Assembly: GCF_000297025.1 (NCBI RefSeq)
Contig: NZ_CAKD01000023.1
Coordinates: 1 to 64,000, forward strand
DNA length: 64,000 nt
Reading direction: 5' to 3'
Source of the DNA: Lactobacillus pasteurii DSM 23907 = CRBIP 24.76
GTDB taxonomy: Bacteria; Bacillota; Bacilli; Lactobacillales; Lactobacillaceae
The notes below the pieces were generated by a model. That model made no database searches. It saw nothing but the letters and a program-made list of their open reading frames with translations, and was not told where the DNA came from. The position numbers and the translations under genes are program-made. Every line of letters begins with the position of its first letter. The first letter of the stretch is position 1. Below, in pieces: positions 1 to 64,000 of this stretch.

Positions 1-1
1 T

Positions 2-490
2 GCTCTAAAAGAAGAATTCGAGCAGTTTAAGGAACAAGCTTCAAAACCTCAAATGGTTTGGGTTTCTGGTACTTATTTAGGCAAAAATGAGGATTGCTAT
101 GGTCCAATCAATGCACCTCATATGATGAATACAAATGAATATCCTTTTGTATTAACCGGTCCTGATCCAGATATGAAGCATCCAAAGTATGATTATGCAG
201 CTAACAAATGGATTGACCGTGGTGAAGCATACTATGAAGCACAGGTTAAGGAATTATCCAATGATTTAAAAGGATATACTCAAACTGTTTCAAATTTACA
301 ACAATCACAGAACGTAGCTATTAATCAATCAGCTCAATTGGCTAAAATGCTTGAAAGTTCAAAGCAATCACAAGAAGCTACGCAAAAGGCTTTACAACAA
401 TTGACAGTAATGGTTTCTAAGATTGTACAAACGGCACCAAGTTCAAATCCAACTTTTGAAAGTACAAGCAATGAAGAGAAACAACAATAG
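2..490 (+). CDS. Prophage tail-associated protein, 5' end cut by window edge
   Basis: The frame is open to the left edge (it reads ALKEEFEQFKEQ before the first internal ATG at 53), so this is the C-terminal part of a longer protein. The last 80 residues are rich in Gln, Ser and Ala and look like a coiled coil (VSNLQQSQN, SKQSQEATQKALQQL). It lies 12 bp before an XkdX gene, the usual place of tail-fibre or baseplate proteins in siphophages of lactic acid bacteria. A structural role at the phage tail tip is inferred from position only. I do not recognise the family. Confidence 0.6.
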   Translation, partial: ALKEEFEQFKEQASKPQMVWVSGTYLGKNEDCYGPINAPHMMNTNEYPFVLTGPDPDMKHPKYDYAANKWIDRGEAYYEAQVKELSNDLKGYTQTVSNLQQSQNVAINQSAQLAKMLESSKQSQEATQKALQQLTVMVSKIVQTAPSSNPTFESTSNEEKQQ

Positions 491-502
491 GAGGTATTTA
501 GA

Positions 503-664
503 ATGACTTTTGATTTCAATGCAATGTGGTTTGACAACTATAAGGTTTGGTACGACTGTGGATGGTACACAAAGGAACAACTAAGATCGTTTGTACCAAA
601 TCTTTTCTTAAGCCCAGAAGGCTATGAAAAAATTACGGGTGATAGCTATGAAACACAGAATTAA
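503..664 (+). CDS. XkdX family phage protein (53 aa)
   Basis: A short gene with ribosome site AGGAGGT at 489-495, 7 bases before its ATG. The product has Trp/Tyr-rich text (MWFDNYKVWYDCGWYTKEQL) followed by a segment ending YEKITGDSY, which matches the layout of XkdX proteins (a WYxxGxxTKEQL core, then an EItGxxY ending). XkdX proteins are about 45-60 residues, sit between tail-fibre and holin genes in many Firmicute prophages, and have no well-defined function. It overlaps the next gene by 17 bases. Confidence 0.75.
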   Translation: MTFDFNAMWFDNYKVWYDCGWYTKEQLRSFVPNLFLSPEGYEKITGDSYETQN

Positions 665-1031
665 TACAAGTTTTATCTTGATTGGCTTAACCTTAGTGGC
701 ATTATCACTTTCATTTTTATCTGATAGGAATTTCTTCTTTTATCCGCCTGAGTGGGCACCAACTTTCAATGATATTAGGATTGATATTATTGGGATTATA
801 ACCGGCATCTTATTGATGATAGCCGGCTTTTTTAATCTCAAAAATGACTTTGTTGTTGGGATATTGCTAGCAGTTGCAGCAGCATTTGTTAGTTTCATGA
901 TTGCGATTGAACTCATTCATATTTATTTCGTTGGTGTATTCCGGTTAAAGCCTAGCATTATCCTTGATATTTATTTTCTGGTAAATATCATGCTGGCTGC
1001 CTATTATAGACGATCACACAAAAAACGATAA
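648..1031 (+). CDS. Prophage small membrane protein
   Basis: 127 residues from ATG 648. An in-frame ATG at 624 lies inside the XkdX coding region and has no ribosome site. Four hydrophobic segments are visible (about residues 8-24, 46-64, 70-90, 98-117) and the C-terminus is basic (YYRRSHKKR). It lies between XkdX and the holin, so an accessory lysis or superinfection-exclusion role is possible. The family is not recognised. Confidence 0.55.
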   Translation: MKHRINTSFILIGLTLVALSLSFLSDRNFFFYPPEWAPTFNDIRIDIIGIITGILLMIAGFFNLKNDFVVGILLAVAAAFVSFMIAIELIHIYFVGVFRLKPSIILDIYFLVNIMLAAYYRRSHKKR

Positions 1032-1045
1032 CGGAGGTGTAGCAC

Positions 1046-1258
1046 TTGCATGACTTAATTAATTTAATCCAAGTACTAACTCCAATCATCACAGGATTGT
1101 TTACCTTGTTTTTGAGTTCTGTCAAGAACAAACAGGATAGAATAGACGAGGAAAATGACAGATTAAGTAAAAGAGTTCAAACGTTGACATCCCGGGTTGA
1201 ATACCTTGAAGCCGAAAACGATAGATTAAGAAGGGAACTGTTAAAAAATGACAATTAA
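1046..1258 (+). CDS. Prophage small coiled-coil protein (70 aa)
   Basis: It starts at TTG 1046 with a strong ribosome site (GGAGG at 1033-1037); the nearby ATG at 1050 is out of frame and closes at once. Residues 5-25 form one hydrophobic segment. Residues 28-67 form a charged heptad-like helix (DEENDRLSKRVQTL, YLEAENDRLRREL), giving a membrane-anchored coiled coil. The gene overlaps the holin gene by 11 bases. Small proteins of this plan are common just upstream of phage holins. The function is unknown. Confidence 0.6.
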   Translation: MHDLINLIQVLTPIITGLFTLFLSSVKNKQDRIDEENDRLSKRVQTLTSRVEYLEAENDRLRRELLKNDN

Positions 1259-1697
1259 AGACTATTTGTATCTATTTATTACTATTGCAAGTTGGGCACT
1301 AGCAGTAATTGCCGGCGTGTATGCTCATAACAAGCAAAAGATTAACCGTGCAACAAAGTTGGGACAGGTTTTAGACGCAATAGGCAAAGTTGCAACGTTT
1401 GCCGTTCATGAAGCTGAGTTTACTGGTATGGACAATGAAGCTAAGCGTGAGTATGCAAGTGAGATCATTTCACAGGCATTAAAAGTGGCCGGCTTGTCAG
1501 CAACGCCACAAGTCATTAATGGAGCGATTGAACAAGCAGTTAACGGAATGCACTTAGCAAATCAATCACTACCACAAACATCAGATGCAACCGCTGAAAC
1601 AGTACCAGAAAACGACATTTTGAAACCAAGTATTGATGCTGAGAGCGCAATTGTAGAGCCTTCAAAAGTTGAAAGTGGTGTAACTGATCATGAATAG
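1248..1697 (+). CDS. Phage holin, LL-H family
   Basis: A 149-residue protein with one N-terminal membrane segment (YLYLFITIASWALAVIAGVY), then a helical cytoplasmic part with AIGKVATFAVHEAEFTG and KREYASEIISQALK. This is the hallmark of LL-H type holins, first described in a Lactobacillus delbrueckii phage. Holins form the membrane lesion that lets the endolysin reach the wall. The C-terminal 45 residues are low-complexity and acidic. It overlaps the lysin gene by 8 bases, the normal holin-lysin cassette. Confidence 0.82.
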   Translation: MTIKDYLYLFITIASWALAVIAGVYAHNKQKINRATKLGQVLDAIGKVATFAVHEAEFTGMDNEAKREYASEIISQALKVAGLSATPQVINGAIEQAVNGMHLANQSLPQTSDATAETVPENDILKPSIDAESAIVEPSKVESGVTDHE

Positions 1698-2574
1698 ACA
1701 ATACGGCATTGACGTTGCTACTTATCAAACAGCGGATTTAACACGCTATTATAATTGCGGTTCTAAGTATGTATTTGTTAAAGCAACCGAAGGAACTGGA
1801 TACTTTAACCCAAAAGCAGTATCACAAGTTAGAAGCGCACATAAATTAAAGATGTTTGTTCATGCTTATCATTTTGCTACATTCGGCAATTCGGTCAGTC
1901 GGGCAAAAGCGGAAGCTAAGTACTTTGTATCACGTGCTAAGTATTTAAACATCAGCAAAAAACGTTACCTGGCCTTAGATTGGGAAACTGGTGATGGTAA
2001 CGTAGTTGTTAATTCACGTTCAAGTAACACAAGTGCAATCATTGCTTTTATGAACGAAGTTAAAAAAGCCGGGTACAAGCCTATGTTATACAGTGGCGCT
2101 AGTTTGCTTAGAAACAATATTGACGCTGCAAAAGTAGTTAAAAAGTTTGGTTCATGTTTGTGGGTGGCATCTTACATGACTATGAACCCAATAAACAAAC
2201 CTGATTTTAACTGGTTCCCGTCAATGAACGGAGTTGCGATATGGCAATTTTCTTCTAATTGGTGTGGGCTTAACGTTGATGGCAATATTAGCTTGATCAA
2301 CCTACATGGTGAAAAGGTTGCTGAAAGTCATCAAAAGGGACCGACAAAAAAGCCGGTTAAAAAGGTTAGTGTGGTCTATGCTCCAATTATCAATAATGAT
2401 CCTAATTGGAAAATAGCATTGCGAGATAAAGATGGTCATTTAACTGGTAAATATATTAGGACTGGTACGAGTTGGAAGGTCATTGATACGCTAACTATTA
2501 AAGGTGAAAAATACTACAAGTTGGGTACTGATCAGCAACTAGCACCGGCAAAATATTTTAAAGTCAAAAAATAA
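1690..2574 (+). CDS. Endolysin: GH25 muramidase with C-terminal SLAP-like wall-binding domain
   Basis: Residues 3-215 are a glycoside hydrolase family 25 domain (YGIDVATYQ near the N-terminus, the acidic LALDWETG motif, VAIWQFSS near the end). The enzyme cleaves N-acetylmuramyl beta-1,4 bonds in peptidoglycan. After a Lys/Pro-rich linker (KGPTKKPVKKVS), residues 225-294 resemble a bacterial surface-layer (SLAP) repeat: a basic Gly/Lys strand followed by TIKGEKYYKLG. SLAP domains bind the cell wall in acidophilus-group lactobacilli. There is no signal peptide, which fits holin-dependent release. A terminator follows directly. Confidence 0.88.
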   Translation: MNRQYGIDVATYQTADLTRYYNCGSKYVFVKATEGTGYFNPKAVSQVRSAHKLKMFVHAYHFATFGNSVSRAKAEAKYFVSRAKYLNISKKRYLALDWETGDGNVVVNSRSSNTSAIIAFMNEVKKAGYKPMLYSGASLLRNNIDAAKVVKKFGSCLWVASYMTMNPINKPDFNWFPSMNGVAIWQFSSNWCGLNVDGNISLINLHGEKVAESHQKGPTKKPVKKVSVVYAPIINNDPNWKIALRDKDGHLTGKYIRTGTSWKVIDTLTIKGEKYYKLGTDQQLAPAKYFKVKK

Positions 2575-2597
2575 GTAATCAAATCTTACATACTAAT

Positions 2598-2637
2598 AAC
2601 CCTACTCGGTCAATTGCGACTGAGTAGGGTTGTTTTT
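2598..2637 (+). terminator. Terminator of prophage lysis cassette
   Basis: A 14-bp stem with one G-U pair (AACCCTACTCGGTC against GACTGAGTAGGGTT), a 6-base loop and a T-run, 24 bases after the lysin stop. Confidence 0.85.
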
Positions 2638-2709
2638 ATGCAAACTTTTGTAAAAGTTCATATTAACGATAAAAGTACAAAATTAGAAGACAAAAAGAAG
2701 ACAATTTTT

Positions 2710-2759
2710 TAGAAATTGCTAGAAAATCATAGAATTTGTTAGAATTTATAGGAAAATAG
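2710..2759. repeat. 10-bp tandem TAGAA-type repeat at prophage end
   Basis: Five consecutive 10-bp units: TAGAAATTGC, TAGAAAATCA, TAGAATTTGT, TAGAATTTAT, AGGAAAATAG. The TAGAA core recurs near helical period, as protein-binding iterons or integrase arm sites do. The last unit is degenerate. Confidence 0.6.
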
Positions 2760-2833
2760 AAAGGCGTTGGAATAGGCTTTACAGCGGTAATTCAACAATT
2801 TTTTCAAAAAATTTAAAAATAAAAAAATCAAAA

Positions 2834-2865
2834 CTCCATTTTTTGCGTATATAAATATGGAGGGA
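2834..2865 (+). promoter_or_regulatory. dprA leader: possible competence-type box and ribosome-site hairpin
   Basis: TTTTTTGCGTATA at 2839-2851 resembles the com-box (consensus TACGAATA after a T-rich stretch) at 6 of 8 positions. CTCCAT (2834-2839) can pair with ATGGAG (2857-2862), which contains the dprA ribosome site. Both readings are tentative. Confidence 0.3.
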
Positions 2866-2872
2866 TTTTTTT

Positions 2873-3709
2873 ATGAACAAAACAGATTTTATGCTTCGGT
2901 TGAAACTTCAACCGGGTATTGGTTATGTAAAAATGTTACAGATTGCCTGTAAGATTGATGTAGATGAGATTGATTTAGTTCAATTAAATGCTTTGGACCT
3001 GCCATATGAGCTAAGACAGGCATGCATCAAGGCATTTTTGGATGAAACAGCAGAGCTTTTGATCGACAAGATAAAAAAGCAATGTCAGGTAATTAGTTTC
3101 TTTGATCAAGAATATCCTAGCAAGCTACGACAAATATATCGACCGCCGTTAATCTTATTTGCTAGAGGGGATATTAGTCTGCTAAAAAAGGAGATAGTTA
3201 CGATTGTAGGGTCAAGAATGGCAACTAATTATAGCCAAACTGTACTTACAAAATTAGTCCCTAATCTTGTAAAGGATCAAATAGTGGTTGCTAGTGGTTT
3301 AGCTAAAGGCGTCGATGCGATAGCACACCGAGCAACTTTAGATTCAGGCGGAAAGACTATTGCAGTTGTAGGTAATGGCCTCAATTATTATTATCCGAGT
3401 CAGAATGAATCTTTGCAAAAGAAAATAATTCAGCAAGGATTGGTTATAAGTGAATATTTGCCAGACACCAGACCTAAGCCATTTAGATTTCCAGAAAGAA
3501 ATAGGATTTTGGCCGGATTAAGTAAAGCTGTGGTCATAACAGAAGCTAAAGTTAAGTCTGGTTCTCTTATTACAGCAAATTTAGCTCTGCAAGAAAATAG
3601 AGACGTTTACGCCTTACCAGGACCGATAACTAGTCCGCTATCTGAGGGGCCAAATAGGTTAATTGAGGCAGGCGCAATTCCAGTCACGGATTTTGTCTTA
3701 GAGAAATAA
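2873..3709 (+). CDS. dprA: DNA processing protein DprA
   Basis: 278 residues. The Rossmann-like DprA fold is clear from about residue 75 on: VGSRMATNYS, ASGLAKGVDAIAHRA, GNGLNYYYPSQN, then FPERNRILAGLS and KSGSLITANLALQ. DprA loads RecA onto incoming single-stranded DNA during natural transformation. The protein is of the shorter Lactobacillus type with no C-terminal winged-helix domain. Ribosome site GGAGGG is 7 bases before ATG. In related genomes the gene usually follows rnhB; here a prophage lies upstream. topA follows after 78 bp. Confidence 0.93.
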   Translation: MNKTDFMLRLKLQPGIGYVKMLQIACKIDVDEIDLVQLNALDLPYELRQACIKAFLDETAELLIDKIKKQCQVISFFDQEYPSKLRQIYRPPLILFARGDISLLKKEIVTIVGSRMATNYSQTVLTKLVPNLVKDQIVVASGLAKGVDAIAHRATLDSGGKTIAVVGNGLNYYYPSQNESLQKKIIQQGLVISEYLPDTRPKPFRFPERNRILAGLSKAVVITEAKVKSGSLITANLALQENRDVYALPGPITSPLSEGPNRLIEAGAIPVTDFVLEK

Positions 3710-3711
3710 AT

Positions 3712-3741
3712 TTGACAATTCACCTAATAATATCTTATGCT
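3712..3741 (+). promoter_or_regulatory. Candidate topA promoter
   Basis: TTGACA at 3712-3717, 18-bp spacer, TATGCT at 3736-3741. The -35 is perfect and the -10 matches 4 of 6. Confidence 0.5.
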
Positions 3742-3787
3742 CAGTTTATCAATTGTATAAATCAAAAAAGATCAAAGGAGGCATTCA

Positions 3788-5920
3788 ATGCCTACTAAAA
3801 CAACAAAAACACGAAAAAGCAAAACTAGAGCAAAAGCAAGAAAAAATTTAGTAATCGTTGAGTCACCAGCCAAAGCAAAGACAATCGAGAAATATCTCGG
3901 TAGAAATTATCATGTAATTGCTTCAAAAGGCCATGTTAGAGATTTACCAAAATCTCAAATGGGAATCGATTTTGAAAACGATTATCAACCAAAGTACATT
4001 TCTATTCGTGGTAAAGGTGATACGATCAAGGAATTAAAGAATGAAGCTAAGAAAGCCAAAGAAGTTTACCTAGCATCCGACCCCGATCGTGAAGGTGAAG
4101 CTATCGCTTGGCATATTGCCCATATTCTAAAGCTTGATGAAAATGCTAAAAATAGAGTAACCTTTAACGAAGTTACAAAAGATGCAGTTAAAGAGAGCTT
4201 CAAGCATCCCCGCAGCATAAATATGGACACAGTCGATGCCCAACAAGCTAGACGTGTACTAGATAGAATAGTAGGATATTCTTTATCTCCAATTCTTTGG
4301 AATAAGGTCAAAAAGGGACTTAGTGCCGGACGAGTACAATCTGTTGCGCTTAAGTTGGTAATTGACCGTGAACAGGAGATCAAAAAATTCCAACCTAAAG
4401 AATATTGGACAATCGATGCAGAATTTACATTAGATTCTAAAACCTTTAAATCAAGCTTCTATGGTGTTGATGGCAAGAAGAAAGAATTGAACAATATTGA
4501 AGAAGTTCAAGCTGTTTTAGCCAAAATTGACAAGAAGGCAGAATTTAAAGTAGAAAAAGTTGTTGCTAGTGAACGTAGACGCCAACCGGTTGCTCCTTTC
4601 ACCACTTCAACAATGCAACAAGAAGCTAATAAGCGTCTAGGTTATCGTACTAGAAGAACAATGAGCATTGCTCAACAGCTCTATGAAGGAATTAGTCTTG
4701 GCAAAGAAGGAACTGTAGGTTTAATTACGTATATGAGAACTGACTCAAAGCGTACATCTCCAGTTGCTCAACAAGAAGCATCTAAGTTTTTGACGGAAAC
4801 ATATGGTGCAGAATATGCTGCTAAGAGTCAAAGACATTTCAAGAATCAAGAAGACGCTCAAGATGCTCACGAAGCTCACGAAGCTATCAGACCAACTAGC
4901 GTTTACCGTACGCCAGATTCTTTGAAAGATGTCTTAACGACTGAACAATACCGTTTATACAGGTTGATTTGGTCTCGCTTTGTAGCAAGTGAAATGACGC
5001 CAGCTGTGTATGACACTATTCGTGCTGATATTGTTCAAAATGGCGTATTATTTAGAACCATTGGTTCAAAGATGAAATTCGCTGGTTTTACTAAGGTTTA
5101 TAATAATAAGGAAGAAAAGAATTCAAGCTTGCCAAGTTTGCAAGAAAATGACCTAGTAAAATTGACTAAATCCGATAACAAGCAACACTTTACTTTGCCA
5201 CCAGCTCGCTATACAGAAGCTAGTTTGGTTAGAGCATTGGAAGAAAATGGTGTTGGACGTCCATCTACTTATGCTCCAACTATTGATACTATTCAGCGTC
5301 GTTATTACGTTAAGCTTGAAGGCCGTTCTATCGTTCCAACTGAGCTAGGCGAAATAGTCGATCAACTTATTGAAGAGTTTTTCCCTGATATTGTTAACAT
5401 CGACTTTACGGCTCAATTAGAATCTGATCTTGATAGTGTTGAAGAAGGCAAGAAGAACTGGATCAAGGTTGTTGATGAGTATTACCAACCATTGAAGAAG
5501 GAACTCGATACTGCCAGCAGTAAAATCGAAAAGATTCAAATCAAGGATGAGCCAGCAGGTTTTGATTGTGATATCTGTGGCGCACCAATGGTTATTAAGC
5601 TTGGTCGCTATGGTAAGTTTTATGCTTGTTCTCGCTTCCCAGATTGTCGCAACACTAAGCCAATCACTAAGAAGATCGGCGTAGTTTGTCCTAAATGTCA
5701 AAAGGGCGAAGTTGTTGAGAAAAAATCGAAAAAGAACAGAAAATTCTACGGCTGTTCTCGTTATCCTGAATGTGATTTTGTTTCTTGGGATCAACCAGTT
5801 GGACGTAATTGTCCAAATTGCGATCATTATTTGGTTCAAAAGAAGAGCAAGAAGGCTTTAGTAGTTTTATGTCCAAATGGCGACTATCGCGAAGAAGCAA
5901 AAGAAGACGCTGACGAATAA
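3788..5920 (+). CDS. topA: DNA topoisomerase I (type IA)
   Basis: 710 residues. A basic N-terminal tail (about 20 residues, [15 protein letters not shown]) precedes the Toprim domain ([17 protein letters not shown]; acidic [12 protein letters not shown]). The catalytic tyrosine is Tyr315 in [10 protein letters not shown]. Three zinc-ribbon-like C-terminal modules follow: CDICGAP...CSRFPDC, CPKCQKG...CSRYPEC, and a third with CPNCDHY but only one later Cys, so it probably binds no metal. The enzyme relaxes negative supercoils behind RNA polymerase. Strong ribosome site AAAGGAGG. Confidence 0.97.
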
Positions 5921-5931
5921 AATAGGGTATA

Positions 5932-5967
5932 ATATCATCAAATGGTTTTTCATTTGATGATATATTT
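5932..5967 (+). terminator. Hairpin after topA
   Basis: A perfect 13-bp stem (ATATCATCAAATG with CATTTGATGATAT) and 6-base T-rich loop, followed by TTTCTTT. It also lies in the trmFO leader; a TATAAT at 5928-5933 touches its left arm, so promoter and hairpin would be mutually exclusive. Confidence 0.6.
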
Positions 5968-5999
5968 CTTTCAAAATAATAATTTAAAGGATGAAGATA

Positions 6000-7316
6000 A
6001 TGACACAAAAAGTCACTGTTATAGGCGGTGGCCTAGCAGGTAGCGAAGCTACTTGGCAATTGGCCAAAAGGGGCATCGAAGTAGACCTCTATGAAATGCG
6101 TCCTGAAAAAATGACGCCAGCTCACGAAACTAAGGAATTGGCTGAACTTGTTTGTACAAATTCAATGAGATCCAATCAATTGTCTAATGCGGTAGGTCTT
6201 TTAAAAGAAGAAATGCGACAGATGGATTCTCTAATTATGGAAGCTGCAGATAAGACACAGGTTCCAGCCGGAGGAGCATTAGCCGTTGACCGGGATAGTT
6301 TTAGTCAATATGTTACTGATAGAATAAGAAGTTTGGATAATGTTACTATTCATACAGAGGAAATTAAGAATATTCCTACTGATGGAATAGTAGTTATTGC
6401 AACGGGTCCTTTAACTAGTGACGATTTGGCAAAGAATATCCAACAATTTTCTGGTAGCGATAGCTTGCACTTCTTTGATGCGGCAGCTCCAATCGTTGCG
6501 GCTGATTCAATCAATATGGACATTGTTTACAAGAAGTCTAGATATGATCGCGGAGAAGCTGCTTACTTGAATTGCCCAATGAACAAGGAGCAATATGAAA
6601 CTTTCATCAATGAACTTATAAAAGCAGAAACAGCAGAATTACATGGATTTGAAAATAGTGAAGTCTTTGAGGGATGCATGCCAATTGAAGTTATGGCATC
6701 TAGAGGGTACAAGACCATGCTATTTGGACCTTTAAAGCCTGTTGGTCTTGAAGATCCACACACTGGTGAAACCCCATATGCAGTTGTTCAATTGCGTCAA
6801 GACAATGCTGCTGCTTCAATGTACAACATTGTTGGTTTCCAAACTCACCTAAAATATGGTGAACAAAAACGCGTATTTTCTTTAATTCCTGGTTTAGAGA
6901 ATGCTAGATTTGTTCGTTATGGTAAGATGCACAGAAATACTTATATTGCATCCCCAGAGATTTTGTCAGCTAGCTATGAAAGCAAGAAACAAAAGGGATT
7001 GTTCTTTGCAGGACAAATGACCGGTGTAGAAGGCTATGTTGAAAGTGCTGGATCAGGTTTAGTAGCAGGAATCAATGCTGCTAGAGAAGCAATGGAACAA
7101 GAGCCTGTAGCTTTCCCAGTTGAGACAGCTTTAGGATCAATGGCTAACTATGTTACTACTACCGATGCCAAGCATTTCCAACCAATGAATGCTAGTTTCG
7201 CATTGATTCCAGGACTAGAAGGCAAAAAAATCCGCAATAAGCGCGAAAGACATGAAAAAATTAGTGAACGTGGTTTAGAAAGCTTGGCACAGTTTAAGAC
7301 AACAGTTCTTGATTAA
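6000..7316 (+). CDS. trmFO: Methylenetetrahydrofolate-tRNA-(uracil-5-)-methyltransferase TrmFO
   Basis: It makes 5-methyluridine at tRNA position 54 using methylenetetrahydrofolate and FADH2. The FAD motif [11 protein letters not shown] is at the N-terminus. Cys52 in [11 protein letters not shown] and the Cys in [13 protein letters not shown] match the two cysteines important in the Bacillus enzyme. I chose ATG 6000 (438 aa) because the AAAGG at 5986-5990 abuts the in-frame ATG at 5991 but is properly spaced for 6000. It heads the trmFO-xerC-hslV-hslU cluster known in Firmicutes (gid-codV-clpQY). Confidence 0.95.
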
Positions 7317-7317
7317 A

Positions 7318-8235
7318 ATGCAAAAAGATGAATTACAACTATTTATTGACTATTTGAAAAGTGAAAGGAATTATAGCGACAAAACTATTAGTGCTTATCA
7401 AACGGACTTGCTAAAGGCAAAGTCATTTTGGCAGGAAAACGGTGGTTTTGATGGCTGGACTACTATTCAATCTAGGGATATTGAAGTATACCTTCAATAC
7501 ATAGCTGATAATGATAATCTCAGTCGAAGTTCGCAAACTCGCAAAATGTCCGCATTGAGGTCCTTTTATCGATTTTTGACTAGACGTCATATCGTCAAAG
7601 TTGATCCAACACAGACAATTGCTTTAAAAAAGGGTGAACGGCGCTTACCAGAATTCTTTTACAGTCAAGAAATTGCCAAAGTTATTGATAGTCTTTCAGG
7701 ATCTGATCCATTAAGCCAGCGAAATTTAGCTTTGTTTGAATTGCTGTATGCAACAGGGATGCGTTTAAATGAGGTAGCAAATTTAAAAGTCAAACAAATT
7801 GATTTAGATACGACCACAATTTTAGTCCACGGAAAAGGAAACAAGGATCGAATCGTGGTCTTTGATTCCAATACTAAACGTGATCTAGAAAATTACCTAA
7901 ACGATGGACGCAAGAAGTTATTAGTCTTGGCTAATGATCCAACCGAGTACGTATTTCTTAATCGATTTGGACGAAAAATTTCAAATCGAGGAATAGAATC
8001 TACTATGCAAAGAGTCTTTAATAAGGCTGGCATTGCCGGGAAGGTCCATCCCCATGAACTGAGACATTCTTTTGCGACAGCGATGATACATAATGGAGCA
8101 GATCTTAGAACAGTTCAAGAATTGCTAGGACATAGCAACTTATCGACCACGCAAATCTATACCCATGTGACAATGGCTCATTTGCAAGATGAGTACGATA
8201 AATTTTTCAATCAAAAAAGAAAGGAAAATAAATAA
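7318..8235 (+). CDS. xerC: Tyrosine recombinase XerC
   Basis: About 305 residues. N-terminal SAM-like core-binding domain, then a catalytic domain with Arg in ATGMRLNEVANL, HPHELRHSFAT, ELLGHSNLSTTQIYTH (second His and catalytic Tyr). It resolves chromosome dimers with a partner recombinase in most bacteria. The ATG is one base after the trmFO stop; a TTG at 7309 is also in frame, and neither has a clear ribosome site, so coupling to trmFO is likely. Its role beside the XerS-like enzyme at 22 kb is unclear. Confidence 0.93.
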   Translation: MQKDELQLFIDYLKSERNYSDKTISAYQTDLLKAKSFWQENGGFDGWTTIQSRDIEVYLQYIADNDNLSRSSQTRKMSALRSFYRFLTRRHIVKVDPTQTIALKKGERRLPEFFYSQEIAKVIDSLSGSDPLSQRNLALFELLYATGMRLNEVANLKVKQIDLDTTTILVHGKGNKDRIVVFDSNTKRDLENYLNDGRKKLLVLANDPTEYVFLNRFGRKISNRGIESTMQRVFNKAGIAGKVHPHELRHSFATAMIHNGADLRTVQELLGHSNLSTTQIYTHVTMAHLQDEYDKFFNQKRKENK

Positions 8236-8236
8236 A

Positions 8237-8761
8237 ATGACAACGATTTGTTCAGTTAAATATAATGGCAAAACGGCAATTGCTGGCGATGGTCAAGTTA
8301 CCTTAGGCGAAAAAGTAATTGCTAAGGCAACTGCTAAAAAGATTCGGAGAATCTACCATGATCGAGTAGTTATTGGATTTGCCGGTGGTGTTGCTGATGC
8401 GGTAAGTTTGCAAGAAATGTTAGAAGGCAAACTTGAAAGCTTCGGAGGCGACTTGAGAAGAGCAGCAGTTGAAATGGCTCAATCCTGGAGAAAGGATCCA
8501 ACCCTTCAAAAGCTAAATGCGATGGTGATTGCTTTTAATGATCAAGATCTATTGCTAATTTCTGGTAATGGCGAAGTCCTAGAACCAGATGAAAATGTTG
8601 TAGCAATTGGTTCTGGTGGTAATTTTGCTCAAGCTGCAGCAATTGCTATGACTAGACACTCAGAAGGAATGGATGCCACTGAAATTGCTAAAGAAGCTGT
8701 AAAAATCGCTGCTGGAATTGATGTATTTACTGATGATCATATCACCACAGATGAACTATAA
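8237..8761 (+). CDS. hslV: ATP-dependent protease subunit HslV (ClpQ)
   Basis: Proteasome-beta-like peptidase of the HslUV protease. The reading frame extends upstream, but the family starts at M-TTICSVKYNG, so ATG 8237 is the start (174 aa). After Met removal Thr1 is the nucleophile. GDGQVTLGEK and IGSGGNFAQAAA are family motifs. Ribosome site AGAAAGGAAA lies inside the xerC end. hslU follows after 11 bp. Confidence 0.96.
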   Translation: MTTICSVKYNGKTAIAGDGQVTLGEKVIAKATAKKIRRIYHDRVVIGFAGGVADAVSLQEMLEGKLESFGGDLRRAAVEMAQSWRKDPTLQKLNAMVIAFNDQDLLLISGNGEVLEPDENVVAIGSGGNFAQAAAIAMTRHSEGMDATEIAKEAVKIAAGIDVFTDDHITTDEL

Positions 8762-8772
8762 GGGAAGAAAAA

Positions 8773-10167
8773 ATGGCTATTAAGACACCAAAAAAGATCG
8801 TTGAAATTTTAAACCAGTATATTATTGGACAAGATGATGCTAAAAAAGCTGTAGCAGTTGCACTTTACAACCGTTACCGCAGAATGCAATTGTCTCATGA
8901 TATGCAAAAGGAAATAACACCAAAGAATCTTTTGATGGCTGGACCAACTGGTGTAGGTAAGACTGAAATTGCACGTCGATTGGCAAATATCGTAGATGCA
9001 CCTTTTGTTAAAGTAGAAGCAACTAAGTTTACTGAAGTAGGTTATGTTGGTCGAGATGTTGAATCAATGGTTCGCGATCTAGTAAACGAAGCTGTTCGAA
9101 TGGAAGAAAAGGACGAATTCGAAGATATTCGTGGCAAGGCAGAAAAAGAAGCAAATAAGCAATTAGTTCGCTTGCTTGTTCCTAATCCAGTTAAAGAGAA
9201 TAAAAACAATGATCTAATGGATATGATGAATATGCTTCGAAGCTTCGATGGTTCTAACATGAATGATGACAACAACGAAGAGGACAATGTTAGCGATGAA
9301 CTTCGCGAAAAGCGGTTTGAAGTTGCTGAAAAGTTGAAGCAAGGCTTGCTTGAAAACGAAGAAGTAACTGTTGAAGTTGAACAAGCTCCAAAGGTCAACC
9401 CAATGGCTGAAATGATGGGCGGTCTTGATATGAGCTCCATGATGAGCAATTTGATGCCAAAGAAGAAGGTTAAACGTACCTTGCCTGTTAAGGATGCACG
9501 TGAACTTTTGATTCAAGAAGAGTCACGCAAGATGGTTGACTACGACGCCTTATACCAAAAGGCGATTACTCGTACAACTAATAACGGAATCATCTTTATC
9601 GATGAAATAGATAAGATTGCAGCTGGAAATAAAAATACTTCTGGCGAGGTTTCTCGTGAAGGCGTACAAAGAGATATTTTGCCAATCGTAGAAGGATCAA
9701 CTATTCAGACTAAGTATGGTCCTGTATCAACTGACCACATCTTGTTCATTGCTGCAGGTGCTTTTGCTGAAAGCAAGCCAAGTGATTTGATCCCAGAGTT
9801 GCAAGGGCGTTTCCCAATTCGTGTAGAATTAAATGCTCTTACCAAAGATGACTTTGTAAGAATTCTAAAAGACCCAGAAAACTCTCTTTTGAAGCAATAT
9901 ATCGCTTTGCTTAAAGCAGATGGTATTAAATTGATCTTTACTAAAGAAGCGGTTGATCGTATTGCTGACATCGCTTTTGAAGTCAACCAAGGAACTGATA
10001 ATATCGGAGCTAGAAGATTAGCAACAATTTTAGAAAAATTGCTTGAAGACGTTCTTTACGAAGGTCCAGACATGGAAATGGGCGAAATTACTATTACAGA
10101 AGCCTATGTTGATGAAAAGTTAAAGGATATCATCACTAATAGAGATCTTACTAAATTCATTTTATAG
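8773..10167 (+). CDS. hslU: HslU (ClpY) AAA+ ATPase
   Basis: 464 residues. N-terminal TPKKIVEILNQYIIGQ, Walker A GPTGVGKTE, Walker B IIFIDEIDKI, and a long intermediate domain (about residues 110-240) carrying a Met-rich stretch (MAEMMGGLDMSSMMSNLM). The C-terminus has the conserved GARRLATILEKLLEDV and ends LTKFIL, which inserts into HslV. It unfolds substrates and feeds them to HslV. Confidence 0.97.
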   Translation: MAIKTPKKIVEILNQYIIGQDDAKKAVAVALYNRYRRMQLSHDMQKEITPKNLLMAGPTGVGKTEIARRLANIVDAPFVKVEATKFTEVGYVGRDVESMVRDLVNEAVRMEEKDEFEDIRGKAEKEANKQLVRLLVPNPVKENKNNDLMDMMNMLRSFDGSNMNDDNNEEDNVSDELREKRFEVAEKLKQGLLENEEVTVEVEQAPKVNPMAEMMGGLDMSSMMSNLMPKKKVKRTLPVKDARELLIQEESRKMVDYDALYQKAITRTTNNGIIFIDEIDKIAAGNKNTSGEVSREGVQRDILPIVEGSTIQTKYGPVSTDHILFIAAGAFAESKPSDLIPELQGRFPIRVELNALTKDDFVRILKDPENSLLKQYIALLKADGIKLIFTKEAVDRIADIAFEVNQGTDNIGARRLATILEKLLEDVLYEGPDMEMGEITITEAYVDEKLKDIITNRDLTKFIL

Positions 10168-10173
10168 AGACTT

Positions 10174-10204
10174 TTGATAAAACTTTATTCATTTGTGATA
10201 TAAT
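10174..10204 (+). promoter_or_regulatory. Promoter of the galM-like gene
   Basis: TTGATA at 10174-10179, 19-bp spacer, and an extended -10 TGATATAAT (TATAAT at 10199-10204). Confidence 0.7.
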
Positions 10205-10255
10205 TAACATGATAGTTGAAAGTTTTATAGCATTTTATAGCAGAGGGACTATATT

Positions 10256-11146
10256 ATGGATTATGTAATTAAGAATAATATTTTAACTGTGACAATCTCT
10301 AGTCATGGTGCTGAGGTTCAAAGCGTTAAGGGAAATCACAGTGATTTTGAATATATTTGGCAAGCAGATTCCGAAGTTTGGGGGAGACATGCACCTGTTC
10401 TTTTCCCAATTGTAGGCCGGCTGAAAAATGATGAGTACACATATAAAGGCGAGACTTATCATTTGGGCCAACATGGATTTGCTCGCGATCAAGAGTTTGA
10501 AGTTGAACGACAATCTGTAGAGAGTATTACATTTTTGCTTCGTGACAGTGAAGAAACTCGTAAAGTATATCCATTTGAATTTGAATTTCGCGTTACTTAC
10601 AATTTGTTGAACAACTTACTTGAAGAAAACTTCTCAGTCGTTAATAAATCAACTGATGAAATGATCTTCGGAGTAGGTGGTCACCCAGGATTTAATGTTC
10701 CTGTAAACGAGGAAATTAGTAAGAATGATTATTTCTTCTCATTCCAACCTTCAGTTGCTAGAATCAAGATTCCTTTGTCTGGAGCATATCTTGACTGGGA
10801 AAATCGTTCTCTTGGTTCAACTGATAGCTTGATTGAATTAAGTAATGAACTCTTTAAAAATGATGCTCTAATTTATCAATTAAAGGGTCACGACAATAAA
10901 GTTTCTTTGAAAACTCAAGCAAGCGATTATCATGTAAATGTTTGGACAAGGGATGCACCGTTTGTTGGCGTATGGTCCCAATATCCTAAGACTGCTGATT
11001 ATGTATGTATTGAACCTTGGTGGGGCATTGCTGATAGATCTGATAGCAATGGAAAATTAGAGGATAAGTACGGCATGAACCACTTGCAGCCTCAAGCAAC
11101 CTTTAACGCAGGATTTAGTATGGTCTTCCATGCTGAGAAGGAATAA
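10256..11146 (+). CDS. Aldose 1-epimerase family protein (LacX-like)
   Basis: 296 residues covering a complete galactose mutarotase-like beta-sandwich. Motifs include APVLFPIVGRL, GQHGFARDQEF, GVGGHPGFNVP and CIEPWWGIADR, typical of the LacX branch. It probably interconverts sugar anomers; the substrate is unknown. It has its own promoter and terminator and no sugar-catabolism neighbours. Confidence 0.88.
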   Translation: MDYVIKNNILTVTISSHGAEVQSVKGNHSDFEYIWQADSEVWGRHAPVLFPIVGRLKNDEYTYKGETYHLGQHGFARDQEFEVERQSVESITFLLRDSEETRKVYPFEFEFRVTYNLLNNLLEENFSVVNKSTDEMIFGVGGHPGFNVPVNEEISKNDYFFSFQPSVARIKIPLSGAYLDWENRSLGSTDSLIELSNELFKNDALIYQLKGHDNKVSLKTQASDYHVNVWTRDAPFVGVWSQYPKTADYVCIEPWWGIADRSDSNGKLEDKYGMNHLQPQATFNAGFSMVFHAEKE

Positions 11147-11183
11147 TACTGAAGGCAGATATTAACAAGAATATATTGATTTT

Positions 11184-11229
11184 AAAAGTTGGTTAGTCTT
11201 ATTTGGGATTGCCAACTTTTAGTTTTTTT
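11184..11229 (+). terminator. Terminator after the galM-like gene
   Basis: AAAAGTTGG (11184-11192) pairs with CCAACTTTT (11212-11220), 19-base loop, then AG and seven T. It overlaps an upstream in-frame TTG of the next gene, which argues against that start. Confidence 0.75.
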
Positions 11230-11241
11230 GAGAGCAATAAT

Positions 11242-11853
11242 ATGAACAAATTTAAGATAGCTTATTTAAAAACTCTACCAGCTAAAGAAATAGAATCAGC
11301 AATAAAAATATTAGCTGATAAGTATCCTGATTTAAGCTTTAATCAAAAGGCAATCAGTTATGATGAAAGTATACGGCCAGATGAAGACTATGATCTGATT
11401 ATCACTAGTCTAAGAGACTGTTCTGGCGAGCAATTTTCTAAAATCGAACTTGCTAGATTACCGTTAATGGTTACCATCTTGAGGGATATTTTTCCTTCAT
11501 GGCAGCAAACAGTAGAGAAGGAAGAATTGACGAGTTTCACTTGTTTAATCCCAGCGACAACTGAAGAGGATTTGAGTGAACTTCACTATTATCGCGATAT
11601 ATTAAAGATTTCTAGCAAATTTTTAGCTGTAAATAGTTATAGCGAAGCAAATTTGCTTGCATCGACTGATTCAGGATATATGGTAATAAGTGAGCCGCTG
11701 GCTTATTATGCATCCCCACAACTACAGAAGTTGTTTTTATTAGAAAACGGAAAGCAAGTGTATCAAGATGTATCTTTGCTTGTAGCTTCAACCCAGCTTC
11801 CTAATGAAGTAGCAGAGGATTTTGGACAAATTGTTCAAGGTCAGTTCAATTAA
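11242..11853 (+). CDS. Orphan LysR-type effector-binding domain protein without DNA-binding domain
   Basis: 204 residues. The text reads like a LysR substrate-binding domain from its first strand: KFKIAYLKTLPAKEIE, ADKYPDLSF, DYDLIITSLRD, LPLMVTILRDIFPS, and near the end GYMVISEPLAYYASPQL and VSLLVAS. The N-terminal winged helix-turn-helix (about 85 residues) is missing and only 95 bp separate it from galM, so it is not hidden upstream. Ribosome site is weak (GAGAGC). Family placement is my reading and not certain. It could be a decayed regulator or a ligand-binding antagonist of a full-length LysR. Confidence 0.5.
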   Translation: MNKFKIAYLKTLPAKEIESAIKILADKYPDLSFNQKAISYDESIRPDEDYDLIITSLRDCSGEQFSKIELARLPLMVTILRDIFPSWQQTVEKEELTSFTCLIPATTEEDLSELHYYRDILKISSKFLAVNSYSEANLLASTDSGYMVISEPLAYYASPQLQKLFLLENGKQVYQDVSLLVASTQLPNEVAEDFGQIVQGQFN

Positions 11854-11867
11854 TTCGGATAAAATAA

Positions 11868-11892
11868 AAATCTGTCAGCAATTGACAGATTT
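11868..11892. terminator. Bidirectional terminator between the orphan LysR-like gene and plsY
   Basis: AAATCTGTC and GACAGATTT with a 7-base loop; T-rich on both outgoing sides. Confidence 0.8.
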
Positions 11893-11894
11893 GT

Positions 11895-12536
11895 TTATTT
11901 ATTCTTATTGGCTTTGGATTTTTTGAGATGATAATATAATCCAAAATGAACCATGTTTTCGTTACCACTGATGATTCTCTTAATATTGCTACGATGGCTC
12001 CAGAAGATAAGCACTACTAACCCAAAGCTCATGATGCTTAACGCAGTATCATGGAAAAATAGAGATGCGATAAATATTAGAACTACGGATATTAAGCTGG
12101 TAATAGATACGGTACTAGTAAGGAAAAGCAATGGGATGAAAATTACAGCGCAGATTAAGAAAAATTGGAGATTATATCCAAGAATAAATCCAGCTGAAGT
12201 AGCAACGGCTTTCCCACCCTTGAATTTTAAAAAGATCGAAAAGGCGTGTCCCAAGATGGCAGCTAGTCCAAAAATTATACATACCCAATGTGGTGCATCA
12301 AGTTTGAAGATAATAGGCAGGCTAGTAGCCAAAGTGCCTTTGAAAAAGTCGACTAAGAAAACGAAAATCCCAGCTTTTTTCCCAAGCACTCTAAATGTAT
12401 TCGTAGTACCAATATTTCCGGAACCATAATCGCGTATGTCTTTATGGAAAAATATTTTTCCAATCAATACGCCAGTAGGAAAAGAACCGACCAAATATGC
12501 TAAAATAAGTAACGATGCAAATTTTAATGCAGTCAT
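11895..12536 (-). CDS. plsY: Glycerol-3-phosphate acyltransferase PlsY
   Basis: Integral membrane enzyme moving the acyl group from acyl phosphate to glycerol 3-phosphate, first step of phospholipid synthesis. Motifs: YLVGSFPTGVLIGK, DYGSGNIGTTNTFRVLGKK, GHAFSIFLKFKGGKAVATS. About five membrane segments. ATG 12536 is preferred (213 aa): AGGAG lies 9 bases upstream, while an in-frame TTG at 12545 abuts it. Divergent from parE, the same arrangement as yneS-parE in Bacillus. Confidence 0.95.
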   Translation of the reverse strand: MTALKFASLLILAYLVGSFPTGVLIGKIFFHKDIRDYGSGNIGTTNTFRVLGKKAGIFVFLVDFFKGTLATSLPIIFKLDAPHWVCIIFGLAAILGHAFSIFLKFKGGKAVATSAGFILGYNLQFFLICAVIFIPLLFLTSTVSITSLISVVLIFIASLFFHDTALSIMSFGLVVLIFWSHRSNIKRIISGNENMVHFGLYYHLKKSKANKNK

Positions 12537-12561
12537 AACTAACAACTCCTAACTATGCTAT

Positions 12562-12589
12562 TTTACTTTAGCAAAAATAGACTTACAAT
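12562..12589 (+). promoter_or_regulatory. Candidate parE promoter
   Basis: TTTACT (12562-12567), 16-bp spacer, TACAAT (12584-12589), in the divergent plsY-parE gap. Confidence 0.45.
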
Positions 12590-12625
12590 ACACGGAGTTG
12601 AAAAAATAAATATTGGAGGAATTTT

Positions 12626-14572
12626 GTGTCTAAGGCAAATACTTATGATGATTCATCAATTCAAATTTTGCATGGATTAGAAGCCGTTAGAAAACGTCCA
12701 GGTATGTATATCGGTTCAACGGACATTCACGGCCTAAATCAGCTTGTATATGAGATTGTAGATAACTCTGTCGATGAGGCAATGGCTGGGTACGGTAAGC
12801 AAATAGATGTGACCATTCATCAAGACAACAGTATCACAGTTAGAGACTTCGGACGTGGAATGCCTACAGGGATGCATAAGTCTGGAAAACCTACTATTGA
12901 AGTTATCTTGACGGTGTTGCACGCCGGAGGTAAGTTTACCGAACAAAATTACAAGACTTCCGGTGGTCTTCATGGGGTAGGTTCTTCAGTCGTAAATGCT
13001 CTTTCTAGCTATATGAAAGTTAGAGTTGTTCGTGATGGAAAAGCTTATGAAGAAGAGTTCGAAAATGGTGGACATCCAATTGGAACTTTGAAGTTCGTTG
13101 GCAACACTAAAGACAAGACTGGAACAACGATTACTTTTAAACCTGATGCTTCAATCTTTTCTACAGTTAAGTACAAATATGAGACGATTCAAGAGCGTAT
13201 CCGCGAGTCTGCCTTCTTGCTTAAGGGTGTCGAGTTTAACTTAACCGATGAACGTGAACCGCAACATCATGATACCTTTAAGTATGATGATGGCATCAAG
13301 TCTTTTGTCTCATATTTGAATGAAGGAAAAGGTACTATCAGCGATGTCTTTTATTTTGAAGGACAACAAGATGGTATGGAAATTGAATTCAGTGGCCAAT
13401 ATAGCGATGGATATTCAGAAAACCTTGTTTCATTCGTTAACAACGTTCGTACTTCTGACGGTGGTAGTCATGAAACTGGTGCTAGATCTGGTTTTACTAA
13501 GGCCTTTAACGAATATGCCAAAAAGCAAGGCTTGCTAGGCAAAAAAGATAAGCCAATCGATGGTTCTGATTACCGCGAGGGATTGAGTGCAGTTTTATCG
13601 ATCAAGATTCCAGAAGAGTTGCTAGAATTTGAAGGACAAACTAAAGGCAAGCTTGGTACTCCACAGGCTAGATCAGCTGTAGATTCACTTGTTTATGAAA
13701 AGATGTCTTACTACTTGATGGAAAACGGTGAACTTGCTCAAGAGCTAGTAAAGAAAGCTCAACGTGCTCGGGATGCAAGAGAAGCAGCTAAAAAGGCTAG
13801 AGATGAGAGTAGAAACGGTAAAAAGAAGCGCAAAAAAGAAGTTCTATCTGGCAAGCTAACGCCTGCTCAATCAAGGGATGCCAAAAAGAATGAATTATTT
13901 TTGGTCGAAGGTGACTCTGCCGGTGGATCTGCTAAGCAGGGCCGTGATCGAAAGTTCCAGGCTATTTTGCCATTAAGAGGTAAAGTTCTTAATACCCAAA
14001 AGGCCAAGTTGCAAGACATCTTCAAAAATGAAGAAATCAATACGATGATCTACACTATCGGAGCTGGGGTAGGTACAGAGTTTAAGGTTGAAGACTCCAA
14101 CTACGATAAAGTAATCATCATGACAGACGCGGATGACGATGGTGCCCATATTCAAATTCTATTGTTAACATTCTTCTATCGTTATATGCGTCCAATGATC
14201 GAGGCTGGAAAAGTGTACATTGCTTTGCCACCGCTTTACCGATTACAAAAAGGACACGGCAAGACTTCTAAAGTTGTTTATGCATGGACTGATGAAGAGC
14301 TAGCTGATGAACAAAAGAAGATGGGGAAAGGATACTCACTTCAAAGATTCAAAGGTTTAGGTGAAATGAACGCTGAACAATTGTGGCAAACTACAATGAA
14401 TCCTGAATCTCGGATGTTGATCAGAGTTAGAATTGACGATGCTGCTGTTGCGGAAAGACGAGTAACTACTTTAATGGGTGATAAAGTAGAAGCTAGAAGA
14501 AAGTGGATAGAAGAAAACGTCAAATTCCGAATAGGTGAAGAAGGCTCACTTTTAGATAGTGATAATGACTAA
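12626..14572 (+). CDS. parE: DNA topoisomerase IV subunit B
   Basis: 648 residues from GTG 12626 with GGAGGA nine bases upstream. GHKL ATPase domain (YEIVDNSVDEAMAGYG, LHAGGKFTEQNYKTSGGLHGVG), transducer with EFEGQTKGKLGT, Toprim with LVEGDSAGGSAKQGRDR, PLRGKVLN and DADDDGAHI. It decatenates sister chromosomes with ParC. I call it ParE and not GyrB because parC follows at 19 bp and plsY is divergent, the conserved Firmicute order; gyrBA normally sits at the origin. Confidence 0.95.
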   Translation: MSKANTYDDSSIQILHGLEAVRKRPGMYIGSTDIHGLNQLVYEIVDNSVDEAMAGYGKQIDVTIHQDNSITVRDFGRGMPTGMHKSGKPTIEVILTVLHAGGKFTEQNYKTSGGLHGVGSSVVNALSSYMKVRVVRDGKAYEEEFENGGHPIGTLKFVGNTKDKTGTTITFKPDASIFSTVKYKYETIQERIRESAFLLKGVEFNLTDEREPQHHDTFKYDDGIKSFVSYLNEGKGTISDVFYFEGQQDGMEIEFSGQYSDGYSENLVSFVNNVRTSDGGSHETGARSGFTKAFNEYAKKQGLLGKKDKPIDGSDYREGLSAVLSIKIPEELLEFEGQTKGKLGTPQARSAVDSLVYEKMSYYLMENGELAQELVKKAQRARDAREAAKKARDESRNGKKKRKKEVLSGKLTPAQSRDAKKNELFLVEGDSAGGSAKQGRDRKFQAILPLRGKVLNTQKAKLQDIFKNEEINTMIYTIGAGVGTEFKVEDSNYDKVIIMTDADDDGAHIQILLLTFFYRYMRPMIEAGKVYIALPPLYRLQKGHGKTSKVVYAWTDEELADEQKKMGKGYSLQRFKGLGEMNAEQLWQTTMNPESRMLIRVRIDDAAVAERRVTTLMGDKVEARRKWIEENVKFRIGEEGSLLDSDND

Positions 14573-14591
14573 AAAGGACTGATAGATAAGA

Positions 14592-17045
14592 ATGGCAATT
14601 GAAGAAAGAATTCGTGAAATGCCGCTCGAGCAAGTTATGGGGGAGCGATTTGGAAGATATTCCAAATACATAATTCAAGAAAGAGCTTTACCTGACATTC
14701 GAGATGGTCTTAAACCAGTACAGCGTAGAATTTTATATGCGATGTATAAAGACAACAATACTTATGATAAAGCTTTTAAAAAGGCAGCTAAGGCCGTAGG
14801 TAATATCATGGGTAACTATCACCCACACGGAGATAGTTCCATCTATGGAGCCTTGGTTCACTTATCACAAGATTGGAAAATGAGAGAGCCTTTAGTAGAA
14901 ATGCATGGTAACAATGGTTCTATGGACGGGGATGGTCCGGCAGCCATGCGTTATACTGAATCTAGATTGAGTAAAATTTCCAACCTACTGTTACAAGACA
15001 TTGATAAAGATACAGTAAATATGGTTCTAAACTTCGACGATACCGAATATGAACCGACAGTTTTACCAGCTAGATTTCCTAATTTGTTAGTAAATGGTTC
15101 AACTGGAATTTCTGCTGGTTATGCAACTGAAATTCCACCTCATAACTTAGCTGAAGTCATTGATGCAACAATTTATCTATTGAAGCATCCCGACGCAAGT
15201 TTAGATGACTTGATGAAATATGTCCAAGGACCTGATTTCCCAACTGGTGCCATTGTTATGGGCTCTAAAGGTATCAAAGAAGCATATACATCTGGCCGAG
15301 GACGGATTCAAGTCAGGGCAAAAACAAACATTCAAGATATCGCAGGTCATCGCCAACAGATTGTAATTACAGAGATACCATTTGATGTAAATAAGGCTTT
15401 GCTTGTTAAGAAAATAGATGAAATTCGACTAAATAAGGAAATCGACGGAATTTCAGAAGTTCGAGATGAAACTGACCGTCATGGTTTATCTATTGTTGTT
15501 GAGCTTAAAAAGAATGCAGATGCAGAGAACATCTTAAATTATCTGTTAAAGAATACTGATTTGCAGGTTTCTTACAACTTTAATATGGTCGCAATCGATC
15601 ATATGACGCCTATGCAAGTTGGCTTGAAACAAATCTTGAGTTCTTACTTAGAACACGATATTCAAGTAGTAACTAAGAGAACCCAATGTGATTTGAAGAA
15701 AGCGGAAAATCGTCTTGAGATCATTGATGGTTTGATTCATGTGATGGATATCCTAGATCAAGTTATCAAGACGATTCGTGCATCTAAGAATAAGGCAGAT
15801 GCCAAAACAAATTTGGTCAAAGAATTCCAATTTTCTGAGCGTCAAGCAGAGGCTATTGTTTCTTTGCAATTGTACCGCTTGACTAATACTGATATTAAAG
15901 CCTTGGTTGCTGAACAAAAAGCTTTGACAGAACAAGCTGAAAGGTATCGTCGGATTTTGAACGACCGATCAATCTTGGAAAAAGAAATCATCAAGGAACT
16001 TCGCCAAGTCAAAAAAGACTTCGGTAGTCCAAGAAAGACTGAAATTTCGACAGAAGTAGCGAAGATTGAAATTGATGAAAAGGCATTAGTTGCCGACGAA
16101 CAAGTACGAGTATTGATCAGTAGGGATGGATATTTGAAGCGCTCATCTTTAAGATCATTCCAATCAACTAGTGATGATGACAATGGTTTGCCAGAATCGG
16201 ATGTTATAGTTTACGAAAAAACAATATCCACTTTGGCCAACCTATACTTGTTTACTAATAAAGGGAATGTCATCTACCGTCCAGTCCATGAATTAACAGA
16301 AACCAAGTGGAAAGAAACAGGACAACACTTATCTCAAGAATTAGGCTTATCTGCTAGCGAACAAATTATTCGAGTTTTCGAAATCGATGATTTGGCTGAT
16401 GAGCAGACTAACTTCTTATTGGCAACTAACGATGGATATATCAAGCAATTAAACTTGAACAACTTGCAGCCTACTAGAACCTATCGTTCAAGAGCTATCT
16501 CTGCAATGAAGATGAAATCTGATAGCAGTGTAGTTGTTAGAGTAGACAAAATAAAACGCGATACTAAGCAAGAGATTGTTTTATTCACACATAAAGCTTA
16601 TGCTGTACGATACAATATTGATGAAATACCTGAATCTGGTGCTAAAGCCGTAGGTGTAAAGTCCGTCAACCTCAAAGACGATGATTTTATTGTTAACTAT
16701 GTATTGCTCGATCCAATATATGTAGATAATACAAGAGTAGGTATTATTACTGATCGCGGAGCATTTAAGCAATTAGAAGCTAATAGCATTAATAAAGTTT
16801 CTAGAGCCAAAAGAGGAGTTTTAGTTCTTAGAGAACTTAAGACAAAACCACATCGAATAGCTGCCTTAGTTGCTTATGGACAAAACCATGTATTGAAATT
16901 AGTAACAAGTAGTTTACGAAAATTTGATATCAATACATCAGATTATCCAATTAGTGATCGTTATTCAAACGGATCTTTTATTATTGATCCAACTGTCGAT
17001 GGTAATCCAAATAAATTATTGCTCGGTAGACCACTAGCAGACTAA
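14592..17045 (+). CDS. parC: DNA topoisomerase IV subunit A
   Basis: 817 residues. Winged-helix cleavage domain with active-site Tyr in AAMRYTESRLSKIS, followed by the tower, coiled coil and a C-terminal beta-propeller (from about residue 490). The quinolone-determining region reads HPHGDSSIYGALVHLSQDW: Ser82 (equivalent to E. coli Ser80) is kept, but Gly86 replaces the acidic residue at E. coli Glu84. A terminator follows. Confidence 0.95.
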   Translation: MAIEERIREMPLEQVMGERFGRYSKYIIQERALPDIRDGLKPVQRRILYAMYKDNNTYDKAFKKAAKAVGNIMGNYHPHGDSSIYGALVHLSQDWKMREPLVEMHGNNGSMDGDGPAAMRYTESRLSKISNLLLQDIDKDTVNMVLNFDDTEYEPTVLPARFPNLLVNGSTGISAGYATEIPPHNLAEVIDATIYLLKHPDASLDDLMKYVQGPDFPTGAIVMGSKGIKEAYTSGRGRIQVRAKTNIQDIAGHRQQIVITEIPFDVNKALLVKKIDEIRLNKEIDGISEVRDETDRHGLSIVVELKKNADAENILNYLLKNTDLQVSYNFNMVAIDHMTPMQVGLKQILSSYLEHDIQVVTKRTQCDLKKAENRLEIIDGLIHVMDILDQVIKTIRASKNKADAKTNLVKEFQFSERQAEAIVSLQLYRLTNTDIKALVAEQKALTEQAERYRRILNDRSILEKEIIKELRQVKKDFGSPRKTEISTEVAKIEIDEKALVADEQVRVLISRDGYLKRSSLRSFQSTSDDDNGLPESDVIVYEKTISTLANLYLFTNKGNVIYRPVHELTETKWKETGQHLSQELGLSASEQIIRVFEIDDLADEQTNFLLATNDGYIKQLNLNNLQPTRTYRSRAISAMKMKSDSSVVVRVDKIKRDTKQEIVLFTHKAYAVRYNIDEIPESGAKAVGVKSVNLKDDDFIVNYVLLDPIYVDNTRVGIITDRGAFKQLEANSINKVSRAKRGVLVLRELKTKPHRIAALVAYGQNHVLKLVTSSLRKFDINTSDYPISDRYSNGSFIIDPTVDGNPNKLLLGRPLAD

Positions 17046-17064
17046 AAAGAGTTGAATATTATAG

Positions 17065-17100
17065 AAAATCAAGTCGATAAAAAGACCTGATTTTTTAATT
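17065..17100 (+). terminator. parC terminator
   Basis: AAAATCAAGTC pairs with GACCTGATTTT with one A/C mismatch, then six T. Confidence 0.7.
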
Positions 17101-17134
17101 TTTATTATTTTTATTAGTTTTCAGTAGCTATATT

Positions 17135-17163
17135 TTGACAGTTTAACTTTTTAAGTACACAAT
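17135..17163 (+). promoter_or_regulatory. Candidate promoter of the LysR regulator
   Basis: TTGACA (17135-17140), 17-bp spacer, CACAAT (17158-17163). Confidence 0.45.
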
Positions 17164-17214
17164 AAGGATGTAAGGCTTAATATTTATGTATTACTTAGAA
17201 AGAGGCAATATACT

Positions 17215-18135
17215 ATGCCTAAAACAGATACAATTCTCTCAGCAAAGGCATTACGCTACTTCCTGCAGCTGACCGAGACAATGAACTATACACAGGCTGC
17301 ACAAATTTTAGGAATTACACAACCAGCATTAACACAACAGATTAAGAAACTAGAACATGCAATTGGCGCTCCTTTATTTGGGCAGGTAGGAAAGAAACTT
17401 TATCTAACCGAAGCAGGTAAAAAAATGGAAGCTGCTTCATCGTCGTTATTGGATACTATAAGCTCGGTAATCAATGATATTCAAGAGTTTACACAGATTG
17501 ATCGGGGTACTATTACAATTGGCATCCTAAAGACCATTGATTTACCAATTTTTAACAAGTTTTTGGCTACTTTTAAAAATAAATATCCAAATGTTGTTTT
17601 ACGAGTTGAAACATATGAAAGAGAACGGCTATGGCAATTGCTTGATACTAACGCTCTTGACGTAGCAATTATGTACTTGCCAGATAATACTAGAAGAGAT
17701 CATATTAATCTCCATCATCAATATAATCATCTCAATGTTGTAGATGATGAAATAGTAATTTTATCTCATGATCCTGACTTAGAAGCAAATGTTTCATATC
17801 CTGTAGGTGAGTTTGTTAATTCAAAATGGATAGCTTATCCAGATACCTTTTACTTAACTCAGATAATAAGAGATAGTTTTGGCCCTAAGCATTCCATGGA
17901 TATTGTTGGTAGTTTTACTGATTCGCGAGATTTGGTAAACTTTGCGACAGAAACCAACTATAATACTTTCGTTACTAGGACATTTTTTGAACAACATAGA
18001 GATAGCATATCTTTAACGCCAGTATTTCTTAAACGAAATCGGAAATTCAACATTTCAATTGTTTATAGCAAGAGCAAAGTTGAAGTACCACGGATCAAGA
18101 ATTTGATTGATGAATGGAAAAAGTATATTAACTAG
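17215..18135 (+). CDS. LysR family transcriptional regulator
   Basis: 306 residues. N-terminal winged helix (AKALRYFLQLTETMNYTQAA, QILGITQPALTQQIKKLE, GAPLFGQVGKKLYLTEAGK), then a periplasmic-binding-protein-like effector domain from about residue 95 (GTITIGILKTIDLPIFNKF). Regulators of this type act as tetramers on a small-molecule signal. No divergent target gene is present; it has its own promoter and terminator, so the target is unknown. Autoregulation or control of ppaC, 130 bp downstream, is only a guess. Confidence 0.9.
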   Translation: MPKTDTILSAKALRYFLQLTETMNYTQAAQILGITQPALTQQIKKLEHAIGAPLFGQVGKKLYLTEAGKKMEAASSSLLDTISSVINDIQEFTQIDRGTITIGILKTIDLPIFNKFLATFKNKYPNVVLRVETYERERLWQLLDTNALDVAIMYLPDNTRRDHINLHHQYNHLNVVDDEIVILSHDPDLEANVSYPVGEFVNSKWIAYPDTFYLTQIIRDSFGPKHSMDIVGSFTDSRDLVNFATETNYNTFVTRTFFEQHRDSISLTPVFLKRNRKFNISIVYSKSKVEVPRIKNLIDEWKKYIN

Positions 18136-18136
18136 A

Positions 18137-18171
18137 GTAATTAGTCTTTTAAAAAGGCTGATTACTTTTTT
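18137..18171 (+). terminator. Terminator after the LysR gene
   Basis: GTAATTAG pairs with CTGATTAC (one G-U pair) with a loop containing AAAAAGG, then six T. Confidence 0.75.
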
Positions 18172-18265
18172 GTAGCTAGTAAAAAGAATAATCTTTATGG
18201 ACTAGATAGACAGAATTTAGTAGACTAGTAGTGAATGTTTTTTGAATGAAAGAGGAAGTTTATTA

Positions 18266-19201
18266 ATGGAAAAAGAATTCATTTTCGGACACCAAAATCC
18301 TGATACTGATGCAATTGGTACTGCAATTGCTTACTCATATTTACAAAACAAGTTAGGTTACAACACTGAAGCTGTTGCTTTAGGTGAACCCAATGATGAA
18401 ACTACTTATGCACTTAAGACTTTTGGCTTTGAAGCACCTAGAGTCATTGAAAAGGCTGCTGATGAAGTTAAGGCAGTTATGTTGGTAGACCACAACGAAC
18501 CTCAACAAAGTGTTTCAGATATTGACCAAGTTAAGGTTACTCACGTAGTAGATCACCACAGAATCATGAACTTTAACACTGCTGATCCACTATATTACCG
18601 TGCAGAACCAGTTGGATGTACTTCAACTGTAGTATGGAAGATGTTTAATGAACAAGGTGTTGAAATTCCAAAGAACATTGCTGGTATTATGCTTTCAGCA
18701 ATTATTTCTGACACTTTGCTCCTAAAGTCACCAACTACTACCGATTTTGATAAGCAAGCCGTTGAAGCTTTGGCTGAAATTGCTGGCGTTGACTACAAGG
18801 AATATGGTTTGACTATGCTTAAGGCTGGTACTAACATCGCATCTAAGTCTGAAGAAGACTTGATTGATTTGGATGCCAAGAGCTTTGAATTAAACGGCCA
18901 TACTGTGCGAGTAGCACAAATTAACGTAGTTGACTTAGCAGAAGCTATGGAACGTAAGGAAGCATTCCTTTCATCAATGTCTCAAGCTTCAGAAGCTAAC
19001 GGTTATGAAATGTTCATGCTTTTGATTACTAATATTCTTGATTCAGATTCTGAAGCATTAGTAGTTGGTAGCGATGAAACCAAGGCTTTATTTGAAAAGG
19101 CATTTGATGCAAAATTGGTAGATTCAGAAGTTAAACTTCCAGGCGTTGTTTCAAGAAAGAAGCAAGTAGTTCCACCATTGACTGAAGCTTTCGAAGGATA
19201 A
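18266..19201 (+). CDS. ppaC: Manganese-dependent inorganic pyrophosphatase (family II)
   Basis: 311 residues. DHH-superfamily motifs [18 protein letters not shown] and VDHHR; C-terminal DHHA2 domain ending in [10 protein letters not shown]. It hydrolyses pyrophosphate and so drives biosynthesis. ATG 18266 is chosen because AGAGGAAG (18251-18258) is well placed; an upstream in-frame TTG (18242) would include the ribosome site. Codon use looks that of a highly expressed gene. Confidence 0.96.
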
Positions 19202-19231
19202 GATCAAGCTTTTAAAACTTTAAAAAGAGGG

Positions 19232-19260
19232 AAAAGACGACTAACTCTAGCCGTCTTTTC
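19232..19260 (+). terminator. ppaC terminator
   Basis: AAAAGACG pairs with CGTCTTTT with an inner CTA/TAG pair. Confidence 0.8.
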
Positions 19261-19287
19261 TAATTTATGCTATAGGAGGAACAGATT

Positions 19288-19881
19288 TTGTTTCCACAAT
19301 TAAACCTAGATAAGTTGGAAGGACCAACTGCAGTTATCAAAACCAATAAAGGTGATATAAAGGTAGTTCTATTTGCTAAAGAGGCTCCAATGACAGTAGA
19401 AAACTTTGTTCGTTTAGCAAAGAAGGATTACTATAACAACACTACTTTCCACCGAGTAATCAGCGACTTTATGATTCAAGGAGGGGATCCTAAAGGTGAT
19501 GGTACAGGTGGTGAGAGTATTTGGGGACATCCATTTGAAGATGAATTCTCTCGTAATTTATTCAATTTAAGAGGGGCTTTATCAATGGCCAACTCTGGTC
19601 CTAATACTAACGGAAGTCAATTCTTTATCGTTCAAAACAAGAACATGCCAAAAAGATACATAAGAGAAATGGAACCTGCTGGTTATCCTAAAGAAATCAT
19701 CAAGGCATATAAGCAAGGTGGAACCCCATGGCTTGATGGTCGTCATACAGTATTTGGACATGTAATTGAAGGAATGGATGTTGTTGATACAATTGCTAAA
19801 AGTAAAAAAGACAGCATGGATCGTCCTATAGATTCAGTTGTTATTTCAACAATTGAAATTTTAGATGAAGTTTCTAAATAA
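19288..19881 (+). CDS. Cyclophilin-type peptidyl-prolyl cis-trans isomerase
   Basis: 197 residues from TTG 19288 with AGGAGGAAC upstream; no ATG lies nearby. Cyclophilin motifs: [48 protein letters not shown]. There is no signal peptide, so it is cytoplasmic. A lineage insertion of about 20 residues ([20 protein letters not shown]) follows the active site, as in other lactobacillus and streptococcus cyclophilins. Confidence 0.93.
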
Positions 19882-19893
19882 AAATTATAAATA

Positions 19894-19942
19894 AAATAGC
19901 GCCAAGCTACTTACATCAAAGTATAAGCTTGGCGCTATTTTT
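19894..19942. terminator. Bidirectional terminator, cyclophilin / XRE regulator
   Basis: Perfect 15-bp stem AAATAGCGCCAAGCT with AGCTTGGCGCTATTT, then a T-run on the plus side and an A/T-rich run on the minus side. Confidence 0.9.
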
Positions 19943-19961
19943 GAATCTTAAAGAAATCAAA

Positions 19962-20321
19962 TTATTCGTTTGCTTCCTTTAAGAGAATAATAAATGCTTT
20001 GCACATTTTTTCTGCTCTCTCTTTTGGCAACTTGCGCAATTCATTAGCAACTTTCTTAATGAATACAGGAGTACTGTCTTGAACAACTTCACTATTTCTG
20101 ACTTGTTTTTCGCGATATGCGTTGTTAACAATATCTGGAGTAGTGGTGTTTAAGGCGCGAGCAATAGAATCAAGTTTTTGAATACTGATGTTCTGATCCT
20201 TGGTTCTTTCCAAACGAGAAATAAAGTTCACAGAAAGATCGCTTAATTCAGCCAAATCCTCCTGAGTCAATTTTTGTTCACGTCTACGACGAGAAATTTC
20301 AGCACCTAGATTAATGCTCAT
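19962..20321 (-). CDS. XRE-family helix-turn-helix regulator (119 aa)
   Basis: Starts at ATG 20321 (MSINLGAEISRRRREQ); a longer in-frame ATG lacks a ribosome site while AAAGGA lies 11 bases before 20321. Residues 6-62 are an HTH_3 domain (KLTQEDLAELSDLSVNFISR, LDSIARALN). The C-terminal 50 residues are unassigned and charged (LRKLPKERAEKMCKAFIILL). No divergent partner is intact. It is the last plus-side boundary gene before the decayed stretch; its target is unknown. Confidence 0.8.
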   Translation of the reverse strand: MSINLGAEISRRRREQKLTQEDLAELSDLSVNFISRLERTKDQNISIQKLDSIARALNTTTPDIVNNAYREKQVRNSEVVQDSTPVFIKKVANELRKLPKERAEKMCKAFIILLKEANE

Positions 20322-20372
20322 AAAACACTCAATCCTTTCAATAAATTTTTGATTACTAAAGATTATAGGCAA

Positions 20373-20754
20373 AACCTAGTTCAAAAAATTCTGATAGCTA
20401 GCATTTATATGATGTAGGTTCCTGTGTCAAATAGGGTAATAAACACTAGTATTTTTTGAAAAAAGTTATAACTGTAAATAACACTATTCAGTTAACGATT
20501 TACGCGCATATAAACTAAAGTGGTTAAAGCATGTATACTCTATCTTCCATGCATATTTTTATTTTATAGCATTTATGTCTATTATCAAATATAATTTATT
20601 CTTTTTATGTAAATTATGTGGTATCAAAGATCACATATGTATTAGAAAAAGTATAGATATTATAAGTGAGAACAAACATTAATAATGGAGACATATGCTA
20701 TCTTCCTCAATTAATATTATGAACGATTATTTCTAAAAACACAATAAAAAAGAC
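20373..20754. other. Gene-free AT-rich stretch
   Basis: No open frame, RNA gene or convincing hairpin seen on either strand. Probably decayed sequence at the terminus. Confidence 0.5.
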
Positions 20755-21184
20755 TTATTCTGTGATAATTATCCAAGAAAATATTTGAATTAATACAAAA
20801 ATAAAACCAGAAATAGGGAAAACAATCACCGGAATAATACTTAAAATCAGCAAAACAAGATCCAGAATGCTGTGTATACGTAGTGTTTTAAATCTCTTAT
20901 CTTTAATGGGAATGTCGTTGTCGATCAAAAGGACATATTCCAAAAGATAGTAGGAAATACACCATAATAAATATACTAAATAATAAAAATAAGCTGGAAT
21001 CTTTGCCATAGGATGTTCGCTTAACCAACCAGTAGCCATAGGAAATAAACTCATCATCATTAACCAAAGAACGTTTATCCAGAATCCACGTTTAGTTCGG
21101 AATTTTGATTTCTAATGCCATAATAGTCATTAAAATAGCAATTATGGCGTCGCTTAATGCCTCAAGCCGAGATTTATTAATCAT
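20755..21184 (-). pseudogene. Broken TMEM175-like (DUF1211) potassium-channel-type membrane protein
   Basis: From ATG 21184, with ribosome site GAGGTG 9 bases upstream, the frame encodes MINKSRLEALSDAIIAILMT and on to LEIKIPN, then stops at TAA 21094-21092. This is the first helix and LSDA motif of TMEM175/DUF1211 proteins. One base out of frame, the text resumes as RGFWINVLWLMMMSLFPMAT and GWLSEHP with three more membrane helices to 20755. The middle (about 40 residues, including the HH-containing helix) is missing. So an internal deletion plus frameshift has destroyed it, while the start signals stay intact, suggesting recent loss. Confidence 0.75.
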
Positions 21185-21648
21185 TTATTTTTACACCTCA
21201 CAATTTAAATGATTTTAGTAACTTGATCTATTATACGAAATTCTAACTTATTTGTCCTGATAGGTGATTTGGTAATTAGATCATTATGTTCGCATAATGT
21301 ATATTATGTAAAGCTGAATAAAAATTATGAAGATAGCTGCAAATCAAAATGTATTTTAGTAGCAATTAAAGTTGGCATAATTGATCGTGTTTATTTTGAA
21401 TAACTTTGGTTATACGCAACAGTTTATCCTAAACTAAAAAACTTTTAGGCAAATAATTTTATTGATCATCTTAATTATCAACTTATACTGTATCAAGCAT
21501 CTGACAAATTATTCCTAAGTGCGATTATTTGTCTATGCTGAGATCGACATACGGTCAAATAAATACATCTAATGAATGATTGACTGTAATCAGACTAATA
21601 AATTTAAATTGCTGAATATTTATTTGAGAATTACATTTAGCAATTTAG

Positions 21649-21679
21649 CAACTAATGATTAGTTGATTAGTGATATAAT
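21649..21679 (+). promoter_or_regulatory. Palindromic operator-like site with extended -10
   Basis: CAACTAAT-G-ATTAGTTG (21649-21665) is a perfect 17-bp palindrome; TGATATAAT (21671-21679) follows at 6 bases. This is the layout of a repressed promoter reading rightward, but no gene follows before the dif-like site. Confidence 0.45.
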
Positions 21680-21712
21680 AGCGATTTATTTAGTAATTTG
21701 AGATAGATAGAA

Positions 21713-21735
21713 GCTTTTTCAAGCATTGAAAAAGC
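21713..21735. repeat. Inverted repeat, 10-bp arms
   Basis: GCTTTTTCAA, 3-base loop GCA, TTGAAAAAGC. It lacks a following T-run, so it is not a standard terminator. Confidence 0.5.
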
Positions 21736-21845
21736 GCATGGAATCAGCAATTAGCGATATTTTTAAGTCTATAATTTGAACGGAAATCAAAGCAATTTTA
21801 TAAAACATGGAGTTATTTCGACGTATTTATTTTTGCTATTTTATG

Positions 21846-21875
21846 CTATCATTAAAATTATAGTTTTAATGATAG
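21846..21875. other. dif: Candidate dif chromosome-dimer resolution site (difSL type)
   Basis: 30 bp with perfect 12-bp inverted arms (CTATCATTAAAA and TTTTAATGATAG) around a 6-bp centre (TTATAG). The minus strand contains AAAACTATAATTTT, which as I recall matches the centre of the 31-bp difSL site used by XerS in streptococci and lactococci. The arm-6-arm size fits tyrosine-recombinase crossover sites. It lies 216 bp before the xerS start, the usual difSL location, and at the point where gene orientation flips. Not tested experimentally. Confidence 0.72.
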
Positions 21876-22042
21876 GTAAAGGATAAAATTACGAATAAGC
21901 TTGACCAAATATTTATAATTCAAGCTTTATAACTAGCTCTATGAATTTTATCAAATAAAAATTATGTTTGATCGCTTAGGTTATTGTTATCTGCTTTTTA
22001 GTGACGATGCTGAAGTTTTGGTTTGCAATTTTTCCCTATTTC

Positions 22043-22055
22043 CTATCATTGATAG
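22043..22055. promoter_or_regulatory. 13-bp palindrome in the xerS leader
   Basis: CTATCA-T-TGATAG. It shares the 8-mer CTATCATT with the arm of the dif-like site 200 bp upstream. It overlaps a possible -10 region (TTGCAA at 22023-22028). Confidence 0.4.
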
Positions 22056-22091
22056 TTTGTAAATATTTTTTATTGGAGACTAAACTCAATT

Positions 22092-23153
22092 ATGGAAACA
22101 CAAAAATATCTAAAACTCATTGAACTAGAATTATCTAAAATGCCAGATTTTGTTAAACAGTACTATTTAGGTACACATCATTCTTTGACTACTACCTATC
22201 AATACTTAACAGAAATTCGAAGATTTTTTGATTGGCTACGACAAGAAAACTATGATTCTGCTACAAGTAATAAAGATATTGACATTAAGACTCTAGAGAA
22301 TCTCCTCCGCAGCGACATAATGCTTTTCATTGATAATTTGCAGCATACTAAAAACCAACAAGGAAGATTAAACTCTCCTACTACAATCAATCGAACGATT
22401 AATGCTTTACGCTCATTGTATAAATATCTAACGATTACTGCAGACAGCAATAATGGTAATCCTTATTTTGAACGAAATGTGATGCTTAAGATCAATTCTT
22501 TGAATAGCAACCAAACTTTAAATTATCGGGCTCACGTTTTAGAATCGCACATGTATACTGGAAATCGAAAGTATGAGTTCTTGCAGTTTATAGATAATGA
22601 CTATGAAAAATATTGCAATCGCCAGTCTTTGCCTGGATTTAAGCAAAATAAAGAAAGAGATTTAGCCATTATTGCTTTGATTTTAGCAACTGGAATTAGA
22701 GTTTCTGAGTGTGCTGGAGTTAACCTAAAAGATCTTAATCTCAAAGAATCTAGTTTAGATGTTGTCAGAAAAGGTGGTCAAAAAGACAGTGTTCCGATTG
22801 CAAGTTGGGCTCTAGAATATTTAAATATCTACAAAGATATTCGAAATGAACGCTACAATAATTTGGATAATAATGTAGCGTTTTTTCTGACAACTTGGCA
22901 TGGACAAACAAGAAGAATGACGACTAATGCAATTGAAAAAATGGTCAATAAATACTCTGCTGCTTTTGGTCATCCGTTGACTCCACATAAGCTAAGGCAT
23001 ACTTTAGCCTCAGAGTTGTATGAAGTGACTAAAGATCAAGTCCTAGTCGCTCAACAACTGGGTCAAAAAGGAACAACAGCTACAGATTTGTACACTCATG
23101 TTGACCAAAAGAAGCAAAAAGACGCCCTAAATAGCATAGATAAAAAGCAATAA
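22092..23153 (+). CDS. xerS: XerS-type tyrosine recombinase
   Basis: 353 residues, close to the usual XerS length (about 356). The N-terminal domain has XerS-like TTINRTINALRSLYKYL and YFERNVM. The catalytic domain has NKERDLAIIALILATGIRVS (Arg), RKGGQKDSVPIA (Lys), PHKLRHTLASELYE (His, Arg), QQLGQKG and TDLYTH (Tyr334). The second His of the catalytic set (LGH) is Gln325 here. XerS resolves chromosome dimers alone at difSL. Ribosome site GGAGAC is 11 bases before ATG. It stands alone, followed by a terminator. Confidence 0.87.
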   Translation: METQKYLKLIELELSKMPDFVKQYYLGTHHSLTTTYQYLTEIRRFFDWLRQENYDSATSNKDIDIKTLENLLRSDIMLFIDNLQHTKNQQGRLNSPTTINRTINALRSLYKYLTITADSNNGNPYFERNVMLKINSLNSNQTLNYRAHVLESHMYTGNRKYEFLQFIDNDYEKYCNRQSLPGFKQNKERDLAIIALILATGIRVSECAGVNLKDLNLKESSLDVVRKGGQKDSVPIASWALEYLNIYKDIRNERYNNLDNNVAFFLTTWHGQTRRMTTNAIEKMVNKYSAAFGHPLTPHKLRHTLASELYEVTKDQVLVAQQLGQKGTTATDLYTHVDQKKQKDALNSIDKKQ

Positions 23154-23233
23154 CAAAAATGTAATCTCTAGAATTAATTGGCTTAATCCGATAACAAATG
23201 AGTTATATTAACGCGATAGCAAAAATGTTATCG
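23147..23233. repeat. Three imperfect 20-bp dyads after xerS
   Basis: GCAATAACAAAAATGTAATC (23147-23166), CCGATAACAAATGAGTTAT (23188-23206) and CGATAGCAAAAATGTTATCG (23214-23233) share a GATAAC-n-GTTATC form. The first overlaps the xerS stop codon. Confidence 0.45.
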
Positions 23234-23288
23234 AATTTATCCTTGTAAATAAGGTTATAATATTTTTATTATTGAAGGAAACAAAAAC

Positions 23289-23327
23289 AAAAAAGCCTAC
23301 TGACTAAAATTAATCAGTGGCTTTTTT
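23289..23327. terminator. Bidirectional terminator xerS / degV
   Basis: AAAAAAGC and GCTTTTTT with inner ACTGA/TCAGT and a small internal bulge. Confidence 0.85.
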
Positions 23328-23335
23328 GATTCATC

Positions 23336-24217
23336 TTATAAACTTTCAAAATCTATCTTTTCGATGTCAATCATCCAAGCGATCGCAATTGACTTTTCAC
23401 CTAGGTGTGTAGCTATAACTGGACTAAACTCAGCTACATCTACTGGCATACCTGGAAATTCCGAATTGATGAAGTCATGGATTTCATCTGCTTGCTTTAA
23501 ATCATTGGAATAAAAGACAAATAAGCGTAGCTTGTCTTTGTATGACAAATCCGAAGTGCGGTCAAGAGCTATCTTTTCAATTCTCGATACTGCTCTCTTC
23601 ATGGACCGTATCTTGTCAAATGCGACGATTTTTCCATCTTCAAATGTTAATAATGGCTTAATATGCAACATGGTGCCGATAAATGCACCCGCATTGCTTA
23701 ATCGACCACCTCTACTCAAGTTCATTAGATCGTCAACAACAAATAATTCGTCGATTGTGTCTCTAATCTTGTCTAGCTTTGCAACTATTTCATCAGGCTT
23801 AAAGCCCAACTTGATCATTTTAGCTGCGGCTAAAACCAAGTATCCTTGTAATTTAACAGTCATCTTTGAATCGTATGGATACAAGTTATACTCAGGATTA
23901 TTATGAGCAATGTTTTGTAAAGTAGAATTGTATCCTGAAATACCGCTTGATAGAGTAATATCAATAATAGCCTCATAGCCTTCGGCATGTAATTTATTGT
24001 ATAACTCAATCATTTTTCCCATACTTGGTTGGGATGTTTTTGGAAATGCGGCACCATTTCGTTGCATTTCAAAGAGTTTTTCAGATGTGATATCGATGCC
24101 TTCCATGTATTCTTTATCTCCGATGATAACCGGAATAGGCATCACAATTATGTTGTTCTCTTCAATTTCTTTTTGAGTTAGAACACTAGTACTATCGGTC
24201 ACTAATGCAATCTTCAT
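23336..24217 (-). CDS. DegV family fatty-acid-binding protein
   Basis: About 293 residues from ATG 24217 (MKIALVTDSTSVL); AAGGGG lies 6 bases upstream. DegV motifs: TDST at the N-terminus, KTSQPSMGKM, ITLSSGISGYNST, FVVDDLMNLSRGGRLSNAGAF. DegV/FakB-like proteins bind a fatty acid and in Staphylococcus present it to the kinase FakA for phosphorylation. No fakA is visible. An extended -10 (TGCTATAAT) sits at 24255-24263 on the minus strand. A second degV lies at 32.4 kb. Confidence 0.9.
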   Translation of the reverse strand: MKIALVTDSTSVLTQKEIEENNIIVMPIPVIIGDKEYMEGIDITSEKLFEMQRNGAAFPKTSQPSMGKMIELYNKLHAEGYEAIIDITLSSGISGYNSTLQNIAHNNPEYNLYPYDSKMTVKLQGYLVLAAAKMIKLGFKPDEIVAKLDKIRDTIDELFVVDDLMNLSRGGRLSNAGAFIGTMLHIKPLLTFEDGKIVAFDKIRSMKRAVSRIEKIALDRTSDLSYKDKLRLFVFYSNDLKQADEIHDFINSEFPGMPVDVAEFSPVIATHLGEKSIAIAWMIDIEKIDFESL

Positions 24218-24254
24218 AGAAAACCCCTTCATTATTCGATTTCATATAGAAGGA

Positions 24255-24263
24255 ATTATAGCA
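24255..24263 (-). promoter_or_regulatory. degV extended -10
   Basis: TGCTATAAT on the minus strand, about 38 bases before the degV start. Confidence 0.55.
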
Positions 24264-24297
24264 CAAAAACGAGCTATATCATAATCGACCAATTACG

Positions 24298-24696
24298 CTA
24301 TTCGGTATATTTACTTAATTTTTCTAATTCTGACGCAAAAATCTTCGTATGATCCTCATCTAATTGAGCAAGCAAGCCCTGCTCTATTTCACTTAATTCT
24401 TGTTCCAACTCCTGTGCCTTTTTGAGCCCTGCGGAATTTAAATTAACATTTTTGCTTGAGTCATTCAGCAAGCGAGTAATTGAAATATACTCCTGAGTTT
24501 TTTTCTGCTGCAATTGTCTGCTCAAGGTTGATAGCGAAATATGCAACTCGTTTGCCAGCTCTCCCATAGCTAGAGGTTGATTATTGCTGTGGTAGAAAAA
24601 AAGCAATAATCTAGTTTGTGAAAGATTGAGTCCGCATTTGTGATTTATTTCCTTTTTGATATACTCAGATATCGCACTAAAAGATAAAACGTCCAT
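24298..24696 (-). CDS. MarR family transcriptional regulator
   Basis: 132 residues from ATG 24696 (MDVLSFSAISEYIKKEI). A longer reading frame starts at 24750, but an extended -10 (TGATATAAT, 24745-24737 minus) overlaps its first codons, so that start is excluded. Winged helix: LNLSQTRLLLFFYH, MGELANELHISLSTLSRQLQ, and a wing with SITRLLNDSSKNVNLNSAG. Typical small MarR dimer with C-terminal dimerisation helix. It may control the neighbouring degV (80 bp downstream, same strand), but a separate degV promoter is visible. Confidence 0.82.
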   Translation of the reverse strand: MDVLSFSAISEYIKKEINHKCGLNLSQTRLLLFFYHSNNQPLAMGELANELHISLSTLSRQLQQKKTQEYISITRLLNDSSKNVNLNSAGLKKAQELEQELSEIEQGLLAQLDEDHTKIFASELEKLSKYTE

Positions 24697-24736
24697 CCTT
24701 ATAACCCTTTTTCTCCAAAGTGATAAGCATAGGTAA

Positions 24737-24745
24737 ATTATATCA
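24737..24745 (-). promoter_or_regulatory. marR extended -10
   Basis: TGATATAAT on the minus strand; predicted transcript start near 24729, about 33 bases before the ATG at 24696. Confidence 0.55.
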
Positions 24746-24837
24746 TTCATAACAATTTATTGTCAGCCTTATTTTTGTGAAACAATATATAAGATATATC
24801 TAATTTATATAAGTTCTTTATTTTAAGATTTGTGTTT

Positions 24838-24867
24838 TTGGATAGTTGCTGCGTTTATTGCTATAAT
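24838..24867 (+). promoter_or_regulatory. Promoter of the NFACT gene
   Basis: TTGGAT (24838-24843), 18-bp spacer, TATAAT (24862-24867) with upstream TG (TGCTATAAT). Confidence 0.6.
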
Positions 24868-24903
24868 GTAACCTGTATCTATTTTTGAAAAGAGGTATTT
24901 GTT

Positions 24904-26601
24904 TTGGCATTTGATGGATTATTTATACACTCTCTATTACAATCGATTTCCCCTATCCTAGAAGGTGGGAAACTTTCAAAAATCTACCAACCATTTAACC
25001 AAGATTTGATTTTTACTTTTCGTAAGAATCGACAAAACCAACAATTACTAATTTCTGCTAATGCACAATCTCCAAGAATGTACCTTACTAATATGTCAGT
25101 TACTAATCCGGATAAAGCACCTACTTTTGTAATGGTTTTGCGAAAATACTTGGAAGGATCTATTCTTTTAAAAATTGAACAAGTAGGATTGAATCGAATT
25201 ATCAATTTCCACTTCAGCAATCGCAATGAATTGGGTGATCAAGTTCAGCTGGTGTTGTCTGTTGAGCTTATGGGACGCCACAGTAATGTGATTTTGTATA
25301 ACCAAGGTACAAATAAAATTATTGATCTGTTAAAACGCATTAACCCCGATGAAAATCGTGCTAGAATGTTGCTACCAAAGGCTAATTATGAATTGCCTCC
25401 ATTAAAGCCGGGAATAAACGGGCTTACTTTGACAGAAGATCAATTCAATGAGCTTTTAAAAGAAAATCCAGCTTTGCCTGAATTTGTATCTAAATTTGAT
25501 GGTTTGGATAAAGATGATCGAATGGAATTCTTAGGATATTTAGAAGATGAATTATCTTATAACTCCTTAAAGATATTCTTTGATCATTTCAAGCGAGTTA
25601 AAGGTGCATACACACTCCTATCGCCTAATAATAAAAGAAAGATTTTTACCTATTTGCCATATCATTTAGATTTACAAAAAGAATCTTTTGATGAAGATTT
25701 AAACCATGCGTTGGATGAATTCTACCAATATCAAGCCAATCGTGACTGGGTAAAGCAAAAGGCTGGCGCAGTTGAAAAAGTTGTCAAAAACGAGCAGAAA
25801 AAATTAGCTAAAAAACTCGTTAAGCTTGAGAATCAATTAGATTTAGCAGAAAACTCTGAAGGCTATCGAATCAATGGCGAAATTTTGAATGCAAACTTAT
25901 ATAGTGTTAAGCCTGGGATGACCTCAGTTAAGCTCCCAAATTATTACGAAAATAATGCCTTGATCGAAATTAAATTGGACCCTGCCCTCTCTCCAGCTAA
26001 AAATGCTCAGCGGTATTTTGTAAAGTACAAAAAATTGCGTGATTCAATCCGTCATATAAATGAACAGATCAAGATTACCAATAGCAACTTAAATTATTTT
26101 GATTCTATTCAAACTGCAATCGATAACGCAGAACCAGATGATATTGACCAAATTCAAGATGAATTGATTAGCCAAGGTTATATTAAACGTCAAGATAAAA
26201 ATAAAAAGCGTAAGACAAAAAAGATCTCCGAAAAGAGCATTAATCGCTTTAAACTAACTTCTGGTAAAGTAGTTCTTGTTGGTAAAAATAATTATCAAAA
26301 TGATTGGCTTACTTTCAAAAAAGCTGACAAATCTGATTATTGGTTCCATGTTAAAAATATGCCTGGATCCCATGTAATCTTGCAAGACTCCGATCCTAGT
26401 GAACAAGATATTAAAGAAGCTGCAGAAATAGCAGCATACTTTTCAAAGGCAAGAGATTCAGCCCATGTTCAAGTAGATTATGTACTTGATAAACGAGTTA
26501 AAAAGCCTAACGGTGCAAAGCCAGGTTTTGTTATTTATACAGGACAAAATTCTATCGAGGTTACACCTAAGCAAGATGATGTAGAAAGCAAACGAATCTA
26601 G
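24904..26601 (+). CDS. rqcH: NFACT family protein RqcH (fibronectin-binding-protein-like)
   Basis: 565 residues from TTG 24904 with AGAGG upstream. NFACT-N domain (MAFDGLFIHSLL, VELMGRHSNVILYN), long coiled-coil middle (about residues 270-430) and C-terminal NFACT-R domain (VVLVGKNNYQNDWLTFK, DYWFHVKNMPGSHVIL). RqcH binds obstructed 50S subunits and adds alanine tails in ribosome quality control. Older annotations call it a fibronectin-binding protein, but there is no signal peptide. Convergent with carB. Confidence 0.93.
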   Translation: MAFDGLFIHSLLQSISPILEGGKLSKIYQPFNQDLIFTFRKNRQNQQLLISANAQSPRMYLTNMSVTNPDKAPTFVMVLRKYLEGSILLKIEQVGLNRIINFHFSNRNELGDQVQLVLSVELMGRHSNVILYNQGTNKIIDLLKRINPDENRARMLLPKANYELPPLKPGINGLTLTEDQFNELLKENPALPEFVSKFDGLDKDDRMEFLGYLEDELSYNSLKIFFDHFKRVKGAYTLLSPNNKRKIFTYLPYHLDLQKESFDEDLNHALDEFYQYQANRDWVKQKAGAVEKVVKNEQKKLAKKLVKLENQLDLAENSEGYRINGEILNANLYSVKPGMTSVKLPNYYENNALIEIKLDPALSPAKNAQRYFVKYKKLRDSIRHINEQIKITNSNLNYFDSIQTAIDNAEPDDIDQIQDELISQGYIKRQDKNKKRKTKKISEKSINRFKLTSGKVVLVGKNNYQNDWLTFKKADKSDYWFHVKNMPGSHVILQDSDPSEQDIKEAAEIAAYFSKARDSAHVQVDYVLDKRVKKPNGAKPGFVIYTGQNSIEVTPKQDDVESKRI

Positions 26602-26603
26602 CT

Positions 26604-26672
26604 AAAAAAAGATTGACCAAATGATTGTCTGTTTTATAAACAGAACGATCTATCATCGGTCAATCTTTTTTA
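26604..26672. terminator. Bidirectional terminator rqcH / carB
   Basis: AAAAAAAGATTGACC and GGTCAATCTTTTTT enclose an inner CTGTTT/AAACAG hairpin. Confidence 0.85.
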
Positions 26673-26675
26673 TTT

Positions 26676-29600
26676 TTAAATTGGTTGTGTAGTTAATGCT
26701 AGAGATTCTAATACATCTAGAATCAATTCAGTTGTTTCAATACTTGAGAATACTGGAACATGAGTAAATAGCGCTTGATCTCTAATTCTAATAGCATCTT
26801 CACTAGCAATATCGGATAAGTTAGTGATATTTACGACCATCACAATCTTATGTTGTTGTATTCGTTCAAGAATTTTATGCGAATTTTCGTGCAATTTTTC
26901 TACTACTCCAGTCGTGATCCCTGCTTCAGCGAAAATATTAGCTGTCCCTTCTGTGGCGATCAGCTTAAATCCTAATCTATCGAATCTTCTAGCTAAATTA
27001 GTTACTCGCTCTTTATCTTCGTCACGTACAGAAATAAAAATTGTCCCATAGCTAGGAATATGTAAGTCACTAGCTTCATATCCCTTATATAATGCCTTAG
27101 CCAGCAACGTATCGCGCCCCATTACTGAACCAGATGATTTCATTTTTGAATCAAATGTATTATCACTTGAATAGTTAATGTAAGAAAAGACTGGCATTTT
27201 GACATGAATTAAGTTGTTTGCTTTCCAAAGTTCTTCCTTAAAACCTAGCTCTGTCAAACTCTTACCTGCCAAAATTTCAACTGCACATGAGGTGATATTC
27301 TTGCCAAGTGATTTAGAAAGAAATGCGACATTATGACCAGCATAAGGTTTTATCTGTAGAAGATATAAAGTATTTTCGACTTTCAAAAAGTGAAGATTAT
27401 AAATCCCACGAACATGTAAGTTTTTAAGCAAAGAGATAGTAATCTGCGCTAATTCCTCTTGACCTTGAGCTGTTAGATTTTGAGGTTGGAAAACTGCGAT
27501 AGAGTCTGATGCATGGGAGCCTGTTTGTTCAAGATGTTCAATAATACCTGGAATACTAGCATTCTCACCATCTGAAATAGCTGTTACTTCATATTTATTT
27601 CCTTCAATAAATCTAGAAATTGTAATTTCATCTAGATCATTTTCCATCAAGTATTTGTCAACTGCAGGTAGATCATAAACTACAGCGGATTTTTGCTTGA
27701 TTGATCTACTGAAACCACCAATCAAAATTGGAAAATCATATTTTTTAACGAAGTCATAAATCTCAACAGGATTTCGTGAAATCAAAGAAGGCACTCGGTT
27801 AACATTGATCTTGGTATCAGCGAACATCTTATTGAGTAGATGCATCTTTGGTGCTTCTTCTCCCATTACACTAACGCCATGTTCGATCAACTCTTGACTT
27901 AAAGCATTAACCTTTTTACCAGAAAATTGCAACAGCACTTGATCGATCTTTTCAATCTTGATAATGGATAAAATCGATTCCATTGTAATTGGTTCAAAAT
28001 AAACTCGATCAACATTTTTATAGCGAGTAGATACGGATTCACTATTGTTTGAAAGTAAAATAGTAGCATATCCTAATTTATGTAAAGTCTCTGCCGCATG
28101 AGCTATCATGTAATCAAATTCACTCGTCACTGAAACTTGAAGTGGCAACATACCAATGATTAATACTTTCTTTTGTGCATTAATTGGCTCTAGTTCATTT
28201 TCGACATTATAGGCACTATAAAATGCTTCAAAGTTTGGTCGATAGAATCCAGCTGAACCATCAATTTGAATAAATGATGGTGAAATATTATTTTGATCGA
28301 TATACTGATCAACTACTTTGCTATCCAATTGTCGCAATTTGGCAATTAGCTCATTTGAAAAGCCATAAGTTTTACATTCTAATAGTAAAGTTTGATCTAA
28401 TTCATCAGTTGCTTGAACTTTTTCGGCTAATTTGACAATATGTCTAAGTTTTTGGTAGTAAATGGGATGCAAATTGATAACATCCTCAAGTTCCGCATAA
28501 CTTGCACCTTTATAAATAGCAACCATAATTTTGATTAGGTGTAACTCATCGAAATCCTTGAGTTCAAGCAGCAATTCTTGCTTATCTTTTTGCCAATATT
28601 TCTGAATTGCAGTCCAAGCTACATCTAGATCAATCGTGGAATATAAAGCCTTTAGGAATGCCGTTTCAAAATTGCGTCCAATACCGATCGCTTCTCCACT
28701 CGCTTGCATCACATTATTTAACTTATAGTGATTGATTCCTGATTCGGATAAAGACCAATACGGCATTCTAACTGATATTGTATCAAAGGTTGGCTCAATT
28801 GAAGCATTTAATCCAGTCATTGGGTCAACTATTTCATTCAATTGATAACCTATCGCTATTTTGGCAACAACATAACCAATGCTGTATGTGCCAGTTCTTT
28901 GTGCCCAAACTGCACTTCTAGTTAACCTTGATTTTACGGTTAAAACCTTGGCTTGAATCTGCGTACCATGATGCTTTATTGCAAAGTGAATGGATATAAT
29001 GCCCACGGCTTCCAATTTGTTTGCAATTAGTCTTGATAATGCACGCAATTCTTGGATCTGGTCATTATTCAAGGTTAAGGCAGGAATAACGATCGCTGAA
29101 TCGCCAGAATTAATTTTTACCGATTCCATTGAGTCAGTAAAATTGACAAAGACCATATTTCCTAATCGGTCTCGCACGACACTAACGATTACTTCGCCCC
29201 ATGATGATAAGTCCTCGACTAATTGATAATTTTTCCAAGAGAAATCATCATTCTTCCGTTCCCGCTTAAAAAAGTTGACCAACTTATCAGCGGTTTTGAA
29301 GTGGAAGTATTCATTATGCGTGTAGCGGTGATACTTGGTTACCATCACTGGAAAAGTGATCGTATGTTCAATCTCGTTAGAGATATCATCAACTTTGCTA
29401 GCGATCAATTTATCATTTAGTTGCCAAGAGAAGTTTACATTAAGCCCTAAATCTGCAAGAAATTTGTTACGCTTGCGTTGATCTTCCATTGTAAGCATAA
29501 GATTGTTAAGAGTAAGCAAGCGAATATGCATCTGTTGAAGAATTCCATCTTGTAATAATTTTTTGGTGATTTTTAGACTGGTAGTTGATCCGTATGCAGT

Positions 29601-29861
29601 TATAATTGCATCCGGTTCTTCCATTCGCAAAATTCGCTTAAAAAAGTCAAGCGTCATTGGCTCAAGATAAACCGTAAGGTTTTCTCTTTTATCAGTCGAT
29701 ACTGTAGCCGGATTAGGATTGACTAGAACAACTTGAATGCCATCTTCAATTAAGGCGTCAATAGCATCCATTGCCAACAAGTCCATTTCTGCAACGCTAC
29801 CAACTAGAGATGGTCCCGACCCTATTATTAAAACTTTATCTAAATCATTTTCTAAAGGCAT
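26676..29861 (-). CDS. CarB-like protein: carbamoyl-phosphate synthase large-subunit fold with both active sites lost
   Basis: 1061 residues, the normal CarB length, with no stop or frameshift. N-half start LIIGSGPSLVGSVAEMD and the C-terminal MGS-like allosteric domain (GTIFISVRDEDKERV, KLIATEGTANIFAEAG) are well kept. The catalytic residues are not. In the first ATP-grasp, E. coli Gln285, Glu299 and Asn301 become His292, Thr308 and Lys310, Arg169 becomes Thr175, and the GGxGGG loop is YTHNEY (180-185). In the second, Gln829, Glu841, Asn843 and Arg845 become His824, Gln836, Lys838 and Tyr840. It follows carA by 7 bp. It should not make carbamoyl phosphate; a regulatory or scaffold role is inferred. 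Confidence 0.85.
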   Translation of the reverse strand: MPLENDLDKVLIIGSGPSLVGSVAEMDLLAMDAIDALIEDGIQVVLVNPNPATVSTDKRENLTVYLEPMTLDFFKRILRMEEPDAIITAYGSTTSLKITKKLLQDGILQQMHIRLLTLNNLMLTMEDQRKRNKFLADLGLNVNFSWQLNDKLIASKVDDISNEIEHTITFPVMVTKYHRYTHNEYFHFKTADKLVNFFKRERKNDDFSWKNYQLVEDLSSWGEVIVSVVRDRLGNMVFVNFTDSMESVKINSGDSAIVIPALTLNNDQIQELRALSRLIANKLEAVGIISIHFAIKHHGTQIQAKVLTVKSRLTRSAVWAQRTGTYSIGYVVAKIAIGYQLNEIVDPMTGLNASIEPTFDTISVRMPYWSLSESGINHYKLNNVMQASGEAIGIGRNFETAFLKALYSTIDLDVAWTAIQKYWQKDKQELLLELKDFDELHLIKIMVAIYKGASYAELEDVINLHPIYYQKLRHIVKLAEKVQATDELDQTLLLECKTYGFSNELIAKLRQLDSKVVDQYIDQNNISPSFIQIDGSAGFYRPNFEAFYSAYNVENELEPINAQKKVLIIGMLPLQVSVTSEFDYMIAHAAETLHKLGYATILLSNNSESVSTRYKNVDRVYFEPITMESILSIIKIEKIDQVLLQFSGKKVNALSQELIEHGVSVMGEEAPKMHLLNKMFADTKINVNRVPSLISRNPVEIYDFVKKYDFPILIGGFSRSIKQKSAVVYDLPAVDKYLMENDLDEITISRFIEGNKYEVTAISDGENASIPGIIEHLEQTGSHASDSIAVFQPQNLTAQGQEELAQITISLLKNLHVRGIYNLHFLKVENTLYLLQIKPYAGHNVAFLSKSLGKNITSCAVEILAGKSLTELGFKEELWKANNLIHVKMPVFSYINYSSDNTFDSKMKSSGSVMGRDTLLAKALYKGYEASDLHIPSYGTIFISVRDEDKERVTNLARRFDRLGFKLIATEGTANIFAEAGITTGVVEKLHENSHKILERIQQHKIVMVVNITNLSDIASEDAIRIRDQALFTHVPVFSSIETTELILDVLESLALTTQPI

Positions 29862-29868
29862 TGTTAAA

Positions 29869-30924
29869 TTACTCCATCATATCTAAAAAAGTCGTAAATA
29901 TTTTATGGGCATCTAAACTTCCTGGGGCTCCTTCAGGATTAAAAGCCGTAGCAACAATCTTTTTATCTTGAAAGACATAGCCAGCTAGTAATTCTGTATG
30001 TAAGTCATAGTACTCTTGACTCATATGATCTTTGATACTATCTGGGAGAACTAATTGATCAATATTCATTGCCACTTGCCATAGCTCATTAGTCCCCTGT
30101 TCAACAACTGGGTAGTTAATTCCGTTAAAAATATGTGGTAGGTCAATCAACTCATATTTTAAGTAGTCGCTGATTGCTAAGAATCCCAACCCTATTCCTA
30201 AAATTGGACAGTTACCTAAATAATGATCAAAAATAGCCTGCAAGTTTTTGAGGACTTCTTGAGGTTTGCCCGGTCCATTTGAAATTATGATTCCATCCGG
30301 ACGAATGTTTTCTAAATCATTAACACTGGCATTATAAGGCAAAACAGTAACGTTTACTTGTTTTAATGACAATTCCCGTAACATTGAGTGTTTCAATCCC
30401 AAATCAATAACGGCTACAGTCTTGCCAACATTTGGGGCAGCGTAAGCATTTTTAGTCGATACAAGTGAAGACTTATTTTTAGGCAAAACTAAGGCACGAA
30501 TTTGATCAAATGCATGCTCATCGTTTGTATCCATAATTGATGCTTTGATCGTCCGCTTTTCTGTCAACTTATGAACCAATGCTCTTGTATCAACATTGCA
30601 GATTGCAGGAATATTCTTTTCACTTAAAAAGGTTTGTAGATCCTGAAAGGCAGGATTATCAGTAATGTTGATGGCAATATCCGAAACAATGATTCCTTTG
30701 ATTGCTGGATCTATACTTTCATAATCAATGGCATTGATTCCCACATTACCAATCATTGGCGTAGTAAAAACCAATATTTTTCCAGCATTAGTTGGATCTG
30801 TTAAAGCTTCTTGGTAGCCGTAATTTCCAGTTTGAATTGCTAATTCACCGGTAGAAATTATACTAGCTCCCATACCATCACCAATAAAAGAACTACCATC
30901 TTCCAAAATCAAATATCTTTTCAT
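29869..30924 (-). CDS. CarA-like protein: small-subunit fold with glutaminase Cys and His lost
   Basis: 351 residues, full length. The N-terminal domain matches CarA (MKRYLILEDGSSFIGDG, TGNYGYQEALTDPTNAGKI, CNVDTRALVHKLTEKRTIK). In the class I amidotransferase domain the nucleophile motif GICLGH reads GIGLGF, with Gly245 in place of Cys269 of E. coli. The catalytic YHPE motif reads FNPE (Asn329 for His353, Glu331 kept). The FGHRG and NHGY motifs are also gone. It cannot hydrolyse glutamine by the known mechanism. It starts 10 bp after rluD and is followed by the equally altered carB-like gene. Confidence 0.87.
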   Translation of the reverse strand: MKRYLILEDGSSFIGDGMGASIISTGELAIQTGNYGYQEALTDPTNAGKILVFTTPMIGNVGINAIDYESIDPAIKGIIVSDIAINITDNPAFQDLQTFLSEKNIPAICNVDTRALVHKLTEKRTIKASIMDTNDEHAFDQIRALVLPKNKSSLVSTKNAYAAPNVGKTVAVIDLGLKHSMLRELSLKQVNVTVLPYNASVNDLENIRPDGIIISNGPGKPQEVLKNLQAIFDHYLGNCPILGIGLGFLAISDYLKYELIDLPHIFNGINYPVVEQGTNELWQVAMNIDQLVLPDSIKDHMSQEYYDLHTELLAGYVFQDKKIVATAFNPEGAPGSLDAHKIFTTFLDMME

Positions 30925-30934
30925 GATTCCACGC

Positions 30935-31840
30935 TTACTTGTTTCTAAGTCTAATTAATGTTTGTTCAAAAATCTCCGGAACATCAACAGAAAATTCTAG
31001 CCATTCACCACTAGTTGGTTGATTAAATCCCAATACTTTTGCATGTAAAAACTGACCATTGCCTTTAAGTGTTTTTCTTGGTCCATATAAAGGATCCCCA
31101 GCAACTGGGTGGCCGATATAAGCCATGTGAACTCTAATCTGGTGAGTTCGGCCAGTTTCTAATTGACACTGAATCAAACTATATCCTTTAAACTGTTCTA
31201 AGACTTTAAAATGCGTCACTGCTGATTTGCCATTTTCAACTACAGCCATTTGCTTTCGATTTGAAGGATTTCGTCCAATTGGAGCGTCAATTTTACCAGC
31301 TGATTCGCCAAAATTACCATGAACAATTGCTAAATATAGTCGCTTATTCAATTTATGAGCAAGTTGATCTTCTAAAGATTCTCTTGCCTTAGGGTTTTTA
31401 GCAATCATCAACAGACCGGAAGTATCTTTATCAATTCTATGAACGATACCTGGGCGAAAACCTTCAGGACTAGCTGCCAAATCCTTGGTGTGATAAAGCA
31501 ATGCATTGACTAAAGTATAATTTGGATGACCTGCAGAGGGATGCACAACCATGCCTTGAGGTTTATTAACTACGATCACATCCTGATCTTCATAAACAAT
31601 ATCTAATGGAATATCTTCTGCTTCTACATTCAAAGGCTCTAATGCAGGAACGTTCACAACAATTTTATCCCCTGCTTGCACTTTATACGATGCCTTTTCC
31701 TTTTTATCATTCACTAAAATGTTTTGGCTATCAATCAATTCTCTGATTCGAGTTCTTGAAAGATCAGACAATTTTTCAGCAATAACCTTGTCTAATCTTC
31801 CTTTTTCGTCTTGAATAACTAATTCATAACTATTTGACAT
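30935..31840 (-). CDS. rluD: RluA-family 23S rRNA pseudouridine synthase
   Basis: 301 residues from ATG 31840, with AAGGAAA upstream; a TTG at 31858 is in frame but would include it. N-terminal S4 RNA-binding domain (RLDKVIAEKLSDLSRTRIRE), catalytic domain with HRIDKDTSGLLM (catalytic Asp), and GRTHQIRVHMAYIGHPV. Overlaps the end of lspA by 11 bases, so translation is coupled. lspA-rluD is the conserved order; in Bacillus the pyr operon follows. Confidence 0.92.
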   Translation of the reverse strand: MSNSYELVIQDEKGRLDKVIAEKLSDLSRTRIRELIDSQNILVNDKKEKASYKVQAGDKIVVNVPALEPLNVEAEDIPLDIVYEDQDVIVVNKPQGMVVHPSAGHPNYTLVNALLYHTKDLAASPEGFRPGIVHRIDKDTSGLLMIAKNPKARESLEDQLAHKLNKRLYLAIVHGNFGESAGKIDAPIGRNPSNRKQMAVVENGKSAVTHFKVLEQFKGYSLIQCQLETGRTHQIRVHMAYIGHPVAGDPLYGPRKTLKGNGQFLHAKVLGFNQPTSGEWLEFSVDVPEIFEQTLIRLRNK

Positions 31841-32294
31841 TATTTTCTTTTCCTTCAATAAAAATTAGATAAATAAAAATTATTCCAACGCCAATCGTAA
31901 TGGCAGAATCAGCAATGTTAAAGATATTGAAATGTACAAAATCCAATTGGATCATATCAATAACATACTTTAAATGTAAACGATCAATGAAGTTACCAAT
32001 TACTCCACCTAGAACTAACGCTACACCCCACTTGAAGAGAGCGTTGTTTTCTTTAGAGCTTAAAATATAATAAACGCAGATAACTATAGCTACAATACTG
32101 ATAATGTAAAATAGCCACATTTGTCCTGGAAGAATGTTCCAAGCAGCACCATTATTTTGTAGATAATTAAAAGAAATCAATCCTGGAATAATTGAATGAA
32201 CTTCTCCAATTTGGTAATTAGTAGCTATGTAAGCTTTAAGACCTTGATCTAAGCCAACTGCGATAAGACTAATCAAAAAATAAATATATTTCAT
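31830..32294 (-). CDS. lspA: Lipoprotein signal peptidase LspA
   Basis: Aspartyl protease with four membrane helices that removes lipoprotein signal peptides. Motifs: DQGLKAYI, NYLQNNGAAWNIL, LVLGGVIGNFIDRL (first Asp), FNIFNIADSAITIG (second Asp). I prefer ATG 32294 (154 aa); GTG 32306 is in frame but only two bases after AAGGA. Confidence 0.93.
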   Translation of the reverse strand: MKYIYFLISLIAVGLDQGLKAYIATNYQIGEVHSIIPGLISFNYLQNNGAAWNILPGQMWLFYIISIVAIVICVYYILSSKENNALFKWGVALVLGGVIGNFIDRLHLKYVIDMIQLDFVHFNIFNIADSAITIGVGIIFIYLIFIEGKENNVK

Positions 32295-32412
32295 ATTACG
32301 ATTCACAATCCTTATAACCCATTCTTTTTGTACTAATTAATTATAGCAAATATTTTCTAATCACACTTTTTATATTAGAATGAAAATAAGTAAAAGAATT
32401 GAGGCATAAAAA

Positions 32413-33312
32413 ATGAAAATTGCAATTTTGACAGACAGTTCAGCTTATTTAACTAGTCAACAACTTGAAGAATACAAAATAGATGTTATTCCTATTCCGC
32501 TCATTTGGGATAATCAAATTTATCGCGATATGATTGATATAAAATTTGAAGAATTCTACCATAAACTATCTGAAGCAGAGAATTTGCCAACTACTTCTCA
32601 GCCATCTATTGGAGACTTTCAAGAATATATCGATCGCTACGTTGAACAAGGGTATACTGATGTGATTGTCATCACTATCTCAAGTGGTATTTCTAGTTTC
32701 TATAGTACATTAGCTGCTGAGAAAAATAATGAAAATAGAATAAAGATTCACCTATTCGATTCAAAGGTTACTTGTGCCGGCTTAGCTCATGAGGTATTGC
32801 TAGCAGCTAAATTGGTTCAAGCTGGTGCTGACGCAGATACTATCATCAAATATTTGACTGATTTTAGAGATACTATTAAGGTAAGATTTGTCGTTGATGA
32901 TCTAAAGTACTTGCAAAGAACAGGTAGATTATCAAATACGGCTAGCTTTGTTGGAAGTATGCTTAAGATAAAACCTATTCTGGCAATGGATGTCCAAAAC
33001 GAAGGAAAGATCGAAGCCATTGCTAAGGAAAGACAATATAAAAGAGCATATCAACACATCAAAAAAGACTTTGCCAATAGCATCGCTTCTGTTTCATATC
33101 CAATCGAAAGCACAGTTTTTGATGCACTTGATCCAGATCGAAAATCTGATTGGTTAAACGATTATGAAGAAAGCTTTCCAACAGTAAAACTTGAAAGTAG
33201 CATCATTGGACCAGTAGTTGGCGTTCACGTTGGTCAACATGCGATCGCCATGATTTGGCATCGCGATATTGATTCTTATTTTGATGACCAAGGAAAAATA
33301 ATCGATCTATAA
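32413..33312 (+). CDS. DegV family fatty-acid-binding protein (second copy)
   Basis: 299 residues. MKIAILTDSSAYLTSQQL, LPTTSQPSIGDFQ, ITISSGISSFYST, FVVDDLKYLQRTGRLSNTASF, and GPVVGVHVGQHAIAM near the end. It is a paralog of the 23.3-24.2 kb gene with many differences, so a different acyl preference is plausible. Ribosome site GAGGC. It stands alone between divergent lspA and a bidirectional terminator. Confidence 0.9.
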   Translation: MKIAILTDSSAYLTSQQLEEYKIDVIPIPLIWDNQIYRDMIDIKFEEFYHKLSEAENLPTTSQPSIGDFQEYIDRYVEQGYTDVIVITISSGISSFYSTLAAEKNNENRIKIHLFDSKVTCAGLAHEVLLAAKLVQAGADADTIIKYLTDFRDTIKVRFVVDDLKYLQRTGRLSNTASFVGSMLKIKPILAMDVQNEGKIEAIAKERQYKRAYQHIKKDFANSIASVSYPIESTVFDALDPDRKSDWLNDYEESFPTVKLESSIIGPVVGVHVGQHAIAMIWHRDIDSYFDDQGKIIDL

Positions 33313-33314
33313 GC

Positions 33315-33373
33315 AAAAACTATGATCTCAGCATTACTATATCAATATCATAATGCTAAGATCATAGTTTTTT
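33315..33373. terminator. Bidirectional terminator after the second degV
   Basis: AAAAACTATGATCT with AGATCATAGTTTTT and inner AGCATTA/TAATGCT. The right end overlaps the stop region of the next minus-strand gene. Confidence 0.85.
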
Positions 33374-33725
33374 ATTTTTCAATTCTCAACAACATGTATT
33401 TCTTGATCGAATTTAATTGTAATCGATACACTTTAAAGAATTTCCATGAACCGATCAGTTCAGGTTCTTGATTGATTTGCCTTTTCTTTGAATAAGGCAA
33501 TTTTAGATACTTATCATTATAAAATGAAGAAATCCAAGTATAAATGAAGGCCATTAAAGCTACAGCCAAAATACCAATAGCCAGCCAATTAATCTTTTCT
33601 GTTCCTTCATAAGTTATGACAAGTCCTACAAAAAGGATAACAAACAACCAACTGTAGTAAATTATGCCGGCTGTTCCCAAAAACACAAAATGTTTTTTGT
33701 TAGTAGTTTTTTCCATATATGGCAT
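33372..33725 (-). CDS. Small membrane protein, possibly EbsA family
   Basis: 117 residues with two membrane segments (about 18-37 and 47-66) and a basic cytoplasmic tail. The pattern YYSWLFVILFVGLVI followed by a second helix and an N-rich tail resembles EbsA-like proteins of lactic acid bacteria, but this is a weak match by eye. It starts 2 bases after the metallophosphoesterase stop, so it is the last gene of that operon. Confidence 0.55.
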   Translation of the reverse strand: MPYMEKTTNKKHFVFLGTAGIIYYSWLFVILFVGLVITYEGTEKINWLAIGILAVALMAFIYTWISSFYNDKYLKLPYSKKRQINQEPELIGSWKFFKVYRLQLNSIKKYMLLRIEK

Positions 33726-33727
33726 CT

Positions 33728-34960
33728 CTAATAATTAATTCTAGCTTGCAAATTGCTGTGACTGCTAGTATCGTATAAAGTCTTTAGATACAACCTATAC
33801 TCTGGATGTTGTTTGATCAAAACTTTATATTCTTCTGATGAGCGAATTTTTGATAATTCTGCTTCACTCAAGTGATTATAACCTGTATAGAAATTATAAT
33901 TCATCTTTGCAAAAAGCTTGCCCATCTTTCTAATCAAGTCAAGATTGTTATGATTTTTCTTAAGGTCCGATTGCATCAAGTCAGCTGCGATTGTACCTAA
34001 TTGCAAGGTCTCTAAATAATCCCGAAAATGTAGTAATGTATAGTCCTGCTTTTCCTTTTCAGTTAGATAAGCAGCCATGTTAAATTCCTTTCGGATGTAG
34101 GTTATATGTCTTGAGTGTAATCTAACAACTCCATATCCTTGATCATTAGAGCCAAAACTTGATGTGACAATTTCCGTAGTTGGCGTCATATCCTGCGGAC
34201 CCAAAATGTTTTGCGCATGAATATGACCGGAAAAAGCTAGTTTAACATTATAGCGACTACACAATCTTCGCAACTCATTCGCATTATCTAACACATATCC
34301 CCGATCAACGGCTGGATTATGTGCATATAAATTGTGATGCATAAAAATGATTGGACGCAAGTTCTCTTTGCTGGCATATTTCAATTGCCCTTCTATCCAT
34401 TTGAGCTGCTCTTTATTAATGCCACCACGCGTATGTGGTGCTTCTGTCGTTTCTTCTTTTCCATAATAGTTTGAATCTAACATTAAAAGCAAGTACTGAG
34501 AATTCAACTTAACACTGTAAGCAAGTGAACTGTCGTCTTCACTTTCTGCTATGCGGTAGCATTTGTTAAAAATCATTTTCCAAAATCTTGGACTAATTTC
34601 GCCAGCATAGTATTGCTTTTTACCGTGGAATTCTCTAGCCCAGCCATCGAAAATATCGTGATTGCCAGGAACAACTAGCAACTTGGTAGTTGTCATTTTT
34701 GAAAAAATTTGTGCAAACTTTTCAGCTGAGACTCTTTCGCCGTTAAAAGTCACATCGCCAGTAACAACGATTGCAGCAGGTCTTTTCTTTTCTGCCATTC
34801 TAGCAAAAGCTGCCAAAGCTGTTTCTTGGTAATACAAATCTTTACCTTGGCTTGTTTTTTGCATACGCGAAAATGCTTGGCCATTATCATGCAAACTGTC
34901 AGCAATCAAGTGAGTGTCGGAAATAACCCAAATCTCTGTGTTTAAGTCGGAAGTAATCAT
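33728..34960 (-). CDS. Calcineurin-like metallophosphoesterase
   Basis: 410 residues. Metal-binding motifs in order: ISDTHLIAD, VTGDVTFNGE, VPGNHDIFDG, IFMHHNLYAH, FSGHIHAQN. The C-terminal 120 residues are helical and specific to the lactobacillus/streptococcus branch. There is no signal peptide. The substrate is unknown; cyclic-nucleotide phosphodiesterase is the usual annotation by homology. The ATG overlaps the upstream methyltransferase stop (ATGA). Confidence 0.88.
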   Translation of the reverse strand: MITSDLNTEIWVISDTHLIADSLHDNGQAFSRMQKTSQGKDLYYQETALAAFARMAEKKRPAAIVVTGDVTFNGERVSAEKFAQIFSKMTTTKLLVVPGNHDIFDGWAREFHGKKQYYAGEISPRFWKMIFNKCYRIAESEDDSSLAYSVKLNSQYLLLMLDSNYYGKEETTEAPHTRGGINKEQLKWIEGQLKYASKENLRPIIFMHHNLYAHNPAVDRGYVLDNANELRRLCSRYNVKLAFSGHIHAQNILGPQDMTPTTEIVTSSFGSNDQGYGVVRLHSRHITYIRKEFNMAAYLTEKEKQDYTLLHFRDYLETLQLGTIAADLMQSDLKKNHNNLDLIRKMGKLFAKMNYNFYTGYNHLSEAELSKIRSSEEYKVLIKQHPEYRLYLKTLYDTSSHSNLQARINY

Positions 34961-36081
34961 TTTTTATTAACCCAATATTGATAGAAATCTACGCGAAGAT
35001 TTCCATTGAATAACTTTCTTTTCTTTGTTGCTTTTTTGCCAAAATACTTTTCAAAGTTTTGATCAGCTGTTAAGTAATATTGACTGAAACTATCCATAGG
35101 TAAAAAGACTTTTCCCATTTCTTGATAAAGCTTTTCTGCAGACTCACGATCTTTAAGTCGTTTACCATAAGGTGGGTTGGCAATAATAATTCCATTTTCT
35201 AAATCAGTGGTGAAGTCCTTTACTGCTACTTGTTTAAATCTTATATCTTGCAAAACGCCAGCATTGTGAGCGTTCAGTTTGGCAATTTCTAAAACAGACT
35301 GGTCAATATCGCTAGCCCAGATCGGTGCTTCTAATGGCTTAACCTTGGTTGAAGCTTCTTCTAACATTGTCTTATGCAAACTACTATCAAACCAATCGAA
35401 GCCATCATATGCAAATTTTCTCCAAGTTCCCGGAGCAATATTTTTGGCCATCAAGGCAGCTTCGATAGCTAATGTACCTGATCCAGTCATTGGATCGATC
35501 AATGGGTGTGTACCGTTATATGGTGTTAGTCTTAATAAACCAGCACCAAAATTTTCCTTTAATGGTGCGCCACCATGTTCAACTCTGTATCCACGCTTGA
35601 ATAAACTTTCTCCAGTAGTATCAAGAGATATTCTAGCCACATCTTTGTAGATGTGCACATCTAACGGATATTTATTCCCAGTTTCTGGCAAAAAGCCTCT
35701 ACGGTGGTATTGATCAACCATTTTGTTAACAATGGCCTTCTTGGTAATTGATTGAATATCTGGTTCAGAATGCAATTTTGATCTAACAGCTCGGCCTTGA
35801 ACAGGAAATTGTGCATCTACTGGTAATAAATCAGCCCATGAAAAACTGTAGACTTGATCATATAGTTGCTCAAAGCTCGTTGCTCTAAATTCTTGCAGCA
35901 AAATCTTAATTCTATCAGCTGTTCTAAGCCAAAGATTAGTTCTAACTATATCTTCTTGAGTACCCTCAAAAAATACTCGTCCATTTTCAGTTTTGGTCTC
36001 ATACCCCAATTCCTTGAGTTCTTTGGCTACAACTGCTTCAAAGCCCGCTCCCATTGTAGCGTAGAGTGTATATTTCTTCAT
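34957..36081 (-). CDS. THUMP-domain class I rRNA methyltransferase (YpsC/RlmL-like)
   Basis: 374 residues. THUMP RNA-binding domain in residues 1-155 (LYATMGAGFEAVVAKELKEL), then a Rossmann methyltransferase with DPMTGSGTLAIEAALM, ASDIDQSVLEIAKLNA and the NPPYG motif (IIANPPYGKRL). It resembles the N-terminal part of E. coli RlmL, which makes m2G2445 in 23S rRNA, and Bacillus YpsC, likewise next to rnpB and gpsB. Confidence 0.9.
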   Translation of the reverse strand: MKKYTLYATMGAGFEAVVAKELKELGYETKTENGRVFFEGTQEDIVRTNLWLRTADRIKILLQEFRATSFEQLYDQVYSFSWADLLPVDAQFPVQGRAVRSKLHSEPDIQSITKKAIVNKMVDQYHRRGFLPETGNKYPLDVHIYKDVARISLDTTGESLFKRGYRVEHGGAPLKENFGAGLLRLTPYNGTHPLIDPMTGSGTLAIEAALMAKNIAPGTWRKFAYDGFDWFDSSLHKTMLEEASTKVKPLEAPIWASDIDQSVLEIAKLNAHNAGVLQDIRFKQVAVKDFTTDLENGIIIANPPYGKRLKDRESAEKLYQEMGKVFLPMDSFSQYYLTADQNFEKYFGKKATKKRKLFNGNLRVDFYQYWVNKK

Positions 36082-36101
36082 AGTAATCTCTTTCTTAAAT
36101 T

Positions 36102-36132
36102 AAAAAAGTTGGACTCCATTCGAAGTCCAACT
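36102..36132 (-). terminator. rnpB terminator
   Basis: On the minus strand, AGTTGGACT and AGTCCAACT with an 8-base loop, then six T. Confidence 0.9.
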
Positions 36133-36136
36133 CTGC

Positions 36137-36512
36137 CAATGTGAATTTCTATAAGCCACGTTTTGTTCTAGTGATTTTGGCAAATCACTGTCTGCAGCCA
36201 TCTATCTTTGAATAAATCAACCTGATCTTTAGTTCAATTCCTTAGATCAAGACGCCCCCACCAAATTTGGGTTGCACGCTCGCAGGGTTTACCTCGTTCC
36301 ACCAGAGTCGTTTCCGACTCTGCTACGTCACTGTGGCACTTTCCAGGATACTAATGCATGTCAAAATGATTTAGCACGTTCTCCGCCGTGATTATAAAAA
36401 TCCTCCAGCTTATTAGGCTGAATACGAACACTACAAGCATCGCAGCTTGTGCGTGCGTGGACTTTCCTCAGCTAGCTTATAGCTAACCGCGACTGCACAA
36501 AACTCACACTAT
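36137..36512 (-). ncRNA. rnpB: RNase P RNA, class B
   Basis: On the minus strand the RNA shows the universal core: GAGGAAAGTCC near the 5' end, ACAGTGACGTAGC, GTGGAACGAGGTAAACC, and AACGTGGCTTAT near the 3' end. The ends (TGTGAGTTTT and AAATTCACA) pair as helix P1. A promoter and terminator flank it. Position between gpsB and ypsC-like genes is the conserved Firmicute location. Ends are estimated from the promoter and P1. Confidence 0.95.
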
Positions 36513-36517
36513 CAAAC

Positions 36518-36546
36518 ATTATAACAAACTTTATTGCTTTTGTAAG
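36518..36546 (-). promoter_or_regulatory. rnpB promoter
   Basis: Minus strand CTTACA (36546-36541), 17-bp spacer, TATAAT (36523-36518). Confidence 0.7.
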
Positions 36547-36959
36547 CCATAAACTCGTTGTTCTAGATTATAAACTTTTCTTTCAAGAGTAGAAATTCGT
36601 TGGATGATTGCCATATTAGTAGAAGTTTCGCCTAAAGATATACTATCTTCGAAACTATTCTTGCTAATGTGTGGACGTTTGTTAACTGGAGTATAAGTTT
36701 TGATTTCTTCAGTATCTTTTTCCACACTTGGCTTTGCTACAACAGCTTTACTACTCTTTTGAGCTTCAATTAACTTGCCTTGCAAGTCACCGATTTGACC
36801 ATATAGATCTTCGATTATTTGTCGAAAAACTCCATAGTCAGATATGATTTGATCCAAATAAGTATCAACTTCGTCTGGGTCATACCCTTTTACCTTCGTT
36901 TTAAATGTCTTTTTTAAAATATCTTCTGATGATAATTTTACATCACTTAATTTTGCCAT
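36531..36959 (-). CDS. gpsB: Cell division protein GpsB
   Basis: 142 residues from ATG 36959 with AAAGGAGC upstream; an in-frame start further up lacks a site. N-terminal DivIVA-like domain: LSSEDILKKTFKTKVKGYDP, DEVDTYLDQIISDY, then a coiled coil. The C-terminal IQRISTLERKVYNLEQRV is the trimerisation helix. GpsB links PBP1 to the division site. The rnpB promoter overlaps its end. Confidence 0.93.
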   Translation of the reverse strand: MAKLSDVKLSSEDILKKTFKTKVKGYDPDEVDTYLDQIISDYGVFRQIIEDLYGQIGDLQGKLIEAQKSSKAVVAKPSVEKDTEEIKTYTPVNKRPHISKNSFEDSISLGETSTNMAIIQRISTLERKVYNLEQRVYGLQKQ

Positions 36960-37049
36960 CTCTGACAGCTCCTTTACACTTATGTAATATTTTAGCAAAA
37001 AATACCATACTAATAAACTGCTATGTGCACTTTAGCAAAACCTTTATAT

Positions 37050-37613
37050 TTAGAAATAATCTTTTCGATTCTTTTCAGAGTACTCTTCAGCAAAACTTTG
37101 CAAATCATAGAAATCAAGTAAATCAAGCTCATAATTTTCGCTTTCCTGATACTTTCGGATCAAGCTGTAGTCGTACTTTGGTTTGCCAGGATATTCCGTA
37201 TCATAGACCATTAACGCACTGTCTGTATGTTTCAACATAAAATTTTGATAATTGCGTAATTGCGCTGGACTACTGTATGGAGTTTTGGAAGTTGATGCAA
37301 AGAAATCTACTTGATTTTTTAAATTTAAAAATTTGCTTTGATTTGAGTCATTCCACCTATCGGCAAAGTTTTCATATGGTATAATTACTGAAACTTTTAG
37401 AGGATACTCTTCTCTTAATTCAAGCGCGACCTCTGCTGCCCATTGTTCTGTTCCTAGGTTGGCTCCGGTAATAACCCAATCCAATGCGCCTTCCTCAAGT
37501 AGACTAACTAGGCGCTGCTTTAACGCATATTTTATAACTTGAATTTTAGGATCCTTATCGCCGAAAACATTAAGTTCATATGCTCGATAACCAGTAACCC
37601 ATAGCCGTTCCAT
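37050..37613 (-). CDS. ypsA: YpsA-like SLOG family protein (DUF1273)
   Basis: 187 residues. [38 protein letters not shown] and [20 protein letters not shown] fit the YpsA branch of the SLOG (Rossmann-like nucleotide-binding) superfamily. YpsA affects cell division in Bacillus and Staphylococcus, and its linkage to gpsB is conserved. The ligand is unknown. Confidence 0.88.
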
Positions 37614-37656
37614 TTTTGTAAAATTGCCCCTTATTCAAAAAAAAGTTCTTTATTGC

Positions 37657-37662
37657 TATAAT
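37657..37662 (+). promoter_or_regulatory. recU promoter -10
   Basis: TATAAT with upstream TG (TGCTATAAT) and TTCAAA 17 bp before (37634-37639). Predicted transcript start is near 37669, giving a leader of about 10-13 bases that carries only the ribosome site. Confidence 0.6.
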
Positions 37663-37681
37663 GCTAACAGGAGTGATAATG

Positions 37682-38311
37682 ATGGTCAAATATCCTAATG
37701 GGTCTTTACCCATTTTTAATCAGGCTAAACAGCCGAAAATCAGAAAAAAGTATGAACATCGTAAAGGTGTCAACTTTTCGGATCGTGGGATGACTCTAGA
37801 ACAACAAATTAATGAGTCTAATAAGTATTATTTAGAAAAAGAAATTGCCGTTGTTCATAAAAAGCCAACCCCAATTCAAATCGTTAAAGTTGACTATCCT
37901 CAAAGATCTAAGGCAGTAATTAAGGAAGCATATTTTAGACAAGCATCAACTACTGACTATAATGGTGTATATAAAGGATACTATTTGGATTTTGAAGCTA
38001 AAGAAACCAAAAATAAAACTAATTTTCCAATGAAGAACTTTCATGAACACCAGATTTATCATTTGGAAGCTTGTCTAAAACAAAATGGCATCTGTTTTAC
38101 GATTATTGGATTTACCAGCTTGGGAAGATTTTTTGTAACGCCAGCTAGCTTTGTGATCCAGCAATGGTATAAAAAGCACAAAAGTTCAATGACTTTAGAG
38201 GAAATTGAGAATAATTCGATTGAAATTCAAAGTGGATTTCGACCAACAATTCCCTACTTAAATGCTGTTGACCAATTTATTACAGATAGGAAAAAAGATA
38301 ATGGCAAATAA
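37682..38311 (+). CDS. recU: Holliday junction resolvase RecU
   Basis: About 209 residues. Motifs: FSDRGMTLEQQINESNKYYL (catalytic Glu), ASTTDYNGVYKGYYLDFEAKE (Asp, Asp, Glu-x-Lys) and NFHEHQIYHLEACL. ATG 37679 or 37682 are both possible after GGAG 37670-37673; the longer frame reaches into the promoter and is excluded. It overlaps ponA by 11 bases, the conserved recU-ponA pair. Confidence 0.95.
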   Translation: MVKYPNGSLPIFNQAKQPKIRKKYEHRKGVNFSDRGMTLEQQINESNKYYLEKEIAVVHKKPTPIQIVKVDYPQRSKAVIKEAYFRQASTTDYNGVYKGYYLDFEAKETKNKTNFPMKNFHEHQIYHLEACLKQNGICFTIIGFTSLGRFFVTPASFVIQQWYKKHKSSMTLEEIENNSIEIQSGFRPTIPYLNAVDQFITDRKKDNGK

Positions 38312-40592
38312 TACAAATAATTCTAGGCGTAGAAGTTCTCCAAATAACGATAATCGAAGAAGTAGAAAGACGAACAGAAAATCCAGTGGTATCTGGGTCA
38401 AAGTTATTAAATGGCTATTTCTAGCAGTTTTAGTAGTGGTTGTCTCTGGCATTGGCCTTTTTGCGTACTATGCTAAAGACGCACCTAATATTAGCCAAGC
38501 TCAACTGCAAAGTGGCGGAACATCGAGTCTTTACACTAATGATGGCAAATTCTTACTGTCACTAGGTTCTGAAAAAAGAATTTATGTCAAAAATGAACAA
38601 ATTCCTCAACTTTTAAAAGATGCAATTGTTTCTGTTGAAGATAAAAGATTCTATACCGACAAGCTTGGGGTTGATCCAATCAGAATTGCAGCTTCAGTCA
38701 TTACTAATGCCAAAAGCAATAGTATTGCAGCTGGTGGTTCAACTATCACCCAGCAGCTCGTAAAATTGACGGTGTTTTCAACTGATGCATCTCAACGTAC
38801 GCTAAAGCGTAAAGCTCAAGAAGCTTGGTTAGCTATGAAAATTCAAAGAGAATATTCAAAAGATCAAATTCTAGAGTTTTACATCAATAAGGTTTACATG
38901 AATTATGGAAACTATGGTATGGGAACAGCAGCAAATTACTACTACCATAAGTCTCTTAAGAAATTAGATCTTGCACAAACTGCCCTACTTGCCGGGATGC
39001 CAAATGCACCTGTAGCGTATGATCCATATCTTTATCCAAAGGATGCTAAATATCGAAGAGACGTTGTATTAAAGGCGATGCTCAATAATGATAAGATTAG
39101 CAAGCAACAATATGAGCAAGCTGTAAATGAAAGCATCACCAAAGGATTGAAGAAACATACGTCAAGTAGCGAATCTAAATTGCGCAAAATTGATGACCCT
39201 TATATCAAAGAAGTAATTTCTGAAGTTAAAAGCAAAGGCTTTGATCCTTATACTGATAACCTTAAGATCACAATCAATATTGATCAAAAAGCACAAAACA
39301 AGCTCTACAAACTAGCAAACGATGGAACTGTTCCATTCACAGACAACAAAATGCAAATCGGTGCAACCGTAATTGATCCTAATAATGGACACGTTGTTGC
39401 AATTCTGGGTGGTCGTCACCTGCCATCCATTCAGCTTGGTCTTGACCGTGCCGTTCAAACAGGTAGGTCAACAGGTTCTTCAATCAAACCTGTTTTGGAT
39501 TATGCTCCTGCTATTCAATACTTAAACTGGTCAACAGCACATATTTTGGATGACAGCAAGTATGTATACCCTGGTACTAATATTCAGTTATATGACTGGG
39601 ATAATAAATATATGGGCGACATGACCATGAGATATGCGCTTGAACAATCAAGAAACGTGCCAGCTGTTAAGACTTTAGCTGAAGTCGGGATGGCTCGGGC
39701 ATCTGTTTTTGCTAAGAGAATGGGCGTCAATGTTTCAGCCAAGTCTGGCCTTTCTGTAGCCATTGGTGCTAACGCTTCAAGTTTACAAATGAGTGGTGCT
39801 TACTCTGCATTTGCGACTGGCGGTATTTACCATAAGCCACAGTTTGTATCGAAGATAGAAACTCCAGATGGCCTAACTAGAAATTACGATTCTAGTGGTG
39901 TTAGAGTCATGAAGAAGTCAACTGCTTACATGATTACTGACATGCTTAAAGGAGTAATTAAATCTGGATCTGGTACAAAAGCACAAATCGATGGTTTATA
40001 TCAAGCTGGTAAAACAGGAACTGTTAAGTATTCTGATGAAGAATTAGCTAAGTACCCATCCTACGCTTCTACGCCAAAAGATTCATGGTTTGTTGGTTAT
40101 ACTAGAAGCTATGTAATGGGCGTTTGGACGGGTTATGATAATTTGAAGGATGGTTCAATTTTTGGAGATGGCCAATATTCTGCTCAGTTAATGTATAAGT
40201 ACATGATGACTTATTTAATGCAATCCAAGAAAAACTTAAATTGGGAAAAACCATCTTCTGTTATCAGAGCAAAGATTGTTAAGAATTCTAACCCACCTGA
40301 AGTTGCATCTGCTGGCCAAAGTGGTCAATGGCAACTATTCGTTAGAGGTCATGCTCCTGCTGGAATCATTGATGATGCTAGCTATGACGAAGACGATGAA
40401 GAAACAGATACAAACGATGAACAAACTAATACTGTAACCACTCAGACTAGTTCTAGTCAAAGTAGTTCATCAAGTCAATCAAGTAGCTCTCGATCAAGTT
40501 CCTCTAGTTCAAGATCTTCATCTTCAAGTTCTCAAAGTAGTTCGTCTGCGCAATCAAATTCAAGCTCGTCTACAAGTCATAACAATGATTAA
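38301..40592 (+). CDS. ponA: Class A penicillin-binding protein PBP1A
   Basis: 763 residues from ATG 38301. Basic cytoplasmic tail, membrane helix at 32-57, GT51 glycosyltransferase (SVEDKRFY with Glu113, AAGGSTITQQLVK), transpeptidase with Ser393 in GSSIKP, then AGKTGTVKY. It polymerises and cross-links peptidoglycan. The C-terminal tail is acidic (ASYDEDDEETDTNDEQ), then almost pure Ser with scattered Gln/Arg from about residue 715. Starts inside recU, so co-translated. Confidence 0.95.
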   Translation: MANNTNNSRRRSSPNNDNRRSRKTNRKSSGIWVKVIKWLFLAVLVVVVSGIGLFAYYAKDAPNISQAQLQSGGTSSLYTNDGKFLLSLGSEKRIYVKNEQIPQLLKDAIVSVEDKRFYTDKLGVDPIRIAASVITNAKSNSIAAGGSTITQQLVKLTVFSTDASQRTLKRKAQEAWLAMKIQREYSKDQILEFYINKVYMNYGNYGMGTAANYYYHKSLKKLDLAQTALLAGMPNAPVAYDPYLYPKDAKYRRDVVLKAMLNNDKISKQQYEQAVNESITKGLKKHTSSSESKLRKIDDPYIKEVISEVKSKGFDPYTDNLKITINIDQKAQNKLYKLANDGTVPFTDNKMQIGATVIDPNNGHVVAILGGRHLPSIQLGLDRAVQTGRSTGSSIKPVLDYAPAIQYLNWSTAHILDDSKYVYPGTNIQLYDWDNKYMGDMTMRYALEQSRNVPAVKTLAEVGMARASVFAKRMGVNVSAKSGLSVAIGANASSLQMSGAYSAFATGGIYHKPQFVSKIETPDGLTRNYDSSGVRVMKKSTAYMITDMLKGVIKSGSGTKAQIDGLYQAGKTGTVKYSDEELAKYPSYASTPKDSWFVGYTRSYVMGVWTGYDNLKDGSIFGDGQYSAQLMYKYMMTYLMQSKKNLNWEKPSSVIRAKIVKNSNPPEVASAGQSGQWQLFVRGHAPAGIIDDASYDEDDEETDTNDEQTNTVTTQTSSSQSSSSSQSSSSRSSSSSSRSSSSSSQSSSSAQSNSSSSTSHNND
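40442..40580 (+). repeat. Serine-codon low-complexity tract in ponA
   Basis: About 45 codons almost all for Ser (AGT, TCA, TCT, AGC, TCC mixed) with Gln and Arg interspersed. The mixed codons argue for selection at protein level and against simple slippage. Confidence 0.7.
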
Positions 40593-40599
40593 TTAACAA

Positions 40600-40645
40600 A
40601 AAAGAATCTAGTGAATTGTTTGAAAAAACATCACTAGATTCTTTT
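40600..40645. terminator. Bidirectional terminator ponA / nth
   Basis: AAAAGAATCTAGTGA with TCACTAGATTCTTTT, a perfect 15-bp stem. Confidence 0.88.
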
Positions 40646-40658
40646 GGTTTGTTCAATA

Positions 40659-41297
40659 TTATTTTTTCTTAGTTAGATATGAATATGGATCTGGATTTTT
40701 AGCTCTGGCAGGCATAGTATATCTTCCAAAGTGGATCATTGCATGGTGAGTGTGAATCCACTCTTCTTTTGGCAATATCTCTTCTAGTCTTTTTTCGATC
40801 TCATGAGGCTTAGCATCCTGAGCAACAATTTTAAATTTCTTAGATATTCTAGCCACATGAGTATCGACAGCAATTGCAGGGATGCCAAATCCTTCAGCTA
40901 AGACGACATTGGCAGTTTTCTCTCCCACCCCAGGCAAAGACATCAAGATTTTCTTATCAGCAGGTATTTCGCTATTGTATTTATCTCGCAAAATCTTCGC
41001 TGTTGCTTTTAGATGTTTTGCTTTAGAGTGATACAAGCCGATTTTAGAAATATCATTCTCGATATCCTTAATATCTGCATCAGCCAAGTCACCAGGTGTT
41101 GGAAAATCCTCAATGAACTTTGGCATAACACTATTGACCATCTTATCAGTCGTTTGTGCACTCATTAAAACCGCACATAGTAAATGAAAATGGTTATCCC
41201 AATATAATTCGCCTTTTGCATCAGGATACATTGCACCGATTTGTTCCAAAACCTCACGTGCTTCTTGATCAGTTAACAGATTGCTAGTTTTATCCAT
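40659..41297 (-). CDS. nth: Endonuclease III homolog without iron-sulfur cysteines
   Basis: 212 residues. The helix-hairpin-helix LMSLPGVGEKTANVVLAEGF holds the catalytic Lys, and IAVDTHVARISKKF the catalytic Asp, so it should be an active base-excision glycosylase/AP lyase. After HHAMIHFGRY the usual Cys-x6-Cys-x2-Cys-x5-Cys cluster is replaced by a short tail (TMPARAKNPDPYSYLTKKK) with no Cys. It follows dnaD by 2 bases as in Bacillus. Confidence 0.92.
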   Translation of the reverse strand: MDKTSNLLTDQEAREVLEQIGAMYPDAKGELYWDNHFHLLCAVLMSAQTTDKMVNSVMPKFIEDFPTPGDLADADIKDIENDISKIGLYHSKAKHLKATAKILRDKYNSEIPADKKILMSLPGVGEKTANVVLAEGFGIPAIAVDTHVARISKKFKIVAQDAKPHEIEKRLEEILPKEEWIHTHHAMIHFGRYTMPARAKNPDPYSYLTKKK

Positions 41298-41299
41298 AA

Positions 41300-41941
41300 T
41301 TATCTATTCCTTTTCAAAAATCTGGATACATCTTCAGCTGTTTTTAAATTATGACGTTGCCAATTTAACAGAATTCGATCAACATATTTCAAACTGTATA
41401 CCTGCGATAAAACTGACTCTCTTAAGGCTAATTCAATGATATCTGGTGAATAGTGGTCAGCTTCAATCCATGCAGCAATTTCTTCTCGTTCAATCGGACT
41501 AAGGTAACGCCCAAATTCAATTTCAAACTTTCTAAGCAAAAGATTTATTGGGCTATTGTCAATATTATCTGCAGGCTTAATTTCTTGTTTGTTGTCTGCT
41601 TTAATAACAACATTGTTAGTTAAGTATTCTTCTAATCGATCGTAAAGTCCAGCCAAACTGTAACAATTACCAATTCTTCCCTGATTATCAGTAATTTGTT
41701 CAATCGTTAGATAATTTTTTTCAATTAGTCGTTGAATTAATCCTGCAATTTCCGAAACAGACATGTTAGTATTAGCAGCAATTTTTTCATTAGAAGGAAA
41801 GTTATCTCCTTTTTGGAAAAAAGCTTCCAATTGAACAATTAAGACAAATTCTGCATCAGAAATATTCAATTTGGAATAATAAGCGATAAGTGAATTTTGC
41901 AGGGTAGAAAATCCTATTCGCCGATAATCATTGTAATTCAT
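41300..41941 (-). CDS. dnaD: DnaD domain primosomal protein
   Basis: 213 residues. N-terminal winged helix (LIVQLEAFFQKGDNFPSNEK, MSVSEIAGLIQRLIEKNYL) and C-terminal DnaB_2 helical domain (FEIEFGRYLSPIEREEIAAW, KYVDRILLNW). DnaD helps load the replicative helicase. GAGGGA lies 5-9 bases before ATG. The asnS-dnaD-nth order is conserved. Confidence 0.92.
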   Translation of the reverse strand: MNYNDYRRIGFSTLQNSLIAYYSKLNISDAEFVLIVQLEAFFQKGDNFPSNEKIAANTNMSVSEIAGLIQRLIEKNYLTIEQITDNQGRIGNCYSLAGLYDRLEEYLTNNVVIKADNKQEIKPADNIDNSPINLLLRKFEIEFGRYLSPIEREEIAAWIEADHYSPDIIELALRESVLSQVYSLKYVDRILLNWQRHNLKTAEDVSRFLKRNR

Positions 41942-41969
41942 TCTTTTCCCTCACAGATAAAAGATAAAG

Positions 41970-42005
41970 AAAAAGCAGAAATAGTTAAACTATGCTCTGC
42001 TTTTT
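41970..42005. terminator. Hairpin between asnS and dnaD
   Basis: AAAAAGCAGA with TCTGCTTTTT and inner ATAGTT/AACTAT; T-rich on the minus side. It probably ends asnS transcripts at least in part. Confidence 0.8.
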
Positions 42006-42027
42006 AACTGATCCATTATATTTTTTA

Positions 42028-43326
42028 CTATGGGCGTAAACGATTAATAGTTCTTGGGAATGGAATTGCTTCACGAACGTGGTCTAAGTTACAAATCCAA
42101 GCAATTACACGTTCAAATCCCATACCAAATCCAGAGTGAGGAACACTACCGAACTTACGCAAGTCTAGGTACCATTCGTAATCGTCTAAGTTAAGTCCAG
42201 CTTCTTCAATTTGTGATTTCAAAGTTTCGTAATCACTTTCACGTTCAGAACCACCCATGATTTCGCCGTATCCTTCTGGTGCTAATACATCAGCACATAG
42301 GTATTCCTTAGGGTTTTCAGGATTCTTCTTCATATAGAATGGCTTGATAGCTGTTGGATAGTTAACAATGAAGAATGGACGGTCAAATTGCTCTGAAATG
42401 AATGCTTCGTCAGGTGCACCAAAGTCGTCACCCCACTTAAAGTCGCGACCAGCATCTTGAAGCATCTTAACAGCATCATCGTAGCTAAGTCTAGTAAAGT
42501 TACCTTCAGCAGTTGGGCGTAACTTTTCAGGATCTCTACCTAGCAACTTCAATTCGTAAAGGTTCTTTTCCAAAACTTGACCAGTAATGTATGCCAAAAG
42601 TCTTTCTTGAATATCAAGAGATTCATCTTGGTGCATCCAAGCCATTTCTGGTTCCATCATCCAAAATTCAGTCAAGTGACGACGGGTCTTAGATTCTTCA
42701 GCACGGAAAGTTGGACCAAAAGTAAAGATCTTACCGAATGCTTCAGCACCTACTTCACCGTATAATTGACCAGATTGTGATAAATATGCGTCATGGTCGA
42801 AGTATTCAGTATGGAATAATTCAGTAGTTCCTTCTGGAGCAGAGTGAACAAAGAAAGGAGCATCAAACTTGATGAAACCTTCTTTTTCAAAGAAGTCAAC
42901 AGTTGCCTTAAACAAAGTGTTTCTAATTTGCATAATTGCAAAAGGACGACGACTTCTTAACCAAAGGTGGCGGTGATCCAATAAGAAATCAACACCGTGT
43001 TCCTTGTTAGTTACTGGGTATCCTTCATTGTTAGTAACAACTTCTAAATCAGAAATTTGGATTTCGTAACCAAAGTGTGAACGAGTATCTTCATGTACAG
43101 TACCTGTAATGTAGAAACTTGCTTCCTGGTACAAAGATTTTGCTGCTGCAAATACTTCTTCAGAAACGTTTTCTTTTCTAACAACACCTTGGAAAAATGC
43201 TGTACCATCACGCAACTGCAAAAAGATAATCTTTCCGCTTGAACGCTTATCAGTTAACCAAACATGCATTCTAACCTCTTCACCGACGTATTTGGAAGAG
43301 TCTTTAATTGAAATTAATTCTGTCAT
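42028..43326 (-). CDS. asnS: Asparaginyl-tRNA synthetase
   Basis: 432 residues from ATG 43326 with AAGGTGG upstream; the in-frame GTG at 43341 lies inside that site. OB-fold anticodon-binding domain ([20 protein letters not shown]), then class II catalytic motifs: [40 protein letters not shown] and [14 protein letters not shown]. No T-box leader is visible in the 50-bp upstream gap. Confidence 0.96.
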
Positions 43327-43376
43327 AAAATTACTATCCACCTTTTATTTTTACTGTCTATATGATACCAAAAAAA

Positions 43377-43877
43377 CTATAAATTATCGACCTTGTTTAT
43401 CTCAATTCCGTTTTTAAAATTATACATAACGTAGCCTAATTTATGATTGGAATTTTTATAAGCAATTTCCCAAACAGGATTACCTTGGTACCAGCCAAAA
43501 TTAATAGAGCTGATAGATTTATTCCTGTAACTTTTTTTAAATTTATCAATAATTTCCGTCTGTGTAAAGCCTTTTTTTGCTTCATACAAGAAAGCCTTTT
43601 TGCTTTTAGGTAAATAGACAAAGTAATAACTTGCTTTTTTGTTGCTCTTGCCTGCCAAAGCGTAGCTATTTGTACCACGATTTAGATGATAATAACGATC
43701 AACTTGAACAATTGGTGTTTTTTGTTTAGCTACATTAAGCATCGTTTTGTCGTGGGTTCTACTTGTAGATCCTGCTTTATAAAAAACAAAGATGCTTCCG
43801 AAGAATAGAACTATTACTGCTACTAAGACTCCTAGGAGAAATCTAATTACCTGTCGTGTATCGTCTCTTAAAATCAT
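43377..43877 (-). CDS. tseB: TseB/YpmB-like membrane-anchored cell-wall protein (DUF5590)
   Basis: 166 residues. One N-terminal membrane helix (FLLGVLVAVIVLFFGSIFVF) and an extracellular double PepSY-like domain (SYYFVYLPKSKKAFLYEAKK, GWYQGNPVWEIAYKNSNHKL). In Bacillus YpmB/TseB affects PBP2A and cell-wall elongation. Its ATG overlaps the dinG stop (ATGA). The dinG-ypmB-asnS order matches Bacillus, with aspB missing between. Confidence 0.85.
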   Translation of the reverse strand: MILRDDTRQVIRFLLGVLVAVIVLFFGSIFVFYKAGSTSRTHDKTMLNVAKQKTPIVQVDRYYHLNRGTNSYALAGKSNKKASYYFVYLPKSKKAFLYEAKKGFTQTEIIDKFKKSYRNKSISSINFGWYQGNPVWEIAYKNSNHKLGYVMYNFKNGIEINKVDNL

Positions 43878-46660
43878 AGTTTCTTTTCAACTTCATTCTT
43901 AAGTTTTTTTTGCGGAATAATTTTGGCCTCTACCGGTATGGTCTCAATAAATTCATGACCATATCTTTGAGTAAGAATTCTTGAATCTAAAACGGTAAAT
44001 CTACCCGAATCATATTCACCACGAATCAACCTACCTATTCCTTGTCTAAAGCGAATTACCGCTCTAGGTAAAGTATCATTCTCAAAGAAATTGATATTTT
44101 GGTTAGCCAAAAATTCTTGTCTCAAATGTACTTCTGGTAAATCTGGTGACTCAAATGGCAATCTTGTTACAATCACATCATCAATCCCGCAATCATGGAA
44201 ATCGATTCCTTCCCAAAAGCTATCTGCTCCCAATAAAATGGTCTTTGGCGCAATAGAAAATCTCTTAGCGATCTTGTTATTAGAACCTGTAACCCCCTGC
44301 CCTAATAACTCATAATCCTTGATTTCTTCATAAGAAACAAGCTTCTCAAAAACCTGCTTAATCTGATCAAGATTGGTCATCAGAACCAATACGTGCGAGC
44401 TTTGGGTAAAATTCTGAGCAATAACTTTCGCCAGATTATCAGCATAAGCCGGAGAATTTGGATCTGGCATATCTTCTATGATAAACGCCTTTAGCTTATC
44501 CTCAAAATTAAAAGTACTATTTCCAATATAAGTAAGAGGATCTAACTGTTCAATTGCAAGCTGCCTAATTGAATAATCAAATTTATCATTATCAGTTAGT
44601 GTAGCACTTATGAACAACAAATGATCGAATCGACTATAAATTTGTTCCAATTCTTCTGAGACATCTAACATTAGCCAATGTAAATTGGTACTTAGTGGAT
44701 CCTCATTATTAGTAATATTTAGAATAAATCCTTTTTCTTGCAGATGATCTTTATCATTCAGCATATCTACAAATTGATAGCTTTTTTCAAGATATAAATC
44801 AAGCTGATCAAGAACATCAGTCAATTCATTCAAAATACTATTGTTATTAATAATAAAAACATTATCTTCTTGATACAATCGATCCATGATATTGCTAGTT
44901 GCCTGACGAACTTCTTCAAGTTGAACTTCAAATTTTGAAAATTCCTGAAAAATTGGGCTGTTGTCAGGAAATAGTGTTTTTCCTAAGAAACTTACTTTGA
45001 CACTATCGTTTGGCAGCTGAGTATAATCACTATCATCTGCTGGTTTATAATACAGATATTTCTGTAATGAGTTGATAGTATAGATCAAATCCAAAATTTT
45101 ACTATCAAGCTTCTGAATTCTTAAATTGAAACCTAGATCATCGTTCAAGATATTTTGAATACTATCATCAGAGAAAGTAAGCAGATTGCGCAAGTGGCTC
45201 AAAGTTCCCCAAATCGCTTCAAACTGCAAAGCATCATTGCGTGAACTCAAAACATTATCACTAAATCTATGAGCCTCATCAATTACTAGATAAGGATTCT
45301 GTCCCCAAATATTATCAGTGAAGTGGTTGGCTAGGTATGCATGGTTCGTGATTAAGATGTCAGCTGTCTCTTGGCGCTGTCTAGCTAAATTCCAAAAGTC
45401 AACTTTAGCAAAATGCGTTCCAACACGTGCATCACCTGGATGAGTTATCTGATTAAACAATGGGCTATTGTAATTTGTTAATTGTAGTTCATCAAGGTCA
45501 CCAGTTTTTGTTTTAGTCAGCCAAACCAAGATTCGCATTTTCAGAACTAAACTAGCTCTATTTTGAGTATCCTTAAAGATACTCTGAACAAATCCGTCCA
45601 AATCAATATAATGTCGGCTCGACTTCACTATTTCAGCTCTAATATCCAATTTGGTTATATCAAGAAGTTGTGGAATTTCTTTTTTTAAGATTTGTTCCTG
45701 CAAGATTTTGGTAGGCGTAGCGATCACTAGTTTTCGGCTAGAATACAAACTATAAGCGTAAGCAAACAAGTAAGAAAACGTTTTTCCTGTACCGTTAGGC
45801 GATTCTACGATCATCGCACGTTCAAAGTCATCGTCAACAAACTGATGAATCTTGTTAATTAGTTTTATCTGTTCTTGACGATAGTTAAGCTTTCCTTTGA
45901 GCAGTTTCCTTTTTTCTGCATCACTTGTTGGAAAAGTTTTATCAGTAGCTACTTCGTTAGTATTTCCGACTATCTGACGTTGCAAAACGATATTTCGAAT
46001 TTGAATGTAGTCTTTAGATAAAGGATAACGATGTTGACGATAATCGTCTGCAATTTTCTTAAAGATCCAAGATGTATCTCTAACAAGTCCCCGAGCAAGA
46101 GAACTCAATGTGTTTAAAGTGGCCTGAGGTAGTTTCTCGAATTGCTGGATACACTCAATCAATAAAATGGCGGTTCCATAAGCATCAGAATCTGCCTTAT
46201 GAGGATCTGTATGTTTAATTCCTAAACTAGATGTCAGATCGCTCAGCTTGTATGATGGCAAGGTCGGAAAGGCAATTTTAGCTAATTCAACTGTATCAAT
46301 GGCTCTATTTGTCAATGCTTCATAGCCATGTTGCGTCAATTCGTAGTTTAAAAATGGTAAGTCAAAGGCAACATTATGAGCTACAAAAGTAGTTCCTTCT
46401 AGAATTTCTACTATCTTTTGAGCATAATGAGAAAAATCTGGTTGATTAGCCACATCCTCATTGGTGATTCCAGTCAAATTTTGAATGGACATTGGAATAT
46501 CACAATTAGGATTGATCATGAAAGAATAGGTTTTCACAACCTTCATTTTTTTGACAATTGCACATCCAAATTGAATGATATGATTACCATTTTCCCTTTG
46601 GGTCCCCGTTGTCTCTAGATCTACAACTGCAAATGTCTCATCATCAAAAATTTGCGACAT
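43874..46660 (-). CDS. dinG: DinG-family helicase with N-terminal exonuclease domain
   Basis: 928 residues. Residues 1-180 are a DnaQ-like 3'-5' exonuclease (FAVVDLETTGTQ, FVAHNVAFDLPFLNYEL, HKADSDAYGTAIL). Then an SF2/XPD-like helicase: VESPNGTGKTFSYLFAY (Walker A), VIDEAHRFSDN (DEAH) and RFRQGIGRLIRG (motif VI). No four-Cys iron-sulfur cluster is visible between motifs I and II, as is usual for Gram-positive DinG. Thought to remove R-loops or repair damaged DNA. Confidence 0.93.
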   Translation of the reverse strand: MSQIFDDETFAVVDLETTGTQRENGNHIIQFGCAIVKKMKVVKTYSFMINPNCDIPMSIQNLTGITNEDVANQPDFSHYAQKIVEILEGTTFVAHNVAFDLPFLNYELTQHGYEALTNRAIDTVELAKIAFPTLPSYKLSDLTSSLGIKHTDPHKADSDAYGTAILLIECIQQFEKLPQATLNTLSSLARGLVRDTSWIFKKIADDYRQHRYPLSKDYIQIRNIVLQRQIVGNTNEVATDKTFPTSDAEKRKLLKGKLNYRQEQIKLINKIHQFVDDDFERAMIVESPNGTGKTFSYLFAYAYSLYSSRKLVIATPTKILQEQILKKEIPQLLDITKLDIRAEIVKSSRHYIDLDGFVQSIFKDTQNRASLVLKMRILVWLTKTKTGDLDELQLTNYNSPLFNQITHPGDARVGTHFAKVDFWNLARQRQETADILITNHAYLANHFTDNIWGQNPYLVIDEAHRFSDNVLSSRNDALQFEAIWGTLSHLRNLLTFSDDSIQNILNDDLGFNLRIQKLDSKILDLIYTINSLQKYLYYKPADDSDYTQLPNDSVKVSFLGKTLFPDNSPIFQEFSKFEVQLEEVRQATSNIMDRLYQEDNVFIINNNSILNELTDVLDQLDLYLEKSYQFVDMLNDKDHLQEKGFILNITNNEDPLSTNLHWLMLDVSEELEQIYSRFDHLLFISATLTDNDKFDYSIRQLAIEQLDPLTYIGNSTFNFEDKLKAFIIEDMPDPNSPAYADNLAKVIAQNFTQSSHVLVLMTNLDQIKQVFEKLVSYEEIKDYELLGQGVTGSNNKIAKRFSIAPKTILLGADSFWEGIDFHDCGIDDVIVTRLPFESPDLPEVHLRQEFLANQNINFFENDTLPRAVIRFRQGIGRLIRGEYDSGRFTVLDSRILTQRYGHEFIETIPVEAKIIPQKKLKNEVEKKL

Positions 46661-46687
46661 TAGTTAATCCCTATTCCTTTCTACTAA

Positions 46688-49600
46688 CTAAACTATTTCT
46701 ACTATCTCCTGCGCATCAAGTAAAATCAAATACTTAGCCTTTACCTTTAAATTGCTAAATGAAGTTAAAGCTTGTTCATACAAGCGCAATTGTCCTTGAT
46801 ACTTTTGCTTGATCAATTCAATTGCTGAATCTAAATTCTTTTTATCAACATAATCAGTCTTATAGTCAAATAAAATGATACCATCATCTTCAACAAAATA
46901 TCCATCTATCGTACCGTGAACCAGGATTTTTGCATTTTCATCAGAGAAATCATCAAATAATTTCTTAGCAGGCAATAAGCTTGAAAAGTCTATTTCACGG
47001 AAAAGCTTATCCGGATTTTCTCTAAACTTCTGCGCAAATTCGCCTCTAACAAACCATTTAATCTGATCTAGATGTAAGTGAGGGATGATATTTGGATTCA
47101 ATTTATGTTGATCAACCAATTGCTGAATCTCTAGCTCCAATTGTTGGTCTGAAGCATCAAGCGTGTAATCATAATACTGCAAAACAGTATGTGTAGCCGT
47201 ACCAATATCCGCCCCAGTAAATTTGTCATTAAACAAAAATGCTGGTCTAGTATCGATTGGCTGCAAAAATCGATTGTTTGATTTATCCATATGGGCGTTT
47301 TCTAGTTCAACCTCAACAGGATCATTAAAAATCCGCTTGATTTCAGAAACTGCCTGATAGGCTGTTGTGGTGCTGGCATCTTTAAATTTGTAATTAAAAT
47401 CAAATAGTCTACTTGATGTTTTTAACAATAAAGAGTTGCTAGTTTCAGTATCTTTGTCAAGTTTTTTAGGCTCAGGTTGTTGATACTCATCACTGTTAAA
47501 GTCCAAGTATAGAACTTCTTCTTTTTGATCTAATTCTTTCGAAATTTCAGAGATCTTTTGACTAGCGTGCTTGTCAAAAGCTAGTGCCTGTCCTACAAAA
47601 TCTAGTGGACATTTAGCATTTAGCTTATCCTGTAGAATCATTTGCTTTTGGTTAGGCTTAGCACTCCATTCAGCCACTTTTTTATCGAAGCCAGGAATTT
47701 CCGTAACAAGAACAAGTTTTTGTTTTGCTCTAGTTAAAGCGACATATAAAATTCTACTTTCTTCTTCAATGATTTGTCTACGTTTTTCAATATTTCCTAA
47801 GGCTTTGAGCAAAGAATCAGCTCGATAATGGTCTTGTTTAACTGATATGCCCAAGCCAGTTGAATTAATAACATAATCACCAGTTAAATCTTTAGTTTGA
47901 TAGCGATGCTCTAAGCCAATGTAGAATACTATTGGAAATTCTAGTCCCTTCGATCCGTGAATCGTCATCAGCTTAACCGCATTTTCGGCTTCTTGGGATA
48001 ATAACGGCTGAGCTAAATCTTTTTGGCTTCGGCGCATGCGTTCAATGAAATTAATAAATTGATATAAACCTTTGAAGCCAGCAGATTCATAGGATGCTGC
48101 ACGCTCATACAGAGTCTCAAGATTTACTCGTCTTTGCTTACCGTTTGGCAAGGCGGTCATTATTTCTAACAGCCCTGTTCGCTCATATACGCTCCAGATC
48201 AATTCAGAAATCCGATGACTTACTGCAAAGTCTCGCAATGATTCTAACTGGTTGAGGAAGTTTTTGATCTTGATACTCAAATCATCATTAACTGAGATAT
48301 ATGAAAGCAAAGCTTGATAAAAACTTGACTGTTTATTGTTAATCCTTATCTTTGCCAGTTCAGGTTCGTTAAATGAAAAAATTGGTGACCGCAAGACTGA
48401 GACCAAAGGAATGTCTTGATCAGGATTATCAATTATCTTCAGGTAATTCATAATAACAGTCAATTCAAAAGTCTGGAAGTAGTTAGCCGCATCGCTGACA
48501 AAAAGCGGGATGTTGCTTTGGGCAAATTCTTGCATAATATCCAAGTTGTTGCTTCTGCTTCGAGTTAAAATCGCTATATCGCTATACCTAAAGTCCCGAC
48601 TTTCACCTGTTTTAGCATCATAAATTTGAAGTCCTTCGCGTTTGAATTGATTGATTCGCTCAATAACCATTTGAACTTCTGAATAAGAAATATCATCTGA
48701 TTCATCATTTTCAGTAGCTTTTCCGCTCTCTTTTTTATGATAGATGATTTCGCTAGATTGCTCTAACTTTTCAGGATAGTAGCTTGCCCCAAAAATCAAC
48801 TGTCCTTCACTGGTATAGTCAATTCCACCAAAGTCTGTAGTCATAATTGTATTAAAAATGCCGTTGACCAAGCTAACGACTGGACGACTAGAACGGAAAT
48901 TGTCCTTTAAAATAATCCGCATTTTTTTCGACTGATCAGAATTGCCGAAATCATGATACTTCTTTAAAAACAAACTAGGTTCGGCCTGTCTAAAACCATA
49001 GATTGATTGTTTGACGTCACCAACCATAAAAAGAGTATTCTGTTTGTCATCTTTTAAAAGTTGGATAATTCTTTCTTGAAGTTCATTGATGTCCTGATAC
49101 TCATCGACTAGGATCTCTTTAAATTTGCTTTGATAAAACTCTTGTGCAAGCTTTGCATTGGAAGTATCTTGACTCAAAATTTCGTAAGCCAGTTGTTCCA
49201 TATCAGTAAAGTCAAGATAATTCTGTTCTCTCTTGAGAGCATTAAAGCGATCAATTAGAGCTAATTCTGCTTTAGAAATTGCTTTGACGATTTTATGTGC
49301 CTTTTGCAAAATCTCTTGTTGTTCATCTTCTGAATTAATATAAATTGTTGCAAAGGTATTGAAAATCAAGTCTCTGGCTTCTTGTTTAAAGCTCATTATG
49401 TCTTGTTGATAGAATTCTTGTATATCTTCTGGCCATTTTTTACTAATTCTGAAGTCTACAAATACACATGATCTTAAAGCCTCTCGTTGATGGTCAAACG
49501 ACTCATCATTAGTTAAAGCCTCAAGATAATTAGTTAAACTTGATTGAAAAATAGTAAAACTGTCTCTTACTTTAGCAAGCTCCTTGCTTTCCATGAATGA

Positions 49601-50302
49601 TGTTTCAAGCAAGGCATCATTTTTCTTTTTTAAATCAGAAAAAATCGTCGATAAATATTGCTTTAGCTCTTTTTGCCATAGATCAGCTTTTACCAAAGTC
49701 TGATCATCTAAAGCATAGTCATTTGGCAACTGCTGCAACCATTGTCGATAGTCAGGCTTAGCCATGGCAAAGTTATATAGATCTAACAACAAATTGCGCG
49801 GGCCTTCTGCATCACGGTCTCCGGCAAAATTGTCATAAAAGGCTAAAAAATCTTCGTCCTTGTTTTCTAAAAATTCTGTTTCAATATCTTTTAGTGCACG
49901 TTCTTTTAAAAGAGCAGCTTGAGTTTCGTCAGTCAAGATATTAAAGCTAGGATCAATATCAACGGCATAGTAAAAGCGGTGAATTACATCCAAACAGAAA
50001 GCATCGATTGTTGAAATGTTTGCTGTATCGACGTTGTTCAACTGGTTTTTTAAATAAACTTTATCGCTATCTGGTTCATACATCTTCCTAAGTAGTTCAC
50101 GCTTGATTCGATCTTTCATTTCAGCTGCGGCTGCCTTAGTAAACGTAACAATTAAAAGTTGATCTACACCTACACCCGAAATGATTTCCTTTAACACTCT
50201 TTGAACCAAGACTGTTGTTTTTCCTGAACCGGCTGAAGCGGAAACCAAAATATCATGATTTCGATCATTGATCGCTAATTCTTGTTCCTTAGTATATGGC
50301 AT
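46688..50302 (-). CDS. addA: ATP-dependent helicase/nuclease subunit A (AddA/RexA)
   Basis: 1204 residues. UvrD-like helicase: DILVSASAGSGKTTVLVQRV (Walker A), KEILVDEYQDINELQERII (Walker B), MTIHGSKGLEFPIVFYIG. C-terminal RecB-like nuclease with GTATHTVLQ, GTIDGYFVEDDGIILFDYKT (catalytic Asp and Lys). With AddB it processes double-strand ends for recombination. The ATG shares one base with the addB stop (TAATG). Confidence 0.95.
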   Translation of the reverse strand: MPYTKEQELAINDRNHDILVSASAGSGKTTVLVQRVLKEIISGVGVDQLLIVTFTKAAAAEMKDRIKRELLRKMYEPDSDKVYLKNQLNNVDTANISTIDAFCLDVIHRFYYAVDIDPSFNILTDETQAALLKERALKDIETEFLENKDEDFLAFYDNFAGDRDAEGPRNLLLDLYNFAMAKPDYRQWLQQLPNDYALDDQTLVKADLWQKELKQYLSTIFSDLKKKNDALLETSFMESKELAKVRDSFTIFQSSLTNYLEALTNDESFDHQREALRSCVFVDFRISKKWPEDIQEFYQQDIMSFKQEARDLIFNTFATIYINSEDEQQEILQKAHKIVKAISKAELALIDRFNALKREQNYLDFTDMEQLAYEILSQDTSNAKLAQEFYQSKFKEILVDEYQDINELQERIIQLLKDDKQNTLFMVGDVKQSIYGFRQAEPSLFLKKYHDFGNSDQSKKMRIILKDNFRSSRPVVSLVNGIFNTIMTTDFGGIDYTSEGQLIFGASYYPEKLEQSSEIIYHKKESGKATENDESDDISYSEVQMVIERINQFKREGLQIYDAKTGESRDFRYSDIAILTRSRSNNLDIMQEFAQSNIPLFVSDAANYFQTFELTVIMNYLKIIDNPDQDIPLVSVLRSPIFSFNEPELAKIRINNKQSSFYQALLSYISVNDDLSIKIKNFLNQLESLRDFAVSHRISELIWSVYERTGLLEIMTALPNGKQRRVNLETLYERAASYESAGFKGLYQFINFIERMRRSQKDLAQPLLSQEAENAVKLMTIHGSKGLEFPIVFYIGLEHRYQTKDLTGDYVINSTGLGISVKQDHYRADSLLKALGNIEKRRQIIEEESRILYVALTRAKQKLVLVTEIPGFDKKVAEWSAKPNQKQMILQDKLNAKCPLDFVGQALAFDKHASQKISEISKELDQKEEVLYLDFNSDEYQQPEPKKLDKDTETSNSLLLKTSSRLFDFNYKFKDASTTTAYQAVSEIKRIFNDPVEVELENAHMDKSNNRFLQPIDTRPAFLFNDKFTGADIGTATHTVLQYYDYTLDASDQQLELEIQQLVDQHKLNPNIIPHLHLDQIKWFVRGEFAQKFRENPDKLFREIDFSSLLPAKKLFDDFSDENAKILVHGTIDGYFVEDDGIILFDYKTDYVDKKNLDSAIELIKQKYQGQLRLYEQALTSFSNLKVKAKYLILLDAQEIVEIV

Positions 50303-53300
50303 TAATCTTCATCCTTTTTCTGTAATCGCTCTTTTATTTGGTTCAATAAATCCTTCTTGTTTATCTTGCTGATATTGTGATATTTATTTTGTCTAAGCAT
50401 AGCATCGAAGAAGAAGACGTCTCGGTAATCAGAATAAGTCAATGCATTACTACTATTACCGTACTTAAATGGATTCATTTCAATTTCACCAGATAAAATT
50501 TTCTTGGCAGCTTGCTTGATTAGGTATTCATTATATTCCAGTAAAAGCTGCATTTCTGTGTCACTGAAATTAGTCTCTCCGGTAATTGAGAATTCACCAT
50601 TCTTTCTTACAGAAAGTCCAGAGTAAAGACGTTTATCCTTATCTCCATCTTTGAGCAAAAGCGGTTCAGCCTGCTTAAGATTATCCGGATTATTAGAAAT
50701 GATCCCTGTATATTCAAGCCTGGATCTGCTATCTAAGAGCTTTTTCTTTACGTTAAATGCTTTATCAATAGACTGCTTAGAGTTTATTTTATCAAGCTTA
50801 TGAGTAACAGTTTGATAAAAGGCCCCTAGTAATGAAAGGTCATTATTGCCCGTAAAGAAGTTCTTATTGCGCTCTAAGACATCTAAGTATGAAATCATCT
50901 GCAATGAAATTCCATTGTAGAACATACCCAAATCAAAACTCTTAGCTGAAGATTTATAGTCAATAACCTGTGCGAGAATTCGATTGCTATCAGAAAAAGG
51001 CGCCAGGTCTACCCGATCGATCTTACCACGCAAATTGACAGCATGCTTATCTGATAAATCAGGCAGATCAAGATTGATTCCTTGAATTTTTTCGCCAAAA
51101 CCAAAGGCCAATTCTGAATATCTAGGTCGAAGCGGCGTTCTTTGTAGACGTTTATACCAGCTAACTGCCACATCTGACGTTGTTTTATCTAGACAATCAA
51201 ACAAGTATCGATTGAATGGATCATTCATTAGCTGAGCATAACGCCCTTCTTCTTTCATGACTGCTCGAATATCACTTAAGCTTTTTTCTAGCTCTAACTC
51301 TGAAATCTCTGATAAATCAAGTTTTCTTTGTTGTAAATATTTAACCAAGCGATCAAAGGTCTCATGGAAATAATTACCCGCTTGAATCACATCAAACTCA
51401 TTTTTGAATCTTCTTCTTAATTTCAAACCATAGTTCAAGAAGTATTCATAGGAGTTCTCATAAAAAGTCTCTAGTTGTGAAACTGAAGAATTTAGGCGCT
51501 CGCCATAAAGCTCTTTAGCTAGATCAATACCAAGATTTTGAGGCTTATTGTCAAATTGACTAGCTTCAATGATATTTTCTTCTAGCTTAGGCAAATATTC
51601 CCTTGAAATAGCTAATAACTCATCTAAAGTCTTGCTTGGTTCAATACTATTAAGGTATGCCAAATATCCAAGAGTTGCTTCAGGACTAGTCACAAAATAC
51701 AATAAATCGTTCAATTTATCTGGCAAATCATGCTGAGCAAATTCAAGTGCACCAGCTTGTGCAAATTTTCGATAAAAGATGGAAGGATCTAGTTTTTCAT
51801 TTGAAGCATTCAAAACAGGATACGTCAAATATACTCGGTCTTGTGCTAAAACTAGTGCCAAACCAAATTGATAGTCTTGATCTAGGTTGTTAATCTTTTG
51901 TTGGTCTTCAATATATGCTTCATCACTAAAAGATTTGGCTAAGTCATCCAAGTTTTCGCTGCTCAAAAATCCAGGCGTTTTACTGATGTTAGGCAAGTTA
52001 GCACTAGTTACGCCAATGATGAAAACCTGTTTGTAGCCAGTAGCCTGCACCATTCCTAGTTCAGAGATATTGACCGCATCCAAAGTAGATGGAATTTGCG
52101 AAAAGTTAGCTTCTTTGAAAGCAGAAATAAGCATCTCAAAAAAGCCATTTGCTTCAAACTCAACTGGATTAATCAATAAGTAGTCCTGGAATAAGGTCAT
52201 TAATAATGACCATAGCTGCTCGGGTTGCTGTGCTTGTTGTAAGTCGCCTGCATCGCTATCGCGCTCTCGCCACTGCTCTAATCGTTTAGGGATGCCACAA
52301 TCAACTAAAAAGTCGAAAAAGATTCTCAAAGCTTGCTTGCTATCAGTTTCTTGATTGAGGTCTTGAATCAGCTTGCTGATTTTATCAATAACATACGATC
52401 TTAGTTGATCTAATCTTGCTACCTCATCTGGATATTTATCTAATCTAATAACGTTGTTGTTCAAAAAGCTAGATAAATCCTTTAACCAAAGATTATGGTT
52501 GATTCCATGTGCTAAGACAAAGTTTTCTAGTGAATCGACATCCTTAAGATATAAAGATTCATTTTGATACCAATCTGGGATGAGCAATCGAGTTTTTAAG
52601 ATTGCAATAATATTAGCAGTTTGGTAATTATTTTTGAGCATATCCGCAAGATTTTCGATTAAAATAACTAATGGATGATACTTCATCTCTTGTTGGAGAT
52701 CATTGAAGAAAGGAATCTTGTTTTGACGCAAAATTGGCGCCAAATAAGTTTCGTATTCCTTCAAATTAGATGCAAGGATCAAAAAGTCTTTGAAGCGGTA
52801 ATTGTTTAAGGCAACTTGCTGGTAAATGGTTCTAGCGACAAAATATGCTTCGGCATAACGCGAATCTGCTTTTACAAGCTGAATCTGATCAAAATCTGAC
52901 AGATCATCTGTAGCGCCAATCCAAAAAGCATTCAGTAGTTCTTTGCCATTTTGTTTTGGGGCTAGAGGCAATTCTTCTATATCGAAATTCAATGAACGTT
53001 TGCTAGCAAAGTCAATCAAACGGTTAATTGTTTGTTGGATAACATAATCATAGTCACCTGCTTCTGGATTTGGTCTCAAATTGCCAAGGCCAGTTTTAAA
53101 TGCTAGCGTTATATTTTGCGCTCTAAGCATCAGCAATTTGATAGTTAAACTCTCTTGCAAAGAAAAGTGAGAAAAGTCCGTAAAATAAAAGCTACTTTGA
53201 GATAAGTTGGCCTTACTCAATGCATCGTTTAATTGTAATTGGATCTCATTTTTGGTTACAAATTTGTCAGCAATTTCTTCGATAAAGGCTTGATAAATGA

Positions 53301-53784
53301 TTTTGAGGTCATGAATTTTGTTCCTAGTTTCAAGATTAAGAGCATCTGTATCTATTTCGTCTAAATCCAAATTGCCTTCATAGACTTGCAAAATTGTCTT
53401 ATAGATTTGATCTACTAAGCCGGAGTTAACATTCACATATTTAAACAGCAAAAATTCATCATGATGCTTGCGAATTATTCTACTCAATAACATTGCTGCA
53501 GCGGCATCGTCAAGCTGGGTTTGCATACCCTTTTCTTGATCTTTTAAAAAGTACCAGGCCAATCTTGAAAAAGATAAAACTTGTAAATTTTTGACTGCAA
53601 CGCTACTTGCATTTTCTAATTTTGCTAGTTTAGATATTGCTTTAACTTCTGTGGTAAACTTAATATGATTTGGGACAATTATAAAGGTTAATTTGTCTGG
53701 ATTTTGCTGGTAGTGTTGTACAGCTCGATCCAGGATTATTTCTTGTAATGGGTCAGTTTGACGACCAGTTAAAAAGTTAATCAT
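50302..53784 (-). CDS. addB: ATP-dependent helicase/nuclease subunit B (AddB/RexB)
   Basis: 1160 residues. Inactive helicase-like half from [20 protein letters not shown] on, and a C-terminal nuclease ([39 protein letters not shown]). The four cysteines that hold the iron-sulfur cluster in Bacillus AddB are absent: [20 protein letters not shown] replaces the first, and [20 protein letters not shown] the last three. This fits the RexB branch. Ribosome site AAGGAGC. Confidence 0.93.
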
Positions 53785-53807
53785 TGTTTTTTAGCTCCTT
53801 GCAATTT

Positions 53808-53816
53808 ATTTTAGCA
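53808..53816 (-). promoter_or_regulatory. addB extended -10
   Basis: Minus strand TGCTAAAAT, about 24 bases before the addB start. Confidence 0.4.
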
Positions 53817-53857
53817 TAGAGTATTTCGATTTATAACTTTACTAAGGATGATAGTCA

Positions 53858-54769
53858 TTGGAAAAATATACTTATAAAGCTCATGGGAAAGTTATTCTAA
53901 TTGGAGAACATTCCGTCGTGTATGGCTATGATGCACTAGCCATGCCAATTGAGGCCTTAAACATCTCTACTACAGTCGAGAAATTTAATCAAAATTGGAT
54001 GGATACTGATCGATATCACGGTCCACTTATTGCAGCCCCTGCAGAATACAATGGAATAAAATACGTAGTGGATACTCTACTAGCAAAAAGTCAAAGTACT
54101 CAGCCAGTTAAACTCAGCTATCAAGGAAAAATACCTGTCGAGCGAGGTTTAGGATCAAGTGCTACAGTTGCTCTTGGAACCAGCATGGCTTTGAACCAAT
54201 TTTTTGACTTGAAGCTGGATCATGATCAAATAATGGCAATTACCAATCATGCTGAAATGATTAATCACGGCAAAGCCTCAGGTCTTGATGCTGCTACTGT
54301 TAGCTCTGATCAATTGATCTTTTTCAATAAAAAATCAGGCCCACAAAAAATCGCTGGAAAACTTGGCGCCAGTTTATTAATTATGGATACAGGAGAACTG
54401 GGCAATACTAGAGAAGCTGTCAGCATGGTAAAGGCAAAATATGACGCTTCTGATGTCGTTAAAAAGCAAATGAAACGATTAGGTGACCTAGCTACGGCTA
54501 CTAAAGAAGCCTGGCTAGAGAAAGCGACTGAAAAAATCGGCCAATATTTCAATGAAGCACAAGAAATTTTGACAGATTTTGCTTTATCGACCCCAAGAAT
54601 TGACCAATTAAAGCAAATCGCACTTGACAATAAGGCATTAGGTTTTAAATTGTCTGGTGGTGGCTTAGGCGGTATAGTAATAACATTGTGCTATAATCAA
54701 GCGGATGCTCAACAAATTGCAGATTTAAGCCAAAAATACATCAATGATTACTGGATTGAGGAAATTTAA
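53858..54769 (+). CDS. mvk: Mevalonate kinase
   Basis: 303 residues from TTG 53858 after AAGGATG. GHMP kinase: KAHGKVILIGEHSVVYGYDA, ATP loop PVERGLGSSATVALGTS, ATTNHAEM-like IMAITNHAEMINHG, and C-terminal KLSGGGLGGIVI. First kinase of the mevalonate route to isopentenyl diphosphate. First gene of a four-gene operon (mvk-mvaD-mvaK2-fni). Confidence 0.95.
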   Translation: MEKYTYKAHGKVILIGEHSVVYGYDALAMPIEALNISTTVEKFNQNWMDTDRYHGPLIAAPAEYNGIKYVVDTLLAKSQSTQPVKLSYQGKIPVERGLGSSATVALGTSMALNQFFDLKLDHDQIMAITNHAEMINHGKASGLDAATVSSDQLIFFNKKSGPQKIAGKLGASLLIMDTGELGNTREAVSMVKAKYDASDVVKKQMKRLGDLATATKEAWLEKATEKIGQYFNEAQEILTDFALSTPRIDQLKQIALDNKALGFKLSGGGLGGIVITLCYNQADAQQIADLSQKYINDYWIEEI

Positions 54770-55728
54770 TGAACAAAGTAAGAGCTCACACAAACATAGC
54801 CTTAATTAAATATTGGGGAAAAGCAGATACCCTCTTGCGTTTGCCCTTAATGTCATCACTATCGATGACTTTGGATGCATTCTATACAGAAACTTCAATT
54901 GAAGCAACGGATGGGCCAGATCAATTCTATTTAAATGGAAGCCTGCAAGATGATCGAACTGCCAAGCGAGTATTCAAATATCTGAACCTCTTGAAGCAGA
55001 ATTATGGCAAGATCGATAACTTGCTTGTAAAGTCTGATAATCATGTCCCAACAGCTGCTGGTCTAGCTTCTTCAAGCTCGGCTTTTGCTGCTATGGCAGC
55101 AGCATTTGATAGCTATTATCAATTGAACCTATCTAAACGCGATCTTTCCATTTGGGCTAGACAAGGATCTGGTTCAGCTTCTAGATCAATTTTTGGTGGA
55201 TTCAGTATTTGGCAAAAAGGACATGATTCCGCTAGTTCATATGCCTACCCCATTGATGAAAATCCGCAAATGGACCTTCATCTCTTGGCTATCGAGTTAA
55301 ATGTCAAAAAGAAAAAGCTGTCGTCAACCCAAGGGATGCTTCAGGCTAAAAGCTCCCCATTCTTCCAGACTTGGCTTGATCGAAATGAGCAAGAAATTTC
55401 ACAAATGCAGGATGCCATCAGCAATAATGATTTCACCAAATTAGGTGAATTAGCCGAACTGAATGCAAATGAAATGCATGCAATCAATCTCTCAGCTCAG
55501 CCTGGATTTACTTATTTTGAACCAAATACGCTTAAGGCGATTAACATTGTCCATGAGCTTAGAAGCGAAGGCATTGAGTGTTACTACACTCTTGACGCCG
55601 GTCCAAACTTGAAGATTCTTTGCCAATTAAGAAATGTCAAATTTATCAAAAATCGCTTTGAGTCTGTATTTGATAATGTTAATATTATTGATGCAAGTTT
55701 TGGTCCAGGAATTACTTATCTGGACTAA
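54769..55728 (+). CDS. mvaD: Diphosphomevalonate decarboxylase
   Basis: 319 residues. NIALIKYWGKADTLLRLPLM at the N-terminus, phosphate loop TAAGLASSSSAFAAMAAAF, and TLDAGPNLKILC near the end. It converts mevalonate diphosphate to isopentenyl diphosphate. The ATG overlaps the mvk stop by one base (TAATG). Confidence 0.96.
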   Translation: MNKVRAHTNIALIKYWGKADTLLRLPLMSSLSMTLDAFYTETSIEATDGPDQFYLNGSLQDDRTAKRVFKYLNLLKQNYGKIDNLLVKSDNHVPTAAGLASSSSAFAAMAAAFDSYYQLNLSKRDLSIWARQGSGSASRSIFGGFSIWQKGHDSASSYAYPIDENPQMDLHLLAIELNVKKKKLSSTQGMLQAKSSPFFQTWLDRNEQEISQMQDAISNNDFTKLGELAELNANEMHAINLSAQPGFTYFEPNTLKAINIVHELRSEGIECYYTLDAGPNLKILCQLRNVKFIKNRFESVFDNVNIIDASFGPGITYLD

Positions 55729-55762
55729 TAATAGATCTTAATTTAGATTAGAGGACATTTTT

Positions 55763-56845
55763 TTGATAACAGAAAAAGCACCAGGAAAATTATATATTGC
55801 AGGAGAATATGCGGTATTGGAGCAAAATTGCCCAGCTATCTTAGTAGCTGTGAATCAATTTGTGCGCGTTTCAATCTCAAAAAGTACAACTGGTACGGGA
55901 TTAATTCACTCAAAACAATACTCGCAAGATTCAATTCACTGGGTTAGAAAAGGATCACGAATGGTAATCGACAATCGTGATAATCCTTTTGAATATATTC
56001 TTTCAGCTATTTCTTACACTGAACAATATTGTTTAGAAAAAAACATAGATCTGACCGTTTATGATTTACATGTTAACTCAGACCTAGATTCGGCTGATGG
56101 CAAAAAATTTGGCCTAGGATCCAGTGCTGCCGTTACTGTAGCAACCGTTAAAGCTATTATGCGATTCTATGGCTTAGAAATCGATAATGAAGTTGTCTAC
56201 AAGATATCAGCTATCTCGCACTACCATGTACAAGGAAATGGTTCAGCTGGAGATATTGCTGCCAGTGTTTATGGTGGCTGGATTGCATATCAAACATTCA
56301 ACAAGGAATGGTTGAAACATGAATTAGCTACTAAGCCTTTATCTAAAGTTATTAATGAAGCATGGCCAGGACTCAGAATAGACTTGCTTACCCCACCTGA
56401 AGGGATGAAATTATTAATTGGTTGGAGTCAAAAGCCTGCATCAACTTCAAGATTAGTTGATGAAACCAATGCCAACAAGTCATCTATCAGTCAGGAATAT
56501 ACTAAGTTTCTCCACGATTCACGTGATTGCGTATTGAAAATGATTGAAGGCTTTGAAGCTGGCGATATCGAGCTCATTAAACATCAAATTCGAATCAACC
56601 GTAAGTTATTAATGCATTTTGCCCAAATCAATAACATTGCAATTGAAATTCCTAGGTTGACTAAATTGATCAACATTGCAGAAAACCTAGGCGGTGCTGC
56701 TAAAACCTCAGGTGCCGGTAATGGAGATTGTGGGATTGTAATTGCTGATGAAAATACAGATCTTGATAACCTACAAGCTGAATGGAAACAAAATGATATT
56801 CTTCCTTTAGATTATCGCGTTCACCAAATTACTTATATACACTAA
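55763..56845 (+). CDS. mvaK2: Phosphomevalonate kinase
   Basis: 360 residues from TTG 55763 after GAGGACA. EKAPGKLYIAGEYAVLEQ, ATP loop KFGLGSSAAVTVATVKA, GNGSAGDIAASVYGGWIAY, and KTSGAGNGDCGIVIAD. It makes mevalonate 5-diphosphate. It lies after mvaD, the order usual in streptococci and lactobacilli. Confidence 0.95.
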   Translation: MITEKAPGKLYIAGEYAVLEQNCPAILVAVNQFVRVSISKSTTGTGLIHSKQYSQDSIHWVRKGSRMVIDNRDNPFEYILSAISYTEQYCLEKNIDLTVYDLHVNSDLDSADGKKFGLGSSAAVTVATVKAIMRFYGLEIDNEVVYKISAISHYHVQGNGSAGDIAASVYGGWIAYQTFNKEWLKHELATKPLSKVINEAWPGLRIDLLTPPEGMKLLIGWSQKPASTSRLVDETNANKSSISQEYTKFLHDSRDCVLKMIEGFEAGDIELIKHQIRINRKLLMHFAQINNIAIEIPRLTKLINIAENLGGAAKTSGAGNGDCGIVIADENTDLDNLQAEWKQNDILPLDYRVHQITYIH

Positions 56846-56858
56846 TCGGAGAAGATTT

Positions 56859-57875
56859 ATGTCGATCAGATCTAAAAGAAAAGAAGAACATCTCACATTG
56901 GCTCAGATGTTCTTTGATAAAGAAAAAGTAAATAGTTTCGATCAAATGCATCTATTGCGCCCCACTCTACCGGAATCGGTCGTTGATCCAAATTCTATTA
57001 AAACTAGAATGTTTGGCAAGGATTTAGATGCTCCATTTTTTATCAATGCAATGACTGGTGGTTCAGCTAAATCATTGAAAATCAACCAAGCATTAGGCAA
57101 AATAGCCCATCAAGAAAAAATTGCTTTTGCTCTTGGTTCAGCCAGCATCTTAGTTAATGAAAATGATCAATTGGAATCCTTCTTTGTCGCTCGCAAGGAA
57201 AATCCAGATGGAGTGATTATTGCTAATGTTAATCCTCTTACTTCAGCTAGAGATGCCCGAAGAATTGTTGAAGAAATTCAAGCAGATGCTTTGCAGATTC
57301 ATCTTAATACAATTCAAGAAGCAGCCATGCCTGAAGGAGACCGTGATTTTCGATGGCTAAACAACTTGATAGAGATACGTCAAAGCGTCGATAAGCCTAT
57401 TATCATTAAAGAAGTTGGATTTGGATTTGACTCTAAATCAATTAAACTTTTGCAAAATAATGGCTTTGATTTACTTGATCTTGCTGGATCTGGTGGAACA
57501 AACTTCGCCCAAATAGAAAACGCCAGAAATAATCATGATGTATCTTACTTAGAAGATTTGGGGCTTCCTACCGTCGTCTCTGCTATGATGGCTAAGAAAG
57601 AAGGGATCGACTTTATTGTCTCTGGCGGTGTTAGAAATCCACTAGATGTCTTGAAGGGATTAGTTTTAGGCGGAAAATATGTAGGCATTTCTAACTTCTT
57701 CCTTCAAGAAATGCTTAGCCACGATGCTGAATACTTACAAGAACTGGTTCAAAATTGGAAAAAAGATCTTGCAATCTTACTCGCTCTATATGGCTGCAAT
57801 AACCTTAGTGGCGTAAGTAAAACAGAAAGTTATTTCGATTTAGCATTGAAAACGCAACTTGATCAATTAATATAA
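56859..57875 (+). CDS. fni: Isopentenyl-diphosphate delta-isomerase, type 2 (FMN)
   Basis: 338 residues. RKEEHLTLAQMF, PFFINAMTGGS, ALGSASILV, LQIHLNTIQEAAMPEGDRDF (catalytic Gln/Glu region), DLAGSGGTNFAQIE and SGGVRNPLDVLKGLVLGGKY (flavin-phosphate site). It balances isopentenyl and dimethylallyl diphosphate. Last gene of the operon, followed by a strong terminator. Confidence 0.96.
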   Translation: MSIRSKRKEEHLTLAQMFFDKEKVNSFDQMHLLRPTLPESVVDPNSIKTRMFGKDLDAPFFINAMTGGSAKSLKINQALGKIAHQEKIAFALGSASILVNENDQLESFFVARKENPDGVIIANVNPLTSARDARRIVEEIQADALQIHLNTIQEAAMPEGDRDFRWLNNLIEIRQSVDKPIIIKEVGFGFDSKSIKLLQNNGFDLLDLAGSGGTNFAQIENARNNHDVSYLEDLGLPTVVSAMMAKKEGIDFIVSGGVRNPLDVLKGLVLGGKYVGISNFFLQEMLSHDAEYLQELVQNWKKDLAILLALYGCNNLSGVSKTESYFDLALKTQLDQLI

Positions 57876-57918
57876 AAAATAGGATGAGTGATTTAAAAAC
57901 AATCACTCATCCTATTTT
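57876..57918. terminator. Bidirectional terminator fni / HAD hydrolase
   Basis: Perfect 18-bp stem (AAAATAGGATGAGTGATT and its complement) with a 7-base loop; the right edge touches the stop codon of the minus-strand gene. Confidence 0.92.
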
Positions 57919-58718
57919 TAGTTTTCTGAAGTTAATAGCTCGATTATTTTCTTTTGAACTGCACTGTCATTACTTGAACCAATCAATTCATCGGCAATCG
58001 CTTTGGTTTGAGGTAACGCACTGCTAGTCACATAATTGTAGCCAACATAATTTAACATGCCATGATCGTTTTCGCCATCGCCAAAGGCAATCATTTCGCT
58101 AGGATCAATCTTAAGATACTTGCTCAAGTATTTTAGACCTGTTGCCTTGCTGAGACCCTTTTGCTGAATATCAATCGAATCTGGGCCTCCTGCAACAATT
58201 TCGAATTCTGGATAGTCATTTCTAAGCTGTGAAATTAAACCAGGTAATTCTTCCAAAGTTGTATCAAAAGAGATTTTGAAGATTTGTTCGTCATCAGGAA
58301 TTTCCTCAAAGCTTGAGACAATTGTCAAATTCTTGAAGTACTTTTCCATTTCAACATGGTATGCATGACCATCTTTTTCACGAACATAAGCACTCTTTAA
58401 ACCACATACAACGACAGGATTTTTAACAGTATTAGTGATCTTTTTCATTGTTTCAAATTCGTGCTTAGTAACGCTTTCTACATGAAGAATTTCATCTCCA
58501 TCTGCAACCAAAGCGCCATTTTCTGAAACAAAATAGAGCTTGTCGGCTACCTTTGGAAAGCGCGTTTTTAAATTTTCGTATTGATTGCCACTAGCAATAA
58601 CAAAGGCGATTTGCTTCTGCTCAATCAATTCTAAAATTTGCTCAAATAAATCTTGATCATAAGTTTTATCATCTCTTAGCCAAGTACCATCCATGTCGGT
58701 AGCAATCAATTTTATCAT
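57918..58718 (-). CDS. Cof-type HAD-superfamily phosphatase
   Basis: 266 residues. Motif I IATDMDGTWLRDD, motif II VIASGNQYENL, motif IV AFGDGENDHGML. Cof proteins dephosphorylate small phosphate esters such as sugar phosphates, flavin or pyridoxal phosphates; the substrate is unknown. Ribosome site AGAGGA. It lies 16 bp after the rRNA methyltransferase gene. Confidence 0.92.
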   Translation of the reverse strand: MIKLIATDMDGTWLRDDKTYDQDLFEQILELIEQKQIAFVIASGNQYENLKTRFPKVADKLYFVSENGALVADGDEILHVESVTKHEFETMKKITNTVKNPVVVCGLKSAYVREKDGHAYHVEMEKYFKNLTIVSSFEEIPDDEQIFKISFDTTLEELPGLISQLRNDYPEFEIVAGGPDSIDIQQKGLSKATGLKYLSKYLKIDPSEMIAFGDGENDHGMLNYVGYNYVTSSALPQTKAIADELIGSSNDSAVQKKIIELLTSEN

Positions 58719-58734
58719 ATGTATCCTCTTTCCC

Positions 58735-60114
58735 TTATTTTCTTAGTCCTTTAGGATAAAAGTTCTTCAAAACTCCATTGCCCGTTACCTTACCAAATGA
58801 AAAGATCATTCCCTGATAAGAAACCAAGCTAAAACCTTTAACTTTACTAGTTACATTAACAGTTTCGCCATGAAGATATTTATCAAATTCTTCTTTGTTA
58901 GCTAAGTCAACCACTTGTTCTTGCTTAACATCACCTAATACCATTGCTAATTGATGACCTGGTTCAAAGCGATTTTTCTTTAAAAGTCCAAGCTCTAAGC
59001 CATTATTGATGACCTTTATTCCTTTTAGATCATTTGGAGCTATTACTGGCAAAAATACGTGACCATTGCTTAAACAAAGCTTTGCTTTCCAATCCTGCAA
59101 AGTAGCCGGTAAATTGAATTTTTCCAAAACATCTGCAACATAGCTGAGTTCTTGTGCTGACAACTTATTCTTGTTTGCCAGATTTTTCTTCTTTTTCTTT
59201 TCAGAAACTTCGACAAACTCACCATTTTTAGTCAAAACTGCCACAAATTGTCCTTCGCCTAAATTATCTTGTGGCCAAAAGCGCAAAGTCTCTGCTAATT
59301 CTGGTAAGTTTTCATCAGCCCATTCAGGATGTCCATGACTTATTTTATCAGATGAGATAAATTCAATTGGCTCAATCTTATAATTCAAGTCATTAACCAG
59401 CCATGCAACAATTTCTTCATCTTCTTCTGGAGAAAATGTACAAGTTGAATAGACTAATTTGCCACCTGGCTTGAGCATTTTATCAGCCTCAACCAAAATT
59501 TCCTTTTGTCTATTTTGACAAGTAATAACATAATCTTGATTCCAATAATCAATTGCTTCTTGGCTCTTTCTAAACATTCCTTCCCCACTGCAAGGTGCAT
59601 CAACTAAGATCGTATCAAAATAGTTTGGGAATTTTTTAGCTAAAGTAGCAGAATCGTTATTGGTTATTAAAGCGTTAGCTATTCCCCAGCGTTCAATATT
59701 TTCTCTTAAGGCTTTAACTCTTGTAGCTGAAATTTCATTTGAAACTAAAATGCCTTTTCCTTCTAAAGCCTCACCTAACCCAGTACTTTTTCCACCAGGT
59801 GCTGCACATAAATCAAGTACTTTCTCTCCAAGCCTTACTTGTGCTACATGAGCTGGAAACATTGCAGAAGGATCCTGAGAGTAAACTAAGCCACTCACCC
59901 ATTCTGGATCAGTCCCATTTATTTCGCCATAATAAGCCTGTTTAATTTCAGGGACTGGCATATTTTTAGAATAGGTTACCTTATCAGAATCCTTCAAGGT
60001 ATTTAATCTGTACGCTTTACGTTCATCAGCTTGTAAAGCTTCAAACAATTTATCTGATTCACTCTCACCTAAAAGAGCAACATACTTTTCTTTAAATCCT
60101 GCTGGTAATTCCAC
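58735..60114 (-). CDS. RsmF/NSUN-type 16S rRNA m5C methyltransferase
   Basis: 459 residues from GTG 60114 after AAAGGAAAAA. Methyltransferase core: VLDLCAAPGGKSTGLGEALE, LVDAPCSGEGMFRKSQEAID (first catalytic Cys), VYSTCTFSPEEDEEIVAWL (second Cys). A C-terminal PUA-like RNA-binding region starts near residue 310. It modifies cytosine in the small-subunit rRNA; the exact position is not deducible. Confidence 0.92.
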   Translation of the reverse strand: MELPAGFKEKYVALLGESESDKLFEALQADERKAYRLNTLKDSDKVTYSKNMPVPEIKQAYYGEINGTDPEWVSGLVYSQDPSAMFPAHVAQVRLGEKVLDLCAAPGGKSTGLGEALEGKGILVSNEISATRVKALRENIERWGIANALITNNDSATLAKKFPNYFDTILVDAPCSGEGMFRKSQEAIDYWNQDYVITCQNRQKEILVEADKMLKPGGKLVYSTCTFSPEEDEEIVAWLVNDLNYKIEPIEFISSDKISHGHPEWADENLPELAETLRFWPQDNLGEGQFVAVLTKNGEFVEVSEKKKKKNLANKNKLSAQELSYVADVLEKFNLPATLQDWKAKLCLSNGHVFLPVIAPNDLKGIKVINNGLELGLLKKNRFEPGHQLAMVLGDVKQEQVVDLANKEEFDKYLHGETVNVTSKVKGFSLVSYQGMIFSFGKVTGNGVLKNFYPKGLRK

Positions 60115-60115
60115 T

Positions 60116-61072
60116 CTATTTTTCCTTTCGCTTCATAACAAAAATTGTCGTCATATAACTAATGATTAATATTACCAAATTTAGTGACAATAAGGCGATC
60201 AAATACTCTGGTCTTTCAAAAAATGCCTTCCATACCAAAATAAAGTACGATCCAAGCATTAAGAGCAATTCAACCAATAGGTATCTAGAACTACGGTTAA
60301 TAAGCCAGTTTCTAAGCAAATCACCACGCAATCTTGTTAGTTTAGCCTGTTTCCAATGTAACATGGCGATAATAACGTTGCCTATTATTCCTACTAAACT
60401 CAATAAGACAATCAAAATTAGTTCCTGAATGATTGAATATTTTCGACTCTTATGCCGAATTACAAATCCTGGATATTTAAGGCTAACTTTATAATGCTTG
60501 CTTACAGCTTTAAGTACTCTGGCTGAAGCATCAATCGATACTCTGTAATTGGCTAAACTATCAGTTGAATTTTCTTGATTAATTCCCGTTGTCATGTAGT
60601 AGCGATATTGATCAATCTGTTTGTATCTCTTAAAGGTACCTATTACACTGTAATAGCGATTATCATAAATAATGTATTTATTATTCTGACTAGTGGTCGT
60701 ATTTATGTTAGAATCTGGGCCTAGTACTGCAACGGTTACCATACTATTGAAATCATCCATCGTAAAGTATCTACCGTTATCCGTTGGCTGAGCCACGATA
60801 CTTTTATTTGCCCAAACTAACACTTGGTCCTTTTCATAACGGTTATTAAAATGAACCTGAATTTGGCTATTTTTAAAATTCTTATGTAAGTATTTCAAAA
60901 ATGACCGTATTGTTGTCTTCTTGTCCGTATAAAAATATCGTGTATTATTGCTTAGTCCGTGCGTTTCAAGCAATTGATCCGCTTCTTGAGACTGAATATT
61001 TGACAGCGTAATACCCATTCCTAAAAAGGAAAGCAGAATAAGTAGGGTCAAAAATATTTTTCTTAAATTCAT
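60116..61072 (-). CDS. Membrane protein with large extracellular domain, FtsX/MacB-like topology
   Basis: 318 residues. Membrane helix at 5-24, extracellular domain to about residue 215 (YFTMDDFNSMVTVAVLG, DNRYYSVIGTFKRY), then three helices (about 220-245, 270-290, 293-315). One helix, a periplasmic domain with VIG-F text, then three helices is the plan of FtsX/MacB-type permeases. No ATPase gene is adjacent, and I do not recognise the family firmly. It sits 1 base after the upstream stop (TAAATG) and 1 base before rsmF, so it is clearly in that operon. Confidence 0.6.
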   Translation of the reverse strand: MNLRKIFLTLLILLSFLGMGITLSNIQSQEADQLLETHGLSNNTRYFYTDKKTTIRSFLKYLHKNFKNSQIQVHFNNRYEKDQVLVWANKSIVAQPTDNGRYFTMDDFNSMVTVAVLGPDSNINTTTSQNNKYIIYDNRYYSVIGTFKRYKQIDQYRYYMTTGINQENSTDSLANYRVSIDASARVLKAVSKHYKVSLKYPGFVIRHKSRKYSIIQELILIVLLSLVGIIGNVIIAMLHWKQAKLTRLRGDLLRNWLINRSSRYLLVELLLMLGSYFILVWKAFFERPEYLIALLSLNLVILIISYMTTIFVMKRKEK

Positions 61073-61073
61073 T

Positions 61074-61817
61074 TTATTTTACCAAATAAACCTTTTCTTC
61101 AATAAAATCAAAACTAGAGAACTGTTGATTGATTCTTTTTGTAGAATTGTTTTCTACAAACTTCATTTGCTCCCAAAAATCAGGAGAATTAGTGACTCCT
61201 TCATATTCTCCGATGAATATCAATTTACTTTTAGGATTATAATCTTTCCAAGCTTTAACTAACTCTAGATCGCTTTGGGTAAAATTAGGTGCCCAAGAGC
61301 AAATGATCAAATCAACATCGTTAAACTTCTCAACTGCTTCAACTGCTGTGAAGTTCTCAACTTTAAAAAAAGCATCTTGCCCTGTTTTAGAAGTTTTAGC
61401 CCATTCTAAAGAATCGGTCGCTCTCACATCTAAGCCTGCCTTCTTTAGTGCCAAAGACCAATATCCATTGCCTGCCATTACTTCTAGTGCCTTTTGAACT
61501 TGCAGTTCTTCTTTAATAGTTTTTGCTAGCTTCAAATTCGGGACCGACCAGATACCAAATCTTAGGGATAAATATTGACGAACACTATTTAAAAGTTGAT
61601 TCATTACGTATAATTCTTGTTTTTTGTCCTGACCGAGTTTATCTACTAACTCTTCAAACTCATCAGGCAAAAAGCCTAACTTGCCCGGAGCTATCTCAAG
61701 TAGTTCCTTGTCAGCAACATTTTGAACGATCTGTTGAACTTCACTAACCTGTTGATGTACTTTTGGATCATCTAACACTTGATCCAATTTAGTCATTTTT
61801 TCTAAATACTCTGCCAT
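61074..61817 (-). CDS. Predicted SAM-dependent methyltransferase
   Basis: 247 residues. N-terminal 95 residues helical (ELLEIAPGKLGFLPDEFEEL), then a Rossmann methyltransferase: ALEVMAGNGYWSLALKKAGL (motif I), VRATDSLEWAK (acidic residue after beta 2), DVDLIICSWAPNF (motif IV) and SKLIFIGEYEG. Substrate unknown. First gene of an operon with the FtsX-like protein, rsmF and the Cof phosphatase. Confidence 0.75.
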   Translation of the reverse strand: MAEYLEKMTKLDQVLDDPKVHQQVSEVQQIVQNVADKELLEIAPGKLGFLPDEFEELVDKLGQDKKQELYVMNQLLNSVRQYLSLRFGIWSVPNLKLAKTIKEELQVQKALEVMAGNGYWSLALKKAGLDVRATDSLEWAKTSKTGQDAFFKVENFTAVEAVEKFNDVDLIICSWAPNFTQSDLELVKAWKDYNPKSKLIFIGEYEGVTNSPDFWEQMKFVENNSTKRINQQFSSFDFIEEKVYLVK

Positions 61818-61944
61818 TGATCAAAATCCCAACTAAATATTTTTCTTCCTACCATTCTACACTAAATCTTTATAATGTTTTTTACCATTAATTGGATTTT
61901 AAAAGTTATAATAAAAGAAGTTACTGAATTGAGGAGTGATATTT

Positions 61945-62517
61945 GTGGCAAAAACAGCCAAAATCAAAAAAGATAATAATGAAGAAAGTTTTGGTAAATT
62001 TCTTCTAGATGTAGTCGTAATGATGGCTATCATGGGTAGTATCTTATGGGCTTTGTTTACCTTTGTTTTATCAAATGAAACAGTCTCAGGTCCATCTATG
62101 CAGCCAACATTTGAAGATGGCGACCGTATAATTGCTGTTCGCAACTTCAACATCAAACGCAATGACATTGTTATTCTTGATGCCCCTGATCAAAAAGGTG
62201 CCCTTTATATCAAACGTGTAATTGGTTTGCCTGGTGAAATGGTTACCTCAAAGAATGATAAGTTATACATAAACGGTAAATACGTGGCTCAACCATATCT
62301 AAACAACAGCTACAAAAAAGCTGACAACAAGGATGGTCATCTGTATACCAACAACTTTACTTTAACAAGAAAAATTCCTAAAGGCTATTACTTTGTAATG
62401 GGAGATCACCGCGATGTTTCTAAAGACTCAAGATACTTTGGATTTGTAAAGCGTGATAAGATTGTTGGGAAAGTCGCTTTCCGTTACTGGCCATTTACTA
62501 GTTGGAAGACTTTTTAA
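61945..62517 (+). CDS. lepB: Signal peptidase I
   Basis: 190 residues from GTG 61945; GAGGAG at 61931-61936 lies 8 bases upstream and excludes the in-frame GTG inside it (61936). One membrane helix (about 21-44), catalytic Ser in SGPSMQPTFEDGD, catalytic Lys in YIKRVIGLPGE, and box E as MGDHRDVSKDSRYFGFV (His for the more common Asn). It removes signal peptides of secreted proteins. Confidence 0.94.
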   Translation: MAKTAKIKKDNNEESFGKFLLDVVVMMAIMGSILWALFTFVLSNETVSGPSMQPTFEDGDRIIAVRNFNIKRNDIVILDAPDQKGALYIKRVIGLPGEMVTSKNDKLYINGKYVAQPYLNNSYKKADNKDGHLYTNNFTLTRKIPKGYYFVMGDHRDVSKDSRYFGFVKRDKIVGKVAFRYWPFTSWKTF

Positions 62518-62571
62518 GGCTTTGCTTTCTCCATCTTATGTTAAAATGAGAGTACAAAGGAGAATGGAATA

Positions 62572-62760
62572 ATGAATGAACAAGAAGAATTATCAAATCA
62601 AATTATTGACTTTGAAGTAAAGAATCACATGACTGATACCGACTTGGCTTTTGCTAGTCATCTTTCAGTAGAAAAAATCCATGCAATGAAAGCTGGCAGA
62701 GGTATATTTACAGCTGAAGAAATCAGCCAGATTTACGACTACATTTCTGCTAATTCTTAA
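62572..62760 (+). CDS. Small helix-turn-helix-like protein (62 aa)
   Basis: Starts with AAAGGAG upstream. The text TDTDLAFASHLSVEKIHAMK reads as a turn between two helices like a minimal XRE helix-turn-helix, followed by ISQIYDYISANS. Small conserved lactobacillus proteins of this form exist. Own promoter-like element (TGTTAAAAT at 62539-62547) and own terminator, so it is a separate unit. Function unknown. Confidence 0.7.
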   Translation: MNEQEELSNQIIDFEVKNHMTDTDLAFASHLSVEKIHAMKAGRGIFTAEEISQIYDYISANS

Positions 62761-62767
62761 TTATCTT

Positions 62768-62794
62768 AACCGACCAAATGGTCGGTTATTTTTT
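62768..62794 (+). terminator. Terminator after the small HTH-like gene
   Basis: AACCGACC-AAAT-GGTCGGTT, then a T-run. Confidence 0.88.
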
Positions 62795-62846
62795 ATTGCT
62801 ATTAGTTTTAGTAACAACTTAATTGTATTTCACTATTGTAAAACAA

Positions 62847-62877
62847 AAGAGAAGCCGGCTTTCTGCCGACTTCTCTT
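62847..62877 (-). terminator. Terminator after the PTS remnant
   Basis: AAGAGAAGCCGGC against GCCGACTTCTCTT (one mismatch), T-rich on the minus side. It survives although its gene is truncated. Confidence 0.75.
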
Positions 62878-62884
62878 CTATCAA

Positions 62885-63034
62885 TTATCTTTCCTTAGCC
62901 AATTCTTGCTTAGTAGCAATTGAAACAAATGGCATGTAGATCAAAGTAGATACAACTACGTTGACTGCTGCCAAAACGCCTCCTGCTATACTCTTGGTTG
63001 CGATAATACCACCGATAATTGGTGGAGTTACATT
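62885..63034 (-). pseudogene. C-terminal remnant of a PTS sugar transporter EIIC
   Basis: The minus strand reads NVTPPIIGGIIATKSIAGGV, then LAAVNVVVSTLIYMPFV and ends at TAA 62887-62885 after ELAKER. The PPIIGG then VNxVxSTLIYxPF pattern is the end of cellobiose/lactose-type EIIC permeases. There is no start codon and the frame closes at TGA near 63055. About 50 of roughly 440 residues remain. Confidence 0.7.
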
Positions 63035-63055
63035 TAAAAAAATTCTCGATAATCA

Positions 63056-63082
63056 AAAAATCCGCTAAAATAGCGGATTTTT
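63056..63082 (-). terminator. Terminator after the membrane protein gene
   Basis: AAAAATCCGCTA and TAGCGGATTTTT with a 3-base loop; symmetric. Confidence 0.88.
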
Positions 63083-63089
63083 ATTAAGT

Positions 63090-63929
63090 CTATTTAATTC
63101 TAGTTTCTAAATACCTATTGATTAAATAGATATCTATTCCACCAAAGATTATCGTTCCAAATAACAATTCAAGGTTACTGATATTAACAAATCTCAGATT
63201 TTGAGCAATATAGTTCAATTTCGAAGCTTGACTATAATACATTCTGCCAAAGTATGTATCTAATTTCATAAAGAGATACATGCCAATTATCACCAAAATA
63301 ACATTGATTGCCCACCTAACCCACTTAATATTCTTAAGTGGCAAGAAATCAGTTACTACCCTAGACGAAAAATTAGTAAAGTCAACAAAGCTAGTAAGGA
63401 ATAAGACAATCAAGATCAAAAAGATAAATGGAGCAAGGTCATCCATAATTGCAGCCGAAGATTGCGAAGTAAATGATTGGAAGTTTTCTCCTAAGAATTG
63501 CCAAAATTGATACTTCTTATCGACAAGACTAAGGATAAACTCCCCTGCCAAGACTCCGATGATTTGAATAACAAAAATATAAGCACAGGATAAGACATTG
63601 GTCAGCAAATTGGCTAAGTATAGCTTGCTGCTAGAAATTGGCAAGAGATGCCAAGTTTGAGACAAGAGCATTCTTAGTCCCTTTATATAGATCAACGCAA
63701 AGAAAATCATATCAGCTAGAATTGTCGTTTGTACTAATAGTGCGGAAATAGAAGATGCTATACTGCCCTCTTGTGCAATTCCGATCCAAGAAATAAAATC
63801 GCTATTACTTCTTGTAGCGATCATGATCGAGCAAAAGATAATAGCAAGCAGCTGCAATACCAGCGTAAAATGTGCAAGCTGCCACTTCTGCAGAAACATT
63901 CTCTTGCTTAGAGTCCTAAATTTTATCAT
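63090..63929 (-). CDS. Multi-span membrane protein, ABC-2-type permease-like
   Basis: 279 residues with about six membrane segments (near 20-38, 62-84, 108-130, 165-185, 205-225, 255-272). Short cytoplasmic text LLPISSSKLYLANLLTN resembles the LPIS-K-LxA motif of exporter permeases of the ABC-2 kind. Ribosome site AAGGGG. Its C-terminus (IIFGGIDIYLINRYLE) is similar to that of the partial gene upstream, so the two are tandem paralogs; an ATPase gene may lie beyond the edge. Confidence 0.7.
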   Translation of the reverse strand: MIKFRTLSKRMFLQKWQLAHFTLVLQLLAIIFCSIMIATRSNSDFISWIGIAQEGSIASSISALLVQTTILADMIFFALIYIKGLRMLLSQTWHLLPISSSKLYLANLLTNVLSCAYIFVIQIIGVLAGEFILSLVDKKYQFWQFLGENFQSFTSQSSAAIMDDLAPFIFLILIVLFLTSFVDFTNFSSRVVTDFLPLKNIKWVRWAINVILVIIGMYLFMKLDTYFGRMYYSQASKLNYIAQNLRFVNISNLELLFGTIIFGGIDIYLINRYLETRIK

Positions 63930-63940
63930 AACTATCCCCT

Positions 63941-64000
63941 TTACTTAGCTTCGACGAATCGGCTATATAAGAAAATATTTAAGCCTCCAAAAACAATGTC
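63941..64000 (-). CDS. Paralogous permease-like protein, only the C-terminal 19 codons in window
   Basis: The minus strand reads DIVFGGLNIFLYSRFVEAK and stops at 63943-63941. This matches the end of the next gene (TIIFGGIDIYLINRYLETR), so it is a tandem duplicate 11 bases upstream. The rest is outside the window. Confidence 0.6.
   Translation of the reverse strand, partial: DIVFGGLNIFLYSRFVEAK

Follow-up and report, generated by a model that had tools for sequence, protein, structure and literature searches.

The locus in Lactobacillus pasteurii

The window—the whole 64,000-nucleotide stretch of Lactobacillus pasteurii DNA analysed here—carries two neighbouring genes for subunits resembling those of carbamoyl-phosphate synthase (CPS), both on the minus strand: psCarA, a CarA-like small subunit of 351 amino acids (29,869–30,924), and psCarB, a CarB-like large subunit of 1061 amino acids (26,676–29,861). 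The initial annotation described two intact adjacent frames of 351 and 1061 codons, and both were uninterrupted when re-read; the gap between them is 7 bases. The domains of psCarB run in the order preATP1, ATP-grasp 1, oligomerisation, preATP2, ATP-grasp 2, and MGS, the last being the C-terminal allosteric effector domain (26,679–27,065, minus strand; approximate limits from the E. coli alignment). A second, normal carAB is present in the same genome, inside a pyr cluster on another contig (C14).

Directly upstream of psCarA lies rluD (pseudouridine synthase; 30,935–31,858, minus strand), and lspA (signal peptidase II; 31,830–32,306, minus strand) forms the upstream end of the run lspA-rluD-psCarA-psCarB; both gene names are presumed from homology. 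rluD adjoins the dead pair in nearly all loci read, and was not seen in locus L088. The far side of the locus is marked by a convergent gene that we take to be NFACT (fbpA/RqcH-like; 24,904–26,601, plus strand). Between psCarB and NFACT an inverted repeat flanked on each side by runs of A and T can be read (26,602–26,675, no strand assigned); it is probably a two-way terminator, and these positions gave only a chance-level hairpin in Rfam and were absent from the terminator-pattern matches. Promoter-like sites numbered 30 versus 31.3 in shuffles, which is no excess. A PyrR attenuator upstream of this pair was rejected, since positions 26,500–33,500 hold no match to the PyrR binding site (RF00515) at E values up to 5.

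The pair has the six-domain large subunit and the GATase-bearing small subunit of glutamine-hydrolysing CPS (Pfam PF00988, PF00117, PF25596, PF02786, PF02787, and PF02142). It shares with E. coli CarAB (PDB 1bxr and relatives) its subunits, domain order, length, collinear homology, and effector-domain ligand residues; however, its glutaminase site has lost Cys and His, and each ATP site its metal ligands and glycine loop. The window's pair still passes as CPS under the models NF003671 and NF009475, and its scores of 645.5 for TIGR01369 and 257.5 for TIGR01368 lie below the curated cut-offs of 1027 and 307.35. Mammalian CPS1 (5dot) is a homolog whose glutaminase Cys is naturally replaced—CPS1 retains its two ATP sites and works with ammonia, whereas in the dead pair every site is gone. 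Besides the long form seen in the window, a short form occurs in the Lactobacillaceae, with a CarB of about 790–880 amino acids that is missing the MGS domain and most of the second ATP-grasp domain.

Replacement of the catalytic residues

The roles of residues in the CarA and CarB sites are those that we assume from E. coli work. On alignment with E. coli CarA (locus L204), the glutaminase nucleophile Cys269 is Gly245 in psCarA and the catalytic His353 is Asn329, so both replacements named in the initial annotation carry correct residue numbers; the glutamine-site Gln273 (E. coli numbering) is Leu. Glycine stands for the cysteine in 37/37 distinct long and 55/55 distinct short dead CarA of the Lactobacillaceae, and wherever a CarA was found next to a dead CarB. 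Among 135 distinct CarA (138 rows minus three near-duplicates, one of them the window's own copy), Cys with His occurs in 42, Gly with a non-His residue in 93, and a mixture in none. Glutamine sensing through the former glutaminase pocket was rejected because Q273 is Leu in 37/37 distinct long forms and Glu in 48/55 short forms, and none of the 92 dead forms, long and short, retains S47.

In psCarB the metal ligands of the first ATP site, Q285, E299, and N301 in E. coli, are His292, Thr308, and Lys310, and those of the second, Q829, E841, and N843, are His824, Gln836, and Lys838. The glycine loops of both sites are lost, so that what had been claimed for CarB—loss of all six metal-ligand residues and both loops—holds, with every residue number correct. 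Over 37 Lactobacillus rows, Q285 and E299 are kept in none and N301 in one, and the second site reads His, Gln, Lys throughout (37/37). Judged from sequence, psCarA-psCarB has lost all three catalytic centres.

The second ATP pocket has been rebuilt (psCarB residues 715–843 by E. coli alignment; 27,333–27,719, minus strand). Seven swaps (R715G, E761K, Q829H, E841Q, N843K, R845Y, and R848H, in E. coli numbering) are each present in 37/37 Lactobacillus rows, the window included, and in 2/2 sister-genus rows, and of the 50 positions at which dead and live CarB are fixed for different residues, 24 fall in the second ATP-grasp domain, a quarter of the protein's length. Refixation of seven positions to one new residue each in 39/39 rows, and this clustering, might be read as a pocket that runs a different reaction; however, the known metal ligands and the glycine loop are all gone, most of the domain is missing from the short form, and we consider new catalysis improbable.

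Selection, spread, and origin

Orthologs of the dead CarB were found in 36/36 Lactobacillus genomes searched, and in 33 of these the gene is full-length and stop-free; two genomes hold partial pieces (G001, where the piece begins at base 12 of the contig, and G032), and in one (G021) the frame is broken by an internal stop after about residue 956. For 12 ortholog pairs, dN/dS was 0.021–0.064 in psCarB (the nine pairs whose psCarB dS was 0.03 or more) and up to 0.071 in psCarA (12 pairs), within the range of the adjoining rluD and NFACT. The earlier proposal of retention under selection, without decay, is thus borne out by a single internal stop among 36 sister genomes and by dN/dS of at most about 0.07, far below 1. 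Intact frames and strong purifying selection after the loss of catalytic residues mark the pair, at the level of sequence, as a conserved pseudoenzyme. A recent pseudogene was rejected on dN/dS and breadth of spread.

Full-length live and dead CarB occur together in 23 Lactobacillus genomes, including that of the window. The dead pair also persists where live CPS, PyrR, and PyrB are gone: canonical CarB gave no match in seven Lactobacillus genomes of 90% completeness or more, 12/39 genomes searched are without PyrB, and three of the 30 best-quality genomes among these 39 have no PyrR match and keep the pair. A general requirement for PyrR or for live CPS was accordingly rejected. Co-occurrence of the two copies, together with the retained fold, oligomerisation domain, and effector domain, would suit dead subunits that enter mixed complexes with canonical CarA or CarB and modulate the live enzyme; the seven genomes without canonical CarB, and genus g33, in which 13/14 genomes have only the dead copy and no live CarB match, make this role very unlikely.

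The short form is present in at least 176/301 Lactobacillaceae genomes, a lower bound set by an E cut-off of 1e-220, just below the best-scoring genome in which the CPS read is live only (G222, 2.3e-219); G266 (6.4e-212) also holds a short dead pair. One form or the other is kept in at least 194/301 family genomes and at least 27 genera, 24 with the short form (one representative of each was read) and three with the long form. The two genes stand side by side in every locus read. A contig scan for CarB covered at least 80 loci, mostly canonical, of which eight short-form-like ones were annotated (L255-L259, L261, L269, and L283). A DNA pattern for CarA with Gly in place of Cys, run across 295 genomes of the order, was not specific enough—3/30 loci returned held a CarA frame, with no new genera, a result that covers 30 loci among the matches listed.

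Loss of all catalytic residues, overall evolution faster than that of live CarB, the interrupted G021 ortholog, and the domains shed by the short form could all be expected of a functionless relic in slow decay. This reading is already contradicted by dN/dS and by the breadth of retention, and we give it almost no credence; uninterrupted frames in 33/36 Lactobacillus genomes also stand against it, as does genome G014, where the dead CarB frame is intact while stops interrupt pyrB and what remains of the canonical carB.

The short form lies mostly behind lspA-rluD-pyrR, the spot occupied in other genera by the whole catalytic pyr operon, and PyrR was directly upstream of the pair in 31/32 short-form stretches first taken; at the Lactobacillus locus, at three named Limosilactobacillus loci, and at the two g23 loci read, no pyrR accompanies the pair. 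PyrR beside the short pair groups apart from pyr-operon PyrR, in a tree with one very long row (L104), many weak forks, and weakly supported deep branches. In the early-branching long forms L104 and L112, the pair is preceded by an Rfam PyrR binding site and a gene resembling uracil permease; no RF00515 match at E values up to 0.5 came from six short-form stretches (L086, L094, L099, L145, L147, and L150). The dead group of the Lactobacillaceae probably has a single origin: a tree of the CarB N-half places 59 of its rows on one side of a branch with SH-aLRT support of 99.8, and the CarA tree gives 87.9, not conclusive alone, and under the AU test a tree that includes outside case L171 in the group is not rejected (p 0.237). 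In a separate genus, a dead CPS sits inside a largely whole pyr operon.

Effector site and proposed function

Five MGS residues of psCarB (K950, T970, T973, K989, and N1011) correspond to E. coli K954, T974, T977, K993, and N1015, which we take to be the effector phosphate and ribose (UMP-site) residues; they are kept in 37/37 long forms and 2/2 sister-genus rows, and the effector-site T1016 is Ile or Val in 37/37 long forms and 1/2 sister-genus rows. Between the two copies from the same 23 Lactobacillus genomes (248 pairs), whole-CarB identity is 0.615 for dead versus 0.864 for live, and MGS identity 0.721 versus 0.766; dead exceeds live in 134/248 pairs for MGS and in 0–1 of 248 for every other domain. 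MGS is the best conserved domain of dead CarB, the others drifting faster, although in live CarB few domains are less conserved than MGS, which makes parity with the live copy a modest bar; the domain could also be retained for folding or oligomerisation. The initial suggestion of ligand binding through the kept allosteric domain is supported for the long form, with near-live conservation and five invariant residues, and does not extend to the short form. As the commoner short form has lost the domain, effector binding cannot be the whole story or explain family-wide retention.

Dead pyrimidine-pathway enzymes retained as non-catalytic subunits have a precedent: the Pseudomonas pseudo-dihydroorotase PyrC' serves as a structural, non-catalytic subunit with aspartate transcarbamoylase. 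PyrC' is, however, another enzyme with another fold, and it joins a live partner, whereas the dead pair persists without pathway partners. This precedent, and the separate genus with its dead CPS within a pyr operon, could be taken to favour a structural scaffold for pyrimidine enzymes or an RNA-binding protein, with no ligand sensing. Given the genomes that lack PyrB, the near-absence of live CarB matches in g33, and the invariant effector-site residues that a scaffold leaves unexplained, the chance of this is slight.

We lean, by a little, towards psCarA-psCarB as an old pyr-operon remnant turned non-catalytic, nucleotide-sensing regulatory pseudoenzyme, with its ligand and target proposed as follows. 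The ancestral pyr operon would have stood between rluD and NFACT, the dead pair being what survives, and psCarA and psCarB would still form a heterodimer complex. In Lactobacillus the MGS domain may bind a purine or pyrimidine monophosphate, just as its counterpart in live CPS does, and the second ATP pocket, refixed and devoid of metal ligands, may hold a nucleotide or anion without catalysis. Binding would reshape the complex and so signal nucleotide state to a partner, the likeliest output being pyrimidine uptake or pyrimidine gene control; in the short form, nucleotide sensing is probably the task of the neighbouring PyrR (PyrR2), wherever there is one. Observations that weigh against a sensor are the much faster overall evolution of psCarB than of live CarB, the pair's retention in some genomes without a PyrR match, and the replacement of T1016.

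Genus g55, which we infer to be Lactiplantibacillus, has a pyr operon in the order pyrR-B-C-carA-carB-D-F-E (L173), which fits the operon of L. plantarum, plus a second pyrR with the dead pair (L145). L. plantarum PyrR2 is reported to respond to inorganic carbon (PMC3582564), and pyrR2 is listed as lp_1782 (PMC7911632); PyrR beside the short pair fits this reported second regulator, and the dead CPS genes beside it get no mention in the accessible part of PMC3582564. Our search of literature, accessible in part, found no description of the dead CPS pair or functional data on it. One possible, if rather unlikely, reading is an inorganic-carbon sensor, in which the dead CPS binds bicarbonate, carbamoyl phosphate, or nucleotide and works with PyrR2; it would explain the reported carbon control of pyr genes, and PyrR is often directly upstream of the short pair, but the identity of g55 is inferred, some loci have the pair without pyrR, and the metal ligands of the bicarbonate site are wholly or partly lost. 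Unlikely too is the broader proposal that Lactobacillaceae CPS became a dedicated sensor complex for nucleotide and inorganic-carbon state, acting with PyrR2 or directly on pyrimidine uptake; such a complex would supply the sensor so far lacking for those pyrimidine and arginine requirements of lactobacilli that depend on carbon dioxide, and a second family of the order would have arrived at it independently.

With the dead pair, a whole metabolic enzyme of two subunits and several active sites has persisted without its catalytic residues, presumably still as a complex, in at least 27 genera of the Lactobacillaceae, a family of industrial and medical importance; in many lactobacilli the dead copy stands besides, or instead of, the normal CPS of pyrimidine synthesis. 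In strains without such an enzyme, the pair may be scored as carbamoyl-phosphate synthesis by metabolic models, by transferred annotation, and in transcriptome papers. It also offers a natural experiment on the role of an allosteric domain once catalysis is removed, and a candidate sensor for carbon-dioxide-dependent pyrimidine regulation.

The window pair and its catalytic counterpart

The two frames lie intact and adjacent on the minus strand where the initial annotation had placed them, psCarA at 29869..30924 and psCarB at 26676..29861, and Pfam and PDB comparisons identify them as full-length CarA and CarB homologs. Alignment to E. coli K-12 CarAB bears out the claimed loss of every catalytic site: in psCarA the glutaminase Cys is Gly245 and the His is Asn329; in psCarB, ATP site 1 reads His292, Thr308 and Lys310, ATP site 2 reads His824, Gln836 and Lys838, and both glycine loops are lost. 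The window pair scores below the cut-off of the NCBI models TIGR01369 and TIGR01368 for both proteins and is accepted by NF003671 and NF009475—an annotation pipeline relying on the latter two would therefore label it carbamoyl-phosphate synthase (CPS). Products that we take to be DegV-like are encoded near each flank of the locus (23336-24232 and 32413-33312), and an intergenic hairpin at 33302-33382 resembles another at 26602-26675, with Rfam matches at chance level only; class B RNase P RNA (RF00011, 297.8 bits) lies at 36147-36504.

A second, normal carAB is present in the same genome (1.9 Mb, 30 contigs), on contig C14. It keeps the Cys, the His and both E-x-N sites, and sits in a pyrR-pyrB-pyrC-carA-carB cluster with pyrD upstream and pyrF and pyrE on the opposite strand. 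In another Lactobacillus genome (G014) the canonical carB remnant and pyrB contain stops; the dead CarB, its catalytic sites lost, is intact. Two side observations concern the live, catalytic copies: one Lactobacillus group (G011, G016, G012, G036, G006, G034) carries a second PyrR gene directly behind canonical carB (L114 9783-10139), 64-68% identical to the PyrR of the window genome and broken in G031, and canonical CarB in L062 (G300) appears as a pair of neighbouring frames (675 and 347 aa).

Conservation and probable refitting in Lactobacillus

The window-type proteins are a dead, paired and selected protein pair. Dead CarB was found in all 36 same-genus genomes searched, at 50-67% identity where full length, and the retention proposed in the initial annotation stands up among these relatives: 33 of the 36 copies are full and uninterrupted, in G021 a stop following residue ~956 splits the copy, and those of G001 and G032 are partial. 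A CarA-like frame precedes dead CarB in 41 of 41 loci examined (L005-L045, from Lactobacillus and genera g45 and g57; L045 is partial). Pairwise Nei-Gojobori dN/dS, calculated with a custom script for 12 pairs with fewer than 0.55 synonymous differences per site, several of them close relatives, is far below 1: psCarB gives 0.021-0.064 across the nine pairs whose dS reaches 0.03 or more and 0.055-0.137 in three that show next to no synonymous change, and psCarA gives 0.00-0.071 (12 pairs). Where dS exceeds 0.01, the neighbours give 0.025-0.198 (rluD) and 0.024-0.095 (NFACT).

We compared dead and live CarB domain by domain in 23 genomes holding both copies, the window's included (248 pairs, those at least 97% identical being dropped). 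Mean identity over the whole protein is 0.615 for dead and 0.864 for live CarB, and five of the six domains are less conserved in the dead copy, which exceeds the live one in no more than 1 of 248 pairs per domain. Only the C-terminal effector domain (MGS) departs from this, at 0.721 in dead and 0.766 in live copies, with the dead copy ahead in 134 of 248 pairs; it is the most conserved domain of dead CarB, whereas MGS and the oligomerisation domain are the least conserved of live CarB. For the residues compared (E. coli numbering) we presume the roles held in the E. coli enzyme. Effector-site residues K954, T974, T977, K993 and N1015 are invariant in 37 of 37 Lactobacillus and 2 of 2 sister-genus rows; T1016 is replaced in all 37 Lactobacillus rows. 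ATP site 1 is loose, with Gln, Pro or His at R129 in the majority of rows, and ATP site 2 is fixed anew, all 39 rows having R715G, E761K, Q829H, E841Q, N843K, R845Y and R848H. Comparison of 39 dead with 41 live CarB gives 50 positions that are fixed (95%) in each set but to different residues, and 24 of them fall in the second ATP-grasp domain, which makes up a quarter of the protein. By its residue pattern, ATP site 2 looks refitted rather than eroded.

Distribution and probable origins

Outside Lactobacillus, the window CarB finds weak matches (22-28% identity) in proteins of about 790-880 aa. This short form has no MGS domain and little of ATP-grasp 2; what it retains is the N-terminal half, the oligomerisation domain and some of the second half. 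A profile built from 16 short forms (A1, cut at E ≤1e-220) places it in at least 176 of 301 Lactobacillaceae genomes, across 24 genera, named carriers being Secundilactobacillus, Levilactobacillus, Furfurilactobacillus, Limosilactobacillus, Weissella and an uncultured 'Lactobacillus sp.'. The long form, with all six domains, is in 18 (Lactobacillus 15, g45 2, g57 1), and at least 194 genomes hold either form. The partners sort without exception: 135 distinct CarA (138 rows before merging those with identical last 200 residues) comprise 42 with Cys and His, 93 with Gly and a non-His residue, and none mixed; in loci holding both proteins, CarA-Gly accompanies dead CarB in 96 and CarA-Cys live CarB in 41. 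In dead CarA the Gly is invariant and the His position holds Asn, Phe, Ser, Leu, Gln, Glu or Asp.

In most stretches rluD and NFACT flank the dead pair. In genera g29, g30, g40, g43 and g51 (one or two genomes each, lspA/NFACT being absent from some stretches) that site holds rluD-pyrR-uraA-pyrB-pyrC-carA-carB-(pyrD)-pyrF-pyrE with catalytic CarAB. PyrR directly precedes the pair in 31 of the 32 short-form stretches first taken (none in L146), with the PRPP loop visible in 30 of the 31 from printed motifs; three g21 loci also have it, and three named Limosilactobacillus and two g23 loci do not. Among long forms, both pyrR and a uracil-permease-like gene remain at the locus in g57, the permease-like gene alone in g45, and neither in Lactobacillus; in L104 (g57) and L112 (g45) the locus genes stand behind an Rfam PyrR binding site. 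Given the shared site and these leftovers, the pair looks like the remnant of a pyr operon. The g57 PyrR (L104 11529-12083) is extremely divergent (branch 4.4), its PRPP loop intact.

In the CarB N-half tree a single branch (SH-aLRT 99.8) separates 59 Lactobacillaceae dead rows from the rest, and the CarA tree groups 50 dead rows (support 87.9). The Lactobacillaceae dead lineage therefore probably arose once, a reading to be taken with caution given the long branches. A second dead CPS occurs within the pyr operon in four of five genomes sampled from genus g10 (family f2, same order), the fifth, G058, being without a CarA match. G045 and G351 have it with pyrB, C, D, F and E; G352 and G353 have no pyrB within the stretch read. 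All four CarA replace Cys by Gly and His by Asn (three) or Gln (one), and all four CarB replace the acidic ligands E299 and E841, with Q829 and N301 kept in three. In both trees the G045 copy groups with the live enzyme of its own family, and the CarA AU test did not reject a common origin with the Lactobacillaceae dead copies (p 0.237); a second, independent origin is probable on these phylogenies. The pyr operon around it is otherwise largely whole, so any pathway activity there would have to draw carbamoyl phosphate from another source.

Proposed role and significance

Whatever its role, the dead pair is independent of live CPS, of PyrR and of an intact pyrimidine pathway. Dead CarB is the only copy found in 10 of 36 same-genus genomes; G021, where the split dead frame stands alone, makes eleven, of which seven reach 90% completeness or more. 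Searches of 39 genomes gave no PyrR match in 6, among them G003, G005 and G009 (99% completeness), and no PyrB match in 12, and in genus g33 a short dead copy occurs without a live CarB match in 13 of 14 genomes.

In the long form, MGS would sense a nucleoside monophosphate, and the refitted second ATP pocket may hold a nucleotide or anion without metal. Judging by the locus history (uracil permease, PyrR site, PyrR), our best guess for the output is uptake of pyrimidines or control of their genes. Where a PyrR adjoins a short-form pair, it is the most likely sensor.

A dead CPS pair is not described in the titles and abstract openings of the best-ranked literature matches, and CPS with pseudoenzyme gave no match, in a coverage that excludes most subscription journals; a paper that mentions a carbamoyl phosphate synthetase near replication termini makes no remark on a dead copy in that passage (PMC6099100). 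We regard the pair as a pseudoenzyme branch new to the CPS family. PyrR2 of L. plantarum is reported to respond to inorganic carbon (PMC3582564), and pyrR2 is listed as lp_1782 (PMC7911632). Genus g55, which is probably Lactiplantibacillus, has the short form in 14 of 14 genomes (2.6-3.4 Mb), with a pyr operon (pyrR-B-C-A-B-D-F-E) in L173; if that assignment is right, pyrR2 mutants could affect two dead CPS genes downstream.
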